Shown: in pieces, positions 1 to 64,000 of the stretch
Numbering within the stretch: position 1 is the first letter of the stretch
How the letters are laid out: every line of letters begins with the position of its first letter
Assembly (NCBI RefSeq): GCF_014196535.1
Contig: NZ_JACIDU010000010.1
Coordinates: forward strand, 1-64,000
Reading direction: 5' to 3'
Length of the DNA: 64,000 nucleotides
From: Allorhizobium borbori
GTDB taxonomy: Bacteria > Pseudomonadota > Alphaproteobacteria > Rhizobiales > Rhizobiaceae
The notes under the pieces: generated by a model
Databases searched by the model: none
What the model was told of the DNA's origin: nothing
The model's input: the letters and a program-made list of their open reading frames with translations, nothing else
Made by a program: the position numbers and the translations under genes

Positions 1-354
1 CCGCCAGTCTCAGGAGCGAGTTCGTCGGTCGCCAGCAGCGCCGCCGCCCTCGTCAGTGACACGGCTTATAGAACCACCACACCCAAACCGTCAACATCCA
101 ATTTCATCCAATCGTCACTTTTCTTATAAGTAATTGATATTTAATGGAATATTTCGACATGCCTTGAGCAAACCATCGAAAACAGCGTCGAAACAGGCCG
201 GACATCCGCGTCTGGCCTGCTCTCGCCGCGCGCCACAAGCTGAACCTTGCCAAGCCCATATCGCTGGGGCAAAGTCCGCGCTCTTGCCACAGGGCTAATC
301 TCTATAATGCAATGACCGGCACAGCGGTTCCGCCGCGTGTTCCAAGGAGTTTTC
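1..354. other. Intergenic region between rRNA leader and ocd-family gene
   Basis: Positions 1-64 are the putative rRNA leader (minus strand). The stretch 100-300 is AT-richer than its surroundings and has no credible gene. A TATAAT hexamer at 303-308 could be the -10 of the following plus-strand gene, but no good -35 stands at the right distance. Nothing else is visible. Confidence 0.5.
65..94 (-). promoter_or_regulatory. rRNA operon promoter (core)
   Basis: On the minus strand a -35 TTGACG (89-94) and a -10 TATAAG (65-70) are separated by 18 bases. The downstream sequence (64-1) is a GC-rich leader without an open reading frame. The -10 and the leader beginning agree with my memory of promoters upstream of 16S rRNA in Rhizobiaceae, and a ribosomal RNA operon is expected at this place next to the ornithine cyclodeaminase/hrpB genes. 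The 16S gene itself would start beyond the left edge, so this assignment is inference. Confidence 0.6.
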
Positions 355-1305
355 ATGCGGGTTCTCGACCTCGAAGCCACAAGGGCGGCTCTGCCCTGGG
401 CCGATCTGATCAATGCGATTGAAGCCATGTTTGCGGGCGAATGTGTTATGCCGCTTCGCCACCACCACGATGTCGAGGTGCCCGGCGAAGCGAATGCGAC
501 CTTCCTGATGATGCCTGCCTGGGTGCCGGGCCGCTATATAGGCGTGAAGGTACTCTCGGTTTTCCCGGACAATCATCTGCGCGCGCTTCCGGCGATCTTC
601 GGCACCTATCTTCTGTCCTCCGGCAAGACGGGCGAGATGTTGATGGCTGTCGAGGGCGGCGAACTGACGGCACGACGCACGGCTGCGACTTCGGCACTCG
701 CGGCCAGGTATCTGGCGCAACCGGATGCCGAAGAGCTTTTGGTGGTTGGTGCCGGCCGGCTTTCGCTCAATCTCATTCAGGCCCATGCGAGCGTTCTGCC
801 CTTGAAACGCTTCCGCATCTGGGCGCGGCGCCTTGAAGCCGCGGAAAAGACGGCGGCGGAAGCGCGGGCGCTGGGCTTTGCCGCCGAGGCTGTGTCTGAT
901 CTCGAAGCAGCGGTTCGCCATGCGGATATCGTTTCCTGCTGCACCCTGTCTTCGGAACCGCTGGTGCATGGCGAGTGGTTGAAGCCCGGCGCCCATCTCG
1001 ACCTGATCGGCGCCTTCAAACCCACCATGCGCGAATGCGATGATGAAGCTGTTCGTCGCGCGGAAATCCACGTCGATACCTATGAAGGTGCGCTGCACGA
1101 GGGCGGCGACCTCGTTCAACCGCTTCTGAACGGCGTCATCATTCGCAGCGACATCCGTTCCGAACTTTCTGAACTCGTGCGCGGCAAAAAGCCGGGCCGC
1201 ACGGATCCTTCGGCGATCACGCTGTTCAAATCGGTCGGTGCGGCGCTGGAAGACCTGGCAGGCGCCATTCTCGCCTATGAGCGTACGACCGGCAAAACCG
1301 CGTAA
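355..1305 (+). CDS. Ornithine cyclodeaminase / mu-crystallin family protein
   Basis: 316 aa. Members of this NAD(P)-dependent family include ornithine cyclodeaminase, alanine dehydrogenase and delta-1-pyrroline-2-carboxylate reductase, and the substrate cannot be fixed from sequence alone. The Rossmann glycine motif VVGAGRLS (about residue 132) follows the family-typical segment GGELTARRTAATSALAARYL. The dinucleotide loop reads GAGRLS instead of the commoner GxGxQA. The ATG at 355 is chosen because AAGGAG (344-349) sits 5 bases upstream; an in-frame GTG at 337 lacks such a site. It ends 8 bases before hrpB, so the two are probably cotranscribed. Confidence 0.85.
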   Translation: MRVLDLEATRAALPWADLINAIEAMFAGECVMPLRHHHDVEVPGEANATFLMMPAWVPGRYIGVKVLSVFPDNHLRALPAIFGTYLLSSGKTGEMLMAVEGGELTARRTAATSALAARYLAQPDAEELLVVGAGRLSLNLIQAHASVLPLKRFRIWARRLEAAEKTAAEARALGFAAEAVSDLEAAVRHADIVSCCTLSSEPLVHGEWLKPGAHLDLIGAFKPTMRECDDEAVRRAEIHVDTYEGALHEGGDLVQPLLNGVIIRSDIRSELSELVRGKKPGRTDPSAITLFKSVGAALEDLAGAILAYERTTGKTA

Positions 1306-1313
1306 GACAAAGA

Positions 1314-3788
1314 ATGGCATTTTCACGTGAATCACTGCCCGTCTTGCCCGTGTCCGCGGTTTTGCCGGAAATCGGCAAGGCGCTGGCCGGCGAGGGGCGC
1401 GCCGTTCTTTCCGCACCGCCCGGCGCGGGCAAGACGACGCTCGTGCCGCTTTATCTGCTGGGCGAGACCTGGCGGGGTGACGGCAGGATCGTGCTGCTGG
1501 AGCCCCGCCGTCTGGCCGCGCGCGCTGCGGCCGGACGCATGGCCGAACTGGCGAGCGAGCCGGTCGGGGAAACGGTCGGCTATCGCATGCGCCTCGACAG
1601 CCGCATTTCCACCCGCACCCGCATCGAGGTGGTGACGGAGGGCGTCTTCGCACGCATGGTGCTGGACGATCCGGAACTGGCAGGCGTGGCGGCGGTGATT
1701 TTCGACGAGTTCCATGAGCGTTCGCTGGACGCGGATTTCGGGCTGGCGCTGGCGCTTGACGTGCAATCGGCGCTACGCCCGGATCTGCGCATTCTCGTGA
1801 TGTCGGCAACGCTCGATGTCGACCGGGTCGGCGAACTGCTGGGCAATCCGACCGCCATCGAAAGCATGGGGCGCTCCTTTCCCGTCGATGTCCGCCACAG
1901 CGACCGACCGGCCGGCGAAAGGATCGAGGATACGATGGCGCGCGCCATCCGCGAGGCTCATGCCTCTTCCGCCGGTTCCATCCTTGCCTTTTTGCCGGGG
2001 CAGGCGGAGATCCTGCGCACCGCCGAGCGGCTGGAAGGCCGGTTCGGGCCGGACACGGATATCACGCCGCTTTATGGCAACCTGACGCAGAAGGAGCAGG
2101 ATGCCGCCATCCGGCCCGCACCCGCTGGACGCCGCAAGATCGTGCTGGCAACGTCCATTGCCGAAACCTCTATCACCATCGATGGCGTCAGCATCGTCAT
2201 CGATAGCGGATTGCAGCGGTTGCCGGTGTTCGAGCCGGCCACGGGCATCACCCGGCTGGAAACCGTGCGGGTGTCAAAAGCCTCCGCCGACCAGCGGGCG
2301 GGCCGCGCGGGGCGAACCGGGCCGGGCACCGCCATTCGTCTGTGGCATCCGGGGCAGACGGCAGCACTTCAGGCCTTTACGCCGCCGCAGATTCTGTCCA
2401 GCGATCTGACGGCGCTGGTTCTCGACATGGCCCATTGGGGCGTGAAGGACCCTGCGGGGCTCGCCTTCATCGACCCGCCTCCGCCGACGGCCTTCACGGA
2501 GGCGCGCAATCTGCTCATCCTACTCGGCGCACTCGATGAAAGCGGTGATCTGACCGAGAACGGAAAGCGCATCCGTTCGCTGGCGCTGCCACCGCGCCTT
2601 GCGGCCATGGCCGTCGCTGCCGCCGCTGAGGGACAAGCACTCGAAGCCTGCCTTCTTGGAGTTCTGCTCACCGAACAGGGCCTTGGTGGTCAGAGCCCCG
2701 ATCTTGAAGACCGGTTGCGCCGCTTCAAGGGTGAAAAGGGGCCGCGCGCGGAAGCAGCCCGACGGCTGGCGATGCGGCTGGCCGAAACGCTACAACCCGG
2801 CGCCCGCAAGACGGAAGAGGCCGCGCGTCCCGGTGCGCTTCTGCTGCACGCCTTTCCGGACCGTATCGCGCTTCAGCGCAGCGGGCGCGGGCGTTTCGTT
2901 CTGGCGAACGGACGCGGCGGCGAACTGGACCAAACGGAACGGCTTTCCGCCGCCGAGATGCTGGTGGTGGCCGATCTGACCGGGCGTGCCGCCCAACCAC
3001 GTATTCTGGCAGCAGCGGAAATCAGCCGTGCGGAGGTGGAACGGGAGTTGAAGCCCGCGATCCGGCGCGAGGAGCAATGCCTGTTCGACCGGGACAGCCG
3101 GCAGGTGCGGGCACGGCGCGTCACGCGGCTTGGTGCGCTGGTGCTGGAGGAAACGCCCCTGCCCCGCCCGACCGGCTCGAAGGCGGCCAAGGCGCTGGCC
3201 GACGGCGTGCGACTGCTCGGGCTTGCCGCCCTGCTCTTCGGCAAGGAGGCAGGCCAGCTTCGTGATCGCATCGGGTTTCTGCACCGGGCACTGGGCGAAC
3301 CCTGGCCGGACATGAGCGACGAGGCGCTGATCGCACGGCTTGACGAATGGTTCGAGCCCTTCCAGCACGAGACGCGCGGTCTGGACGACGTGAAATCCGG
3401 CAGCCTGACGGAAGGGTTGATGTCGCTGGTGCCGCATGCGGTGAGCCGCGATCTGGCCCGGTTGGCGCCGACCCATTTCGAAGCCCCAACCGGGCAAAGG
3501 CATCCCATCCATTACGATGGCGCCGAGCCGCTTCTGTCCATCCGCGTGCAGGAACTCTACGGGCTGAAGGTGCATCCGTCCGTCGGGGCCGGTCGCCTGC
3601 CGCTGGTGCTGGAACTGACCTCCCCCGCCCATCGGCCGATCCAGACGACCCGTGACCTGCCGGGCTTCTGGGCGGGTTCGTGGAAGGATGTGCGCGCCGA
3701 TATGCGCGGCCGTTATCCCAAGCATCCATGGCCGGAAAACCCGGCTGACGCCGCCCCCACGACACGGGCGAAGCCGCGTGGTACATGA
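1314..3788 (+). CDS. hrpB: ATP-dependent helicase HrpB
   Basis: 824 aa, full length for the DEAH-box HrpB family of bacterial RNA-helicase-like proteins; the physiological substrate is not established. The Walker A motif APPGAGKTT (Lys40), the DEFH box at residues 131-134, the SATLD motif III and the QRAGRAGRTGPG motif VI are all present, followed by the HA2 region and the HrpB-specific C-terminal domain. Codons 3-7 coincide with a parS-like CACGTG site (1319-1334). The stop overlaps the first possible start of actS. Confidence 0.95.
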   Translation: MAFSRESLPVLPVSAVLPEIGKALAGEGRAVLSAPPGAGKTTLVPLYLLGETWRGDGRIVLLEPRRLAARAAAGRMAELASEPVGETVGYRMRLDSRISTRTRIEVVTEGVFARMVLDDPELAGVAAVIFDEFHERSLDADFGLALALDVQSALRPDLRILVMSATLDVDRVGELLGNPTAIESMGRSFPVDVRHSDRPAGERIEDTMARAIREAHASSAGSILAFLPGQAEILRTAERLEGRFGPDTDITPLYGNLTQKEQDAAIRPAPAGRRKIVLATSIAETSITIDGVSIVIDSGLQRLPVFEPATGITRLETVRVSKASADQRAGRAGRTGPGTAIRLWHPGQTAALQAFTPPQILSSDLTALVLDMAHWGVKDPAGLAFIDPPPPTAFTEARNLLILLGALDESGDLTENGKRIRSLALPPRLAAMAVAAAAEGQALEACLLGVLLTEQGLGGQSPDLEDRLRRFKGEKGPRAEAARRLAMRLAETLQPGARKTEEAARPGALLLHAFPDRIALQRSGRGRFVLANGRGGELDQTERLSAAEMLVVADLTGRAAQPRILAAAEISRAEVERELKPAIRREEQCLFDRDSRQVRARRVTRLGALVLEETPLPRPTGSKAAKALADGVRLLGLAALLFGKEAGQLRDRIGFLHRALGEPWPDMSDEALIARLDEWFEPFQHETRGLDDVKSGSLTEGLMSLVPHAVSRDLARLAPTHFEAPTGQRHPIHYDGAEPLLSIRVQELYGLKVHPSVGAGRLPLVLELTSPAHRPIQTTRDLPGFWAGSWKDVRADMRGRYPKHPWPENPADAAPTTRAKPRGT
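1319..1334. promoter_or_regulatory. parS-like CACGTG site inside hrpB
   Basis: ATTTTCACGTGAATCA matches the ParB target TGTTTCACGTGAAACA at 13 of 16 positions with an intact CACGTG core. It lies at the very start of the hrpB coding sequence (encoding FSRES). It is weaker than the sites near gyrB and aroE and is far from oriC, so it may be chance. Confidence 0.3.
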
Positions 3789-3814
3789 CGGCTGACGACA
3801 GCGAGGAGCAACGC

Positions 3815-5125
3815 ATGAATGCAACGCCGAATGATGCCAACGTGACCTTCGGGCATGATAGCCGGGCGCTTCGCCTGCACACGCTTTCCTGGCTGCGCTG
3901 GCTTGCCATCGGCGGCCAGACGGTGACAGTTCTGGCAGTGGCGCTGCTTCTGGGCTTTCCCGTTCCGCTGCCCACCTGCGTTGCGTTGATCGGGGGGCTC
4001 GCCGCGTTGAACCTCTTCATCTCGCTGCGCTACCCTTCCACCCAGCGACTTTCAGCGGAAGCGACGCTGGCGCTGCTTTCCATCGACCTGATCCAGTTGG
4101 CCGCGCTGCTCTACGTTACGGGCGGGCTCGGCAATCCCTTCGTGCCGCTGCTCTGCGTGCCTGTCATCATTTCCTTTGCCGCACAGCCGCTCCTCTATTC
4201 CTCGGTTCTGTTCGTGATCGCACTTTCGGCGACGACGGCCCAGGCCTTCTCCACCTTTCCGATTCCGTGGTATCCGGGCGAGGAACTGCATATCCAGCCG
4301 GTGATGCAGGTCGGCCTGTGGTGCGCCGTGGTTTCGACCATGGGTTTCGCCGCCTTCTATGTGTTCCGCATTTCCAGCGAAGCGACGCAGCTTGCCGATG
4401 CGCTTGCGGCGACCGAACTGGTGTTGCAGCGGGAAAAGCATCTGTCGCAGCTCGACGGACTGGCGGCGGCCGCAGCCCATGAACTCGGCACACCGCTGGC
4501 GACCATCAGCGTCGTTGCCAAGGAAATGGAGCGTGAACTGGAGCCCGACGACCGGTTCCGCGAGGACGTGGCCCTGCTGCGCAGCCAGAGCGAACGCTGC
4601 CGCGATATCCTGCGCCGGCTCACGTCGCTCTCCGCCGAGGGAGAGGAGCACATGCGCTTCCTGCCCCTCTCCTCACTGATCGAGGAGGTGATGGCACCGC
4701 ATCGCGAATTCGGCGTGGCACTTGAGCTGATCGAGAAATCCGAGCGGGCGGACGAACCGGTCGGCAACCGCAATCCCGGCATTCTTTACGGTCTGGGCAA
4801 CCTCATCGAAAACGCGGTCGATTTCGCCAAGAAAAGGGTCACCGTGACGGTGGAGCACAATCGCGAGCGCGTGACCCTGCTGATCTCCGATGACGGGCCG
4901 GGGTTTGCGCCAGATGTCCTCATTCATATCGGCGAGCCCTATGTGACCAAGCGAACCCGACCGGACAAGGCAGGTGGACTTGGGCTTGGCATGTTCATCG
5001 CCAAGACGCTTCTGGAACGCTCCGGCGCCCGGCTGGATTTTTTCAACGGTCCGGAAGAACGACCGGGGGCAAATGTGCGGATCGAGTGGCCGCGCTCGCG
5101 AATGGAAGCCATAAAACGAAAATGA
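3815..5125 (+). CDS. actS: Redox-sensing histidine kinase ActS (RegB/PrrB family)
   Basis: 436 aa. Membrane sensor kinase of the RegB/RegA type, which adjusts carbon, nitrogen and energy metabolism and, in rhizobia, acid tolerance to redox state through its partner ActR. The N-terminal half holds about six hydrophobic segments. The quinone-site heptapeptide GGLGNPF, the H-box AAHELGTPLATISV (His222), the RegB redox cysteine in SERCRDIL (Cys262), and the GLGNLIENAVDFA (N) and GLGLGMF (G2) ATPase motifs are all visible. ATG 3815 is preferred because GAGGAG (3803-3808) stands 6 bases upstream; an in-frame ATG at 3785 overlaps the hrpB stop and is the alternative. actR follows after 153 bp. Confidence 0.93.
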   Translation: MNATPNDANVTFGHDSRALRLHTLSWLRWLAIGGQTVTVLAVALLLGFPVPLPTCVALIGGLAALNLFISLRYPSTQRLSAEATLALLSIDLIQLAALLYVTGGLGNPFVPLLCVPVIISFAAQPLLYSSVLFVIALSATTAQAFSTFPIPWYPGEELHIQPVMQVGLWCAVVSTMGFAAFYVFRISSEATQLADALAATELVLQREKHLSQLDGLAAAAAHELGTPLATISVVAKEMERELEPDDRFREDVALLRSQSERCRDILRRLTSLSAEGEEHMRFLPLSSLIEEVMAPHREFGVALELIEKSERADEPVGNRNPGILYGLGNLIENAVDFAKKRVTVTVEHNRERVTLLISDDGPGFAPDVLIHIGEPYVTKRTRPDKAGGLGLGMFIAKTLLERSGARLDFFNGPEERPGANVRIEWPRSRMEAIKRK

Positions 5126-5278
5126 CTTTACCCGTCAGGAATTAATGGCCATAACCGTCTTCCGGGAAGGATTGCCTTTGCCGCATATGTCGCCTTGACA
5201 CATGCCGGCGGTGCAGGAAAAGAAGCGGTTGCCCGCCCGCCAGCGGGTTTCCGACGGCTTGAGAGGAATTGGTAAGCG

Positions 5279-5857
5279 ATGGTGGACAAAGGCCCGAACG
5301 GCGCACCCTCCACGTCCCAGACGGACAAGGAACATGAGGAAACCCTGCTGCTCGTCGATGACGACGGCCCGTTCCTGAGACGCCTTGCCCGCGCGATGGA
5401 AACGCGTGGCTTTGCCGTCGAGACCGCCGAATCGGTCTCCGAAGGCATTGCCAAGGTAAAGGCCCGGCCGCCGAAATATGCCGTCATCGACCTGAGGCTC
5501 GGCGATGGCAACGGTCTCGATGTCATCGAGGCGCTTCGCCAGACCGAAGCCGAAACCCGCGTCATCGTTCTGACAGGCTATGGCAACATCGCCACCGCCG
5601 TGACCGCGGTCAAACTCGGCGCACTCGACTATCTCGCCAAGCCCGCCGATGCCGACGATATCTACCATGCGCTGACGCAGCGTCCTGGCGAACGGGCCGA
5701 AGTGCCGGAGAACCCCATGTCCGCAGACCGGGTGCGGTGGGAACATATTCAGCGCGTCTATGAAATGTGCGAGCGCAACGTTTCTGAAACGGCCCGCCGT
5801 CTGAACATGCACCGTCGCACGCTGCAGCGCATTCTTGCCAAGCGCGCCCCGAAATAA
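5279..5857 (+). CDS. actR: Response regulator ActR (RegA/PrrA family)
   Basis: 192 aa. DNA-binding partner of ActS. The receiver domain shows the acidic pair LLVDDD, the phospho-acceptor Asp71 in AVIDLRLGDG, Thr in VLTGYG and Lys in YLAKPAD. A short linker leads to a Fis-type helix-turn-helix at the C-terminus (NVSETARRLNMHRRTLQRIL), nearly invariant in RegA proteins. GAGAGGAA precedes the ATG by about ten bases. The 153-bp gap from actS leaves room for its own promoter. The gene converges on mmcB with 24 bases between the stops. Confidence 0.95.
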   Translation: MVDKGPNGAPSTSQTDKEHEETLLLVDDDGPFLRRLARAMETRGFAVETAESVSEGIAKVKARPPKYAVIDLRLGDGNGLDVIEALRQTEAETRVIVLTGYGNIATAVTAVKLGALDYLAKPADADDIYHALTQRPGERAEVPENPMSADRVRWEHIQRVYEMCERNVSETARRLNMHRRTLQRILAKRAPK

Positions 5858-5881
5858 GGGCGCCAGCACGACATCACAGCC

Positions 5882-6382
5882 TCATTCGGGCAACATCCCT
5901 GGATTCCAGTCAGCCCCGGCGGCCCATTCGGCCGCCATCAACCGGCGCGCGGCAGCCCGCGAGAAGTTCAGCATCGCGGATTTGCGCGTGGCCGGCGGCA
6001 ACCGGTGTTCCGGCGCCTCGCGCAAGAGATGCGCGCCATATCCATCCGAGATGAAAAGACCGCATTCTTCCGGGAATATATCCGCCGGCACACCTCCATG
6101 GGTGGCGAAGAACAGCCGATCGCAGTGAGCGCGGTAATCAGGCCATTTGCGGTCGGTACGGAAGTCGGCAATCGAGGACTTGATCTCGATGATCCAGATC
6201 TCCCCCTTGTCCGAAACGCTGATGAGATCGGCTCGCCGACCGCTGGCCAGCGGCAGTTCCGGCAGCGTGGCGTGGCGCATCTCCTCAAGAAGGCGCTGAA
6301 CGCCCCGGCGCACCAGAAGCGCCGCCTCCGACTGGCGACCATCGATAAGGGGGCCGGAGCCCGATAGACTGATCAGTGTCAT
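5882..6382 (-). CDS. mmcB: DNA repair protein MmcB-related (PD-(D/E)XK nuclease-like)
   Basis: 166 aa. Resembles the alphaproteobacterial MmcB family (formerly DUF1052), linked in Caulobacter to mitomycin C resistance. The core GRRADLISVSDKG...WIIEIKSSIADF has the D-x(n)-ExK layout of PD-(D/E)XK nucleases, followed by the conserved KWPDYRAHCDRLFFA. ATG 6382 is chosen because AGGA stands just upstream (minus strand) and the translation before it lacks family similarity. The upstream region carries a perfect 16-bp palindrome (6405-6420); I saw no GTTC-N7-GTTC LexA box there. Confidence 0.85.
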   Translation of the reverse strand: MTLISLSGSGPLIDGRQSEAALLVRRGVQRLLEEMRHATLPELPLASGRRADLISVSDKGEIWIIEIKSSIADFRTDRKWPDYRAHCDRLFFATHGGVPADIFPEECGLFISDGYGAHLLREAPEHRLPPATRKSAMLNFSRAAARRLMAAEWAAGADWNPGMLPE

Positions 6383-6404
6383 GCGTCCTAACCCGCGGCT
6401 GGAA

Positions 6405-6420
6405 TGCAACATATGTTGCA
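6405..6420. promoter_or_regulatory. Perfect 16-bp palindrome upstream of mmcB
   Basis: TGCAACATATGTTGCA is fully self-complementary and begins 23 bases upstream of the mmcB ATG, in the divergent spacer shared with the L,D-transpeptidase gene (start 6565). Position and symmetry fit a dimeric repressor or activator site. The cognate protein is not recognised. Confidence 0.45.
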
Positions 6421-6564
6421 AAAAGGCCATGGCCGATAAAATTAGACTCGTGGGCCGCGATAGCCCGCAACGGCGGCTTGCCAAGCCCGGTCTTATCGAA
6501 AATAACCTTTTGACAGGAGCGGTTGCTGCACCGCCGAATCATCCTGTTTCACGAAGAGAATATC

Positions 6565-7254
6565 ATGCGCGCCCGCAATGTCCTGACTTTGTCCAGTCTG
6601 GCAGCAATGCTTGCCTTGGCCGGTTGCTCCACCACGTCTGAAACCGCTTCCGCCGACAACAAGGCGCCGGCAGTCGAGACGGCGAAGATCGAAACGAACC
6701 AGATCTTCTCCGATTCCTACGGCGCGGTGACCGATGCCGGCTATGCCCTGCCGGCCATTCCAATCAACAAGGTCAACAAGCAGTTCCACCGCCAGGTGGT
6801 TGAATACTCCACGTCGGAAAAGCCGGGCACCATCGTCGTCGATACGCCGAAGCGCTTCCTCTATTACGTACTGCCGGGCGGCAAGGCCGTTCGTTACGGC
6901 ATCGGCGTCGGCAAGGCCGGCTTTGCCTGGAAGGGCGAGGCCTATGTCGCCTGGAAGCAGGAATGGCCGACCTGGCATCCGCCGAAGGAAATGGCAGGCC
7001 GCAAGCCGGAAGTCGCCAAGTATGTCGAGAACGGCATGGGCCCGAGCATCACGAACCCGCTGGGCGCCCGCGCCATGTATCTCTTCGATGACAAGGGCCG
7101 CGACACGCTGTTTCGCCTGCACGGCACGCCGGAATGGGCCTCCATCGGCACGGCTGCTTCCTCGGGCTGCATCCGCCTCATCAACCAGGACGTCATCGAC
7201 CTTTACAGCCGCGTCCGTCCGGGCCGTGGCACCCGCGTCGTCGTTCTCCAGTAA
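6565..7254 (+). CDS. L,D-transpeptidase (YkuD), lipoprotein
   Basis: 229 aa. Periplasmic peptidoglycan-modifying enzyme that forms 3-3 crosslinks or anchors proteins to the wall. The N-terminus is a lipoprotein signal ending in the lipobox LALAGC. The YkuD domain spans roughly residues 85-225 with the catalytic signature HGTPEWASIG...SSGCIRL (nucleophile Cys202). ATG 6565 is selected since it begins the signal peptide; an upstream in-frame start at 6523 would place 14 uncharged or acidic residues before it. A strong intrinsic terminator follows at 7281. Rhizobiaceae carry many paralogues, so no symbol is given. Confidence 0.92.
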   Translation: MRARNVLTLSSLAAMLALAGCSTTSETASADNKAPAVETAKIETNQIFSDSYGAVTDAGYALPAIPINKVNKQFHRQVVEYSTSEKPGTIVVDTPKRFLYYVLPGGKAVRYGIGVGKAGFAWKGEAYVAWKQEWPTWHPPKEMAGRKPEVAKYVENGMGPSITNPLGARAMYLFDDKGRDTLFRLHGTPEWASIGTAASSGCIRLINQDVIDLYSRVRPGRGTRVVVLQ

Positions 7255-7280
7255 GGACCGCCGCAAGACCTCTTCGAGAA

Positions 7281-7307
7281 GCCGCCGGAGCGATCCGGCG
7301 GCTTTTT
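7281..7307 (+). terminator. Intrinsic terminator after L,D-transpeptidase gene
   Basis: A 9-bp perfect stem (GCCGCCGGA / TCCGGCGGC) with a GCGA loop is followed by TTTTT, 26 bases after the stop codon. Confidence 0.9.
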
Positions 7308-7400
7308 CGTTTGGCATAGCGCTTGCGGCATTGCCGGCGCCTTCTTTTTTTGCGACCTTCGGCTGAGCCGCCCTATCCGGCATCACAAGGATCGGAAACC

Positions 7401-8018
7401 ATGCCTTCCATCGAGGTCTTGCTTGCCTTCGCCGTCACCACGGCGGTGTTCGCCTTCATTCCCGGCCCGGCCATGCTTTATGCCGCCGCCCGGACGATGG
7501 CTGGCGGTCGCAAGGCCGGGTTGATGGCAGTGCTTGGCATTCACACTGGCGCCTATGTCCATATCATCGCGGCGGCGGCGGGGCTTTCCGTGCTTTTCCA
7601 CGCTGCGCCGCTCATCTACATGGGCGTGAAGATGGCCGGGGCTGCCTATCTCGTCTGGCTTGGCATCTCGCTGTTTCGCGCACCGGACATGGAAGGCCCC
7701 GCGCCGAAGGCCGGCTTCCGCGCCTTCATCGAGAGCGTGACCGTCGAGATCCTCAATCCGAAGACGATCATCTTCTTCACCGCCTTCCTGCCGCAATTCA
7801 TTGACAGCAAAGCGGCCCTGCCAGTCTGGATGCAGTTCGCAGTGCTGGGCGTGGCGATCAACCTCATCTTCACACTTGCTGACGTGGTCTGCGTCTTTCT
7901 CGCGGGATTGATCGTCTCGCGGCTGAGGCGGTCGAGCGCCGTCCAGCGCCTGACCCGCAAAGCGGGCGGAACCCTGCTGATCGGGCTCGGAGCCCATCTT
8001 GCCCTTCAGAAAAGCTGA
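7401..8018 (+). CDS. LysE/RhtB family amino acid exporter
   Basis: 205 aa. Inner-membrane efflux protein of the LysE/RhtB superfamily; the exported amino acid or derivative is unknown. About six hydrophobic segments are visible, with the family hallmark FIPGPAMLYAAARTMAGGRKAG near residues 17-37 and the conserved ILNPKTIIFFTAFLPQF around residues 120-140. The ATG at 7401 has AAGGA 9 bases upstream; the longer frame starting at 7323 begins with non-conserved residues just past the preceding terminator. It converges with glcB. Confidence 0.9.
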   Translation: MPSIEVLLAFAVTTAVFAFIPGPAMLYAAARTMAGGRKAGLMAVLGIHTGAYVHIIAAAAGLSVLFHAAPLIYMGVKMAGAAYLVWLGISLFRAPDMEGPAPKAGFRAFIESVTVEILNPKTIIFFTAFLPQFIDSKAALPVWMQFAVLGVAINLIFTLADVVCVFLAGLIVSRLRRSSAVQRLTRKAGGTLLIGLGAHLALQKS

Positions 8019-8021
8019 ACG

Positions 8022-8049
8022 GAAAAGGGGCCGCCCTTCGGCAGCCCCT
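8022..8049 (-). terminator. Probable terminator of glcB
   Basis: Read on the minus strand, AGGGGCTGC pairs with GCGGCCCCT (one mismatch) around a CGAAGG loop and is followed by TTTTCC, 25 bases downstream of the glcB stop. Confidence 0.6.
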
Positions 8050-8073
8050 CGTCAGTTCATCAACACTCGAACC

Positions 8074-10245
8074 TCAACCGGCGAGCTTCGCCTTCAATTC
8101 ACGGCGGCGACGGTGGAGGACCGGCTCGGTGTAGCCGTTCGGCTGTTCGCGGCCCTTCAGGACCAGATCAAGCGCGGCCTGGAAGGCAACGGAACCGTCA
8201 AAATCGGCGGCCATCGGCGTGTAGAGCGGATCACCGGCGTTCTGGCGATCGACGACGGCGGCCATGCGCTTCATCGTCTCGAACACCTGCGCTTCGGTAA
8301 TGACGCCGTGGCGCAACCAGTTGGCCATGTGCTGCGAGGAAATGCGCAGCGTCGCACGGTCTTCCATGAGGCCGATATCGTTGATGTCCGGAACCTTGGA
8401 GCAACCGACGCCCTGGTCGATCCAGCGAACGACGTAGCCCAGAATGCCCTGGGCATTGTTGTCGATCTCGCGCTGGATATCCTCCGGCGACCAGTTCGGC
8501 CGCGACGCGACCGGAACCGAGAGAATATCGCCGAGAGAGGCGCGCGGGCGCGACTTGAAGCCGGCCTGAACGGCGGCGACATCAACCGTGTGGTAGTGCG
8601 TGGCGTGCAGCGTGGCGGCCGTCGGCGAAGGCACCCAGGCGGTGTTGGCCCCGGCCTTCGGGTGAGCGATCTTCTGCTCCAGCATGGCAGCCATCAGGTC
8701 CGGCATGGCCCACATGCCCTTGCCGATCTGCGCATGCCCGGAGAGACCGCATTCGATACCGATATCGACGTTCCACTGCTCGTAGGCGGAAATCCAGGCA
8801 GCCTGCTTCATGTCGCCCTTGCGGATCATCGGACCCGCTTCCATCGAGGTGTGGATTTCATCGCCCGTACGATCGAGGAAGCCGGTATTGATGAAGACGA
8901 CCCGCTCCCTCGCGGCGCGAATGCATTCCTTGAGGTTGACCGTGGTACGGCGTTCCTCGTCCATGATGCCCATCTTCATGGTGTTGGGCGCCATGCCCAG
9001 CGCGGCCTCGACCTTGCCGAAGAGCTTCGAGGCGAAGGCAACTTCTTCCGGACCGTGCATCTTCGGCTTGACGACATACATCGAGCCGGCGCGCGAGTTG
9101 GCACGGCGACCGTTCGGGCCGATATCGACAAGCGCGATCAGGCCGGTGACCAGGGCGTCCATGATGCCTTCCGGGATCTCGTTGCCTTCGGCGTCGAGAA
9201 CGGCGGGATTGGTCATCAGGTGGCCGACATTGCGGACAAGCATCAGAGAGCGACCATGCAGCGACAGGCTGGAACCATCCGGCGCCGTGTAGGTGCGGTC
9301 CGGATTCAGACGGCGAATGATGGTCTTGCCGTTCTTTTCAAGTTCTTCGGTCAGGTCGCCCTTCATCAGGCCGAGCCAGTTGGAATAGACGACGACCTTG
9401 TCCTCGGCATCGACGGCGGCAACGCTGTCTTCGCAATCCATGATCGTGGTCAGGGCGGATTCGGCGATGACATCGGCAATGCCGGCCGGATCGGTCTTGC
9501 CGATCAGCGAGGTCGGATCGATGCGGACTTCGGCATGAAGACCGTTCTTCTTGAGCAGGATCGCTTCCGGCGCTGTCGCCGGGCCGTTATAGCCCGCAAA
9601 GGACGCCGGATTGGCAAGGCCGGTTTCGGTGCCGTCGAGCAGCGTGACAAAGAGGGCTCCATTCTTGATGGTGAAGGACTTCACGTCCTTCCACGAACCG
9701 GCGGCCAGCGGTGCGCTGCCATCGAGGAAGGCGCGGGCCCAGGCGATGACCTTCTCGCCGCGCTTCGGATTGTAACCCTTGCCCTTCTCGGCACCGTCGG
9801 CCTCGGAAATCGCATCCGTGCCGTACAGCGCATCATAGAGCGAACCCCAGCGGGCATTGGCGGCGTTGAGCGCATAGCGGGCGTTCATGACGGGAACGAC
9901 GAGCTGCGGACCCGCGACTTCAGCGATCTCCGGATCGACATTGTCGGTCGTAACGCTGAATGCCGGGCCTTCCGGCAGGATGTAACCGATTTCGCGCAGG
10001 AACGCTTCATAGGCCGCCATATCATCAGGCGAACCGTTTTCGCGATACCAGGCATCGAGCTGTTCCTGAAAACGGTCGCGCTTGGCCAGAAGCGCGCGAT
10101 TTTCCGGCGCAAGTTCGTTCACGATGGCCGCGAAGGCTGCGAAATAGGCATCCGGATCGACCGACGTTGCCGGCAGGGCTTCCTTGACGAGGAACTCATA
10201 AAGACCGGCATCAAAGGCCAGTCCGTTCTTTTCAATCCGGCTCAT
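8074..10245 (-). CDS. glcB: Malate synthase G
   Basis: 723 aa, the normal length for isoform G. Condenses glyoxylate with acetyl-CoA to malate for growth on two-carbon compounds. Recognised by the segments [17 protein letters not shown], the conserved [20 protein letters not shown] (catalytic acidic residues), [20 protein letters not shown] and [11 protein letters not shown]. The ATG at 10245 has GGGAG 8 bases upstream. No isocitrate lyase gene is in the window. The gene stands alone with a terminator at its 3' end and a 156-bp upstream spacer. Confidence 0.97.
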
Positions 10246-10401
10246 ATCTCAACTCCCATGGCGTAACGCCTTTACAGTGAGGTGCAGTTTCCCCGGATTT
10301 CGATTTTGGTCAATTCTGCAAAAGTTTGAAAGATTTTTTCCGAAATGGAAACAATCGTGCCGCAGCTGGTCTCCAGCCGAAAAAACGGCCGGGGAAAACG
10401 A

Positions 10402-11361
10402 TCAGAGCAGCTTCCTGAGTTCGGCCAGACGGTCATTGACCAGCCAGCCGTAATAGTTCTCTTCCGGCCAGGTCTGCTGGCCGGACGCGCGCTGGGCCGC
10501 AAGCCGGCGGGCGCGATCACGCGAATTCCCGACATTGTAGAGCGTCGCGGTAATCCCGGGATTGCTGGAAATATCGACATTGGCGATGTCGTCGTAATCG
10601 TCGATCGCCCGGCGGATGATCGCCGCCATATAGGCAAGCGACCGGTCCGGGTCCATGATCGCCTTGTAGACGCCGGCGGCATCCTTTTCGTCCAGCTTTT
10701 CGAAGCCGGACTTCTTCGCCACCATGTCGGAGAGCATCAGCGCCGTCAGCGGATTGATCTGGCCGAGGCCGAAGGTCTGGCCGGCAAAGAAGGGCTGGAA
10801 GAAAACGGCGCTGAAACGGTTATCAGGGAAGGACGTTCCATCGACCTTCCTGCCGCGGAAGCTCTTGTCCCAGATGTCTTCGCGGCAAGTCCACAGTGCA
10901 TAGCTGTCGGATTGCTTGCACTCGCCAAATTGCGGGCGCGCGAGGAATTCGGTGATCGTCTCGTCGCCATAACCGAAACGGAAGGAATTGCCGGTGTAGG
11001 AGGCCGCCTTGACGTAATAACTCTGCAGTCGATCATAGGCATCGACATTATACGTATGCTCCCCCACAAGCGCACCGATCATGTGGATCGGATCGATGCC
11101 GTAGGCCGATGCGGTCTTCTTGATCTTGGCGATCAGTTGCCGGTCGCTGGCGAGAAGATCACGCACCTTCTCGTATTTGCGGTCGAAGCTCGATTTCAAC
11201 GCGGCGGTGCGGCGAACGGAGGAACCGGGAATGGCCGGCTGTTCAGCATTGCGATTACCTTCGGGCACAGGCGAACCTGCCAGTGCCATATCCGCCGAGG
11301 CCAGCGCCAGAGCGCCCGTCAATGCCAGAATAATCCGTCGAAGCTTCACCATTCCATCCAT
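10402..11361 (-). CDS. DUF1402 family exported protein
   Basis: 319 aa of unknown function, found mainly in rhizobia. The N-terminus is a signal peptide (positive KLRR, then IILALTGALALASADMALAG). The mature part contains YGIDPIHMIGALVGEHTYN and QTFGLGQINPLTALMLSD, which recall the Glu-containing active site and GLxQ(I)NP motif of lysozyme-like lytic transglycosylases; a peptidoglycan-related role is therefore only a suggestion. Starts at 11373 (GTG), 11361 (ATG) and 11352 (ATG) are all possible; 11361 has GAGGG about 11 bases upstream. Downstream neighbour glcB is unrelated. Confidence 0.75.
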   Translation of the reverse strand: MDGMVKLRRIILALTGALALASADMALAGSPVPEGNRNAEQPAIPGSSVRRTAALKSSFDRKYEKVRDLLASDRQLIAKIKKTASAYGIDPIHMIGALVGEHTYNVDAYDRLQSYYVKAASYTGNSFRFGYGDETITEFLARPQFGECKQSDSYALWTCREDIWDKSFRGRKVDGTSFPDNRFSAVFFQPFFAGQTFGLGQINPLTALMLSDMVAKKSGFEKLDEKDAAGVYKAIMDPDRSLAYMAAIIRRAIDDYDDIANVDISSNPGITATLYNVGNSRDRARRLAAQRASGQQTWPEENYYGWLVNDRLAELRKLL

Positions 11362-11464
11362 GATCTGCCGCACCCTCGCCGGCAGATCGGGCCGAATCGG
11401 GTCATTGCGGGGAAAGTCGCCGTCAGGCGGCTCTCCTTTAACGAAATCATAACGGCTTTGTCGA

Positions 11465-11488
11465 GGCGGGATCGTTCACAATCCCGCC
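11465..11488 (-). terminator. Hairpin after hslU
   Basis: A perfect 8-bp stem GGCGGGAT / ATCCCGCC with an 8-base loop starts 18 bases past the hslU stop. There is no T-run after it, so it may protect the 3' end or act with Rho instead of being a full intrinsic terminator. Confidence 0.45.
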
Positions 11489-11506
11489 AGACCAGGGCCG
11501 AGAGGA

Positions 11507-12817
11507 TCAGAGAATGTAGCGCGAAAGGTCGGTATCGCGGGCGAGATCGCCGACATGCTCGCGGACATAGTCCGAATCGATCATCACAGCCGAGCCTCCG
11601 CGGTCCGGTGCGTTGAACGAGATTTCGTCCAGCACCCGCTCCATCACCGTCTGCAGGCGGCGCGCACCGATGTTCTCGACGGTCGAGTTCAGGTGAACCG
11701 CCGTATCGGCCAGCGCGTCGATGGCTTCCTCGGTGAAGTCGAGGTTCAGTTCTTCCGTCGCCATCAGCGCCTTGTACTGGCGAATGAGGCTTGCTTCCGT
11801 TTCCGTGAGGATGCGGCGGAAGTCCTCCTTGGTCAGCGGTTTCAGTTCGACACGGATCGGCAGACGGCCCTGAAGTTCCGGCAGCAGGTCCGAGGGCTTG
11901 GCGACGTGGAAGGCGCCGGATGCGATGAAGAGGATGTGATCCGTTTTCACCGGCCCGTATTTGGTCGAAACCGTGGTCCCTTCCACCAGCGGCAGCAGGT
12001 CGCGCTGCACGCCTTCGCGCGAAACGCCGGCTCCCACGCCGCCATCGCGGGCAGCGATCTTGTCGATCTCGTCGATGAAGACGATGCCGTCGTTTTCAGC
12101 CGAACGGATCGCCTCGCGCTGGATGACCTCGTTGTCGATCAGCTTGTCGGATTCATCGCGGATGAGGTCCGGATAGGATTTGGCGACCGTGGTGTGCACT
12201 TTCTTGGTACGTCCACCCATGGCCTTGCCGAACATTTCCGACAGGTTGAGAACGCCGATATTGGCGCCGGGCATGCCAGGGATCTCGAAACCGCCCGGCT
12301 GGCCGGAGCCACTGTCCGCAACTTCGATGTCGATTTCCTTGTCGTCCAGTTCGCCGGCGCGCAGCTTCTTGCGGAAGCTTTCGCGGGTGGCGGGCGAAGC
12401 GGTGGCGCCGACCAGCGCGTCGAGCACCCGCTCCTCGGCATTCTGATGGGCTTTCGCCTCCACTTCGGCGCGCTTCTTCTCGCGCGTCAGGGTGATGCCG
12501 ACCTCGACCAGGTCACGGACGATCTGCTCGACATCGCGGCCGACATAACCGACCTCCGTGAACTTGGTGGCCTCCACCTTGATGAAGGGCGCACCGGCAA
12601 GCTTGGCCAGACGACGGGAAATCTCCGTCTTGCCGACACCGGTCGGGCCGATCATCAGGATGTTCTTCGGCATGACCTCATCGCGCAGCCCCTCTTCGAG
12701 CTGCTGGCGACGCCAGCGGTTTCTGAGCGCAATGGCGACCGCACGCTTGGCGTCGTGCTGGCCAATGATGTGACGGTCCAGTTCGGACACGATTTCACGG
12801 GGGGAGAAATTCGTCAT
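11507..12817 (-). CDS. hslU: ATP-dependent protease ATPase subunit HslU
   Basis: 436 aa. AAA+ unfoldase of the HslVU heat-shock protease that feeds substrates to HslV. The Walker [10 protein letters not shown] near residue 57, the GYVGRDVE pore loop, the I-domain insertion (residues ~130-230), Walker [12 protein letters not shown] and the C-terminal sequence ending LSRYIL, which docks into HslV, are all present. It follows hslV after 24 bases, with AAGGA upstream of the ATG. Confidence 0.98.
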
Positions 12818-12841
12818 GATGCTCTTGTCCTTGCGTCCATC

Positions 12842-13372
12842 TCAACGTTCGGCATCGAGCGTTTCGACGATCATGTTATGGTTGGTGTAAACGCAGATAT
12901 CGGCCGCGATATCGAGCGCGCGGCGGGCCACCTCTTCGGCGCCCCTATCCGTATCCATCAGCGCGCGGGCGGCGGCGAGTGCGTAATTACCGCCGGAACC
13001 GATGGCAATGGCGCCATGTTCAGGCTCGAGCACATCGCCATTGCCGGTGATCGCGAGCGTAATGTTCTTGTCGGCCACGATCATCATGGCCTCGAGATTG
13101 CGCAGATACTTGTCGGTGCGCCAGTCCTTGGCAAGCTCCACGGCGGCGCGCATGAGCTGGCCGGGATATTGCTCCAGCTTCTTTTCAAGCCGGTCGAGCA
13201 GGGTGAAGGCATCTGCCGTTGCTCCCGCAAAGCCGGCGATGACCTCGCCGCCCTTGCCGATGCGGCGCACCTTGCGGGCATTGCCCTTCATGACAGTCTG
13301 GCCAAGGCTCACCTGACCGTCACCGGCCATCACCACCTTGCCGTCCTTGCGTACAGAGATAATCGTCGTCAT
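12842..13372 (-). CDS. hslV: ATP-dependent protease peptidase subunit HslV
   Basis: 176 aa. Proteolytic subunit of HslVU. After removal of Met1 the N-terminal threonine ([20 protein letters not shown]) is the nucleophile, as in proteasome beta subunits. The [14 protein letters not shown] segment is typical. First gene of the hslVU operon; its 5' end is divergent from hisB across 221 bp that must hold both promoters. A heat-shock promoter is expected but I could not identify one with confidence. Confidence 0.98.
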
Positions 13373-13494
13373 TGGAAAGTCCTTCAGGCTCCGGAAACGG
13401 TCCGGGCTTTGTCGTGCGTTGGACTTTATGTAAGTGCACCCGGCACGAATGCAATGCGGCCAAACACCCGCAATGATTCTGGCCTTGGGGTCCT

Positions 13495-13523
13495 TTGCCT
13501 GCTAAGGAACGGTCACCTATATT
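13495..13523 (+). promoter_or_regulatory. Candidate promoter of hisB operon
   Basis: TTGCCT (13495-13500) and TATATT (13518-13523) are separated by 17 bases, a near-consensus vegetative arrangement, about 65 bases before the hisB start in the hslV/hisB divergent spacer. Confidence 0.45.
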
Positions 13524-13593
13524 CGTGCATGCCGTTATCGTGAAACCGCTGCACATTTTTGCACGACATGCATCATTCAGGGAGAAGCCCGAC

Positions 13594-14199
13594 ATGACCG
13601 AAGCCGCCAGCCGCAAGGCCAGCGTTTCCCGCACAACCAACGAGACCGCCATTTCCGTTTCCGTTTCCATCGACGGCACCGGCACCGGCAAGATTTCGAC
13701 GGGCGTCGGCTTCTTCGATCATATGCTGGACCAGCTTTGCCGCCACTCCCTCGTCGACATGGATATTTCCGTGAAGGGCGATCTGCATATCGATGACCAC
13801 CACACGGTGGAAGATACCGGCATCGCGCTCGGGCAAGCCATCTCGAAGGCGCTGGGTGACCGGCGCGGCATCACCCGCTACGCCTCGCTCGATCTCGTGA
13901 TGGACGAGACGATGACCAAGGCGGGCATCGATGTTTCCGGTCGGCCCTTCCTCGTGTGGAACGTGAATTTCTCCGCGCCGAAGATCGGCACCTTCGACAC
14001 CGAACTCGTGCGTGAATTCTTTCAGGCCTTTGCCCAGAATGCCGGTATCACGCTGCATGTTCTGAACCATTACGGCGCCAACAACCATCATATCGCCGAG
14101 ACCTGTTTCAAGGCCGTCGCGCGGGTGCTCAGAGCAGCAACCGAAATCGATCCACGCCAGGCGAACCGGGTTCCCTCCACCAAGGGCACGCTGGTCTGA
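13594..14199 (+). CDS. hisB: Imidazoleglycerol-phosphate dehydratase
   Basis: 201 aa, monofunctional form. Removes water from imidazoleglycerol phosphate in histidine biosynthesis. The two metal-binding signatures are visible: [15 protein letters not shown] and the [18 protein letters not shown] segment in the first half, repeated as [15 protein letters not shown] and [17 protein letters not shown] in the second. ATG 13594 has AGGGAGA 8 bases upstream; the frame is open further back but without similarity. It heads the hisB-DUF2628-hisH-hisA-hisF-hisE run. Confidence 0.97.
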
Positions 14200-14238
14200 T
14201 CCGTTGTCCGGACGCCTCGCCAAGAGAGGGTTCCCTCC

Positions 14239-14715
14239 ATGGCAAGCTATGTTTTCCTGACCCCGCCGGGTCGCGCGCCAGGTGATGAAAAAACCGTCGT
14301 TCTACGCGACGGCTTTTCTTTCCTTGCCTATCTTTTTCCGCCCGTGTGGTTCCTGCTGCACCGGCTCTGGTTCGAGGCCCTGCTTTCCGTCCTTCTGCTG
14401 GTGCTGGCTGGTCTTGTCGCGGAGACCGGGCATCTCGGCCTCGCCGGCCCCTTCCCTGGCATCGCGCTCTGCCTTTTCTGCGGGCTCGAAAGCGGCAATC
14501 TGCGGCTTCGTCACCTCGAACGGAAAGGCTTCCGGCTGGAGGCCGCCCTTGAAGCACGGAATCTTGCCGAGGCCGAGGAAATCTTCTTTTCCAAAACGCC
14601 GCTTGCGACTAGAACGCCGGTGAATTCAGGCGCAAACCCGGCACCGGCCGCTTTCAGGCCCGTGGGCGACCATCGCCCGGTGCTTGGTCTTTTCGATTTG
14701 CATGGAGGACGCTGA
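14239..14715 (+). CDS. DUF2628 domain membrane protein
   Basis: 158 aa of unknown function. The DUF2628 signature is in the first half: FLAYLFPPVWFLLHRLWFEA followed by two hydrophobic segments (about residues 45-65 and 68-85). The C-terminal 60 residues are polar and end with a conserved-looking GLFDLHGGR. It is inserted between hisB and hisH, and its stop lies 3 bases before the hisH ATG. The place in the his operon appears conserved in related genomes as I remember them, but no histidine-related role is known. Confidence 0.85.
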   Translation: MASYVFLTPPGRAPGDEKTVVLRDGFSFLAYLFPPVWFLLHRLWFEALLSVLLLVLAGLVAETGHLGLAGPFPGIALCLFCGLESGNLRLRHLERKGFRLEAALEARNLAEAEEIFFSKTPLATRTPVNSGANPAPAAFRPVGDHRPVLGLFDLHGGR

Positions 14716-14718
14716 GTG

Positions 14719-15369
14719 ATGCGCGTCGCGATCATCGACTACGGTTCGGGCAATCTGCGCTCGGCCACCAAGGCTTTCGAACGCTCCGCCCGCGAGGAGG
14801 GGATCGAGGCCGAAATCATCCTGACCGACAAGGCCGACATCGTTGCCGCTGCCGACCGGATCGTGCTTCCGGGTGTCGGCGCCTATGCCGATTGCCGCGC
14901 CGGTCTCGACGCCGTGCCGGGCATGGTGGATGCGCTTCGCCACGCCGTCGAGGAAAAGGCCCGCCCCTTCCTCGGCATCTGCGTCGGCATGCAGCTCATG
15001 TCCTCGCGCGGGCTTGAAAAAACGGTCACGCAGGGGCTCGGCTGGATCGAGGGCGATGTCGTGGAAATGACCCCGTCCGACCCCACCCTCAAGATCCCGC
15101 AGATCGGCTGGAACACACTGACGCTCAACCGTCCGCATCCGCTTTTCGACGGCATTCCCACGGGCGAAAGCGGCCTGCACGCCTATTTCGTACATTCCTA
15201 CCATCTGGCCGCGGCAAAGCCTCAGGACGTAGTCGCGACAACCGATTACGGCGGCCCGATGACCGCCTTCGTCGGTCGGGACAACATGGCCGGCGCCCAG
15301 TTCCACCCGGAAAAGAGCCAGACGCTCGGTCTCAAGCTTATTGCCAACTTCCTGAAATGGACGCCGTGA
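14719..15369 (+). CDS. hisH: Imidazole glycerol phosphate synthase subunit HisH
   Basis: 216 aa. Class I glutamine amidotransferase that supplies ammonia to HisF. The nucleophile cysteine is in [10 protein letters not shown] and the His-Glu pair in QFHPEKSQ. The ATG at 14719 has GGAGG (14704-14708) upstream; a GTG immediately before it in frame is less likely. One base separates its stop from hisA. Confidence 0.97.
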
Positions 15370-15370
15370 C

Positions 15371-16117
15371 ATGATCCTCTTTCCCGCAATCGACCTGAAG
15401 GACGGCCAGTGCGTGCGCCTGAAGCTTGGCGACATGGACCAGGCCACCGTCTACAATCCCGACCCCGGCGCGCAGGCGAAAGCCTTCGAGGATCAGGGTT
15501 TCGAGTGGCTGCATGTGGTCGACCTCAACGGTGCTTTTGCCGGTGAGACGGTCAACGGTGCTGCCGTCGACGCCATCCTCAAGGCGACGAAGAACCCGGT
15601 GCAGCTCGGTGGCGGGATTCGCACGCTCGACCATATCGAAAACTGGCTTTCGCGCGGACTATCCCGTGTCATTCTCGGCACGGTGGCGGTGCGCGACCCG
15701 GCACTGGTCATCGAAGCCTGCAAGCGCTTCCCCGGCCATGTCGCCGTCGGTATCGACGCCAAGGGCGGCAAGGTGGCGGTCGAGGGCTGGGCGGAAGCCT
15801 CGGAACTCGGCGTGATCGAGCTGGCGAAGAAGTTCGAGGGCGCTGGCGTCTCGGCCATCATCTACACCGACATCGACCGCGACGGCATTCTGACGGGCAT
15901 AAACTGGGCTTCCACACTGGAACTGGCCGACGCCGTTTCGATTCCCGTCATCGCCTCGGGCGGCCTTGCTTCGCTGGATGATATTCGCCGCATGCTGGAG
16001 CCCGATGCCGCGCGTCTCGAAGGCGCGATTTCCGGTCGGGCGCTCTATGACGGCCGCATCGACCCGAAGGAAGCGCTGGCCTTGATTGCCGCTGCGAAGA
16101 AGGAGGCCGCGCTGTGA
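15371..16117 (+). CDS. hisA: Phosphoribosylformimino-AICAR ribotide isomerase HisA
   Basis: 248 aa TIM-barrel isomerase (ProFAR isomerase) of histidine biosynthesis. It starts [17 protein letters not shown], with the first catalytic Asp in AIDLK and the second in YTDIDRDG. The two phosphate-binding motifs are GGGIRT and ASGGLAS. The stop overlaps the GTG start of hisF by 4 bases (GTGA), which suggests translational coupling of the sequential enzymes. Confidence 0.97.
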
Positions 16118-16902
16118 CCCTGAAAGCTCGCGTCATACCCTGCCTCGACGTCAAGGACGGCCGCGTCGTCAAGGGCGTCAATTTCGTTGATCTCATCGAT
16201 GCGGGCGATCCGGTGGAGGCCGCACAGGCCTATGACGCCGCCGGCGCCGACGAACTGTGCTTCCTCGACATCACCGCGTCCTCCGACAATCGCGACACGA
16301 TCTTCGATGTGGTGCAGCGTACCGCCGAACATTGCTTCATGCCGCTCACCGTCGGCGGCGGCGTGCGCACCATTGCCGATATCCGCAAGTTGCTGCTATG
16401 CGGCGCCGACAAGGTTTCGATCAACTCGGCGGCGGTGAACAATCCGGATTTCGTGAACGAAGCCGCCGACAAGTTCGGCGACCAGTGCATCGTCGTCTCC
16501 ATCGACGCCAAGCGTCGCCGCACGCAGGAAATCGGTGGCGACAACAAGAGCGCCTGGGAAATCTACACCCATGGCGGGCGCAACCCGACCGGCATCGATG
16601 CGGTGGAATTCGCGATCCAGATGGTCGAGCGTGGAGCCGGCGAACTGCTCGTGACCTCCATGGACAAGGACGGCACCAAGTCCGGTTACGATCTGGAACT
16701 GACCCGCACCATCGCGGATGCGGTTCGGGTGCCGGTGATCGCATCGGGTGGCGTCGGCAATCTCGACGATCTGGTGGCGGGTGTCACGGAAGGTCATGCG
16801 ACAGCGGTTCTCGCCGCTTCGATCTTCCATTTCGGCACCTACACGATCGGTGAGGCCAAGCGCTACATGGCCGAGCGCGGCATTCCGATGCGGCTCGACT
16901 GA
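16114..16902 (+). CDS. hisF: Imidazole glycerol phosphate synthase subunit HisF
   Basis: 262 aa TIM-barrel cyclase that works with HisH. The start is GTG overlapping the hisA stop; the protein begins [20 protein letters not shown], with the catalytic Asp in CLDVKDG and the second in [12 protein letters not shown]. The phosphate motifs GGGVRT and ASGGVGN are present. hisE follows after 14 bases. Confidence 0.97.
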
Positions 16903-16916
16903 CGGAGAGACAGGAC

Positions 16917-17237
16917 ATGACCGAGTTTACCCTTTCCGACCTTGAAAAGATCGTTGCGCGTCGTGCGCTCGCCTCGCCGGACGAATCCTGGACGGCCAAG
17001 CTTTACACGGCCGGCCAGCGCAAGGCCGCCAAGAAGTTGGGCGAAGAGGCGGTAGAAACCGTCATCGCAGCCATTGCCGGAGATCGTGATAACCTGACCG
17101 ACGAAAGTGCAGACCTCCTTTATCACCTTCTGGTCGTTTTGAAGATTGCGGACATACCGCTTTCAGATGTATTGAAGGTATTGGAAAAGCGTACTGCGCA
17201 ATCCGGCCTTGAGGAGAAGGCGAATCGTCGGGAGTAG
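16917..17237 (+). CDS. hisE: Phosphoribosyl-ATP pyrophosphatase
   Basis: 106 aa, stand-alone HisE of the MazG-like all-alpha fold that hydrolyses PR-ATP to PR-AMP in the second step of histidine synthesis. The metal-binding motif [13 protein letters not shown] followed by [13 protein letters not shown] is complete. GGAGAGACAGG precedes the ATG. hisI is not in the window. coaA follows after 18 bases. Confidence 0.96.
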
Positions 17238-17255
17238 TCTCCGGAGGAGTTGAGT

Positions 17256-18248
17256 ATGGGCGCGATCAGGGAGGTAGAGGTGCCGGAGACACTGGACCAT
17301 TTCCAGGCAAGCCGGTACTCGCCATATCACTTCTTTACCGCTGCGGAATGGGCAAAATTTCGTGCCGACACTCCGCTGACGCTGACCGAAGACGATATTA
17401 ACCGCCTGCGTTCCATCGATGATCCGATCAATCTCGATGAGGTCCGGCGCATCTACCTGTCGCTGTCGCGCCTGCTCTCGGCCCATGTCGAATCCTCGCA
17501 GATGCTGTTCAACCAGCGCAACCAGTTTCTCAGCCTGTCGGATGCGGTGAAGACGCCCTTCGTGATCGGCATCGCCGGTTCGGTGGCGGTCGGCAAGTCC
17601 ACCACGGCCCGTATCCTGAAGGAGCTTCTGGCCCGCTGGCCTTCAAGCCCGAAGGTCGATCTCGTCACCACGGACGGTTTCCTCTACCCGAACGCCATTC
17701 TGAAGGCGCGCGGCCTGATGGCGCGCAAGGGCTTTCCGGAAAGCTACAATACCGGGGCGCTGCTGCGCTTCCTCTCCGACATCAAGGCCGGTCTGCCGAA
17801 TGTGAAGGCACCGCGCTATTCCCACAGCGTCTATGACGTGCTGCCGGATGAGCATACCATCGTCGATCGGCCCGACATCCTGATCTTCGAGGGCGTCAAT
17901 GTTCTCCAGTCACGCCACCTGCCGGCGGGCGGCAAGATCGTGCCCATCGTTTCGGACTTCTTCGACTTCTCGATCTATATCGACGCCGACGAACACCTGA
18001 TTCACAAATGGTATGTGGAGCGCTTCCTGCGCCTGCGCCAGACCGCCTTCCGTGATCCGCAGGCCTATTTCAACCGCTATGCCTCGATCAGCGTCGAGGA
18101 AGCTGTGTCGGTCGCCGAAGGGCTGTGGCACAACACCAACCTGAAAAACCTCCGGCAGAACATTCTGCCGACCCGTCCGCGGGCCGATCTCATTCTCCAG
18201 AAGGGTGAGAACCACACGGTCGAGAAAGTGGCGTTGCGCAAGCTCTGA
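17256..18248 (+). CDS. coaA: Type I pantothenate kinase
   Basis: 330 aa. Phosphorylates pantothenate, the first step of coenzyme A synthesis. The P-loop [13 protein letters not shown] (around residue 110), the following [12 protein letters not shown] and [10 protein letters not shown] are diagnostic of prokaryotic type I CoaA. GGAGGAG (17243-17249) lies 6 bases before ATG 17256; the TTG at 17250 is an unlikely alternative. It is last in the his cluster, converging with the GT87 gene with 3 bases between stops. Confidence 0.97.
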
Positions 18249-18251
18249 CCC

Positions 18252-19448
18252 TCAAGGTTCAGATCGCGGGGCGGTCATCTTGCCGCTCCATTCGCGCCAG
18301 AGCGCCCAGATGGCAAGCGTTGCCGGGAAAAGAACACCGATGGCGACGCCGCCCTTGATGATGAGTGCGTGAATGAATAGTGGCGCGATCCAGATCGGCA
18401 CCAGTCCCAACCGGTTCATGCCCTTGTCATGCACAGCAAGCCACGCAACGGCAACGCCCAGTGGCACCATGTCATAGGAATATCCATAGGGTGTCGATAC
18501 GATGGCGAGAACCGCCGTCAGGACAGCACGCTTCGCCACCGGCATTGTGGAGGCCGGCCGCCACATCACGACGCAGACGATGATCGCTGCCAGTGCGAAG
18601 GCCGCCTGCAGGGCATAGGCGCCCGCGAGATCGAAGCCAAGCCACCGCCCCATGATGAACGCCGTGGCGGCGTTACCGTGATAGGATTGCGGAAAGGGCG
18701 CCTCCAGAATGGCCGACATCAACGGTGCCGTCACGCCGAAGAAGTTTCGCCAGACATCGAAGCCAAAGACGAGGCCCGTTGCAAGGTTCAGACCGACAAC
18801 TGTGAGGGCCGCTGAAAGGAAGGCCTTCCAGTTACGGCTCGCAAGCACGCAGAAAGGCACTAACAGCGCGAGATGCGGCTTGATGGCCATAAAGCCGATG
18901 AGGACGCCGGCGAGAATAGGGCGGCGCTCCAGATTGAGCAATCCACCGAGCAGCAACGCTGCCGTCAGTGCGCCATTCTGGCCAAAAGCAGCGTTCATCC
19001 AGACCGCCGGACCGGTGATCGCAAGCCAGTGCGCAAGAAGCGGCAAGGCAAGCGGCCGAATGGCGAAGTGGAGGCAGAGGATGGTGCCGAAGGTCCAAAG
19101 CAGATAGGCCGGCATGATCGGCAAGGCACCAAGCGGCACCGCCAGAAAGAACAGATTGGGCGGATAGCTCCATTCCTGATTCGGCAGGGCTTCGGAAAAT
19201 GTCAGGCGCAACCAGGCGCGGTAATGGTCCGGTTCGAAAAGCCAGTCGACGTGACCATCCAGAATGAGCCGGCCTGCGCTCCAAAGATTGCTGAAATCCC
19301 AGTAGGGCGTGCTGCCCGTCGTTGCCGAAAGACCATCCGGTGCCAGTGTCCACAGTGTTGCAAAATAGAAAAGGCCCCAGCCATAGACAAACACCGTGAC
19401 GATGATCGCGAGGCGAATATCCTGCCTTTCGGCACCCATGTTCATCAT
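18252..19448 (-). CDS. Glycosyltransferase family 87 (DUF2029) membrane protein
   Basis: 398 aa with about ten hydrophobic segments. Resembles GT87/DUF2029 polyprenyl-phosphate-dependent mannosyltransferase-like proteins: an acidic residue in STPYWDFSNLWSAGRLILDG after the first membrane helix, followed by YPPNLFFLAVPLG and KPHLALLVP. The acceptor is unknown. Its ATG overlaps the alkB stop by 4 bases (ATGA), so the two are translated together although their functions look unrelated. No other polysaccharide gene is nearby. Confidence 0.8.
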   Translation of the reverse strand: MMNMGAERQDIRLAIIVTVFVYGWGLFYFATLWTLAPDGLSATTGSTPYWDFSNLWSAGRLILDGHVDWLFEPDHYRAWLRLTFSEALPNQEWSYPPNLFFLAVPLGALPIMPAYLLWTFGTILCLHFAIRPLALPLLAHWLAITGPAVWMNAAFGQNGALTAALLLGGLLNLERRPILAGVLIGFMAIKPHLALLVPFCVLASRNWKAFLSAALTVVGLNLATGLVFGFDVWRNFFGVTAPLMSAILEAPFPQSYHGNAATAFIMGRWLGFDLAGAYALQAAFALAAIIVCVVMWRPASTMPVAKRAVLTAVLAIVSTPYGYSYDMVPLGVAVAWLAVHDKGMNRLGLVPIWIAPLFIHALIIKGGVAIGVLFPATLAIWALWREWSGKMTAPRSEP

Positions 19449-20089
19449 TCCCGAACCTTGCCAGCAGATCCCGATACCCGCCTGAGCGTGAGATTGATAC
19501 GTCCACCATTTTTCAGAAGATCGGATGTGCCCGGATAAATACGGTCGACGCCGTGGAAGAACAGCCGGCCCTGCCCGCCAAGCACGAAGACATCGCCACT
19601 GGCGAGTTTCAGGGATTGCGTGCGATCGTTTCGCTCAAGGCCGCCGAGCCGGAACAGGCAGCTATCGCCCAGCGAAACCGAGACAACGGGGGCGGAGAAA
19701 TCCTGTTCGTCGCGGTCCTGATGCAGGCTCATACGGGCATCCGGCGCATAGAAGTTGACAAGGCAGGCCTCCGGTTCCGGCGCATCCGGGGCAACATCAC
19801 GCCAAAGATCGAGCAAGGCCTGGGGGATCGGTGGCCAGGCTTTGCCGGTTTCAGGGTGCAGCGGTTGATAGCGGTAGCCGCGCTCCTTATCGGTCACCCA
19901 GCCGAGTGAGCCGCAATTGGTCATTTTCACCGACATCGGCTTGCCGGTTCGCGGCATCCGCGGAACGAACAGCGGCCCGGCACTCACGACCGCACGAATC
20001 GTCTCCACCAGCGCGTCCTGCGCCGGTCGATCAAAATAGCCGGGAAGGAATCGCACACCCGGCGACAGGACCAGTTCTTTCTGCTTCAT
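19445..20089 (-). CDS. alkB: AlkB family alkylated-nucleobase dioxygenase
   Basis: 214 aa. Fe(II)/2-oxoglutarate oxygenase that demethylates 1-methyladenine and 3-methylcytosine. The metal ligands HxD are in MSLHQDRDE and the distal His in LFFHGVDRIYPG; the 2-oxoglutarate-binding Arg pair is in GRINLTLRR; the GSLGWVTDKERGYRY substrate loop is typical. ATG 20089 is chosen over an in-frame GTG four codons upstream. Neither start has a strong ribosome site. No ada or alkA is next to it. Confidence 0.92.
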   Translation of the reverse strand: MKQKELVLSPGVRFLPGYFDRPAQDALVETIRAVVSAGPLFVPRMPRTGKPMSVKMTNCGSLGWVTDKERGYRYQPLHPETGKAWPPIPQALLDLWRDVAPDAPEPEACLVNFYAPDARMSLHQDRDEQDFSAPVVSVSLGDSCLFRLGGLERNDRTQSLKLASGDVFVLGGQGRLFFHGVDRIYPGTSDLLKNGGRINLTLRRVSGSAGKVRE

Positions 20090-20103
20090 GACCCGCCACA
20101 CTC

Positions 20104-20142
20104 AAAAGAAAACCGCCGCAAACCCCTGAGGATTCACGGCGG
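20104..20142 (-). terminator. Intrinsic terminator after BON-LysM gene
   Basis: On the minus strand CCGCCG (20142-20137) pairs with CGGCGG (20118-20113) across an 18-base loop, followed by TTTTCTTTT, 20 bases past the stop codon of the LysM gene. Confidence 0.65.
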
Positions 20143-20161
20143 CGCGTTCAACCGGTTTGAA

Positions 20162-20623
20162 TCAGGCTTCCAGTTCCGGAATGCGCAGAACCTGACCCGG
20201 ATAGATCTTGTCCGGATGCGTCAGCATCGGCTTGTTCGCTTCGAAGATGATTGTATGCTTGGCGCCCTTGCCGGCGCCATACTGCGCTTCGGCGATCTTC
20301 CAGAGATTGTCGCCCTTCTTGACGGTGTAGAGCACCGGCTCCTTGGCGGCGGCTTCCGCGACCTTGAGTTCGGAGGCTTCAACCTTGGAAATGCCGAGCG
20401 TGTTGCCCACGGCAATCACGGCCTTCTCGAAGATGCTCTGGTCGGCCACGTCACCCTTGAGGACGACCTTGTCGCCTTCGACGGCAACCTGAACCTTGTC
20501 AGTACCGAGGCCGTGCGATTCCAGTTCCTTCTTCACGGCTTCGGCATCCGGTGCCTTCTCGCCTTCGTCGTCCACCAGGCCAAGCTTGACGCCGGCGCTC
20601 TTGATGAAGCTGAACAGACCCAT
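20162..20623 (-). CDS. BON and LysM domain protein (YgaU/Kbp-like)
   Basis: 153 aa. Resembles E. coli Kbp/YgaU, a cytoplasmic K+-binding protein, and other small BON-LysM proteins of envelope stress. No signal peptide is seen: the start MGLFSFIKSAGVKLG is amphipathic. A BON domain covers about residues 30-90 (VQVAVEGDKVVLKGDV) and a LysM motif about residues 100-150 (YTVKKGDNLWKIAEAQYG ... YPGQVLRIPEL). ATG 20623 has AGGGAGA 7 bases upstream. It has its own terminator, so it is probably monocistronic. Confidence 0.9.
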   Translation of the reverse strand: MGLFSFIKSAGVKLGLVDDEGEKAPDAEAVKKELESHGLGTDKVQVAVEGDKVVLKGDVADQSIFEKAVIAVGNTLGISKVEASELKVAEAAAKEPVLYTVKKGDNLWKIAEAQYGAGKGAKHTIIFEANKPMLTHPDKIYPGQVLRIPELEA

Positions 20624-20736
20624 GATCGTTTCTCCCTGCAGGTTGTTTCGATTCTCGTCATAAGAGAGAGCAGCGACAGGAAGATTACAAGGGTTCATCC
20701 CTCAAAAATGAGAGAAAAAAGCGAAACGGCCTTGGC

Positions 20737-21171
20737 TCATTCCGTCACAGGACGGCCCCGCATCTTCTTGACATCGGCCCTTCCGGACTTCTCCTTGAGG
20801 CGACGTTCGATCGAACCTTTGGTGGGTTTGGTCTTGCGGCGCGGCGGCGGCGGCGGGGCGGCGGCCTCCAGAAGAAGCTCGCGCAGGCGGACGCGGGCGT
20901 CCTCGCGATTGCGCTCCTGGCTACGGAAGCGGCTCGCCTCGATCATCAGCACGCCATCCTTCGAAACCCGGCTGCCGCCAAGCTTGATGGCGTTTGCCTT
21001 CACGCGATCATTGAGTACGGGCGAGGATGCAATATCGAAGAAAAGCTGGACCGCCGTCGACACCTTGTTGACGTTCTGGCCACCGGGACCACCCGCCAGC
21101 ACGAACTGTTCGATAAGCTCCCACCCTGCAATCGTGATGCGACTGTTGATCACCAGGGGATCGCTTGCCAT
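20737..21171 (-). CDS. arfB: Alternative ribosome-rescue factor ArfB (aminoacyl-tRNA hydrolase)
   Basis: 144 aa. Releases nascent chains from ribosomes stalled at mRNA ends. The peptidyl hydrolase motif GGPGGQNVNK is present near residue 27, and the C-terminal tail is rich in Lys and Arg (PRRKTKPTKGSIERR) as needed to enter the mRNA channel. A run of prolines (AAAPPPPPRR) links the two parts. ATG 21171 has AAGGAG 9 bases upstream. It is downstream of the pckA terminator. Confidence 0.93.
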   Translation of the reverse strand: MASDPLVINSRITIAGWELIEQFVLAGGPGGQNVNKVSTAVQLFFDIASSPVLNDRVKANAIKLGGSRVSKDGVLMIEASRFRSQERNREDARVRLRELLLEAAAPPPPPRRKTKPTKGSIERRLKEKSGRADVKKMRGRPVTE

Positions 21172-21214
21172 GTCCGTTTCTCCTTCGCTTTCCTTTCCAT
21201 AGCCGGAGAAAGGC

Positions 21215-21248
21215 AAAAGAAAAACCCGGCTGGCGAACCAACCGGGTT
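21215..21248 (-). terminator. Intrinsic terminator of pckA
   Basis: On the minus strand an 11-bp stem (AACCCGGTTGG / CCAGCCGGGTT, one G-T pair) with a TTCG loop is followed by TTTCTTTT. It starts 28 bases after the pckA stop and partly overlaps a parS-like site. Confidence 0.9.
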
Positions 21249-21260
21249 TCACGTGAATCC
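21245..21260. promoter_or_regulatory. parS-like CACGTG site between pckA and its terminator
   Basis: GGTTTCACGTGAATCC matches TGTTTCACGTGAAACA at 13 of 16 bases with an intact core and lies in non-coding DNA. Weaker than the sites at 48.7 and 57.6 kb. Confidence 0.4.
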
Positions 21261-21275
21261 AGTTCAGGATTTCGA

Positions 21276-22874
21276 TCAGGCAGCAACCGGAGCTGCGGCC
21301 TTGACCTTGTCGTCGACGTGATCTTCGAACTTGGCGAAGTTCGCGACGAACATGCCGGCCAGCTTCTTGGCCTGCGCGTCGTAAGCAGCGCCATCGGCCC
21401 AGGTCGAGCGCGGATCGAGGATCGCGGTGTCGACGCCTTCGAGAGCCTTCGGAACCATGAAGCCGAAGTTTTCGTCCTTGCGGAATTCGACCTTGTTCAG
21501 TTCGCCCGAAAGAGCAGCCGTCAGGAGGGCGCGGGTTGCCTTGATGGGCATGCGCTTGCCGACGCCGTAAGCGCCGCCGGTCCAGCCGGTGGACACCAGC
21601 CAGCAGGTCACGCCGTGCTTGGCGATCAGTTCCTTCAACAGGGCGCCGTATTCAGCCGGGTGACGCGGCATGAACGGTGCGCCGAAGCAGGTGGAGAAGG
21701 TGGCTTCCGGTTCGGTGACGCCCTTTTCCGTGCCGGCAACCTTGGCGGTGTAACCGGAAAGGAAGTGGTACTCAGCCTGTTCCGGCGTCAGCTTGGCGAT
21801 CGGCGGCATCACGCCGAAAGCGTCGGCAGTCAACATGATGATCGTCTTCGGATGGGGAGCAAGGCCGGTTTCCGACGCATTCGGGATGAAGTGCAGCGGA
21901 TAGGCGCAACGGGTATTTTCCGTCAGCGAGCCGTCGTCGAAGTTCGGAACGCGGTTCTCATCGAGAATGACGTTTTCCAGAACCGTGCCGAAACGCTTGG
22001 TCGTGGCATAGATTTCCGGTTCGGCTTCGGCCGAAAGACGGATGGTCTTTGCGTAGCAGCCGCCTTCGAAGTTGAAGATGCCGTGTTCGCCCCAGCCATG
22101 TTCGTCGTCGCCAACGAGCGTGCGCTTCGGATCGGCAGACAGCGTGGTCTTGCCGGTGCCGGACAGGCCGAAGAAGACAGCCGCATCGCCGGCCGGGCCG
22201 ACGTTGGCCGAGCAGTGCATCGGCATGACGCCCTTGGCGGGCAGCAGGTAGTTGAGGACGGTGAAGACCGACTTCTTGTTTTCGCCGGCATAGGACGTGC
22301 CGCCGATGAGAACGAGACCGCCTTCGAGGTCGCAGGCGATGACGGTTTCCGAACGGCAGCCGTGACGGGCCGGATCAGCCTTGAAGCTCGGCAGGTTGAT
22401 GATCGTCAGCTTCTGCTTGAAGGTGGCGAGCTCTTCCTTCTTCGGACGGATGAGCAGATTGCGGATGAACAGCGCATGCCAGGCCAGCTCGGTGACGACG
22501 CGGGTCGGCAGGGCGTTTTCCGGATCGGCGCCGCCGATCAGATCCTGCACGTAGAGGCTCTTGCCCTTGGCGTGGGCAAGCATGTCGGCTTTCAGAACAG
22601 CAAAGTGTTCCGGCGACATCGGCTTGTTGTTGTCCCACCAGATCTTGTCTTCGGTCACGGCATCGCGAACGACGAACTTGTCCTTCGGGGAGCGACCGGT
22701 GTGCTGGCCGGTGATGGCGCGAACGGCACCGTCTGCGGTCAGATCAGCCTCGCCGGCACGAATCGACTCCTCGACCAGATAGGGCTCAAGGAAATTGTAC
22801 TTCACAACGGCAGCACCTTCGATGCCAACCGCAGTTACGCTATTCGCCGGATTGAATACTCCGAGCTCCTCCAT
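21276..22874 (-). CDS. pckA: Phosphoenolpyruvate carboxykinase (ATP)
   Basis: 532 aa. Converts oxaloacetate to PEP, the gluconeogenic step on organic acids. The signature [16 protein letters not shown] (P-loop), the substrate motif RSPKDKFVV and the Mn2+ site region FGTVLENVI are all present. ATG 22874 is preferred over 22901 because AAGGAGG stands 8 bases upstream. It diverges from chvI; in A. tumefaciens pckA is acid-induced in a ChvG/ChvI-dependent way, so shared control through the 340-bp spacer is plausible. Confidence 0.97.
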
Positions 22875-23214
22875 GCAGACGCCCTCCTTCGTTAAGGCCA
22901 CAAATGCAAAGCTGGCGGGAACCTAGTTCCCAGCCTGAGAAAACGCAAGACCACCATGGTTAAAATCGCCAATAATTTCAAACAATTAATCGGTTTAAAA
23001 CGAAACGGTCCTGTTTAAATCGTTTAAACGGAGCGCCCTTTTCGCCAAACTTGACGATCTACCAGTCAGGCGGATGCGACATTAAGCGGTCGCTTTTGTC
23101 TTTGCCACAATTTGTTCCACCTTTATACTCATGAAGACGCACCGGCGACTGTCGGCCTGGGCTGGGTAGAGAAATCCAGGAGATGCGCATTCGATGATGG
23201 CGGAGAACTTTAGC
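22875..23214. promoter_or_regulatory. Divergent pckA/chvI regulatory region
   Basis: 340 bp without a gene. The middle is AT-rich and carries GTTTAAA repeats: 22993-22999, 23013-23019 and 23022-23028. The last two form a 17-bp near-palindrome GTTTAAATCGTTTAAAC (23013-23029, one mismatch). This could be the operator of a pckA regulator such as the LacI-type PckR known in Sinorhizobium, but I have not verified that its recognition sequence matches. ChvI sites are also expected here. Confidence 0.5.
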
Positions 23215-23940
23215 ATGCAGACAATCGCGCTCGTTGACGACGACCGCAATATCCTGACATCCGTATCCATCGCCCTTGAGGCCGAAGGCTACAAGGTGGA
23301 AACCTATACGGATGGCGCGTCGGCGCTGGAGGGACTTTCCGCCCGCCCGCCGAACTTGGCGATATTCGACATCAAGATGCCGCGCATGGACGGCATGGAA
23401 CTTCTGCGCCGGTTGCGTCAGAAGTCGGACCTGCCGGTGATCTTCCTCACCTCCAAGGATGAGGAAATCGACGAACTGTTCGGCCTCAAGATGGGCGCCG
23501 ACGATTTCATCACCAAGCCCTTTTCGCAGCGGCTTCTGGTGGAACGCGTCAAGGCGATCCTGCGCCGCGTGGCCAATCGCGAGGCCGCTGCAAGCGGGAC
23601 CGCCCCGGCAAAGCCGGCGCAGGGTGATCAGGCCCGCACGCTGGAACGCGGCCAGCTCGTTATGGATCAGGAGCGACACACCTGCACCTGGAAGGGCGAA
23701 CCGGTGACGTTGACCGTTACCGAATTCCTTATCCTGCATGCGCTCGCCCAGCGGCCCGGCGTGGTGAAGAGCCGCGACGCACTGATGGATGCAGCCTATG
23801 ACGAACAGGTCTATGTCGACGACCGCACCATCGACAGCCACATCAAGCGGCTTCGCAAGAAGTTCAAGATGGCCGATACCGACTTCGACATGATTGAAAC
23901 GCTTTACGGCGTGGGATACCGCTTCCGCGAATCGGCCTGA
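23215..23940 (+). CDS. chvI: Response regulator ChvI
   Basis: 241 aa OmpR-family regulator of the ChvG-ChvI (ExoS-ChvI) system that controls exopolysaccharide, motility, envelope and acid responses and is essential for host association. The receiver has ALVDDD, Asp52 in [12 protein letters not shown] and Lys in ITKPFS; the winged-helix domain ends with [16 protein letters not shown] and LYGVGYRF. Start 23215 places the phosphoacceptor at Asp52, as known for ChvI; ATG 23194 in frame is the alternative. chvG follows 33 bases later. Confidence 0.97.
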
Positions 23941-23973
23941 CTCTTCGGGCCGGCGAAAGCTCTGGATTGATCG

Positions 23974-25776
23974 ATGGCGACAGTGGCGGACAGCAAGGTT
24001 GACAGGCAAGGCGAGGTTCAGGGAAACCGGTCCTCTCGCCGGGCGGGAGGGCGTATGCTCTCGCGCCCATTCACGCTCATCCGCCGTCTGTTCGGCAATG
24101 CCGTGTTTTCCAGCCTGACACGGCGCATCGTCTTCTTCAATCTGGCCGCGCTCGTGGTGCTAGTCGGCGGCATTCTCTATCTCAACCAGTTCCGCGAGGG
24201 CCTGATCGACGCCCGCGTGGAAAGTCTTTTGACTCAGGGCGAAATCATCGCTGGCGCGATCTCCGCCTCAGCGTCGGTCGATACCAACTCGATCACCATC
24301 GATCCGGAAAAGCTGCTGGAACTCCAGGCTGGTCAAAGCATCACGCCGGTGCCGAGCGACGAGAACCTCGATTTCCCGATCAATCCCGAGCGCGTGGCGC
24401 CGGTTCTTCGACGACTCATCTCTCCCACGCGGACGCGCGCGCGCCTGTTCGATTCCGATGCCAACCTGCTGCTCGACTCGCGGCATCTCTATTCACAGCG
24501 ACAGGTTCTGCGTTTCGACCTGCCGCCCATCGACCCCACGAATGTCGGCATCAGCGACCGTTTCATGAGCTGGGTGAACCGGCTGCTCCAGCCCGGCAAC
24601 CTGCCGCTTTACAAGGAATCGCCCGGCGGCGATGGCGCGATCTATCCCGAAGTGATGAACGCACTGACCGGCGTGCGCGGCGCGGTGGTGCGCGTTACCG
24701 AGAAGGGTGAACTGATCGTGTCCGTCGCCGTGCCGGTGCAGCGATCGCGCGCCGTGCTTGGCGTCCTTCTGCTTTCGACCCAGGCCGGCGATATCGACAA
24801 GATCGTCCATGCCGAACGTCTTGCGATCATGCGCATGGCTGGTGTCGCCACGCTCGTCAACATCGTTCTGTCGCTGATGCTCTCTTCCACCATCGCCAAT
24901 CCCCTGCGCCGGCTTTCAGCGGCAGCGGTTCGCGTGCGGCGCGGTGCCAAGCAGCGCGAGGAAATTCCGGATTTCTCCATCCGTCAGGACGAGATCGGTA
25001 ATCTTTCGGTGGCACTGCGCGAGATGACGACGGCGCTTTACGACCGCATCGACGCCATCGAAAGCTTCGCCGCCGATGTCAGCCACGAGTTGAAGAACCC
25101 GCTTACCTCGCTGCGAAGTGCCGTCGAAACGCTGCCGCTGGCAAAGAGCGAGGATTCCAAGCGCCGCCTGACGGACATCATCCAGCACGACGTGCGCCGT
25201 CTCGACCGGCTGATCAGCGATATCTCCGACGCGTCGCGGCTCGATGCGGAGCTTGCCCGTGCCGATGCCGCGCCTGTTGATCTGGAAGTGCTGCTTTCCA
25301 ACCTCGTCAACATTTCCCAACAGATTCGCAACCACAAGAAGCCGGTCGAGCTGGACTATATCATCGACCAGAAACCCGGCAGCCGCGTTGGCTTCACCGT
25401 CAATGGCCACGACCTGCGTCTTGGCCAGATCGTCACCAACCTCATCGAGAATGCCCGCTCCTTCGTGCCGGAGAAGAATGGCCGCATCACCGTGCGTCTT
25501 TCACGGACCAAGGATCGCTGCATTGTCCAGATCGAAGACAACGGCCCTGGCATTCAGGCCGAGGATATCGACCGCATCTTCGAACGCTTTTACACCGACC
25601 GGCCGGAGGGCGAGAGCTTCGGCCAGAATTCAGGGCTCGGCCTTTCGATCAGCCGCCAGATTGCCGAGGCGCATGGCGGAACGCTGAAAGCGGAAAACAT
25701 GCACGACGCCGACAGCGACAAGGTAACCGGCGCGCGCTTCGTCCTCTCGCTCCCGGCCCTGCAGAAAACGGCGTGA
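23974..25776 (+). CDS. chvG: Sensor histidine kinase ChvG (ExoS)
   Basis: 600 aa membrane kinase. A first membrane helix (about residues 50-70, IVFFNLAALVVLVGGILYL) is followed by a large periplasmic domain (to about residue 275) that in the family is bound by the periplasmic inhibitor ExoR, then a second helix, HAMP, the H-box FAADVSHELKNPLTSL (His371) and the HATPase motifs NLIENARSF, DNGPGI and GLGLSISRQI. hprK begins 7 bases after the stop, tying the sensor to the phosphotransferase genes. Confidence 0.97.
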   Translation: MATVADSKVDRQGEVQGNRSSRRAGGRMLSRPFTLIRRLFGNAVFSSLTRRIVFFNLAALVVLVGGILYLNQFREGLIDARVESLLTQGEIIAGAISASASVDTNSITIDPEKLLELQAGQSITPVPSDENLDFPINPERVAPVLRRLISPTRTRARLFDSDANLLLDSRHLYSQRQVLRFDLPPIDPTNVGISDRFMSWVNRLLQPGNLPLYKESPGGDGAIYPEVMNALTGVRGAVVRVTEKGELIVSVAVPVQRSRAVLGVLLLSTQAGDIDKIVHAERLAIMRMAGVATLVNIVLSLMLSSTIANPLRRLSAAAVRVRRGAKQREEIPDFSIRQDEIGNLSVALREMTTALYDRIDAIESFAADVSHELKNPLTSLRSAVETLPLAKSEDSKRRLTDIIQHDVRRLDRLISDISDASRLDAELARADAAPVDLEVLLSNLVNISQQIRNHKKPVELDYIIDQKPGSRVGFTVNGHDLRLGQIVTNLIENARSFVPEKNGRITVRLSRTKDRCIVQIEDNGPGIQAEDIDRIFERFYTDRPEGESFGQNSGLGLSISRQIAEAHGGTLKAENMHDADSDKVTGARFVLSLPALQKTA

Positions 25777-25783
25777 GGCGGCG

Positions 25784-26248
25784 ATGGCCGAAACACCCGC
25801 CCCGGCCAGCAATGTTCACGCTACGGCCATCGTTGTCGGCACCGTCGGGATCGTCTTCATCGGCCCCTCCGGCAGCGGAAAATCGAAACTCGCCTTTGCC
25901 TGCCTTGCGGCGGCCCGGCGCGCGAGGCTTTTCGCAGCGCTGATCGCCGACGACCAGATCTTTATCGAAGGCGTGAACGGCCACGTCATCGCCCGGCGGC
26001 CCGAACCCATTGCCGGCCTGATGGAGTTTCGCTGCACCGGCATCGGCACGGTCGAAAGCCTGCCGCATGCGCTCATGCATCTTGCAGTGCACCCCGTGAT
26101 TTCCGCCGAAAGTGAGCGTCTGCCCGCCGAAAACGAGACCGTGACCCTCACCGGAACTATCTCGCTCCCCTTGTTGCGACTTCCGGTTGACACCCTTGAT
26201 CCCCTCGCGGTTTTGGGTGTTTTCCAACGGGAATTGCACTTCTGGTAG
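25784..26248 (+). CDS. hprK: HPr kinase/phosphorylase, short alphaproteobacterial form
   Basis: 154 aa, about half the length of Firmicute HprK: the N-terminal domain is absent, as is normal in alphaproteobacteria, so this is not a truncation. The P-loop GPSGSGKSKLA (about residue 26), the LIADDQ acidic motif and the HprK signature region RPEPIAGLMEFRCTGIG are present. It is expected to phosphorylate a serine on HPr (encoded at 26835) in response to metabolic state. It lies between chvG and the EIIA gene. Confidence 0.92.
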   Translation: MAETPAPASNVHATAIVVGTVGIVFIGPSGSGKSKLAFACLAAARRARLFAALIADDQIFIEGVNGHVIARRPEPIAGLMEFRCTGIGTVESLPHALMHLAVHPVISAESERLPAENETVTLTGTISLPLLRLPVDTLDPLAVLGVFQRELHFW

Positions 26249-26398
26249 GCGAAAGTCGGCCGGGAACCTTGGTACAAGCCTCTATTTTTGGCTTGCACTT
26301 CACATTTTCATCGCCAAGATACTCGTCCACCGATGGACAGCCATTCTGCATTGCGTTATCGGGCATTCAGTCTGCGCTGTGGGGAGACGAGTAATATT

Positions 26399-26800
26399 AT
26401 GATCGGACTAGTGCTGGTGACGCATGGCAAGTTGGCGGAAGAGTTCCGTCTGGCTCTGGAACATGTCGTCGGACCCCAGCAACTCATCGAGACGATTTGC
26501 ATCGGCCCCGAGGATGACATGGACCAGCGCCGTCAGGATATCGTTGCCGCCGTGGAGCGCGCCGATACCGGCCATGGCGTCATCATCCTCACCGACATGT
26601 TCGGCGGAACCCCCTCCAATCTTTCGATTTCGGTCATGAACACTGGCAAGGTGGAAGTGATTGCCGGCATGAACCTGCCCATGCTGATCAAGCTCGCCGG
26701 CATTCGCGCAGATAACGATATGGAGAAGGCGCTGCTTGAATCATCGGAAGCCGGACGCAAATATATCAATGTCGCAAGCCGTGTTCTGAGCGGCAAATAG
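26399..26800 (+). CDS. PTS EIIA of the mannose family (regulatory)
   Basis: 133 aa. EIIA-Man fold with the phospho-acceptor His9 in LVLVTHGKLAEEF and the conserved TDMFGGTPSNLS. In alphaproteobacteria this protein (often ManX or PtsM) is phosphorylated by HPr but has no EIIB/EIIC partner gene here and is thought to be regulatory. ATG 26399 has GGGAGACGAG upstream; the earlier part of the frame has no similarity. The 150-bp gap after hprK may contain a promoter. ptsH follows 34 bases later. Confidence 0.92.
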   Translation: MIGLVLVTHGKLAEEFRLALEHVVGPQQLIETICIGPEDDMDQRRQDIVAAVERADTGHGVIILTDMFGGTPSNLSISVMNTGKVEVIAGMNLPMLIKLAGIRADNDMEKALLESSEAGRKYINVASRVLSGK

Positions 26801-26834
26801 AGCAATTCCAGCCTATGTGCTGAAAAGGATTTCG

Positions 26835-27110
26835 ATGACGTCGCTCTCGCGCGAACTCCCCATCATCAACAAGCGCGGACTGCACGCGCGTGCTTCGGCA
26901 AAATTCGTGCAGACGGTCAGTGCCTATGACGCCAACGTCACCGTTTCCAAGGATGGCATGTCGGTGGGCGGAACGTCCATCATGGGCCTGATGATGCTGG
27001 CTGCCAGCCCCGGCTGTTGCGTCATGGTTTCCGCGACCGGAAACCAGGCCGTGGATGTTCTCGACGCGCTTGAACGCCTCGTCGCCGACCGCTTCGGCGA
27101 GGAAATGTAA
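26835..27110 (+). CDS. ptsH: Phosphocarrier protein HPr
   Basis: 91 aa. The active-site His17 lies in NKRGLHARASAKF and the regulatory serine in GGTSIMGLMML (Ser48, equivalent to Ser46 of Bacillus HPr), so both the EI- and HprK-dependent phosphorylations are possible. ATG 26835 has AAAAGGA 5 bases upstream. No enzyme I gene is in the window; in related genomes a ptsP-type EI is elsewhere. Confidence 0.95.
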   Translation: MTSLSRELPIINKRGLHARASAKFVQTVSAYDANVTVSKDGMSVGGTSIMGLMMLAASPGCCVMVSATGNQAVDVLDALERLVADRFGEEM

Positions 27111-27139
27111 CTTCAGCCCGATTTTGGCAATATTTTTTC

Positions 27140-27161
27140 CATGCACCCGATTTCGTGCATG
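27140..27161 (+). terminator. Hairpin after ptsH
   Basis: CATGCAC (27140-27146) pairs perfectly with GTGCATG (27155-27161) over an 8-base loop, 29 bases past the ptsH stop. No T-run follows, so it is a weak or partial terminator. Confidence 0.35.
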
Positions 27162-27191
27162 TTGAATCCCGTTTGCCCTGCATTCACCAAG

Positions 27192-27229
27192 GACATAAAG
27201 ACATAAAGACATAAAGACTTCTTTATGTC
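27192..27229. promoter_or_regulatory. Operator-like repeats upstream of ahcY
   Basis: Three head-to-tail GACATAAA units (27192-27199, 27200-27207, 27208-27215) run into a perfect 10-bp inverted repeat, GACATAAAGA (27208-27217), CT, TCTTTATGTC (27220-27229). It sits 128 bases before ahcY. From memory it looks like the palindromes proposed for SahR, the ArsR-type regulator of S-adenosylhomocysteine metabolism; that identification is tentative. Confidence 0.55.
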
Positions 27230-27356
27230 GGAATTGCCAGACGCGACAAAGCCTGATATTGCCTGTCTCCAGTCCTGCCCGCTTCGGCGGGTTCATCGCA
27301 TGCCGCCCTGTCGAACACAGGCGTTGCGGCCAAACGCATCCATTCAGGAGACAGTC

Positions 27357-28757
27357 ATGAGCACCGACAAGGATTACATCGTTGCCGATATCGAGCTTGC
27401 CGCTTTCGGCCGCAAGGAACTCGACATTGCCGAAACCGAAATGCCGGGTCTGATGGCCTGCCGCGCCGAATTCGGCGAAACGCTGCCGCTGAAGGGTGCG
27501 CGTATTTCCGGCTCGCTGCACATGACGATCCAGACCGGCGTTCTGATCGAAACACTGAAGGCGCTCGGCGCAGAAGTACGCTGGGCTTCGTGCAACATCT
27601 TCTCGACGCAGGACCATGCCGCCGCGGCCATTGCCGCCGCCGGCATTCCGGTCTTTGCCGTGAAGGGTGAAACGCTGACGGAGTACTGGGAATATACCGA
27701 CCGCATCTTCCAGTGGACCGATGGCGGCTTTTCGAACATGATCCTCGACGATGGCGGCGACGCCACCATGTACATCCTGCTGGGTGCCCGCGCCGAAGCC
27801 GGTGAAGACGTGCTGTCCAACCCCGGTTCCGAAGAGGAAGAAATCCTCATCGCGCAGATCAAGAAGCGCCTGAAGGCTTCCCCGGGCTGGTTCACCAAGC
27901 AGCGCGCCGCCATCAAGGGCGTTTCCGAAGAAACGACCACGGGCGTGCACCGCCTCTATGAACTGCAGAAGAAGGGTCTCCTGCCCTTCCCGGCCATCAA
28001 CGTCAACGATAGCGTCACCAAGTCGAAGTTCGACAACAAGTATGGCTGCAAGGAATCGCTGGTTGACGGCATTCGCCGCGCCACCGACGTGATGATGGCC
28101 GGCAAGGTCGCCGTGGTCTGCGGTTACGGTGACGTCGGCAAGGGCTCCGCTGCCTCGCTGCGTGGCGCCGGCGCCCGCGTCAAGGTCACGGAAATCGACC
28201 CGATCTGCGCGCTTCAGGCCGCCATGGACGGTTTCGAAATCGTCCAGCTCGAAGATGTTGCTTCGACCGCCGATATCTTCATCACGACGACCGGCAACAA
28301 GGACGTCATCCGCATCGAGCACATGCGCGAGATGAAGGACATGGCGATCGTCGGCAATATCGGCCATTTCGACAATGAAATTCAGGTTGCAGCGCTGCGG
28401 AACCTCAAGTGGACCAACATCAAGCCGCAGGTCGACATGATCGAGTTCCCCTCCGGCAACCGCATGATCCTGCTGTCGGAAGGCCGCCTGCTGAACCTCG
28501 GCAACGCCACCGGCCACCCTTCCTTCGTGATGTCGGCTTCGTTCACCAACCAGGTTCTGGCGCAGATCGAGCTTTACACCAAGCCGGATGACTACAAGAA
28601 CGAGGTCTACATCCTGCCGAAGCACCTCGACGAGAAGGTGGCTCGCCTGCATCTCGACAAGCTCGGCGTGAAGCTGACCGAGCTTTCGGAAGAGCAGGCT
28701 GCCTATATCGGCGTGTCCACCACTGGTCCGTTCAAGGCTGAACACTACCGCTATTAA
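27357..28757 (+). CDS. ahcY: Adenosylhomocysteinase
   Basis: 466 aa. Splits S-adenosylhomocysteine into adenosine and homocysteine in the methyl cycle; NAD-dependent. The [17 protein letters not shown] dinucleotide motif, [17 protein letters not shown] and the C-terminal [25 protein letters not shown] are typical, as is the insertion (residues ~150-190) seen in long bacterial forms. AGGAGA lies 5 bases before ATG 27357. The 5' leader of over 100 bases contains the operator-like repeats and a small CCCGC-TTCG-GCGGG hairpin. Confidence 0.98.
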
Positions 28758-28784
28758 TTAGCGCACATTCATCCACAAGATATA

Positions 28785-28822
28785 GAAGCCGCGACCTTGA
28801 CAAAAGCCGCGGCTTCTTTTTT
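28785..28822 (+). terminator. Intrinsic terminator of ahcY
   Basis: A 9-bp perfect stem GAAGCCGCG / CGCGGCTTC with a 14-base loop is followed by TTTTTT, 27 bases after the ahcY stop. Confidence 0.9.
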
Positions 28823-28955
28823 GCCCCACTCCCTTCCCGTGGATTCCCTAAAGAAGTATCTTTTTGAGACTTGATTCGCGCATTCTTGGCGGAGTTCTGC
28901 GCGAAAATGGGATGTCTTGTCGAAATGCGGCACAAGGGACGGAGACAGACCGGAT

Positions 28956-31547
28956 ATGACGGTTCATACAAAAGGCCAGCTCTCGGGCGCGGCCGCCAAC
29001 GACGGTAATGAGGACCGTCGCGCCAAGACCGGAAACGGTATCGGCACAATTCTGAAAAAGGTCTTCGGCAAGCCTGTCGTCCAGCGACGGGTGCCAACGA
29101 TCACGGCCTTCCTTTCGGGCACAGCGCTGTCAGGCTTTGCGGCTTCGGCACAGGCGCAGCAGGCGGAGCCGATTGCGGCTCGGCTGTTTTCCTCGGCGGA
29201 AATGGCAACCTTCTCGCTGGTTCTCGGCGTGCTTTCGGCAACGCTTCTTTCCACCGTCTGGTTCATTCGCCAGCGCGGCAACATGGAAACGGAAGCGCGT
29301 GAAATCCGCTCGGCGCTCTCTGACGCTCAGCATCGCATTTCGCGTTACGAAGCGCTGATCGCCGACAAGAACAGGCGCATCGTCATCTGGGACGGCGCGA
29401 ATTCGAAGCCGGAAATTCTCGGCGCTCTGCCGGCTGAAACCGGTGCTCCATCCAGCAACAGTGATTTTCTCGCCTTCGGGCGCTGGCTGAAGGCGAGCTT
29501 TGCGGGCGATCTGGAAAAGGCGATCGAGACGCTGCGCACCGATGCCCGCAGCTTCGACATGGTGATCGAAACACAGCGCGACGAGGTACTGGAAGTGCAG
29601 GGCCGGGTTTCCGGTGGCCGCGCCTTCGTACGCTTCATCGCTCTCAACAACCTGCGCGCCGAGCTTGCCGAACTCAAGATCGAGCGCGACCGGCTGCAGA
29701 CTTCCATTTCCATTTTCCAGGACCTTCTCGATTCCATCGAGCAGCCGGTCTGGCAGCGCGGTTCGGATGGCAAGCTGCTGTGGGTCAACCACGCCTATGG
29801 AGAGGCCGTCGAGGCGGATACACCGCAGACTGCCGTGCGCGAAAACCGCGAGATCCTGACCACGGTGAGCCGCGAGAAGATCCGCGCCAGTGCCACGCCG
29901 GAATCGCCCTTCCAGGGCACGGTTTCGACCGTCGTGCGCGGCAACCGCACCTTCTATGACGTGGTGGATGTGAAAAACGCCACGGGATCGGCCGGTATTG
30001 CGGTGGACGTTTCGTCCGTCGAGGCCGTGCGCGAGGAGTTGAAGCGCACCTTGCGGGCCCACGCCGAAACGCTCGATCATCTGGCGACCCCTGTCGCGAT
30101 CTTCGATGGCGAACGCCGCCTGCAATTCTACAATCAGGCCTTCCTGCAGCTCTGGGAACTCGACATGGCGTTCCTGGAATCGGCACCGGACAATAACGAA
30201 CTGTTCGAGCGCCTGCGCAGCGCCGGCAAGCTGCCGGAACAACTCAACTGGAAGAGCTGGAAGGAAAACGCCCTTTCCGTCTACCAGGCGCTCGATACGA
30301 AGACCGATCTCTGGCACCTGCCGAACGGTCAGACGCTCCGCGTCATCGCCACCGCGCATCCGCAGGGCGGTGCAACCTGGGTGTTCGAGAACCTGACCGA
30401 GCAGGTCGATCTGGAAACCCGCTACAACACGCTGCTGCGTGTTCAGGGCGAAACCATCGACCATCTGTCCGAAGGCGTTGCCGTGTTCGGGCCGGACGGA
30501 CGCATCCGCCTGTCGAACCCCGCTTTCCGGGCACTTTGGGGCGTGACCGCCGAACAGGCCAAGCCCGAGACCCATATCCGCGCCATCGAAACGGCGTGCG
30601 CGCCATCCTACGACAAGCCGGACGGCTGGCGTCGCTTCGGTCAGATGATCACCAGCTTCGACGACGAGCGTCCTTCGCTGGATGGCACGCTGGAGCTTTA
30701 TTCCGGCCTCGTGCTCGACTACGCCGTCATTCCGCTACCGAATGCCCAGACCATGCTGACCTTCGTCGACATGACCGACAATGTGCGTGCGGAACGGGCG
30801 CTCAAGGAAAAGAACGAGGCGCTGACCAAAGCCGACGAGCTGAAGAACGATTTCGTCCAGCATGTTTCCTATGAGCTGCGTTCGCCGCTGACCAATATCA
30901 TCGGCTTCACCGACCTGCTGAAATCGCAGGTGGTTGGCCCGCTCAACGAGCGCCAGTCGGAATATGTCGACCATATCTCGACCTCTTCCGCCCTGCTTCT
31001 GACCATCGTGAACGACATTCTCGATCTCGCGACCGTCGATGCCGGCATCATGTATCTCAACTATCAGGACACCGATCTGGACGATCTGCTGGACGATGTG
31101 GCGATGCAGATCGCCGACCGGCTTCAGGAGGCGGGCGTGACGCTGGAAATCGTGGCGCCGGCGCATCTCGGCTCCATGGTTGCCGATCCGCAGCGCCTGA
31201 AGCAGATTCTGCTCAAGCTTCTGAGCAATGCGGCAAATTTCGCTCCGGAAGGCTCGGTCATCTCGCTGACCTGCCAGCGCGAAGGTCAAGATTTCACCTT
31301 CTCGGTGGCCGACAAGGGTCCGGGCATTCCAGAGGACATGATCAAGGCCGTATTCAATCGCTTCAATGCCGGCACCGGTGGCGGCAAGCGCAGCGGTGCG
31401 GGGCTTGGTCTTTCCATTGTCGAAAGCTTCGTCAGCCTGCATGGCGGCACTGTCTCCATCGACAGCGCGCCCGGCAAGGGCACCATCGTCCATTGCCGCA
31501 TTCCCAATGCAGCCGAACCGGACACCAGAAGCGCTGCCGCAGAATGA
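28956..31547 (+). CDS. divL: DivL, PAS-domain pseudo-histidine kinase with H-box tyrosine
   Basis: 863 aa. Resembles DivL, the cell-cycle regulator that controls the CckA-ChpT-CtrA phosphorelay in response to DivK. The H-box reads FVQHVSYELRSPLTN: the phosphoacceptor histidine is replaced by Tyr639, the defining trait of DivL. Before it come a hydrophobic N-terminal region (a signal-like segment around residues 48-65 and a membrane helix around 83-105) and several PAS-like modules (~250-620); after it the HATPase motifs LLSNAANFA, ADKGPGI and GAGLGLSIV. ATG 28956 has GGAG 11 bases upstream; a TTG at 28917 is the alternative. The stop overlaps the tsaE start by ATGA. Confidence 0.88.
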   Translation: MTVHTKGQLSGAAANDGNEDRRAKTGNGIGTILKKVFGKPVVQRRVPTITAFLSGTALSGFAASAQAQQAEPIAARLFSSAEMATFSLVLGVLSATLLSTVWFIRQRGNMETEAREIRSALSDAQHRISRYEALIADKNRRIVIWDGANSKPEILGALPAETGAPSSNSDFLAFGRWLKASFAGDLEKAIETLRTDARSFDMVIETQRDEVLEVQGRVSGGRAFVRFIALNNLRAELAELKIERDRLQTSISIFQDLLDSIEQPVWQRGSDGKLLWVNHAYGEAVEADTPQTAVRENREILTTVSREKIRASATPESPFQGTVSTVVRGNRTFYDVVDVKNATGSAGIAVDVSSVEAVREELKRTLRAHAETLDHLATPVAIFDGERRLQFYNQAFLQLWELDMAFLESAPDNNELFERLRSAGKLPEQLNWKSWKENALSVYQALDTKTDLWHLPNGQTLRVIATAHPQGGATWVFENLTEQVDLETRYNTLLRVQGETIDHLSEGVAVFGPDGRIRLSNPAFRALWGVTAEQAKPETHIRAIETACAPSYDKPDGWRRFGQMITSFDDERPSLDGTLELYSGLVLDYAVIPLPNAQTMLTFVDMTDNVRAERALKEKNEALTKADELKNDFVQHVSYELRSPLTNIIGFTDLLKSQVVGPLNERQSEYVDHISTSSALLLTIVNDILDLATVDAGIMYLNYQDTDLDDLLDDVAMQIADRLQEAGVTLEIVAPAHLGSMVADPQRLKQILLKLLSNAANFAPEGSVISLTCQREGQDFTFSVADKGPGIPEDMIKAVFNRFNAGTGGGKRSGAGLGLSIVESFVSLHGGTVSIDSAPGKGTIVHCRIPNAAEPDTRSAAAE

Positions 31548-33061
31548 CAGAAGCCGTGCAAACCTTCACGCTGACGCTTGCGGGCGAGGCCGATACGATC
31601 CGGCTCGGCGAGGATCTGGCGCTGGCGCTGAAACCGGGCGATTGTCTGGCGCTGTCAGGCGATCTCGGCGCGGGTAAGTCGACAATGGCGCGCGCCTTCC
31701 TGCGCGCCATGGCGAACGATCCCTATCTGGAAGCGCCAAGCCCCACCTTCACGCTGGTGCAGAGCTACGACCTGCGCCTGCCCGTCGCCCATTTCGACCT
31801 CTACCGCATCGCAGACCCCTCGGAACTCGATGAACTCGGGCTGGACGAGGCACTGGACCATGGCGTGGCACTGATCGAATGGCCGGAAATGGCAGGCAAC
31901 GCGCTGCCAAAAAACGCTATCCGTCTGAGACTGGAACAGGACGGTGAAGGCCGTCGCGCGACCATCATTGCCAGCGAACCGCAGGCCGGGCGCATCGCCC
32001 GCAATCGTCTCATCCGTGCCTTTCTCGATAGCCATGACCATGCCGGGGCCGCGCGCCGCCACCTGACCGGCGACGCCTCGACGCGGGCCTATGAATATAT
32101 CATCGAAGCGGACAAGCCGCGTCTGATCCTGATGGATGCGCCGCGCCAGCCGGACGGCCCGCCGATCCGCGACGGAAAGCCCTACTCACAGATCGCGCAT
32201 CTGGCCGAAGACGTCTATCCCTTCGTGGCCATCGCCCGCACGCTGAAAGCGCAGGGATTGGCCGCGCCTGAAATCTACGGCAGCGATTACGAGGCCGGTC
32301 TTCTTCTGATCGAAGATCTCGGCACCGAGGGTGTTCTGGATGGGCAGGGCAAGCCGATCCCCGAGCGCTACCGCGAAAGCGTCGCCTGCCTCGCGCATCT
32401 GCATTCCATGCAGTTTCCGCGCGAAATCCGCGTCACCGACAGCCACGTTCATCGCATTCCCGACTATGACGCGGGGGTAATGAAGATGGAGGCCGAGCTG
32501 ACGCTCGACTGGCATCTGCCATGGAAGCGTGACGGCAAGGGCGCAACCGACGAGGAGCGCGCCGATTATCTCGCCATCTGGGATGGGCTGATTGCCGAAC
32601 TCGCCAATGCCGAGACCAATCTGGTGCTACGCGATTTCCATTCGCCCAACATCATCTGGCGACCGGAAGCCCAAGGCATTGACCGCGTGGGTCTCATCGA
32701 CTTTCAGGACGCGATGATCGGGCCAACCGCCTATGATCTCGTCTCCATCGTGCAGGATGCGCGCGTGACCATCGAGCGCGATCTCGTCGATGTGATGATG
32801 GCCGATTACGTGACGCTTCGCCATGTGCAGGGCGGTTTCGACGAAGCGAATTTCCGCAAGGCCTGGGCGATCATGGCGGCGCAGCGCGCCTCGAAGCTCA
32901 ACGGACTGTGGGTGCGGCTGTGGAAGCGCGACGGCAAGGACGGTTACATGAAGCACATGCCGCGCACGCTGTGGCATCTTCAGGTGGCGTTCGAACATGA
33001 GGCCCTTGCCCCCTTGCGCGAATGGTGCGCACGGGCTGGAATAGGCACCGTCGAATCATAG
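31544..33061 (+). CDS. tsaE: Fusion of TsaE (t6A ATPase) and AmgK-like sugar kinase
   Basis: 505 aa, about three times the usual TsaE. Residues 1-155 are TsaE, the ATPase that supports threonylcarbamoyladenosine (t6A) formation on tRNA: P-loop SGDLGAGKSTMARAF (residue 39 on), SPTFTLVQSY and HFDLYRI. Residues ~165-505 are an aminoglycoside phosphotransferase-type kinase with the Brenner motif LVLRDFHSPNIIW (catalytic Asp364) and LIDFQDAMIGPTAYDL, like AmgK, the anomeric N-acetylmuramate/N-acetylglucosamine kinase of cell-wall recycling. The next gene is a MurU-like uridylyltransferase, which supports the AmgK reading. Start overlaps the divL stop. Confidence 0.9.
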   Translation: MTEAVQTFTLTLAGEADTIRLGEDLALALKPGDCLALSGDLGAGKSTMARAFLRAMANDPYLEAPSPTFTLVQSYDLRLPVAHFDLYRIADPSELDELGLDEALDHGVALIEWPEMAGNALPKNAIRLRLEQDGEGRRATIIASEPQAGRIARNRLIRAFLDSHDHAGAARRHLTGDASTRAYEYIIEADKPRLILMDAPRQPDGPPIRDGKPYSQIAHLAEDVYPFVAIARTLKAQGLAAPEIYGSDYEAGLLLIEDLGTEGVLDGQGKPIPERYRESVACLAHLHSMQFPREIRVTDSHVHRIPDYDAGVMKMEAELTLDWHLPWKRDGKGATDEERADYLAIWDGLIAELANAETNLVLRDFHSPNIIWRPEAQGIDRVGLIDFQDAMIGPTAYDLVSIVQDARVTIERDLVDVMMADYVTLRHVQGGFDEANFRKAWAIMAAQRASKLNGLWVRLWKRDGKDGYMKHMPRTLWHLQVAFEHEALAPLREWCARAGIGTVES

Positions 33062-33077
33062 AACCGGCAAGGCGGAC

Positions 33078-33815
33078 ATGACCATCAGGCAAGCCATGGT
33101 GCTGGCGGCGGGGCTTGGCACCCGCATGCGCCCGATCACCGACACGATCCCGAAGCCACTGGTGAAAATTGCCGGCAAGGCCATGGTGGATTACGCGCTC
33201 GACCTTCTGGAAGAAGGCGGCGTGACACGCGCGGTCGTCAATGTCCATTACCTCGCCGACCAGATGGAAGCGCATCTGAAGGCGCGTCACCACCCTGAAA
33301 TCCTGATTTCCGATGAACGGGACCAGTTGCTCGATTCCGGCGGCGGCGCGAAGAAGGGCTTTCACCTGCTTGAGCCCGGCCCGGTTTTCATTATGAATTC
33401 CGACCTGTTCTGGGTCGATGCGCCGAATGTCCACGCCTCCAGCCTGACGCGGCTCGGGCAATTCTTCGATCCGCAAACCATGGATATGGCGCTGTTGTGC
33501 GTGCCGCTGGAGCGTACCACCGGCCATAACGGCAAGAAGGATTTCAGTCTTTCGCCGGATGGGCGCCTGACGCGCTACCGCGACGGCATGGAAAACCCGG
33601 TCGTCTATGCCGGCGCGATTGCCCTGACCACCGGCCTGCTGAACAATACGCCGGATGGGCCGTTCAGCCTGAACCGCATCTTCGACCGCGCCATCGAAGG
33701 CGGACGACTTTACGGTCTGATGCTGAACGGCGACTGGCTGACGGCTGGCACGCCGGAAGCCATTGGCGAAGCGGAAGCGAAACTGGCCGCCCTTGCTGCG
33801 GAGACGGCAGCGTGA
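33078..33815 (+). CDS. murU: N-acetylmuramate-1-phosphate uridylyltransferase (MurU-like)
   Basis: 245 aa nucleotidyltransferase. The N-terminal signature AMVLAAGLGTRMRPITDTIPKPLV, the HYLADQMEAHL segment, SDERDQLLDSGGGAKKG and the metal-binding Asp in IMNSDLFWVD identify a sugar-1-phosphate uridylyltransferase of the MurU type. With the AmgK-like domain upstream it would turn recovered N-acetylmuramate into UDP-MurNAc, bypassing the fosfomycin-sensitive MurA step. The stop overlaps the GTG start of addB by 4 bases. General NTP-transferase function is certain; the substrate is inferred. Confidence 0.85.
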   Translation: MTIRQAMVLAAGLGTRMRPITDTIPKPLVKIAGKAMVDYALDLLEEGGVTRAVVNVHYLADQMEAHLKARHHPEILISDERDQLLDSGGGAKKGFHLLEPGPVFIMNSDLFWVDAPNVHASSLTRLGQFFDPQTMDMALLCVPLERTTGHNGKKDFSLSPDGRLTRYRDGMENPVVYAGAIALTTGLLNNTPDGPFSLNRIFDRAIEGGRLYGLMLNGDWLTAGTPEAIGEAEAKLAALAAETAA

Positions 33816-36800
33816 GCGGCGGCTTTCGCCCGCGCGTCTATACCATCGCCGCCGGCACGCCCTTTCTCGCGACGGTGGCAAAGACATTATGTGATGGAAC
33901 GCTGACGCCTGATTTCACCTATGACCCCACCGATCCGCTGTCGCTGGCGGGAGTGACGATCTTCGTGCCGACGCGGCGCGCGGCGCGATCGCTGCGCTCG
34001 GAATTCGTCGATCTGCTCGGCGGGCGCTCCGCCATTCTGCCGGTTATCCGACCACTCGGTGAAACGGAGGAGGAATCGGGCTTCTTCGACGAGGCGGCCC
34101 CGGCACTCATCGATCTCGCCGAACCACTGTCCGGTCCGGGACGTCTTCTGGAACTGTCGCGACTCATTCTGGCGTGGCGCAACCGCCTGCCGGAAGCGAT
34201 CCGGGCGCTGCATTCCGGCTCGCCGCTGATTGCGCCGGCAAGCCCGGCGGACGCTATCTGGCTCGCTCGCGATCTCGCCGAACTGATCGACGCCATTGAA
34301 ACCGAGGAGCGAGACTGGGCCGATCTCGACCATCTCAAGGTCGAGAACTATGCGGACTGGTGGAAGCTGACACTGGAATTCCTGAAGATCGCTGCCGAAT
34401 GGTGGCCGGCGCGGCTTGGCGAACTGAGGCGCTCGTCCCCTTCCCGCCACGCGACGACGCTGCTCGACGCCGAGGCGCGACGGCTCGCAGGCCTGACCGG
34501 GGGCGGTCCCGTGATCGTCGCGGGCTCCACCGGTTCGGTACCGGCGGCAGCGCGGCTCATCGCCACCGTCGCGAAAATGCCCAATGGTACCGTCGTCCTG
34601 CCGGGCCTCGACACCGTGATGCCGGAGGACCACTGGCAGGAAATCGGCGCTTCGACCTTTTCCGCGCCCGTTTCGGATGCGGCGCGGCGCAGCCATCCGC
34701 AATACGGGCTTTACAAGCTTCTCGAAAAGCTGGGCGTGACGCGCGATGACGTGTTACCCCTGGCAACGGCACCGGAGGCCCTTGAGGCCCGCGCGACCAT
34801 TCTCTCGCGGGCGCTCGGGCCCTCGCAGGCTACCGACGGCTGGATTGCATGGCGCAAATCCCTGCCGGATGCTGTGCTGGAAACGGCCTTTGCCGGTGTC
34901 TCCCTCATCGAGGCAGCGAACGAACGCGAGGAAGCGCTGGCGATTGCCATCGCGTTGCGACTCGCACTGGAAAAGCCGGGGCTCAACGGTGATGTCTCGC
35001 GCGCGGCGTTAATTACGCCGGATCGCAATCTGGCGCGGCGTGTCAGCGCCGAACTCGCGCGCTTCGGTATCGAGGCCGACGATTCCGCCGGTACGCCGCT
35101 GGCCGCCACGCATCAAGGTACGCTGATGACGCTTCTGCTGGAAGCCACGCTGCGCCCCGGCGACCCCGTGGCGATTGCGGCGCTGCTCGGCCATCCGCTG
35201 GCCCGTTTCGGTCTGGAGAAGGAGCATTACCGGACGGTGGCGGAAGCGCTGGAACTGACCGCGCTGCGCGGCGGGGTAGGCGAAACCGACATCAGCCAGC
35301 TCGAACCCCTGCTGACAGCCCGGTTGCCAGCTTTCAAACAGGCCGAAGACCGGGGCCATGCACCCCACTGGCGTCCGACCTCGACCGACCCCCTGCTGAA
35401 AGAAGCCGCGGACCTTGCCCGACGCATCGCAGCAGCAGTCGAACCACTGTCCAGCGTGTTCCTCAGCCGCCGGTCCGGTGGCGGCTTCACGCCGAACCTG
35501 CCGCTTGCCGAATGGGCGGAAAAGACCGGGCGGGCACTGGAAGCCGTCGCCATCGATGAAAAGGGCGATCTCGCAGCCCTCTGGTCCGGCGAAGCCGGTG
35601 AAAAGCTGACCGGCCTGCTCGGCGCGATCATGGACAATGACGGCGGCGTTGAGGCCGACGGGCCGCAATGGATCGACATTACCGCGGCGCTGATGGCGAG
35701 CGAGGCGGTGAAGCCCCGCGCCATGAGCCATCCGCGCGTCTTCATCTTCGGCACGCTGGAGGCCCGCCTTCAGGATGTCGACACGATGATCCTCGGCGGG
35801 TTGAACGAAGGCTCGTGGCCGGATCAGGCTTCCTCCAACCCGTTCATCTCCCGCAGCATGAAAAGCGAGATGGGGCTTGAGCCGCCGGAGCGGCGCATCG
35901 GCCAGCTTGCACACGATTTTGAGATGGCGAACGGCGTTGCCGACCTCATCTATTCCCGCGCGCTTCGGCAGGGTTCCGCCCCCACCGTTGCCTCCCGCTT
36001 CCTGCAAAGGCTGCTGGCGCTCGGCGGTGAGACCTTCGCGAAAACACTCCGCGCGCGGGGCGAACGCTATCGCGATTACGCCGCCGCCATCGACCGGGGC
36101 GAGAACCAGAAATCGGCCGGGCGCCCCTCGCCCACGCCGCCGGCAGACGTTCAGCCGAAGCGCTATTCCTTCTCCGAGGTCGGGCGGCTGCGGCGCGACC
36201 CCTATTCCGTCTATGCGCGGCGCGTGCTGAAACTCGATCCGCTCGATCCCTTCAACAGCGATCCGGGTGTCGCCCAGCGCGGCACACTCTACCACGCCGT
36301 TCTCGACCGCTTCGTGAAGGAAGGCCACAAGGCCGGTACACCGGCGGCACGCGCGGCGATGGAGCGGATCGTGGACGAGGCCTTTCTGGCGGAAAGCCTG
36401 CCGCCGCATATCGATGCCGTCTGGCGTCCGCGCTTCCGTGAGGTCGCGTCTGCCTTCCTCGACTGGGAAGCGAAACGACAGGGCGACATCGCGCGCAGCG
36501 AAACGGAAGTTCGCGCCAATATGGCGATCGAGCCGCTTGGCATCGCGCTGACCGGCAGCGCCGACCGTATTGATTTCCTGAAGGACGGAACGGCTGCGAT
36601 CATCGATTACAAGACCGGTTCCAGCCCTTCGACCAAGCAGGCGCGAACCCTGCTGGAGCCGCAATTGCCTCTGGAGGCCGCAGCGCTTGAAGGCGGAGGC
36701 TTCAGGGGCCTGGCCCCGCAGAAAGCGGGCGAACTGCTTTACGTTCGGCTGCGTCCCGGCAACCGCTTCAGGCACGAGACCGTCAACAACGAAGGCGCGA

Positions 36801-37009
36801 AGGACGGCAAGTCAGCCGCCAGTCTCGGACAGGAGGCGCTGGAACAGTTCAGCCGCTTCGTCGCCGTACTTCAGAAGGGCGAACGCGGCTTCACCTCGCG
36901 GCTGGTGCCGTTCAAGCAGTTCGATTACGGCGGCGAATACGATCACCTTGCCCGCGTGGCGGAATGGTCGACCGCCGAAAGCGAGGAGGACGGCGACAAT
37001 GCCGAATGA
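33812..37009 (+). CDS. addB: Double-strand break repair protein AddB
   Basis: 1065 aa, the alphaproteobacterial AddB. Partner of AddA in the helicase-nuclease that resects double-strand breaks for RecA (RecBCD counterpart). The N-terminal half is a degenerate helicase (FVPTRRAARSL, VIVAGSTGSVPA), the C-terminal half a RecB-type nuclease with GTLYHAVLDRF and the catalytic AAIIDYKTGSSP. It starts with GTG overlapping the murU stop, and its last 11 bases overlap addA. Confidence 0.95.
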   Translation: MSGGFRPRVYTIAAGTPFLATVAKTLCDGTLTPDFTYDPTDPLSLAGVTIFVPTRRAARSLRSEFVDLLGGRSAILPVIRPLGETEEESGFFDEAAPALIDLAEPLSGPGRLLELSRLILAWRNRLPEAIRALHSGSPLIAPASPADAIWLARDLAELIDAIETEERDWADLDHLKVENYADWWKLTLEFLKIAAEWWPARLGELRRSSPSRHATTLLDAEARRLAGLTGGGPVIVAGSTGSVPAAARLIATVAKMPNGTVVLPGLDTVMPEDHWQEIGASTFSAPVSDAARRSHPQYGLYKLLEKLGVTRDDVLPLATAPEALEARATILSRALGPSQATDGWIAWRKSLPDAVLETAFAGVSLIEAANEREEALAIAIALRLALEKPGLNGDVSRAALITPDRNLARRVSAELARFGIEADDSAGTPLAATHQGTLMTLLLEATLRPGDPVAIAALLGHPLARFGLEKEHYRTVAEALELTALRGGVGETDISQLEPLLTARLPAFKQAEDRGHAPHWRPTSTDPLLKEAADLARRIAAAVEPLSSVFLSRRSGGGFTPNLPLAEWAEKTGRALEAVAIDEKGDLAALWSGEAGEKLTGLLGAIMDNDGGVEADGPQWIDITAALMASEAVKPRAMSHPRVFIFGTLEARLQDVDTMILGGLNEGSWPDQASSNPFISRSMKSEMGLEPPERRIGQLAHDFEMANGVADLIYSRALRQGSAPTVASRFLQRLLALGGETFAKTLRARGERYRDYAAAIDRGENQKSAGRPSPTPPADVQPKRYSFSEVGRLRRDPYSVYARRVLKLDPLDPFNSDPGVAQRGTLYHAVLDRFVKEGHKAGTPAARAAMERIVDEAFLAESLPPHIDAVWRPRFREVASAFLDWEAKRQGDIARSETEVRANMAIEPLGIALTGSADRIDFLKDGTAAIIDYKTGSSPSTKQARTLLEPQLPLEAAALEGGGFRGLAPQKAGELLYVRLRPGNRFRHETVNNEGAKDGKSAASLGQEALEQFSRFVAVLQKGERGFTSRLVPFKQFDYGGEYDHLARVAEWSTAESEEDGDNAE

Positions 37010-40000
37010 AGCGGTCCACGACCCCAAGGAATGGCTGAACCGCACCACCGAGCGCCAAAGCCTTGCCTCCGACCCCGCGCGCTCTGCCTGGGTGTCGGCC
37101 AATGCCGGTTCGGGCAAGACGCATGTGCTGACGCAGCGGGTGATCCGCCTGTTGCTTTCCGGCTGCCGGCCCTCGGCCATTCTCTGCCTGACCTATACCA
37201 AGGCGGCGGCCTCCGAAATGTCGAACCGCGTCTTCGCCCGGCTGGCCGAATGGGCGGTTCTGGACGAGACGGAACTGACCAAGCGCATCGAAACTATCGA
37301 GGGCGCCATGCCCGACGCCCTCAAGCTGGCGGAAGCGCGGCGTCTGTTCGCCCGCGCTCTGGAAACGCCGGGTGGACTAAAAATCCAGACCATTCATGCC
37401 TTCTGCGAGGCGCTGCTGCACCAGTTTCCGCTGGAAGCAAATGTGGCCGGGCATTTTTCTGTTCTGGACGACCGCGCTGCTGCGGCCCTTCTGTCCGATG
37501 CGCGCCGCTCGCTGCTGACGGCGACCACGAGCGAGGGGGACGACGATCTGGCGGAAGCCTTCGCGCTGGTGTTATCGCTGGCCGATGAAACCGGGCTTGA
37601 AACGCTGCTTTCCGACATCGTGGCCAGGCGGCAGGCGCTTTCCCGCTTCATCACCCACGCCACACTGAATGGCGGCATCGAGCCCGCCTTGCGGGATGGT
37701 TACGGCATCGATCCACTTGAGACGGAGGAAAGCGTAACCAAATTGCTCTGGCCGTTGCCGGGCCTCTCAGGCCCGATGCTGACGACCTATCTGGAGCTTG
37801 CCGACTCCAAGGGCAGCGACACCGTGAAGGGCATTGCCGCCGAGTTGAAGGCGGCGATTGCCGAAGCCGATCCGACCCTGCGGCTTGCCCGACTGGAAGG
37901 TGCGTTGCTGACCGCCAAGGGCGAAGCTAAATCGCCGAAAACACTGGTTGCCGCCGCCATGCGCAAGATCGATCCAAGCCTGGACGAAGCGGTAACGGAA
38001 GCGGCGGCGCATGTGATGGCCATCCGCGACCGGCTGAAGCTCTTCTCCATGCTGGAAGCGACCAAGGCGGCACTGACGCTGGCGGCCCGGCTGCTGGCCG
38101 ATTACGAGGAACTGAAGAAGCGCCGCAGCCAGCTCGATTTCGAAGACCTGATTGCCCGCACCGCGACGCTTCTGACCCGGCAGGACATTGGCCCCTGGGT
38201 TCACTACAAGCTCGATCAGGGCATCGACCATATTCTGGTGGACGAGGCGCAGGATACGAGCCCGGTGCAATGGACGGTGATCCAGTCGCTGGCGGAGGAT
38301 TTCTTTTCCGGCGAAAGCGCGCGCGGCCCGGCCTTGCGCACCATCTTTGCGGTGGGCGATGAAAAGCAGTCGATCTATTCCTTCCAGGGCGCGCGGCCCG
38401 AGCGCTTTTCCGCCGAGCGGCAGGCCACCGAAAAGCGGGTGATGGCCGGCGGGCTCGCCTTTTCCTCCATCAGCCTGCCCCTGTCGTTCCGTTCTACGCC
38501 GGATGTGCTGTCGGCCGTGGATGCGGTCTTTGCTGTCGAAACCAATGCCCAGGGCCTGAGCGCCAGCGGCGATGCGGTCGTCCATGCCTCCAACCGCACC
38601 GGCCATCCCGGCGCGGTCGATCTGTGGGACGCGATCCGCGCCGAAAAACGCGAGGACGATGAGGATTGGGTCGCCCCCTACGATTCGACGCCGGAAAGCC
38701 AGCCGCCGGCGGTTCTCGCCCGCCGCATCGCCCTCACTATCCGCGAAATGATCGGCCGCGAGACCGTGGTGGAAAAAGGCAAGGCGCGCTTCATCGAGCC
38801 CGGGGACATTCTCGTTCTGGTGCGCAAGCGCGACAGTTTCGTCAATGCGCTGACACGGGCGCTGAAGAACCTCAACAACATTCCCGTGGCCGGGGCCGAC
38901 CGGCTGACGCTGACCGGCCATATCGCCGTGCAGGACCTGATGGCGCTCGGCCGCTTTCTTGTCAGCGAGCGTGACGACCTTTCTTTGGCGGCAGTGCTGA
39001 AAAGCCCGTTCCTCGACCTTGGCGAGGACGATCTGTTCGAACTGGCGGCGCGGCGCGAAGACGGCGAAACACTGTGGACGCGGCTGGCGGCGCAAGCCGA
39101 GGCCGGCGACGAACGGCTGGAAGCAGCGGTTGGCCTGCTGACACGGCTTTCCGGGATGGCGCGGAGCCTCAGCGTCCATGATTTCTATGCCCGGCTTCTG
39201 GGTGCGGGTGGCGGGCGGCGGAAATTCCTTGCCCGGCTCGGCAGCGAAGTCAGCGATATTCTCGATGAGTTCCTGACATTTGCCCTCGACCACGAGCAGG
39301 CCGGCCTGCCCGGTCTCGCCGCCTTCCTCGCCACGCTGGAAGCGGAAGCCCCGGTCGTCAAGCGCGAGCAGGACAAGGGCCGCAACGAAGTCCGGATCAT
39401 GACGGTTCATGCCTCCAAGGGGCTGGAGGCACCGGTGGTGTTTCTGGTCGATGGCGGCTCGAAAGCATTCTCCCATTCCCATCTGCCGAAATTCCGGCTG
39501 ATCGAGCGCGGCGAGGACGAACCGGCTCTTCCCGCCTGGGTACCGAACAGTTCCGTTTCAAACGGCATTGTCGGGGCCGATACCGAACGGGCGAAGAAGC
39601 TTACGGAAGAGGAATACCGCCGCCTGCTCTATGTCGGCATGACGCGTGCCGCCGACCGGCTGATTCTCTGCGGCTATTCCGGCACGCGGGAAAACAGCGA
39701 TGTCTGGCATGCCATGGTGCGCTCGGCGCTCGCCGCCGACGGCGAGCGTTGTGAAGAAAAGACCTTTTCCCTGCCGGACGGTTCGCAATGGAGCGGGCTT
39801 TGCTGGCGCGCACCGGGGGCGAAATCCTTTGCGACGGAAGAGCGCTCCGAAGCAGCCGAGACCCGCGACACCGGCCTGCCGCCCGAACTCTTCCGTCCGT
39901 TGCCAGCGCAGCGCAGTCTGCCGCGTCCGTTGAGCCCTTCCGGGGCCGGGGCGATGGTCGATGACGGCGCGGATGATGCGATGGTCACCTCGCCGCTTTT

Positions 40001-40547
40001 CGGTGCGCAGAAAAAGCGTGGCGGGCTTTTCCTGCAGCGCGGCAAGCTGGCGCATCGCATGTTGCAGATTCTGCCGGACTTCCCGCCGTCCGAACGGGCC
40101 GCCGCCGCCCGGCGTTACGTATCGCGGGCAGCCCCCTTCTGGCCGGAGAGCGAGTGTGACGCACTGATTGCCTCCGTGCTTGGCATTCTCGGCAATCCGG
40201 AACTGGCCGGCCTGTTCAGGTCTTCCGCACGCGCCGAAACGGCGATCATGGGCACGATCCGGCTTGAGGGCCGCGATTTCGCGGTGTCCGGTCGCATCGA
40301 CCGGATCGGCGACGATGGCGAATGTGTGTGCATCGCCGACTTCAAGACCAATCTCACCCCGCCCCGCGATATCGCTGGCGTTTCCTTCGCGCATCGGGCG
40401 CAGCTTGCCATTTATGCCGAGGTTCTGCGGCCGCTTTATCCCGGCCGCCGCATCGAATGCCTGCTCGTCTACACGCAGACGGGAACGGTCATTCGCTTGC
40501 CGGAACCGGTTCTGCAACAGGCCCTTGCCGCCCTCGCGGCAAAGTGA
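36999..40547 (+). CDS. addA: Double-strand break repair helicase AddA
   Basis: 1182 aa UvrD-type helicase with a C-terminal nuclease. Motif I SANAGSGKTHVLTQRV (near residue 32), motif Ia TYTKAAASEM, motif II ILVDEAQDTSP, motif III VGDEKQSIYSFQGA, motif V IMTVHASKGLEAPVVFLVD, motif VI LLYVGMTRAADRLIL and the nuclease motif CIADFKTN are all present. ATG 36999 has GAGGAGGA 8 bases upstream and lies inside the end of addB. An apparent upstream extension of the frame is only addB read out of frame. Confidence 0.96.
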   Translation: MPNEAVHDPKEWLNRTTERQSLASDPARSAWVSANAGSGKTHVLTQRVIRLLLSGCRPSAILCLTYTKAAASEMSNRVFARLAEWAVLDETELTKRIETIEGAMPDALKLAEARRLFARALETPGGLKIQTIHAFCEALLHQFPLEANVAGHFSVLDDRAAAALLSDARRSLLTATTSEGDDDLAEAFALVLSLADETGLETLLSDIVARRQALSRFITHATLNGGIEPALRDGYGIDPLETEESVTKLLWPLPGLSGPMLTTYLELADSKGSDTVKGIAAELKAAIAEADPTLRLARLEGALLTAKGEAKSPKTLVAAAMRKIDPSLDEAVTEAAAHVMAIRDRLKLFSMLEATKAALTLAARLLADYEELKKRRSQLDFEDLIARTATLLTRQDIGPWVHYKLDQGIDHILVDEAQDTSPVQWTVIQSLAEDFFSGESARGPALRTIFAVGDEKQSIYSFQGARPERFSAERQATEKRVMAGGLAFSSISLPLSFRSTPDVLSAVDAVFAVETNAQGLSASGDAVVHASNRTGHPGAVDLWDAIRAEKREDDEDWVAPYDSTPESQPPAVLARRIALTIREMIGRETVVEKGKARFIEPGDILVLVRKRDSFVNALTRALKNLNNIPVAGADRLTLTGHIAVQDLMALGRFLVSERDDLSLAAVLKSPFLDLGEDDLFELAARREDGETLWTRLAAQAEAGDERLEAAVGLLTRLSGMARSLSVHDFYARLLGAGGGRRKFLARLGSEVSDILDEFLTFALDHEQAGLPGLAAFLATLEAEAPVVKREQDKGRNEVRIMTVHASKGLEAPVVFLVDGGSKAFSHSHLPKFRLIERGEDEPALPAWVPNSSVSNGIVGADTERAKKLTEEEYRRLLYVGMTRAADRLILCGYSGTRENSDVWHAMVRSALAADGERCEEKTFSLPDGSQWSGLCWRAPGAKSFATEERSEAAETRDTGLPPELFRPLPAQRSLPRPLSPSGAGAMVDDGADDAMVTSPLFGAQKKRGGLFLQRGKLAHRMLQILPDFPPSERAAAARRYVSRAAPFWPESECDALIASVLGILGNPELAGLFRSSARAETAIMGTIRLEGRDFAVSGRIDRIGDDGECVCIADFKTNLTPPRDIAGVSFAHRAQLAIYAEVLRPLYPGRRIECLLVYTQTGTVIRLPEPVLQQALAALAAK

Positions 40548-40558
40548 GATACGAAGTG

Positions 40559-40589
40559 TTGAAAATCCGCTTTGGGCACATCACATAAT
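40559..40589 (+). promoter_or_regulatory. Candidate trxA promoter
   Basis: TTGAAA (40559-40564) and CATAAT (40584-40589) with a 19-base spacer, 32 bases before the trxA ATG in the 74-bp addA/trxA gap. The spacing is longer than ideal. Confidence 0.35.
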
Positions 40590-40621
40590 CTCTATCTCAA
40601 GATCATCCGAAGGAGAGGCCT

Positions 40622-40942
40622 ATGGCCACCGTTGCTGTCAACAATGCCAACTTCAAAGCCGAAGTTCTGGAATCCAATGAACCCGTGGTCGTGGATTTCT
40701 GGGCCGAGTGGTGCGGCCCGTGCAAGATGATCGGCCCGAGCCTGGAGGAAATCTCCAAGGAACTCGCCGGCAAGGTGAAGATCGCCAAGCTGAACATCGA
40801 TGAGAACCCCGAACTGGCTGCTCAGTTCGGCGTGCGCTCCATCCCGACGCTTGCCATCTTCAAGGCTGGTGAGGTCGTGGACATCTCCGTAGGCGCCAAG
40901 CCGAAGACCGCCCTTTCCGCCTGGATTTCGTCTGCCGCCTGA
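40622..40942 (+). CDS. trxA: Thioredoxin
   Basis: 106 aa. General cytoplasmic disulfide reductant. The active site WCGPCK (Cys31 and Cys34), the buried Asp in VVVDFWAEW and the cis-proline loop SIPTLAIF are all canonical. GAAGGAGAGG stands directly before the ATG. Ends in a strong terminator, so it is transcribed alone or as the last gene after addA. Confidence 0.98.
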
Positions 40943-40965
40943 TTGCCGACGATCGAATTGAACGA

Positions 40966-40999
40966 GAGCGCCGCGGGCAACCGTCGGCGCTCTTTTTAT
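40966..40999 (+). terminator. Intrinsic terminator of trxA
   Basis: An 8-bp perfect stem GAGCGCCG / CGGCGCTC with an 11-base loop is followed by TTTTTATTTT. Its T-run overlaps the last codons of the convergent DUF4239 gene. Confidence 0.9.
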
Positions 41000-41769
41000 T
41001 TTGCATAGACCGCTACGATCGGGGCCGGCGAAACCGTGGTCGGCTGCTGGAAGGGATTGCCCTGCACCAGCACGATGGCTGCGGTGGGAGCAGCGGCGGC
41101 GGCAAACAGAAGAATGGCGACAAGCGCCGCACGCGGCTGTTCGACATGGACGGCGGCGACCGAGAGCATGGTCACGAGGCCGAGAAAGGCCATGCCGAGC
41201 CATTTCAGCGGATTGACGTGGGTCTGCGACAGAGCAATGCGCTGGTCACGGCTATCGCGTACTTCTCCCACCTGCACATGGACACGGGTGTGGACGGCAA
41301 GCCCCAACTGTTCGCCCACCTCCTTTTTCGACACGAGGATCAGCAGATTGTCGAGCCTCGCAGCCGTCCCCGGATCGGCCTGCCGATGTGAAAGCAGCGG
41401 CCATTCCGCCTCAACCGCCGAACGGGCGTAGTCCTCAACAGCGCGGTGTACCGCAGTACGTTCGGGCTCCGGCAGTTCCAGCGTCAGCGACAGGATCGCT
41501 TTCAGGCTGTCCGCCTCCCGGTAGACTGCATTGGTGGCGCGGTCATGGGCGCTCCAGGTGTCGTTGGCGAGGAAGGCAAGGGTCAGCGCGAACAGCGTGC
41601 CGATGATGTTGATGAAGGGCGGCGCCACGCCCTTGATCGAATGGAGAAAAGCGCGGTTCTTCTCGCTGAAGATGAAGGCGGACAACGCCCACGAAGCCAC
41701 AAGCGTGCCAGCCAGAACAATGGCCGCCAGCCCGAAGTGATCATATGCCGCCCAGTCGAAACCTTGCAT
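40996..41769 (-). CDS. DUF4239 family membrane protein
   Basis: 257 aa, function unknown; distantly similar in layout to bestrophin-like proteins. Two hydrophobic segments near the N-terminus (LAAIVLAGTLVASWALSAFIF; PFINIIGTLFALTLAFLAND), a soluble middle with the conserved READSLKAIL, and two more segments near the C-terminus (MAFLGLVTMLSVAAVHV; ALVAILLFAAAAAPTAAIVL). It converges with trxA and lies 67 bases downstream of folC. Confidence 0.8.
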   Translation of the reverse strand: MQGFDWAAYDHFGLAAIVLAGTLVASWALSAFIFSEKNRAFLHSIKGVAPPFINIIGTLFALTLAFLANDTWSAHDRATNAVYREADSLKAILSLTLELPEPERTAVHRAVEDYARSAVEAEWPLLSHRQADPGTAARLDNLLILVSKKEVGEQLGLAVHTRVHVQVGEVRDSRDQRIALSQTHVNPLKWLGMAFLGLVTMLSVAAVHVEQPRAALVAILLFAAAAAPTAAIVLVQGNPFQQPTTVSPAPIVAVYAK

Positions 41770-41836
41770 CGAAACGCCCCCGCGAATGCCCTTTCACGGT
41801 CTTCCCGCCCATGACGCTCCCTGTCAATGCGGCTTT

Positions 41837-43183
41837 TCAGACCGGCGGGGTGCCGTTATCGGCAAGCGCATTACCGGCGAGATAAAGCGAACCGCAGATC
41901 AGGATGCGCGGCGGGCGCTTGTCGGGATCGGAGGCGATCCTGCGGATCTCTTCCAGCGCCTCGATGAGACTGCCCATGGGTTGGCCGACGAGACCGGCAT
42001 CATAGGCGGAACTCGCCAGAACCACGGGGTCCGTCATCGCCTCGGTACCGCGGATCGGCACCGCAAAGACCCGTTCCGCCAGTCCCTCGAAGGGCCGGAA
42101 ATAGTTCAGCGAATCCTTGGTATTGATCATGCCCGTGACGAGATAGAGCGGCCGGGGGTGACGCTCCTCCAGCTCCGCCAACGCCTCGGCCATGACTTCC
42201 GCAGCACCCGGATTATGCCCGCCATCGATCCAGATTTCCGCACCCTTCGGCGCATGGGCAAGAAGCTTGCCTTCGGTGATACGCTGCATGCGCCCCGGCC
42301 ACTCCACCGAAAGCATGGCGCGCTCGATCACCTCTTCGCTGAGCAGAAAACCGGCGGCCCGCACGGCACGGATGGCGGCGGCGGCATTGGCAAGCTGGTG
42401 GCGGCCCGGCAGCGCCGGCAGTGGCAGATCGGCCAGCCCCGTCTCGTCCTGATAGACCATCCGGCCATATTCCTCATGAGCGGAATAATCCTCGCCATAG
42501 GTCCAGAGCGGGCAGCGCAGACGTTCTGCCGTTGAAACGAGCACGTCGAGCGCCGCATCGAATTCCTGAAAGCCGATCACCGCCGGGCGGCCGCGCTTGA
42601 GGATACCGGCCTTTTCCGCGGCAATCAGTTCGACGCGATCGCCGAGAAAGGCCTGATGATCCATTGAGATCGGCATGATGACGGATACGGCCGGGTTTTC
42701 GATGACATTGGTGGCGTCATAGCGACCTCCGAGCCCCACTTCCAGAACGACGGCATCGGCCGGATGTTCGGCAAAGAGCACGAAGGTCGCCGCCGTGAGG
42801 ATTTCGAACAGTGCGATGGGATGGCCATCATTGGCCTTTTCGATCCGCCGGAGAACCTCGACCAGAACGTCATCCTCGACATAGCGTCCGCGCTCGCCTT
42901 TCACGCCGAGGCGATAGCGCTCGTGCCAGTTGACGAGGTGTGGTGAAGTGTGGACGTGAACGGCGTAACCGGCGGCTTCGAGCAGCGCGCGGGAAAAGGC
43001 CGAGGCCGAGCCTTTGCCGTTGGTGCCGGCAATGTGGATGACCGGCGGCAATCTGCGCTCGGGATTTCCGAGCTTGTCGAGCAATGCCTTGATCCGCTCC
43101 AGCGACAGGTCCTGACGCTTGGGGTGAAGCGCCGTGAGGCGCTCGATTTCCTGTTCCGCCCGGCTGGTCGAAAGATGGGTCAT
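41837..43183 (-). CDS. folC: Bifunctional folylpolyglutamate synthase / dihydrofolate synthase
   Basis: 448 aa Mur-ligase-like enzyme that joins glutamate to dihydropteroate and then to folates. The ATP-binding IHIAGTNGKGSASAF, HVHTSPHLVNWHERY and LEVGLGGRYDATNVI motifs identify it. It follows accD after 79 bases containing a 10-bp inverted repeat (43203-43240). Start at 43183 lacks a strong ribosome site. Confidence 0.95.
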   Translation of the reverse strand: MTHLSTSRAEQEIERLTALHPKRQDLSLERIKALLDKLGNPERRLPPVIHIAGTNGKGSASAFSRALLEAAGYAVHVHTSPHLVNWHERYRLGVKGERGRYVEDDVLVEVLRRIEKANDGHPIALFEILTAATFVLFAEHPADAVVLEVGLGGRYDATNVIENPAVSVIMPISMDHQAFLGDRVELIAAEKAGILKRGRPAVIGFQEFDAALDVLVSTAERLRCPLWTYGEDYSAHEEYGRMVYQDETGLADLPLPALPGRHQLANAAAAIRAVRAAGFLLSEEVIERAMLSVEWPGRMQRITEGKLLAHAPKGAEIWIDGGHNPGAAEVMAEALAELEERHPRPLYLVTGMINTKDSLNYFRPFEGLAERVFAVPIRGTEAMTDPVVLASSAYDAGLVGQPMGSLIEALEEIRRIASDPDKRPPRILICGSLYLAGNALADNGTPPV

Positions 43184-43202
43184 CGTCGGCTTTCAAACAG
43201 AC

Positions 43203-43240
43203 GGAAAGCGGGCGGCCCGAGTGAGCCCTTCCCGCTTTCC
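43203..43240 (-). terminator. Hairpin between accD and folC
   Basis: GGAAAGCGGG (43203-43212) and CCCGCTTTCC (43231-43240) form a perfect 10-bp stem with an 18-base loop. On the minus strand only a short T-containing stretch follows, so it may be an attenuating or RNA-processing element and not a full stop. Confidence 0.4.
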
Positions 43241-43262
43241 CGCATTCATTTCCTGTGCCCGA

Positions 43263-44135
43263 TCAGGCAGCGGCCTTCGGCTCCGGCTGCTTCATCAGGA
43301 TGGTGAGAACCCTGGCCAGCGTATCGGCCATATCGCGGCGATCAACCACCATGTCCACCATGCCGTGCTCCAGCAGGTATTCCGAGGTCTGGAAGCCCGG
43401 CGGCAGCTTTTCGCGGATCGTCTGCTCGATCACACGTTTGCCGGCGAAGCAGATTTCCGCACCCGGCTCCGCAATGTGCAGATCGCCCAGCATGGCGTAG
43501 GAGGCCGTGACGCCGCCCGTGGTCGGGTTGGTCAGCACGACGATGTAGGGGAGGCCAGCTTCCTTGAGAAGATCGACCATCACCGTGGTGCGTGGCATCT
43601 GCATCAGCGACAGAATGCCTTCCTGCATGCGGGCGCCACCCGAAGCCGGGAAGAGCACGAGCGGGCACTTTTCCGACAGCGCGCGTTCGAAAGCCTTCAC
43701 GATGGCCTCACCTGCGGCCATGCCAAGCGAACCGCCCATGAAGGCGAATTCATGCACGACGGCCACGAGCTTGACGCCTTGCACGGTGCCGAGACCGGCA
43801 ACGATGGTATCGTCCTGCTCGGTTTTGGTGCGGCTATCCTTGAGGCGATCCACATACTTCTTGGAATCGCGGAACTTCAGTGGATCGGTCGCGACCTTCG
43901 GCTGCTGGAAGGCTTCGTACTGGCCGCCGTCGAAGAGGTCGGCGAGACGGGCCTTGGCCGGCATCTTCATGTGATAGCCGGAGGATGGAATGACCCACTT
44001 GTTTTCTTCGAGATCCTTGTGGAAGACCATCTCGCCCGTTTCCGGGCATTTGATCCAGAGGTTCTCCGGAACGGTGCTCGGACGACCGAGCATGGAATTG
44101 ATCTTCGGGCGGACGTAATTGGTAATCCAGTTCAA
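43263..44135 (-). CDS. accD: Acetyl-CoA carboxylase carboxyltransferase subunit beta, zinc ribbon degenerate
   Basis: 290 aa. Beta part of the carboxyltransferase that makes malonyl-CoA for fatty acid synthesis. The crotonase-like core is complete ([51 protein letters not shown]). The N-terminal zinc ribbon normally carries four cysteines; here the aligned region [22 protein letters not shown] keeps only one. The likely start is TTG at 44135 with GGGAG 9 bases upstream; the nearby ATG is in another frame. Lies in the trpF-trpB-trpA-accD-folC run. Confidence 0.95.
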
Positions 44136-44185
44136 AGCGCATCACTCCCGTTGATGGACCTGCGCGGGCAGGCGATTTCTTGTTG

Positions 44186-45025
44186 TTACTCGGCAGCCAC
44201 CGGACGCGCGGCGCGCACGCCACCGGCCAGTTCGCGCACCAGCGAGGTCGCGGCTTCCACCGTCTTGCCAGTCGCCTTGCCGTCTTCCGACAGGCTGCCG
44301 GCGATGCGGTTGACGATGGCCGTGCCAACCACGACACCATCAGCCGCCGCGCCGATGGCGCGGGCATGTTCGGCCGTCTTCACACCGAAACCGACACAGA
44401 CCGGCAGATCCGTGTGGGCTTTGATGCGCGCCACGGCGGCGCCGATCAGAGACGGATCCGGCAGGGCCGAACCGGTAATGCCGTTCATCGAGACATAATA
44501 GACGAAACCGGAGGTGTTGGTGAGCACCTTCGGCAGACGCTTGTCATTCGTCGTCGGCGTGGCCAGGCGAATGAGGCTGATACCCTTCCTGAGCGCCGGA
44601 ATGCAGAGTTCGTCATCCATTTCCGGCGGCAGGTCAACAACGATCAGCCCGTCGATACCGGCGGCATTGGCGTCATCGAGGAAGGTTTCGACACCGTAGA
44701 TATAGATGGGATTGTAATACCCCATCAGCACGATCGGTGTGTCCTTGTCGGTCTGGCGGAAATCGGCGGCGAGCTTGAGGGTCTTTTTCAAGGTCTGTCC
44801 GCCGATCAGCGCCCGGTGACCGGCCATCTGGATGGCCGGGCCATCGGCCATCGGATCGGAGAAGGGCATGCCAAGCTCGATCACATCCGAACCGGCTTCC
44901 GGCAATGCCTTCATGATGGCGAGCGAGGTTTCGTAATCCGGATCGCCGCCCATGAAATAGGTGACGAGCGCCGGACGGCCTTCGGCCTTGAGCGCCGCGA
45001 AGCGCTTTTCCATGCGAGCGGTCAT
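44186..45025 (-). CDS. trpA: Tryptophan synthase alpha chain
   Basis: 279 aa TIM barrel that cleaves indole-3-glycerol phosphate. The catalytic Glu in [16 protein letters not shown] and Asp in [10 protein letters not shown] and the phosphate loop [10 protein letters not shown] are present. Its start overlaps the trpB stop by 4 bases, in keeping with the alpha2beta2 complex. Confidence 0.98.
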
Positions 45026-46251
45026 TGTTCGTTCACTCCCAAACCAAGAAGCCTGCCGACCGTGAAGATGTCCTTATCGCCACGACCGGAGAGGTTCATC
45101 AGAATGATTTCGTCCTTGCCCATCTTCGGCGCGCGCTTGATGACCTCAGCAATCGCGTGGCTGGGCTCAAGCGCCGGAATGATGCCCTCGAGGCGCGTCA
45201 GAAGCTGGAAGGCTTCCAGAGCCTCGTGGTCCATGATCGGCACATATTCAGCGCGGCCGGTATCGTTCAGCCATGCATGTTCCGGGCCAATGCCGGGATA
45301 ATCGAGACCAGCGGAAATCGAGTGACCCTCGAAGATCTGGCCGTCACCATCCTGCAGCAGATAAGTGCGGTTGCCATGAAGAACACCGGGGCTTCCCGCA
45401 GTGATCGAGGCACAATGTTCCTGACCATCAAGGCCACGTCCGCCAGCTTCGACGCCGACGATCTTCACGTCCTTGTCGTCAAGGAACGGATGGAAAATGC
45501 CGATGGCGTTCGAACCGCCGCCGACGGCAGCCACCACCATATCCGGCAGCCTGCCTTCGGCTTCCAGCATCTGCGCCTTGGCTTCCTCGCCGATCACGGC
45601 CTGGAAATCGCGCACCATTTCCGGATAGGGATGCGGACCCGCAGCGGTGCCAATGAGGTAGTAGGTATCCTCGACATTGGTCACCCAATCGCGCATTGCC
45701 TCGTTCATGGCGTCCTTCAGCGTGCCATGACCGGCCGTCACCGGGCGCACTTCCGCGCCGAGCAGCTTCATGCGGAACACATTCGGCGCCTGCCGCTCGA
45801 CATCGGTTGCCCCCATATAGACCACACAGGGCAGACCGAAGCGGGCCGCAACCGTGGCCGATGCCACGCCATGCTGGCCGGCACCGGTTTCGGCGATGAT
45901 GCGGGTCTTGCCCATGCGCTTTGCCAGCAGGATCTGGCCGAGACAGTTGTTGATCTTGTGCGAACCGGTGTGGTTCAGCTCCTCGCGCTTGAAGTAGATC
46001 TTCGCGCCACCGAGATGTTCGGTCAGGCGTTCGGCGAAATAGAGCGGGCTGGGACGACCGGTGTAATGGCAGCCCAGATGGGCAAGCTCCGCCTTGAAGG
46101 CCGGATCGTCCTTGGCCTTTCGCCACTCTTCCTGCAGGTCCAGAATCAGCGGCATCAGGGTTTCCGCCACGAAGCGGCCACCATAGATACCGAAGCGTCC
46201 GTCTTCGTCCGGACCGGCGCGGAAAGAATTGGGTTCAGGCGTCTTGTTCAC
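45022..46251 (-). CDS. trpB: Tryptophan synthase beta chain
   Basis: 409 aa PLP enzyme that joins indole to serine. The PLP lysine is in [16 protein letters not shown], the phosphate loop is GGGSNAIG and the Glu is in AETGAGQHG. The start is GTG, overlapping the trpF stop by 4 bases (GTGA). Translational coupling of F, B and A is likely. Confidence 0.98.
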
Positions 46252-46925
46252 GTCTCATCACTCCGTTGAGAACGGTTGCTGGCGCCGGCTTTTTCGACTG
46301 CATCGAAAAATGCGTCGATCAGGCCGACATCCTTGATCCCCGGCGCGCTTTCCACACCGGAGGAAACATCGATGGCCCGCGCCCTGGTGAGCGCCAGCGC
46401 CTCGCCGACATTCTCCGCGTTGAGGCCACCGGAAAGCATGTAATTCACATCAGCGTCAAGCGACTGGAGGATGGTCCAGTCGAAGGAAACGCCGTTGCCA
46501 CCGGGCAGGTCCGAGCCTTTCGGCGGCTTGGCGTCAAACAGGAAGCGATCGGCAATCCCTATATAAGGTTCAATGCGCTCCAGATCACTCGCCTCGCGCA
46601 CCGAGAAGGCTTTTATGATCGGCAGGCCGTAAAGCGCCTTGAGCGTCAAAAGCCGCTCCGGGCTTTCGTTACCGTGAAGCTGGAGGTAATCCGGCTTTAC
46701 CTGATCGACAATTTCATCGAGGTCGTCCGTATCCGCATCGACCGTTACAGCAACGATTTTCGCGTGGCCACGCACGCGATCCGCCAGTTCACCTGCGGCG
46801 GCTGGCTCGATGTTACGGGGGCTCTTGGGGAAGAAGATGAAGCCGATATGGGTCGCACCCCGGGCCACGGCCCGATCGACTGCCTCTTCCGACTTCAATC
46901 CGCAAATCTTGACGTCCGGTTTCAT
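46248..46925 (-). CDS. trpF: Phosphoribosylanthranilate isomerase
   Basis: 225 aa. Third step of the tryptophan branch. The start [11 protein letters not shown] bears the catalytic Cys, and the general acid Asp is in [16 protein letters not shown] is the phosphate loop. ATG 46925 is set by the family N-terminus; the frame is open to 47048 without similarity and no strong ribosome site is seen. First gene of the trpFBA-accD-folC run, 153 bases after the metallopeptidase gene. Confidence 0.95.
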
Positions 46926-47078
46926 GGCAGCCGAAGTGACATGAAAAATCGATTGAGTCGAGTGAAATCGCACGCTTTTCCGCCCTGACCATGCTTTCAC
47001 CGGGCATCCGATCCTCAGCCGGACAGATGCTCGATTTTTGCTGCGCAATTGCCCGCATACGAAAAATTTGCCCGTATT

Positions 47079-47846
47079 TCAGCCGAAATCGACGGCATGG
47101 AGGGCGTTGCCATTTTCCTTGAGCCAGGCCCTGGCGCTCGGTGTCTGCGGGCAAAGCCTTTCGCACAGCGCCCAGAAGTTCGGGCCGTGGTTCATCTCCT
47201 TCAGATGCGCGCACTCATGGGCGGCGAGATAGTCTATGATTTCCGGTGGTGCCATGACGATGCGCCAGGAGAAGCTGAGGGCGCCCGCGTGCGAACAGGA
47301 GCCCCAGCGGCTGCGCGTATCCTTCAGTGTCATGGACGCGATCCGGCGGCCAACACGGGCCGCATGCAGCGCAACGCGCGATTCCAGATCGCGGCGCGCC
47401 TCCTTCTTCAGAAAATCGACAACCCGGCGACCGAGATGCTCCGGCATGCCGCTAACCCGCAGTACGGGCTCACCATCGATCACCACGCTTTCGGTGACAC
47501 CGCGCAGCTTTCCGGTGTGTTCAATGCGGTGGGGAACACCGCGCAGGGGTATGGAACCACCGTCGGCAACGCAAGCCGTGTCGCGTGTTTCCATGCGACC
47601 AATCCGTTCATCCAACCAAGCGCCATGCCGATCAAGAAAGGCATCGATTTCGTGGTGACGAAGCCCCGGCGGCACGGTCATCTTCAGCGCCTTGCCGCCC
47701 GGTTCGATGCGTAGCGTGATGCGCGTGGCGCGCCGGTTTTCGCGGATGGTCAGTGGTAGCGCCCGGCCAAGCACCTCCACGGTGCGGCCCTTTGGCGCGT
47801 CTTTCGCGCGGCCGGCCGGCCTCTTCTGCTTCAGAAATCCGAACAT
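47079..47846 (-). CDS. M48/YgjP-like zinc metallopeptidase (DUF45)
   Basis: 255 aa, cytoplasmic by lack of signal or membrane segments. Belongs to the YgjP/WLM-type metallopeptidases: the conserved SRWGSCSHAGALSFSWRIVMAPPEIIDYL precedes the zinc motif HECAHLKEMNHGPNFW (HExxH plus a distal His). Substrate unknown. The start is MFGFLKQKR at 47846. It could share a transcript with trpF downstream, though a 153-bp gap intervenes. Confidence 0.85.
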   Translation of the reverse strand: MFGFLKQKRPAGRAKDAPKGRTVEVLGRALPLTIRENRRATRITLRIEPGGKALKMTVPPGLRHHEIDAFLDRHGAWLDERIGRMETRDTACVADGGSIPLRGVPHRIEHTGKLRGVTESVVIDGEPVLRVSGMPEHLGRRVVDFLKKEARRDLESRVALHAARVGRRIASMTLKDTRSRWGSCSHAGALSFSWRIVMAPPEIIDYLAAHECAHLKEMNHGPNFWALCERLCPQTPSARAWLKENGNALHAVDFG

Positions 47847-48087
47847 CGGGCATGGATAGCTGATTCGTGCCGGAGACCGTCAAGCAAAAGTCATCCGCCG
47901 CCGTGACAATTTTCGCGATGCGCGTTCACTTTGCAAACGCTGCATTCGACTCGCATGCTCTTGCCGTTACGATGAAGCAGCTTATGTTTAGCGGGTCGTC
48001 CCGTTTACAGGACACCGCGCGATGGTGATCGCCTCCCAAGCCCGTCGTGTCGAATGCCCTCCCCTTTCAGCCCCAGAGATGAGCACC

Positions 48088-48684
48088 ATGACTGACACCA
48101 ACCCCCGCCAGGCCGAGTATCCGGTCGATCCTCTGTTCCTGAACCGCTGGTCGCCGCGCGCCTTTACCGGCGAGAGTGTGCCAGAGAAGGATCTTCTGAC
48201 CATTCTCGACGCCGCCCGCTGGGCGCCGTCCGCTTTCAATTCCCAGCCGTGGCGTTTCGTCTACGGCGTCAAGGGCACCCCGGCCTTCGACAAGCTGCTT
48301 GGCCTTCTGAACGACTTCAACCAGAGCTGGGCGAAGAATGCCGGCGCCATTGTGATTGTTCTGTCGAAAACTCACCTTTTGCCGCCGGGTGCAGCCGAAG
48401 AGGTTCCCTCCTACAGCCACACGCTGGACGCCGGCGCTGCCTGGGGAAGCGCCGCATTGCAGGCTACGCTGCTCGGCTATTCCGCCCACGGCGCCACGGG
48501 TATCCACCTCGACAAGGTTCACGAGACGCTGGACGTTCCGGAAGGCTACCGCGCGGAACTTGCCTTCGTCGTTGGGAAGCGCGGTGACAAGTCCATTCTT
48601 CCGGAAGGGCTCGCCGCCCGCGAAGTGCCGAGCCCGCGCAAACCGCTGGCCGAAATCGCCTTTGAGGGCAGCTTCAAAGGCTGA
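48088..48684 (+). CDS. Nitroreductase family protein
   Basis: 198 aa flavin-dependent oxidoreductase of the nitroreductase superfamily; substrate unknown. The FMN-binding RWSPRAFTGE at the start, RWAPSAFNSQPWRF and the GSAALQATLLGYSAHG segment are typical. In-frame ATGs at 48079 and 48088 are nearly equal candidates; neither has a good ribosome site. Followed by the paired parS-like sites and a terminator shared with gyrB. Confidence 0.87.
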   Translation: MTDTNPRQAEYPVDPLFLNRWSPRAFTGESVPEKDLLTILDAARWAPSAFNSQPWRFVYGVKGTPAFDKLLGLLNDFNQSWAKNAGAIVIVLSKTHLLPPGAAEEVPSYSHTLDAGAAWGSAALQATLLGYSAHGATGIHLDKVHETLDVPEGYRAELAFVVGKRGDKSILPEGLAAREVPSPRKPLAEIAFEGSFKG

Positions 48685-48716
48685 AACACAACGCCCTTCC
48701 GTCATGCTTAACAAAG

Positions 48717-48732
48717 TGTTTCACGTGAATCT
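48717..48732. promoter_or_regulatory. parS-like site A (gyrB-nitroreductase spacer)
   Basis: TGTTTCACGTGAATCT matches the ParB target TGTTTCACGTGAAACA at 14 of 16 bases. With the second site (48759-48774) it forms a perfect 16-bp inverted repeat (arms 48716-48731 and 48760-48775) separated by 28 bases. Non-coding, about 10.5 kb from the proposed oriC. Confidence 0.65.
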
Positions 48733-48758
48733 GTGAAATCCAAGGCAAGCGGGAAGCG

Positions 48759-48774
48759 CGATTCACGTGAAACA
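48759..48774. promoter_or_regulatory. parS-like site B (gyrB-nitroreductase spacer)
   Basis: CGATTCACGTGAAACA matches the ParB target at 14 of 16 bases; inverted partner of site A. Confidence 0.65.
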
Positions 48775-48782
48775 CAAAATGA

Positions 48783-48819
48783 AAAGTCCCGGAGGAGGTT
48801 TTCCACCGGGACTTTTTCT
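48783..48819. terminator. Bidirectional terminator between nitroreductase and gyrB
   Basis: AAAGTCCCGG (48783-48792) pairs with CCGGGACTTT (48806-48815) over a 13-base loop. Followed by TTTTTCTTT on the plus strand and TTTTCATTTT on the minus strand, so it can end both convergent genes. Confidence 0.85.
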
Positions 48820-48840
48820 TTGTCGGATCGATAGCCGGAG

Positions 48841-51321
<2,481 letters not shown>

Positions 51322-51344
51322 TCACCGGCAATTCCGCTAGGAAT

Positions 51345-51374
51345 TAACTACAGGTTTTTTACCGCAAGGTCCAA
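51345..51374 (-). promoter_or_regulatory. Candidate gyrB promoter
   Basis: On the minus strand TTGGAC (51374-51369) and TAGTTA (51350-51345) are separated by 18 bases, about 70 bases before the gyrB ATG. Confidence 0.35.
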
Positions 51375-51408
51375 ACGCATGACCCCGGAAGCGGCATAAA
51401 ACAGGGGA

Positions 51409-51789
51409 TTAAACGCCCTTGTAGCGCTTTGCCTCCGCCTTTTCCAGCACGGCGGCGATCTCCTCCACGATCTCCGGCGAAAGCTCGCGAAAATCGCGGG
51501 CCAGGCGGTTGGCCAGCGCGGTGTAGGGAGCCGGCAAACCGGCCGTATCGAGCGTCACCCGCGGATCGGATGCGGATGCAATGCTGAACAGTTCCTCGGC
51601 CTCATCCCAGATGACATTGAAATAACCGGCGACGCGCTGGAGAAAATTGAAGCTTGGCGTTCCACGCCGGCCATGTTCGAGCGCCGAAAGATAGGCCGCG
51701 GATACACCAATGGCCTCAGCCATCTGCTTTTGCGTCACGCCGCGTTCTTCCCGCAGGCGCCTTATCGTTTCACCGAAGGGTGTGGTCAT
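51409..51789 (-). CDS. XRE-family transcriptional regulator
   Basis: 126 aa. Helix-turn-helix in residues 5-60 (TIRRLREERGVTQKQMAEAIGVSAAYLSALEHGRRG), with a C-terminal helical part of unknown role. Its target is not known. The start overlaps the Smr gene stop by 4 bases, so it belongs to the Tim44-mltA-smr-xre operon and may regulate it. Confidence 0.88.
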   Translation of the reverse strand: MTTPFGETIRRLREERGVTQKQMAEAIGVSAAYLSALEHGRRGTPSFNFLQRVAGYFNVIWDEAEELFSIASASDPRVTLDTAGLPAPYTALANRLARDFRELSPEIVEEIAAVLEKAEAKRYKGV

Positions 51790-52364
51790 GACCTGTCCCC
51801 GCGTTGCCGTGACAGACGCACATAAAAGGCTCCCTCGCCGCCATGGTTGCGCGCCGCCGGCTCATAGGACGAGATAAAGAAGCGGAACTCGGGCTTGGAA
51901 AACCACAGCGGCACCGCCCGCTTCAAGGCGCCTTCGCTGCCCATGGACGAGCCCTTGCCGGTGATGACGAGAACATGCCGCAAGCCGCGTTCGTGCGCCC
52001 GGATGATGAAATCGAGCAAAACGGTATGGGCTTCGCTCTGGAACATGCCGTGCAGATCGATCCGCGCCTCAAGCGCCAGTGCGCCACGCGACAGCTTGCG
52101 CTTGACCGGCTTTTCCAGCGGATAATGGCAATGCTTCGCCGGATTCTTTCCGTCCTTATCCGGATTCACCAGCGATTCAGCCGATCCTTGTCCGACTTTC
52201 TTTATTGTCGGAGGCTCCGGTTCAACCGGCGCGGGCTCAAGATAGCTTTCCTCGAACTTCAAAAGGTCTTCCATGCGTCCTGCCAAGGGGCGCACGGTTC
52301 TGGCAATCTTGCCCCAGAGGACCCGTTCATCCGTGTCGAGGTCGCGTTTGCCCTTGCGTGCCAT
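51786..52364 (-). CDS. Smr/MutS2-type domain protein
   Basis: 192 aa. A C-terminal Smr domain (about residues 100-190) with the IDLHGMFQSEAHTVLLDFI and VLVITGKGSSMGSEGALK motifs; such domains are endonucleases acting on DNA or ribosome-bound RNA. The N-terminal 95 residues are low-complexity and charged. Its ATG overlaps the mltA stop by one base. Confidence 0.92.
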   Translation of the reverse strand: MARKGKRDLDTDERVLWGKIARTVRPLAGRMEDLLKFEESYLEPAPVEPEPPTIKKVGQGSAESLVNPDKDGKNPAKHCHYPLEKPVKRKLSRGALALEARIDLHGMFQSEAHTVLLDFIIRAHERGLRHVLVITGKGSSMGSEGALKRAVPLWFSKPEFRFFISSYEPAARNHGGEGAFYVRLSRQRGDRS

Positions 52365-53485
52365 CAGCGGAACCTTTCCGCTGCACCATTCGGGATGAGG
52401 ATGACGAAATCCGCTGCGTTGCGGATGGTTCCGGCCTGGTTACCGGCTTCAAAGCCGGAGCCGGTAAAGATATCGCCCCGCGCCGGCCCAACGATGGCTG
52501 TTCCGGTATCGAGCGCCAGAACGAGCCGCCGGAACGGCTGCCCTTTATCAAGATGCGTCAAGGTTTGAGAGGAAACAAAGAAGGGGCAGCCGAAGGTGTG
52601 GATCAACCGGTCCACCGCCAGCGACCGGCCGGCAATCAGCGGCACCTTGGCGGCGGCAATCGGTCCCTTCGCCAAACCTTCGACCTCCGCCTCGCGGAAG
52701 AAGATGTAGGACCGGTTCTGCCAGAGGATCTCGTCCACCCGGTCAGGATGCTCGGCGAGCCAAGCCCGGATCGTCTGCATGGAAATGGTCGCAAGGTCCA
52801 GTTCACCGTGATCGACCAGATAGCGACCGATCCCTGAAAAGGGGTGTCCGGCCTTGGCGGAATAAGTGATACGCCGGACGCTTCCATCGGGATAGACCAG
52901 ACGGGCCGCCCCCTGTACATGTGCAAAGAACACATCCACCTTCGATTTCGCCCAGGCGATTTCGAGGCCGCGTCCTTCAAGCGCACCCCGATCAATCTCA
53001 CCGCGATCCGCATAAAAGCCGATGGAGCCGTCCGGCTTTTTCAGGCCGAAGCGATAGTCCGCGTCCATTTCCGCCGGGCGATTATCGTCATCGACATCCA
53101 CGAGATCGTCGGGGCGACGATAGAAGGGGTAGCGCCAGGCTGCATCCGGCGTAGCGGAAACCTCGACCTCCGGCTCATAAAAACCGGTGACGAAACCACG
53201 GGCGGCGGCATGGGGAACGATGCGGAAGGGCTGACAATGGGTCTCGAAGAACGCGCGCGCCTCTGCCGCACTCCGCGGTGCGGCTTCAGTGGCCGCGCCC
53301 AATAGCGGCAGCAAGTCTGCCGCCGTAACGCCAAGAGAACCGGTTCGGTAAGGCTTGGCGTTTTGAAGATGGTCCAGCACATCCTTCAACGCCGGGAAGA
53401 GCGGCGAAGGGTCATCCTCCGCCCAGCCCTCCAGCCCGGAGAAAGAAAGAGCTTCCAGGTGAAAGGGTCCGGGCGAGGCGCTCAT
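52364..53485 (-). CDS. mltA: Membrane-bound lytic transglycosylase A family protein
   Basis: 373 aa. Peptidoglycan-cleaving MltA domain followed by the 3D domain (ALDTGTAIVGPARGDIFTGSG, Asp-rich active site). The family elements FVTGFYEPEVEVS, YSAKAGHPFSGIGRYL and NRSYIFFRE are clear. No lipoprotein signal or membrane helix can be seen at the N-terminus (SASPGPFHLEALSFSGL), which is unexpected for an envelope enzyme. The start overlaps the Tim44-like gene stop by 4 bases. Confidence 0.92.
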   Translation of the reverse strand: MSASPGPFHLEALSFSGLEGWAEDDPSPLFPALKDVLDHLQNAKPYRTGSLGVTAADLLPLLGAATEAAPRSAAEARAFFETHCQPFRIVPHAAARGFVTGFYEPEVEVSATPDAAWRYPFYRRPDDLVDVDDDNRPAEMDADYRFGLKKPDGSIGFYADRGEIDRGALEGRGLEIAWAKSKVDVFFAHVQGAARLVYPDGSVRRITYSAKAGHPFSGIGRYLVDHGELDLATISMQTIRAWLAEHPDRVDEILWQNRSYIFFREAEVEGLAKGPIAAAKVPLIAGRSLAVDRLIHTFGCPFFVSSQTLTHLDKGQPFRRLVLALDTGTAIVGPARGDIFTGSGFEAGNQAGTIRNAADFVILIPNGAAERFR

Positions 53486-54177
53486 TGTTCGGATTCGGTC
53501 GCGATCAGTTTCCAGTTCGGATCGCGCGAACGACTGTCACGCGCGAACGTCCAGAGGTCGTTGACATCGGAGACGTTCTCCGCGTCGCCGTCAATAATCT
53601 TGCCGTCCTTGTCGAAGGTAGCGGAAATGAGCTGGCTCAAAATGCGAACGGTGATCTGGACTTCGCTGTCCTTCACCGAGGCCTGAACGATCTCTGCCTT
53701 CTCGATACCGACAAAGGTGGACTTCATGGTCTCGCCGGCTTTTTCGCGCTCGGTGATCGCCACATTGAAACCGTCGAACACGTCCTTGGAGAGAAGTCCT
53801 TTCAGCGCCTTGCGATCGCCATCGGCAAAGGCGACGACGATCATCTCGTAGGCCATGCGGGCGCCATTCAGGAATTCCTTCGGCTCGAAGGTCTGGTCAG
53901 CGCGAAGCACCGTGCGAAGCTGCTCGTTGAGATCGCCGCCAACCGGAGCATAGGCGTCGATCGCACTGAAGCTGTCTTCGCCATCCTGACCGTTGCGGCG
54001 TGGAATTGTCACGACCTTGCCGTCTTCCGTCGGGGCTTTGGCCTCGTCCCTCGCGCTGAAAGGATCGAACGGCGGCTTTTCGTTTCCGGTCCGGCGACCG
54101 AGAACGGACCGGAGCTGGATGAAGATCAGCACCGCCGCCACAACGAAAAACAAGGTAATGAAGTCGTTCGATCCCAT
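53482..54177 (-). CDS. Tim44/TimA family adaptor-like protein
   Basis: 231 aa. One N-terminal membrane helix (FITLFFVVAAVLIFIQL) and a C-terminal Tim44-like domain (about residues 85-230: FLNGARMAYEMIVVAFADGDRKALKGLLS ... WTFARDSRSRDPNWKLIATE). Homologous to the mitochondrial import adaptor Tim44; the bacterial role is not settled. ATG 54177 is preferred. First gene of the operon with mltA, the Smr gene and the XRE gene, divergent from fxsA. Confidence 0.9.
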   Translation of the reverse strand: MGSNDFITLFFVVAAVLIFIQLRSVLGRRTGNEKPPFDPFSARDEAKAPTEDGKVVTIPRRNGQDGEDSFSAIDAYAPVGGDLNEQLRTVLRADQTFEPKEFLNGARMAYEMIVVAFADGDRKALKGLLSKDVFDGFNVAITEREKAGETMKSTFVGIEKAEIVQASVKDSEVQITVRILSQLISATFDKDGKIIDGDAENVSDVNDLWTFARDSRSRDPNWKLIATESEQ

Positions 54178-54304
54178 CTTATTCCGCAATCGCTGTTAAT
54201 TTCATTCTTTGTACCCATATAATCAGCATCGGCCCGGCATTCAAACTGCCAAGGGCGGAATCATTACGGAATCCGGTCACTTCGACTTCATCATCAGGGA
54301 AATC

Positions 54305-54835
54305 ATGTCTTCGCGCCTGTTACTGCCCCTCATTCTTCTCTTGCCGCTGGCGGAAATCGCGATGTTCGTGCTGGTCGGGCAAAGGATCGGTGTCGGGGCC
54401 ACCATTCTTGCCGTTCTGGCCAGTTCATTTGGCGGCATGATTCTGATGCGCAAGCAGGGCTTGTCGATGTTGCGCGGCCTTCAAGCCGGCGCGACCGGCG
54501 CGGAAGGCGGTGAGGTGGTGCGCGGCATGCTGCATATGGTCGCCGGTCTTCTGCTCGTCATTCCGGGCTTCATCACCTCGGCGCTTGGTCTGCTTCTGCT
54601 CCTGCCGCTTACGCGCAGCTTTCTTTGGCGTTCACTGAAGCCCGATGTCGTCGTAACGCGGTCGGCTCAATTCTATCGCCGCTCGAATACAGGCGAACGC
54701 AATACCAAATCCGGACCGTCGGTGATCGATCTCGATGACGGGGAATTCCACCGCGACGAGGAGACGAAACCGAAGGACGGATCAGGGCAGAACCGCTCGC
54801 CCTGGGCTGGGCCAGGCAAGCAGATCGACGGCTGA
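54305..54835 (+). CDS. fxsA: FxsA family membrane protein
   Basis: 176 aa. FxsA inner-membrane protein; in E. coli overproduction relieves phage T7 exclusion. Four hydrophobic segments in the first 110 residues, with PLAEIAMFVLVG and the GLLLVIPGFITSALGLLLLLP signature. The C-terminal 60 residues are polar. AGGGA lies 5 bases before ATG 54305. A TATAAT hexamer at 54218-54223 may be the -10 of its promoter. Confidence 0.93.
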   Translation: MSSRLLLPLILLLPLAEIAMFVLVGQRIGVGATILAVLASSFGGMILMRKQGLSMLRGLQAGATGAEGGEVVRGMLHMVAGLLLVIPGFITSALGLLLLLPLTRSFLWRSLKPDVVVTRSAQFYRRSNTGERNTKSGPSVIDLDDGEFHRDEETKPKDGSGQNRSPWAGPGKQIDG

Positions 54836-54911
54836 GAGGCCCCGGCGCTCAGGGTTGTAAGCCCCTTTGCGAAATGCTAGAGCGGCACAAATCAAATTCG
54901 GAGAAAGCCCC

Positions 54912-55385
54912 ATGGCCAACGAGAATTCTTCCGAGGGTGCTCAGCCCTCCCTCAACATCCTTGCCCAGTACATCAAGGATCTGTCCTTCGAAAACCCGGG
55001 TGCGCCGCGCTCGCTCCAGGCCCGTGACAATCCGCCGGCGATCAACATCTCCGTCAACGTCAATGCCAACCCGCTTTCCGAAAATGATTTCGACGTCGTT
55101 CTTTCGCTGAACGCGGAAGCCAAGGATGGCGACAAGGCCCTCTTCGCGGTTGAACTGGTTTATGGCGGTGTGTTCCGCATTACCGGCTTCCCGCAGGAAC
55201 ATATCCTGCCGATCCTCTTCATCGAGTGCCCGCGCCTGCTTTTCCCGTTCGCTCGCCAGATCGTCGCGGACGCAACGCGCAACGGCGGCTTCCCGCCGCT
55301 GATGATCGACCCGATCGACTTCACGCAGATGTTTTCGCAGCGCATGGCCGAAGAACAGGCCCGCGCCAAGGTTCAGGCGAACTGA
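54912..55385 (+). CDS. secB: Protein-export chaperone SecB
   Basis: 157 aa. Tetrameric cytoplasmic chaperone that keeps precursors unfolded for SecA. The [19 protein letters not shown] opening and [31 protein letters not shown] are diagnostic. GGAGAAAG is before the ATG. Confidence 0.98.
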
Positions 55386-55409
55386 TCCGAAACGCCTTGC
55401 GACAGACAA

Positions 55410-55440
55410 AAGCCCGGTTTTGCGACCGGGCTTTTTCTTT
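55410..55440. terminator. Bidirectional terminator between secB and dnaQ
   Basis: AAGCCCGGT (55410-55418) pairs with ACCGGGCTT (55425-55433) over a 6-base loop; T-runs stand on both outer sides (TTTTTCTTT on plus, TTTTGTCTGT on minus). It separates two convergent genes. Confidence 0.9.
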
Positions 55441-55448
55441 GGCGATGA

Positions 55449-56156
55449 TTACATCTGATCCTCGTATTTCGACCAGATCGGCGTGCCCTTGAGCGTCGCG
55501 ACCATCGCCGCGTGGCGATCGCGCTCCTCCGTGGTCAGCCGCGAGACAAGCGGCCGTGGCCTTTGCCCGAATTCCGAAATCGTCGCATCGTCACTGTTAT
55601 CGCCCTCGATGCGGCGTTCCTCCTCCGTCAGGCCGAAGGCCGCCTGACGACCGCCAATCATTTCTATGTAGACTTCGGCCAGCAATTCAGCGTCGAGGAG
55701 TGCGCCGTGCTTCGTGCGGTGGGAATTGTCGATACCATAACGACGGCAGAGCGCATCGAGCGTGTTCGGACCCATCGGATTCTTGCGCCGGGCCAAGGCA
55801 AGAGTATCAACGACAAGTTCACCCGGCACGGGCGGCAGGTTCAACCGGGCAAACTCGGCGTTCATGAAGCCCATGTCGAAGGTGGCATTATGGGCAATCC
55901 ACTTGGCGCCTTCGAAGAATTCGATGATCTTCGGCGCCACTTCGGAAAAGGGTGGCTTGTCCTTCAGGAACTCATCCGAAATACCGTGCACTGCAAGCGC
56001 ATCCGGGTGGACCTTGCGGTCGCCGGGATTGATATAGAAATGGATCGTGTTACCGGTCGGGAAATGATTGAAAAGCTCGATACCGCCAATTTCGATCACG
56101 CGGTCGTTCTTGTTCTCGAGGCCCGTCGTTTCCGTATCGAAAATGATTTCACGCAT
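55449..56156 (-). CDS. dnaQ: DNA polymerase III subunit epsilon
   Basis: 235 aa proofreading 3'-5' exonuclease. Exo I FDTETTGL, Exo II HNATFDMGFMNAEF and Exo III HGALLDAELLAEVY are intact. The C-terminal tail (about residues 180-235) presumably contacts the alpha subunit. The ATG is 2 bases beyond the coaE stop. Confidence 0.97.
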   Translation of the reverse strand: MREIIFDTETTGLENKNDRVIEIGGIELFNHFPTGNTIHFYINPGDRKVHPDALAVHGISDEFLKDKPPFSEVAPKIIEFFEGAKWIAHNATFDMGFMNAEFARLNLPPVPGELVVDTLALARRKNPMGPNTLDALCRRYGIDNSHRTKHGALLDAELLAEVYIEMIGGRQAAFGLTEEERRIEGDNSDDATISEFGQRPRPLVSRLTTEERDRHAAMVATLKGTPIWSKYEDQM

Positions 56157-56158
56157 GT

Positions 56159-56758
56159 TCAGCCTTTCCGCTTCCAGCCGGTCTTGAGGATGGCGAGCAC
56201 CTGCCGCACCTGCTCGTGGGCCGCCTCAAGCCCCTGCCCCGTATCGATGATGAAATCGGCGCGCTTACGTTTTTCCGCATCCGAGATTTGCCGGCTCAGA
56301 ATCAACTCGAATTTTTCCACCGTCATGCCTGGTCGGGCGAGAACACGGGCACGCTGGATTTCCGGATCGCAGGTCACGACTACGATCGCATCAACTCGCG
56401 CTTCACCACCCGTTTCGAAGAGAAGCGGAATATCAAGAAGAACGATCGGTGTCGCCGCCGCCCGTTCACGCTCCAGAAACGCCCCTTCGCGGGCCCGCAC
56501 AAGCGGGTGAATGACCGCCTCAAGCTCCTTAAACTTAGCCGGATTCTCGGAAAGTTGCCGGCTCAGTTCCACCCTGTTGACGGTTCCGTTTTCAACGCTG
56601 CCCGGGAAGAGCCGGCCAACCGGTTCTACCGCTTCGCTGCGATAGAGATCGTGAACCACTGCATCCGAATCGTTCACCGGCACACCTTCCGCCCGGAAAA
56701 AATCCGCGGTCGTGGACTTACCCATGCCGATGGAGCCGGTCAGTCCGAGAATGATCAT
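56159..56758 (-). CDS. coaE: Dephospho-CoA kinase
   Basis: 199 aa. Last step of coenzyme A synthesis. P-loop [12 protein letters not shown] near the start, [10 protein letters not shown] and [17 protein letters not shown] are typical. Overlaps the aroE stop by 4 bases and precedes dnaQ by 2. Confidence 0.97.
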
Positions 56759-57615
56759 GCGTGATTTTCCATGTCGGCGATCACCAGAGTGCGCAGGGTT
56801 TCATCGACAGCGGGACGCCGGCCAAACCACTTTTCGAAACCCGGCACGGCCTGATACAGCAGCATGCCGAGGCCATCAACGATAGCAAGACCCTGCGCTT
56901 CTGCCATCGCCAGGATTGGCGTCATGAGCGGGACATAAACGATATCGGTCGCAACGGCGCCGGTTTTCATGGACGAGAAATCGATATCGGGAACGTCTGA
57001 TCCATCCATGCCGAGCGAAGTCGTGTTGACGAAGAGGCCCGCTCCTTTCATCACCTCCGGCAAGGCCTCCAGGGAATGGGCGTGAATCCGATCTCCAAAG
57101 CGATCGGCCAGTTCCCGGGCCCGGTCAAGCGTGCGGTTCAGCACATGGATCTCGCCGATGCCGCGGTTGCGCAGTGCCTGAAGAATGGCCCGGCTGGCAC
57201 CGCCCGCACCCAGCACGACAGCACAGTCTGTCATATCCCAGCCCGGATGGCGCTCATCGAGATTGGCGGTGAAGCCCATGCCATCGGTATTTGTCGCCTT
57301 CAACCGCCCTTCTTCCAGCCAGAGCGTATTCGCCGCACCGAGTTCGGATGCCAGCGCATCCGGCTCATCGGCCAGAGCAAAAGCCATTTCCTTGTGAGGG
57401 ATAGTGACATTGCCACCGCGAAAGCCGCTCGTGCCTTCCTTCAGCGCCGAGATGAAAGCCGGGAAATTTTCCGGCGCCACCTCCTGCGCCGTGTAACTTC
57501 CGTCAATCCCAAGTGTCTTCAACCAATGGCCATGAATGAGCGGCGAGCGTGAATGTTTCACGGGATAACCGGTCACGAAGGCCTTTTTGGTTAATGTTTC
57601 ACGTGAATCAGCCAT
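56755..57615 (-). CDS. aroE: Shikimate dehydrogenase
   Basis: 286 aa. Reduces 3-dehydroshikimate to shikimate with NADPH. The substrate motif [15 protein letters not shown], the catalytic Lys in [10 protein letters not shown] and the NADP loop [12 protein letters not shown] followed by LNRT are all present. The ATG at 57615 (GGGGGAG upstream) starts 8 bases inside the maf gene, and codons 3-7 coincide with the best parS-like site. Confidence 0.97.
57595..57610. promoter_or_regulatory. Best parS-like site, in maf/aroE overlap
   Basis: TGTTTCACGTGAATCA differs from the ParB target TGTTTCACGTGAAACA at one position. It lies 1.5 kb from the proposed oriC and within codons of aroE, with its edge over the maf stop. 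Confidence 0.75.
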
Positions 57616-58207
57616 CGATCTCCCCCATGCGACGCAATTCCTTAAGAACCGCCAGAAGCGGCAATCCGATGATGGTGAAGTAATCGCCATCAATCTTCTC
57701 GAAAAGCTGGATGCCCTCACCTTCCAACTGATAGGCACCAACACTTTGCAGCGCTCTGGTACCGACACGTGCGAGATGGCGCGCGACAAAGTCCGGTGTC
57801 AGCGTCCGCACAGCCATGTCCGCATGGGCGATATGATCCCAGACGATGGCGCCATCGCGGGCGAAAGCAACAGCGCTGTTCAGCCGATGCGTCTGGCCTG
57901 ACAATGACAAAAGATGAGCGGCGGCGGCCTCCATTGTCGGCGGCTTGTGATAGACGCGCGAACCGAGCGACATGGTCTGATCCGAACCGATGACCAAAGC
58001 ACCGGGATAACGCTCACTCACCTCGACGGCCTTTGCACGAGCAAGATGCAGCGCCACGGCATCCGGCGTCGCGCCAGATTGTTCGAGTGGTGCTTCGATC
58101 GCGCGTTCATCAATCCGGGCCGCGTGGGCCTCGAAACTCAGTCCGGCGTTTTCAAGAAGCGCCCGACGGAACGGACTGGACGAAGCGAGAATGAGGGGCA
58201 AGGCCAT
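57608..58207 (-). CDS. maf: Maf family nucleotide pyrophosphatase
   Basis: 199 aa. Hydrolyses non-canonical nucleoside triphosphates (dTTP/UTP or modified CTP classes). The start [18 protein letters not shown], the [10 protein letters not shown] catalytic region with KP, and [23 protein letters not shown] are diagnostic. ATG 58207 is the family start. Operon maf-aroE-coaE-dnaQ on the minus strand. Confidence 0.95.
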
Positions 58208-58250
58208 CGGGCATTTTCCGCGTGAAACAGACTGGGAACGGTTGTCCGGT

Positions 58251-59072
58251 CTAACGCAGCTTTGGGCGCAGGGCAACGATGGCCGCCGCCGTTTCCTCGA
58301 TGGAGCGGCGGGTGACGTCAATCACCGGCCAGTTGTTGCGAGCACAGAGCGCGCGGGCATATTTCAACTCCTCCGAAATTGCCGCACGATCCGTATAATG
58401 CATGTGGTCATAGCCGGAGACCGTGCCAAGCTCGCGGTGTTCGCGAACCTGGGAAATACGATCGGAGGTCGCGATCAATCCGACGATCAGCGGCTTCGTT
58501 GCCGTAAACAGGGCCTCCGGCAGCGTAACGCCGTGAACGATCGGAATATTGGCTGTCTTGATGCCGCGATTGGCGAGATAGATGCTGGTCGGCGTTTTAG
58601 ACGTGCGGCTGACGCCGAGAATGATGACATCGGCCTCATCGTAATCCTCCGGCATCTGACCATCGTCATGATCCATCGCGAAGTTCAACGCTTCGATCCG
58701 CGCAAAATAATCCGCGTTCATCAAATGCTGCGCGGAAACCCGGCGACGCGATGGCGTTCCGAGATAAAGCTGGAACACATTCATTACCGGCTCCAGCACA
58801 TTGGCCGTCGGCACGCCGATCTCACGGCAACGTTCATCAACCAGCCCGGCCAGTTCCTGATCCACCAGTGTATAGAGAACAATGCCTGGCTCGGCATCGA
58901 TGAGTTCCAGAACCGCCAGAAGCTGCTTGCGGCTTCTGATGAGCGGATAGACGTGTTCAACGGGCTGGGCATCGCGAAACTGCACGGAAGCGGCACGGCC
59001 GGCGGAAATCAGCGTTTCTCCGGTCGAGTCCGAGATCAGATGCAGGTGGAAGAAGTTTTTGCGGTTTTCCAC
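58251..59072 (-). CDS. Pyruvate, phosphate dikinase / PEP synthase regulatory protein (DUF299)
   Basis: 273 aa bifunctional kinase-pyrophosphorylase that switches PEP synthase or PPDK. The N-terminal [13 protein letters not shown], the [25 protein letters not shown]-loop-like segment and the [18 protein letters not shown] region are family hallmarks. It starts with GTG (AGGATAAC upstream). First gene to the left of oriC, transcribed away from it. Confidence 0.95.
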
Positions 59073-59475
59073 GTTATCCTGACCACCCTGTTGATAGACC
59101 GGGAGAGTTTACCGGATTTGCCGGAGCGGTTCCGACGCTAGGGGAAAACCGCCCAGTTTTCCACATTCGGAATTTCATCTCCTATCGAAAACCATGCCCT
59201 GTGAACAAGACTCATAAAGGATCACTCTTCAAAAGCCATACACTCGTTATCCACAAGTCCGTTTGAATTTGACGATCCGCTATAACACTGATTCCCTTGG
59301 CATAATCCGTATTATCCCCCGTCTTCAGGAAAATGGATATTTTCCAATGCAATCCGTGTTGGAAAACACCCTGTCGCGGCATTTTGTCGGGATTGATTTT
59401 AATCCTTGCTACTCACCGACTCTAAGAAATAGAAAATCCGAAGATTCCTATTTTATTTGATTGGAGACAGAGGTC
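59073..59475. other. Proposed chromosomal replication origin (oriC)
   Basis: 403 bp without a gene, AT-rich compared with its surroundings. It has one perfect DnaA box TTATCCACA (59247-59255), a TTTTCCACA (59157-59165) and, on the minus strand, a TTGTTCACA (59208-59200), each one base from consensus. Four GANTC (CcrM) sites occur at 59209-59213, 59290-59294, 59418-59422 and 59443-59447. The AT-richest part (59385-59460) abuts hemE. In Caulobacter and Rickettsia the origin lies beside hemE, and the same place has been proposed in Sinorhizobium. No TTAA-N7-TTAA CtrA site was found by eye. Confidence 0.75.
59247..59255 (+). promoter_or_regulatory. DnaA box (perfect)
   Basis: TTATCCACA, the consensus DnaA 9-mer, in the middle of the oriC spacer. 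Confidence 0.8.
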
Positions 59476-60510
59476 TTGCAGGCAAGCGAACGGAAAATCA
59501 TGAGGGTGCTTTCGGGAGAAACGGTGGCACCCCCGCCGCTTTGGCTTATGAGACAGGCAGGTCGCTATCTCCCCGAATACCGGGAAACCCGCGCAAAGGC
59601 CGGAAGTTTCCTCAATCTCTGTTACAATCCGGAACTGGCGACGGAAGTGACCCTTCAGCCAATCCGGCGATATGGTTTCGACGCTGCGATCCTCTTCTCC
59701 GATATCCTCGTCATTCCCGACGCACTTTCGCGGAATGTCCGGTTCAACGTCGGGCACGGCCCGGAGATGGACCCGATCGATGCCGACGGTATTCGCGCCC
59801 TTTCGCCGGTTGGTGTTCTCGATCATCTCAGGCCGGTCTTCGAAGCGGTCAGCCGTATTCGCGCGGGGCTGCCGGTCGAAACGACCCTTCTCGGCTTTTG
59901 CGGCGCACCCTGGACGGTTGCGACCTACATGATCGCCGGCAAGGGAACGCCGGATCAGGCCCCTGCCCGTCTTTTCGCCTATCGTTATCCAGAAGCCTTC
60001 GCCCGGCTTCTCGATGTCCTCGCCGATATTTCTGCCGATTATCTCGTTGCCCAGATCGACGCCGGCGCGGACGCCGTGCAGATTTTCGATTCATGGGCCG
60101 GTGTTCTCGGCGAAGCGGAATTCGAGGCTTTCGCCGCGCAACCCGTCAGACGCATCATCGCTTCGGTGAAAGCACGCCGGCCACAGGCGAAGATCATTGC
60201 CTTTGCCAAGGGCGCGGGGCTTCTGCTCAAGGATTATCGCCAGATCACGGGTGCAGATGCGATCGGGCTTGACTGGTCGGTGCCATTGAAGTTTGCCGTC
60301 GATCTGCAGAGGGACGGCGCGGTTCAGGGCAATCTCGATCCGATGCGGGTTGTTGCGGGTGGCAAGGCGCTGGACGATGGGATCGACGCGATCCTGCAAT
60401 CGCTGGGGCATGGCCCGCTGATTTTCAATCTCGGCCATGGCATCACCCCGGAAGCCAATCCTGACCACGTTACGGCACTCGTAAAGCGCGTTCGAGGCGA
60501 ATTGGCATGA
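59476..60510 (+). CDS. hemE: Uroporphyrinogen decarboxylase
   Basis: 344 aa. Converts uroporphyrinogen III to coproporphyrinogen III. The signature [31 protein letters not shown] and FDSWAGVL (substrate Asp) are complete. The start is uncertain: TTG 59476 with GGAG 9 bases upstream is preferred, TTG 59461 or ATG 59500 being alternatives. Stop overlaps hemJ by ATGA. The upstream region is the proposed oriC. Confidence 0.95.
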
Positions 60511-61058
60511 CGATGCCGGAAAAGCAGACGGACGCGTCCCAGGGTCGACGAGCAGCGATCAAGGCCTTCATCGCCATCGGTCTGTTTCTGACGCTGCTCG
60601 TCGTGCTTTACGTTCTCCAGCCGGATGATTTCTATCTCTGGGTGAAGGCGCTGCATGTGATTGCGGTTATCGCCTGGATGGCGGGAATGCTCTACATGCC
60701 GCGGCTTTTCATCTATCACACCGATGCCGAACCGGGTTCTGTCCAGTCCGAGACCTTCAAGATCATGGAACAGCGTCTGCTCACGGTTATCATGAACCCG
60801 GCCATGATGATTTCATGGATGCTTGGCCTTTACATCGCCTGGGATTTTTACCGGTTTCAGGGGGCCTGGCTGCATGTGAAACTGCTGCTGGTCGTTCTGC
60901 TGACATTGGTTCACGTTCACTTTGCCCGCGCCGTTCGGACGTTCGTCAAGGACGGTCCGCGCAAGACGGCGCGTTACTGGCGGGCGATGAACGAGCTTCC
61001 GACCGTGCTGATGATAGCGATCGTCATCTTCGTGATCGTGAAGCCGTTTTCCGGTTGA
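60507..61058 (+). CDS. hemJ: Protoporphyrinogen oxidase HemJ
   Basis: 183 aa membrane protein with about four or five helices. HemJ-type oxidase that replaces HemG/HemY in many alphaproteobacteria. The conserved His in [27 protein letters not shown], the [13 protein letters not shown] segment and [16 protein letters not shown] are typical. Translationally coupled to hemE, also a heme enzyme. Confidence 0.93.
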
Positions 61059-61101
61059 GATCACAGTTTTGAGAATATTTCATCGCAGATGCGCTTTCCG
61101 C

Positions 61102-61130
61102 TTGCGGCGATTCACGTGAATCGCTATTTT
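61102..61130 (+). promoter_or_regulatory. Candidate rho promoter with palindrome in spacer
   Basis: TTGCGG (61102-61107) and TATTTT (61125-61130) are 17 bases apart. The spacer is filled by the palindrome described at 61107-61124. A leader of ~115 bases precedes rho, consistent with its known autogenous control in other bacteria. Confidence 0.4.
61107..61124. promoter_or_regulatory. 18-bp CACGTG palindrome, weak parS-like
   Basis: GCGATTCACGTGAATCGC is a perfect palindrome. Aligned to the ParB consensus it scores 12 of 16 with an intact core. It lies in the rho upstream region, 1.65 kb from the oriC spacer. Confidence 0.45.
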
Positions 61131-61250
61131 CCGCGCATCTCATCTCCATTGGCCTGTGTGACCTGTTCCGATGCCTGCGCTGAGCCGCCGGTGTGAATCC
61201 TGCCAACACGCCTTTCCCCTTTTTCTTCTTCGACAAGACGGTGCCCCTTC

Positions 61251-62516
<1,266 letters not shown>

Positions 62517-62798
62517 TCCTTAGCCGGATTCGTCATTAAGTTCGCGCACAAAGCTAATAAAACCCGTCGCATCGCTGCGGCGGGTTTTATGTATGGATGG
62601 GCCGCGGCGCCTTCCACCGCTATCGTAAGCGGGTGATTCCAGACTTGATCTTTCCATAAAGCTCGTCCAAGACAGCAGCACTTCGCTCTGATCTCAACGC
62701 GCATCTCGCGCGCTTTGCCACTTCGGTGCATCCTGGCGAAGCGATCCACAATCAACCGGGTCCGGCACATCCGTAGATGACCCTTCCTTTGGTGCTGA
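62517..62798. other. rho-mnmE intergenic region
   Basis: 282 bp. After the rho terminator (to 62588) about 210 bp remain with no recognised gene, hairpin or promoter. The minus strand stays open through it but the translation is of biased, unrecognised composition and runs antisense into mnmE. Confidence 0.5.
62561..62588 (+). terminator. Intrinsic terminator of rho
   Basis: AACCCGTCGC (62561-62570) pairs with GCGGCGGGTT (62577-62586, one T-G pair) over a 6-base loop, followed by TT; T-run TTTT at 62585-62588. Confidence 0.8.
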
Positions 62799-64000
62799 AT
62801 GGCGTACTCCGAAGATACAATCTTTGCCCTGTCCTCGGGCAGCTTGCCAAGCGGTGTCGCAGTAGTTCGCGTCAGTGGTCCCGAGGCATTGCGCGTTGCC
62901 GCGGCGTTGACAGGCACGGAAATCAAAGCGCGAACGGCGGTTCTACGAACGATTCGAAGCCGAAATAATGAGGTCATAGACAAAGGATTGGTTCTGACCT
63001 TCCCGGGTCCCCACTCGTTTACAGGTGAGAACAGCGTTGAATTTCACCTTCACGGCGGTCGGGCCGTTGTGTACAGGCTCCTTGACGAACTGGCCGCCAT
63101 AACCGGGCTTCGTCAGGCTGAAGCTGGTGAATTTTCACGTCGCGCCTTTGAGAATGGCAAGGCTGATCTCGTTGAAATGGAGGGATTGGCCGATCTGATC
63201 GCTGCCGAAACGGAAATGCAGCGTCGCCTTGCAATGGAACAGAGCTTTGGCGGTCTATCTTCCATTTATACTGGCTGGGCCGACACATTGACCCGCATGC
63301 GGGCGCTGATCGAGGCCGAGCTGGACTTTGCCGACGAAGATGACGTGCCCGGTTCCGTGTCGGATCAGGTCTGGAAAAAGGTTGTGCATCTCAGCGACGA
63401 GATGAACGCCCACTTACGACAGGCCGGACAGGGTGAAATTATTCGGAATGGGCTGAAAGTCGTGATTTCCGGTCCACCGAACGCGGGTAAGTCGAGCCTT
63501 ATGAACGTTCTGGCCGGAAGCGATCTGGCAATTGTTACGGATGTTGCCGGGACAACGCGGGATGTGCTTCATGTCGATCTCGACATTGGCGGTTATCTCG
63601 TCCGTCTCTACGATACCGCCGGCTTGCGCGAAACCGATGAGCGGGTGGAGCAGGAAGGCATCAAGCGTGCCTTGCGAGCGGCTCAATCGGCCGATATCGT
63701 CCTTTATGTCGAAGAGATCGGTCAAGGAACGGTCCTGTCGCTTTTGGATGATACCAAGAAATCGATTCGGATCGGAAACAAAATCGATTTACACCAGGAT
63801 GACCCTGCCACCGCGGATTACGACCTCTGCATTTCAACCGTGGACGGAACGGGGTTGGATACGCTAAAACAAATGCTCATTGGCGACCTTGAAGTTCTCA
63901 ATCAACATTCGGGCTTTGTGCTTCCTGTTCGGGCCCGTCAAGTCGGGCATTTGAGAGCTGCGCAGACCTGTCTTGTCGAAGCGTTGACGAATGACCATTT
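62799..64000 (+). CDS. mnmE: tRNA modification GTPase MnmE (5' part, cut by window end)
   Basis: About 400 codons visible, open to the right edge; the full protein is ~440-450 aa. With MnmG it makes cmnm5U34 in tRNA wobble positions. The start AYSEDTIFALSSGSLPSGVAVVRVSGPEA, the formyl-THF domain motif EFHLHGGRAVV, the GLADLIAAETEMQ helix, G1 SGPPNAGKSSLMN, G2 TTRDV and G3 YDTAGLR are seen; the G4 motif is NKID. The C-terminal CxGK lies beyond the window. ATG 62799 lacks a good ribosome site. mnmG, rsmG, parA and parB usually follow. Confidence 0.96.
   Translation, partial: MAYSEDTIFALSSGSLPSGVAVVRVSGPEALRVAAALTGTEIKARTAVLRTIRSRNNEVIDKGLVLTFPGPHSFTGENSVEFHLHGGRAVVYRLLDELAAITGLRQAEAGEFSRRAFENGKADLVEMEGLADLIAAETEMQRRLAMEQSFGGLSSIYTGWADTLTRMRALIEAELDFADEDDVPGSVSDQVWKKVVHLSDEMNAHLRQAGQGEIIRNGLKVVISGPPNAGKSSLMNVLAGSDLAIVTDVAGTTRDVLHVDLDIGGYLVRLYDTAGLRETDERVEQEGIKRALRAAQSADIVLYVEEIGQGTVLSLLDDTKKSIRIGNKIDLHQDDPATADYDLCISTVDGTGLDTLKQMLIGDLEVLNQHSGFVLPVRARQVGHLRAAQTCLVEALTNDH

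Follow-up and report, generated by a model that had tools for sequence, protein, structure and literature searches.

A conserved hemE-proximal element as a candidate opening module of the probable chromosomal replication origin in Rhizobiaceae

The DNA analysed here, referred to as the window, is the whole stretch of 64 kb taken from the start of a contig 193 kb in length, belonging to a draft genome of 4.81 Mb. ORF calls and Pfam searches revealed a divergent gene pair, in which a Kinase-PPPase gene encoded on the minus strand (58251-59072) and a hemE gene encoded on the plus strand lie on either side of a spacer at 59073-59478. The flanking genes therefore point away from the spacer, just as the original prediction had described. 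The locus is composed of the following features:

58251-59072, minus strand: ORF of a kinase/pyrophosphorylase (PPDK regulator, PF03618; DUF299/COG1806 type; Pfam E 2e-88), left flank of the predicted origin
59073-59478, no strand: spacer, very probably oriC, 406 bp, GC 0.447
59461-60510, plus strand: ORF of hemE, uroporphyrinogen decarboxylase (PF01208), right flank of the predicted origin
59461 (TTG, the first), 59476 (TTG) and 59500 (ATG), plus strand: candidate hemE starts, all in frame

The AT-richness ascribed to the spacer is evident from its GC content of 0.447 versus 0.610 for the whole 64-kb window. The lowest-GC 200-bp segments of all 64 kb are located there (down to 0.40), the next AT-rich places being near 22.9 kb (0.425) and 54.1 kb (0.46), and the stretch at 59437-59478 has a GC content of 0.38. 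A search against Rfam gave no match in the spacer and a single chance-level match (E 0.45) at 58909-58968.

Within the spacer, four sites related to the DnaA box are of particular concern:

59247-59255, plus strand: perfect DnaA box TTATCCACA, one of eight in the draft genome
59157-59165, plus strand: DnaA box TTTTCCACA, one mismatch, with TTATCCACA as family consensus, separated by a near-constant distance from the conserved element listed further below
59089-59097, minus strand: DnaA-box-like site CTATCAACA, two mismatches, alignment columns well conserved
59200-59208, minus strand: degenerate DnaA box TTGTTCACA, two mismatches, family consensus there TGTGGATAA

The perfect box had been foreseen, together with two boxes carrying one mismatch, of which only that at 59157 lies in the spacer; the next one, at 59985, is placed within hemE. 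Sites with two mismatches were found at 59074, 59089 (minus strand), 59200 (minus strand) and 59312. Perfect boxes occur 8 times in the 4.81-Mb draft, an expectation of about 7e-4 per 406 bp, versus 18 times for the reversed control word. At the density of the window, a stretch of 406 bp has a probability of also about 7e-4 of holding two boxes that deviate by one mismatch or none. A perfect box is also present in the matching spacer of both closed relatives inspected, Shinella sp. H4-D48 and R. leguminosarum Norway. The sparse arrangement of boxes noted at the outset is real, and represents a conserved design of the family.

All four of the GANTC sites announced for the spacer are present, at 59209, 59290, 59418 and 59443. 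Their number has a probability of about 0.005 at the density of the window; against Markov shuffles of the spacer itself, 2.70 sites are expected and the probability is about 0.29. Since the count fits the composition of the spacer, the number of GANTC sites does not constitute evidence. A modest excess was observed across 28 family spacers (mean 3.46 versus 2.08 expected), and among the four sites of the spacer it is the one at 59418 that is strongly conserved.

For the comparison within the family, the 30 best of 146 family matches were combined with the best 80 of 581 named loci, a sample that leans to near relatives because the loci are best matches, and in which one species may occur twice. 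The PPPase gene was found as divergent neighbour of hemE in 101 of 111 hemE-bearing records (110 loci and the window). After leaving out the duplicate L004, 100 spacers remained, 96 of them distinct. L026 and L029, in which no PPPase gene was found beside hemE, were left out of the spacer, element-matrix and geometry counts, and eight further loci devoid of the PPPase neighbour were also left out of the spacer alignment and geometry. The spacers have a median length of 406 bp (middle half 404-408), and their middle is weakly conserved in sequence across the family. At the hemE-proximal end, on the other side of this weakly conserved middle from the box at 59157, the following features were identified:

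59401-59436, plus strand: conserved hemE-proximal origin element AATCCTTGCTACTCACCGACTCTAAGAAATAGAAAA, 36 bp
59409-59417, plus strand: degenerate DnaA box CTACTCACC within the element, four mismatches
59418-59422, plus strand: GACTC, a conserved GANTC (CcrM-type) site within the element
59424-59435, plus strand: track with A at every third base (59425, 59428, 59431 and 59434)
59421-59471, no strand: candidate DNA unwinding element, with the lowest duplex stability of the region, overlapping the right half of the conserved element

The element can be described as AATCCYYG, a degenerate DnaA box, GASTC and TAA-GAA-NNA-GAA. Its core pattern of 17 bases, searched with a tolerance of one mismatch, occurs in 76 of 151 family genomes versus 23 of 151 for a reversed control word, and 72 of the 77 matches sit 27-98 nt upstream of hemE and in the same direction. 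When the core pattern was searched class-wide, it was found in 25 of 289 genomes (own genome included), below the approximately 66 obtained with the reversed control word. A matrix built from the 96 distinct spacers scored positive in 54 of 60 further genera, on the strand of hemE and starting 62-205 nt upstream of it, the six with negative scores being G006, G022, G044, G080, G109 and G131. With a refined matrix the element was accepted in 84 of 88 genomes and rejected in four (G044, G006, G080 and G131); this matrix was tuned on the sequences scored and compared with a mononucleotide shuffle as null, and the test on 60 genera is the less circular of the two. Two hemE-like matches each are present in G033 and G131, and the G131 copy examined is devoid of the element. 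Coding sequence was considered as an explanation for the conservation and rejected, because the distance between the element and hemE shows no fixed value modulo 3.

Conservation within the element is concentrated at several positions. GACTC or GAGTC occupies 59418-59422 in 81 of 84 genomes, with C as the middle base in 58 and G in 23 of these 81 sites, and A or T in none. The adenines at 59425, 59428, 59431 and 59434 are kept in 98-100% of the 84 genomes, and at least three NAN triplets follow from 59424 on the box strand in 82. Out of 28 nine-base frames inspected on both strands, the frame at 59409 is the most similar to a DnaA box, with a mean of 3.42 mismatches over the 84 genomes versus at least 4.8 for all other frames; one mismatch was found in two genomes, and the box is perfect in G005. 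Nearest-neighbour duplex stability, averaged over 83 profiles, is lowest in 30-bp windows that start 20-40 nt after the start of the element.

The position of the element relative to the remaining parts of the spacer is strikingly regular. A counterpart of the 59157 box, with no more than one mismatch, is present in 97 of 100 spacers; its distance from the start of the PPPase gene is 84-85 nt (5-95%), and in those 97 it is separated from the hemE-proximal element by a median of 243 nt (5-95%, 240-246). Distances from the PPPase gene to the element have a standard deviation of 3.2 versus 14 for those from the element to hemE, a difference caused by the tails, as the middle halves are equally tight (326-329 and 77-79, respectively).

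In regard to the spread of the element beyond the family, 153 class genomes were searched for hemE, 128 of them gave a match, and the 29 best of these matches served as the outgroup. The left half of the element (AATCCYYG and the box) scored above the 99% null upstream of hemE, on either strand, in 16 of these 29 loci, while only 2 of 29 downstream controls exceeded even the 95% null. On the strand of hemE, 17 of 29 loci scored above 8.5, and in 13 of these 17 the corresponding position is occupied by a box with at most two mismatches, such as GATCCCCGTTATCCACAGG in L300. The right half exceeded the 99% null in none of the 29 loci and appears to be family-specific. No description of the conserved element was found in the open-licence literature searched, a body that misses most subscription papers.

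Structures with a similar order of parts are found in the BUS of Bacillus subtilis, which, according to three papers (PMC8287927, PMC10721633, PMC6669920), shares with the element a DnaA box, a short spacer, a triplet-periodic track and a weak duplex, in the same order. For the comparison, the rule was taken from PMC8287927, and the trio strand was set as the complement of TTATCCACA, in keeping with the 3′-GAT-5′ wording of these papers. By this rule the element is not a BUS, because its box has at most two mismatches, as the rule demands, in only 20 of 84 genomes and more than two in 64 (four in the window), and at least three 3′-NAN-5′ trios within 16 nt of the box are present in only 5 of 84. 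In addition, the near-invariant adenines of the element are located on the box strand, and not on the complement strand as the trios of the BUS. Elsewhere in the Rhizobiaceae spacer, a candidate BUS with a box of at most one mismatch was found in 26 of 84 genomes, a number for which the shuffle control is an unfair comparison, as it destroys the boxes. In other alphaproteobacteria, a run of three trios follows the box in only 4 of 17 loci, although CTA-containing tracks follow several boxes, and for this reason no canonical BUS is claimed there.

The DnaA residues at the positions that contact the trio in B. subtilis differ as well. In B. subtilis DnaA, according to PMC10721633, the trio adenine is held by Asn187 and the guanine by Arg202 and Glu228, with Ile190 and Ile193 on either side of the third base. 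Alignment to the structure 8btg places Trp251 and Ala254 of the own DnaA at B. subtilis positions 187 and 190. Among 50 alphaproteobacterial genomes chosen from those at hand, tryptophan and alanine were found in 20 of 20 sampled Rhizobiaceae (four of which, G072, G076, G091 and G093, were not among the genomes scored for the element), and Y, F or H together with V or I in 30 of 30 others. These others include three members of the sister family, with Y or H and V, while the remaining 27 all combine Y or F at the first position with V or I at the second. Near B. subtilis Glu223, DnaA is one residue shorter in both Rhizobiaceae and the sister family. Four genomes in which the element is unrecognisable (G044, G006, G080 and G131) also encode the tryptophan and alanine form. 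Because all Rhizobiaceae are related, the association between the element and DnaA may represent a single event. Asparagine at the position of B. subtilis Asn187 was present in none of the 50 alphaproteobacterial DnaA sequences, which have Y, F, H or W instead, so that Alphaproteobacteria as a whole may follow a different trio rule. Histidine at this position was found in G222 of the sister family.

The chromosomal context is informative for the nature of the spacer. On the 193-kb contig, with 1-kb bins, the minimum of the cumulative GC skew lies at 62 kb and that of the keto skew lies at 60 kb, so that the skew minima of the own contig fall 0.5-3 kb from the spacer (59.07-59.48 kb). Chromosome-wide skew was followed in two closed chromosomes of relatives, each represented by 40 sampled pieces of 20 kb. 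For Shinella sp. H4-D48 (NZ_CP093337.1), the top-ranking skew switch is at 109 kb, in the piece that follows hemE, and the runner-up is at hemE itself (32 kb), which locates the switch within about 0.1 Mb of the hemE locus. In R. leguminosarum Norway (NZ_CP025012.1), the top-ranking GC-skew break lies at 0.33 Mb, some 0.73 Mb beyond hemE, with the second best beginning at hemE; for keto skew, under the same coarse sampling, the best break is at 0.45 Mb and hemE comes fourth. The GC-skew minimum expected at this place was recovered close to it on the own contig, and the skew of the Shinella chromosome fits, while the R. leguminosarum chromosome is ambiguous. Within 21-kb loci of the family, skew is greater to the right of the spacer than to the left in 66 of 71 loci, and a local minimum at most 2.5 kb from the spacer was detected in only 37 of 71. 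In PMC1914354, skew is described as insufficient for several alphaproteobacteria.

Candidate partition sites are distributed around the locus, the nearest one within the window being:

57595-57610, no strand: parS-like site TGTTTCACGTGAATCA, one mismatch to the consensus

The contig holds further 14-mers of this kind at 21245, 48717 and 48759, and beyond the window at 64173, 66156 and 81399, in addition to that at 57.6 kb, all with at most one mismatch to the parS consensus. Exact copies are two, both beyond the window, and five Markov shuffles of the contig yielded zero 14-mers with at most one mismatch. A first, less suitable word was found at 20 places in the own genome versus 28 for its control, without excess; only the GTTTCACGTGAAAC form stands out. 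The genes parA and parB are located at approximately 66.8-68.5 kb of the contig, beyond the window. Among the matches listed, two GTTTCACGTGAAAC sites are present 3.6-7.4 kb from hemE in G057, G071 and G097. Two of the parS-like sites of the window lie 42 bp apart (48717-48774), just past the 3′ end of a gyrB-like gene, recognized by eye at 48841-51300 on the minus strand.

The Sinorhizobium meliloti chromosomal origin, which belongs to the same family and has a hemE-side location, was reportedly described by Sibley, MacLellan and Finan in 2006. The search for regulator sites used the CtrA motif TTAA-N7-TTAAC and the IHF consensus. The spacer of the window has no full CtrA site and one AACCAT half-motif at 59190; among the 100 family spacers, TTAAN7TTAA is present in 1 and TTAACC in 13. 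IHF consensus sites without mismatch were found in 12 of 100 family spacers versus 2.2 expected, a weak excess mostly located 200-209 nt into the spacer, and the window has one-mismatch IHF sites at 59281 and 59084. Origins between hemE and COG1806 have been published for Caulobacter and Rickettsia, as stated in PMC1914354. PMC1914354 and PMC8959179 present Cori of Caulobacter crescentus as having the same divergent gene pair and an AT-rich spacer with DnaA boxes, and also five CtrA sites, which differs from the spacer of the window with no full site. The latter is in line with the S. meliloti origin, which, according to PMC4433202, is not bound by CtrA. For B. abortus, CtrA is likewise reported not to bind the origin in PMC2877005, and the control route is called indirect and unknown (PMC4433202, PMC2877005). 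The location of the origin beside hemE is, accordingly, already known and expected from relatives.

On these grounds we are highly confident that the spacer is the chromosomal replication origin, and the hemE-side alphaproteobacterial position originally proposed for it is supported by the published setting, the skew, the parS-like sites and parAB. An origin placed beside dnaA, the arrangement common outside Alphaproteobacteria, would find some support in R. leguminosarum, where the coarsely sampled skew break falls within the arc from hemE to 0.33 Mb, on which dnaA (1.2 kb) is also located. We nevertheless regard it as very improbable in the genome under study, as the skew minimum of the contig is near the spacer, the parS-like sites and parAB are near hemE, and dnaA resides on another contig (C1), separate from that of hemE and holding no perfect DnaA box. 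In thirteen genomes searched for the distance between the two genes, they were on different contigs in the own genome and in G097; in 8 of the 11 one-contig genomes (G057, G069, G085, G099, G104, G121, G151 and G152), dnaA and hemE are about 245-520 kb apart, and in G061, G071 and G138 the separation, measured along the contig and not round the circle, is 3.1-3.5 Mb. The box, the AT-richness and the GANTC sites could also be accidental parts of a long promoter region serving the two divergent genes, given that such genes need promoters and that the GANTC number fits the composition of the spacer. This explanation seems the least credible of all, in light of the near-constant 406-bp length in the core family, the spacing between box and element kept across weakly conserved sequence, and the skew, parS-like sites and class-wide setting.

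The role of the element within the origin leaves more room for doubt. It is possible, even if rather unlikely, that the spacer is the origin while the element is mainly a hemE promoter or a GcrA/CcrM-controlled regulatory site, with opening taking place elsewhere in the spacer. Such a function would agree with the placement upstream of hemE and on its strand in 54 of 60 genera, with the GANTC present inside the element in 81 of 84 genomes, and with a distance to hemE which in the core family is as tight as that to the PPPase gene. It is opposed by the smaller spread of the PPPase distance in the whole set, by the 240-246 nt that separate the element from the far DnaA box, by the left half, a degenerate DnaA box similar to the genuine boxes of other orders, by the three genomes that keep the module without GANTC even with CcrM present, and by the fact that no -10-like hexamer is evident by eye in the element. 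We somewhat prefer to consider the hemE-proximal element as the opening module of oriC, divergent from the BUS, because a box remnant, a triplet-periodic track and a weak duplex are united in it, at a nearly constant distance from the other box; as derived from sequence comparisons, this is the probable reading, by no means a secure one.

With the element as an opening module, initiation could proceed as follows. DnaA would bind a small set of boxes, those at 59157 and 59247 and, more weakly, those at 59089 and 59200. Located about 243 nt away on the hemE side, a second module, built of the degenerate DnaA box, GASTC and the track with A at every third base, and both overlapping and adjoining the least stable DNA, would direct DnaA from the duplex onto the single strand, thus opening the helix there. 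Forks would leave both ways, past hemE and past the PPPase gene, and ParB on the surrounding parS sites would then segregate the copies. We infer the DnaA binding, the opening at the element and whatever part the triplets or CcrM methylation may play from the features computed above.

A more far-reaching and doubtful possibility is that Rhizobiaceae possess a rewired unwinding module, in which the box has decayed and the canonical trios have been lost, so that a DnaA carrying Trp/Ala in the trio pocket instead reads TAA-GAA-NNA-GAA on the opposite strand, starting at a GASTC whose CcrM methylation could gate opening. If true, such a module with a GASTC gate would provide a direct replication licence where CtrA is reported not to bind the origin, as in S. 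meliloti and B. abortus. In any case, the 36-bp element, the DnaA box geometry and the clade-specific change in the DnaA pocket offer a concrete site and a protein-DNA pair to probe, and the conserved element tests the reach of the DnaA-trio rule. In regard to methylation, CcrM is encoded in 149 of 151 genomes. Loss of CcrM together with the GANTC of the element was predicted and failed, as G026, G039 and G132 have no GANTC there and yet encode CcrM, which speaks against a strict methylation role. Because of this failure, and because the middle base is never A or T, which a plain CcrM site would allow, CcrM methylation is considered here as no more than a possibility. PMC11514494 describes A. 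tumefaciens ori1, on the circular chromosome, as DnaA-dependent and CcrM as affecting mainly ori2, and this argues against a simple CcrM gate in the present origin.

Two of the loci inspected deserve separate mention. In L303, which derives from G222 of the sister family, the divergent PPPase-hemE pair is also present, and GAGTC followed by an A-rich, TAATAAAAAG stretch near hemE is perhaps a divergent form of the element. L112 (JAHREI010000001.1), titled Bacillus subtilis strain SK6B4, holds a Rhizobiales-type hemE, the PPPase gene and the element, and looks mislabelled or contaminated.
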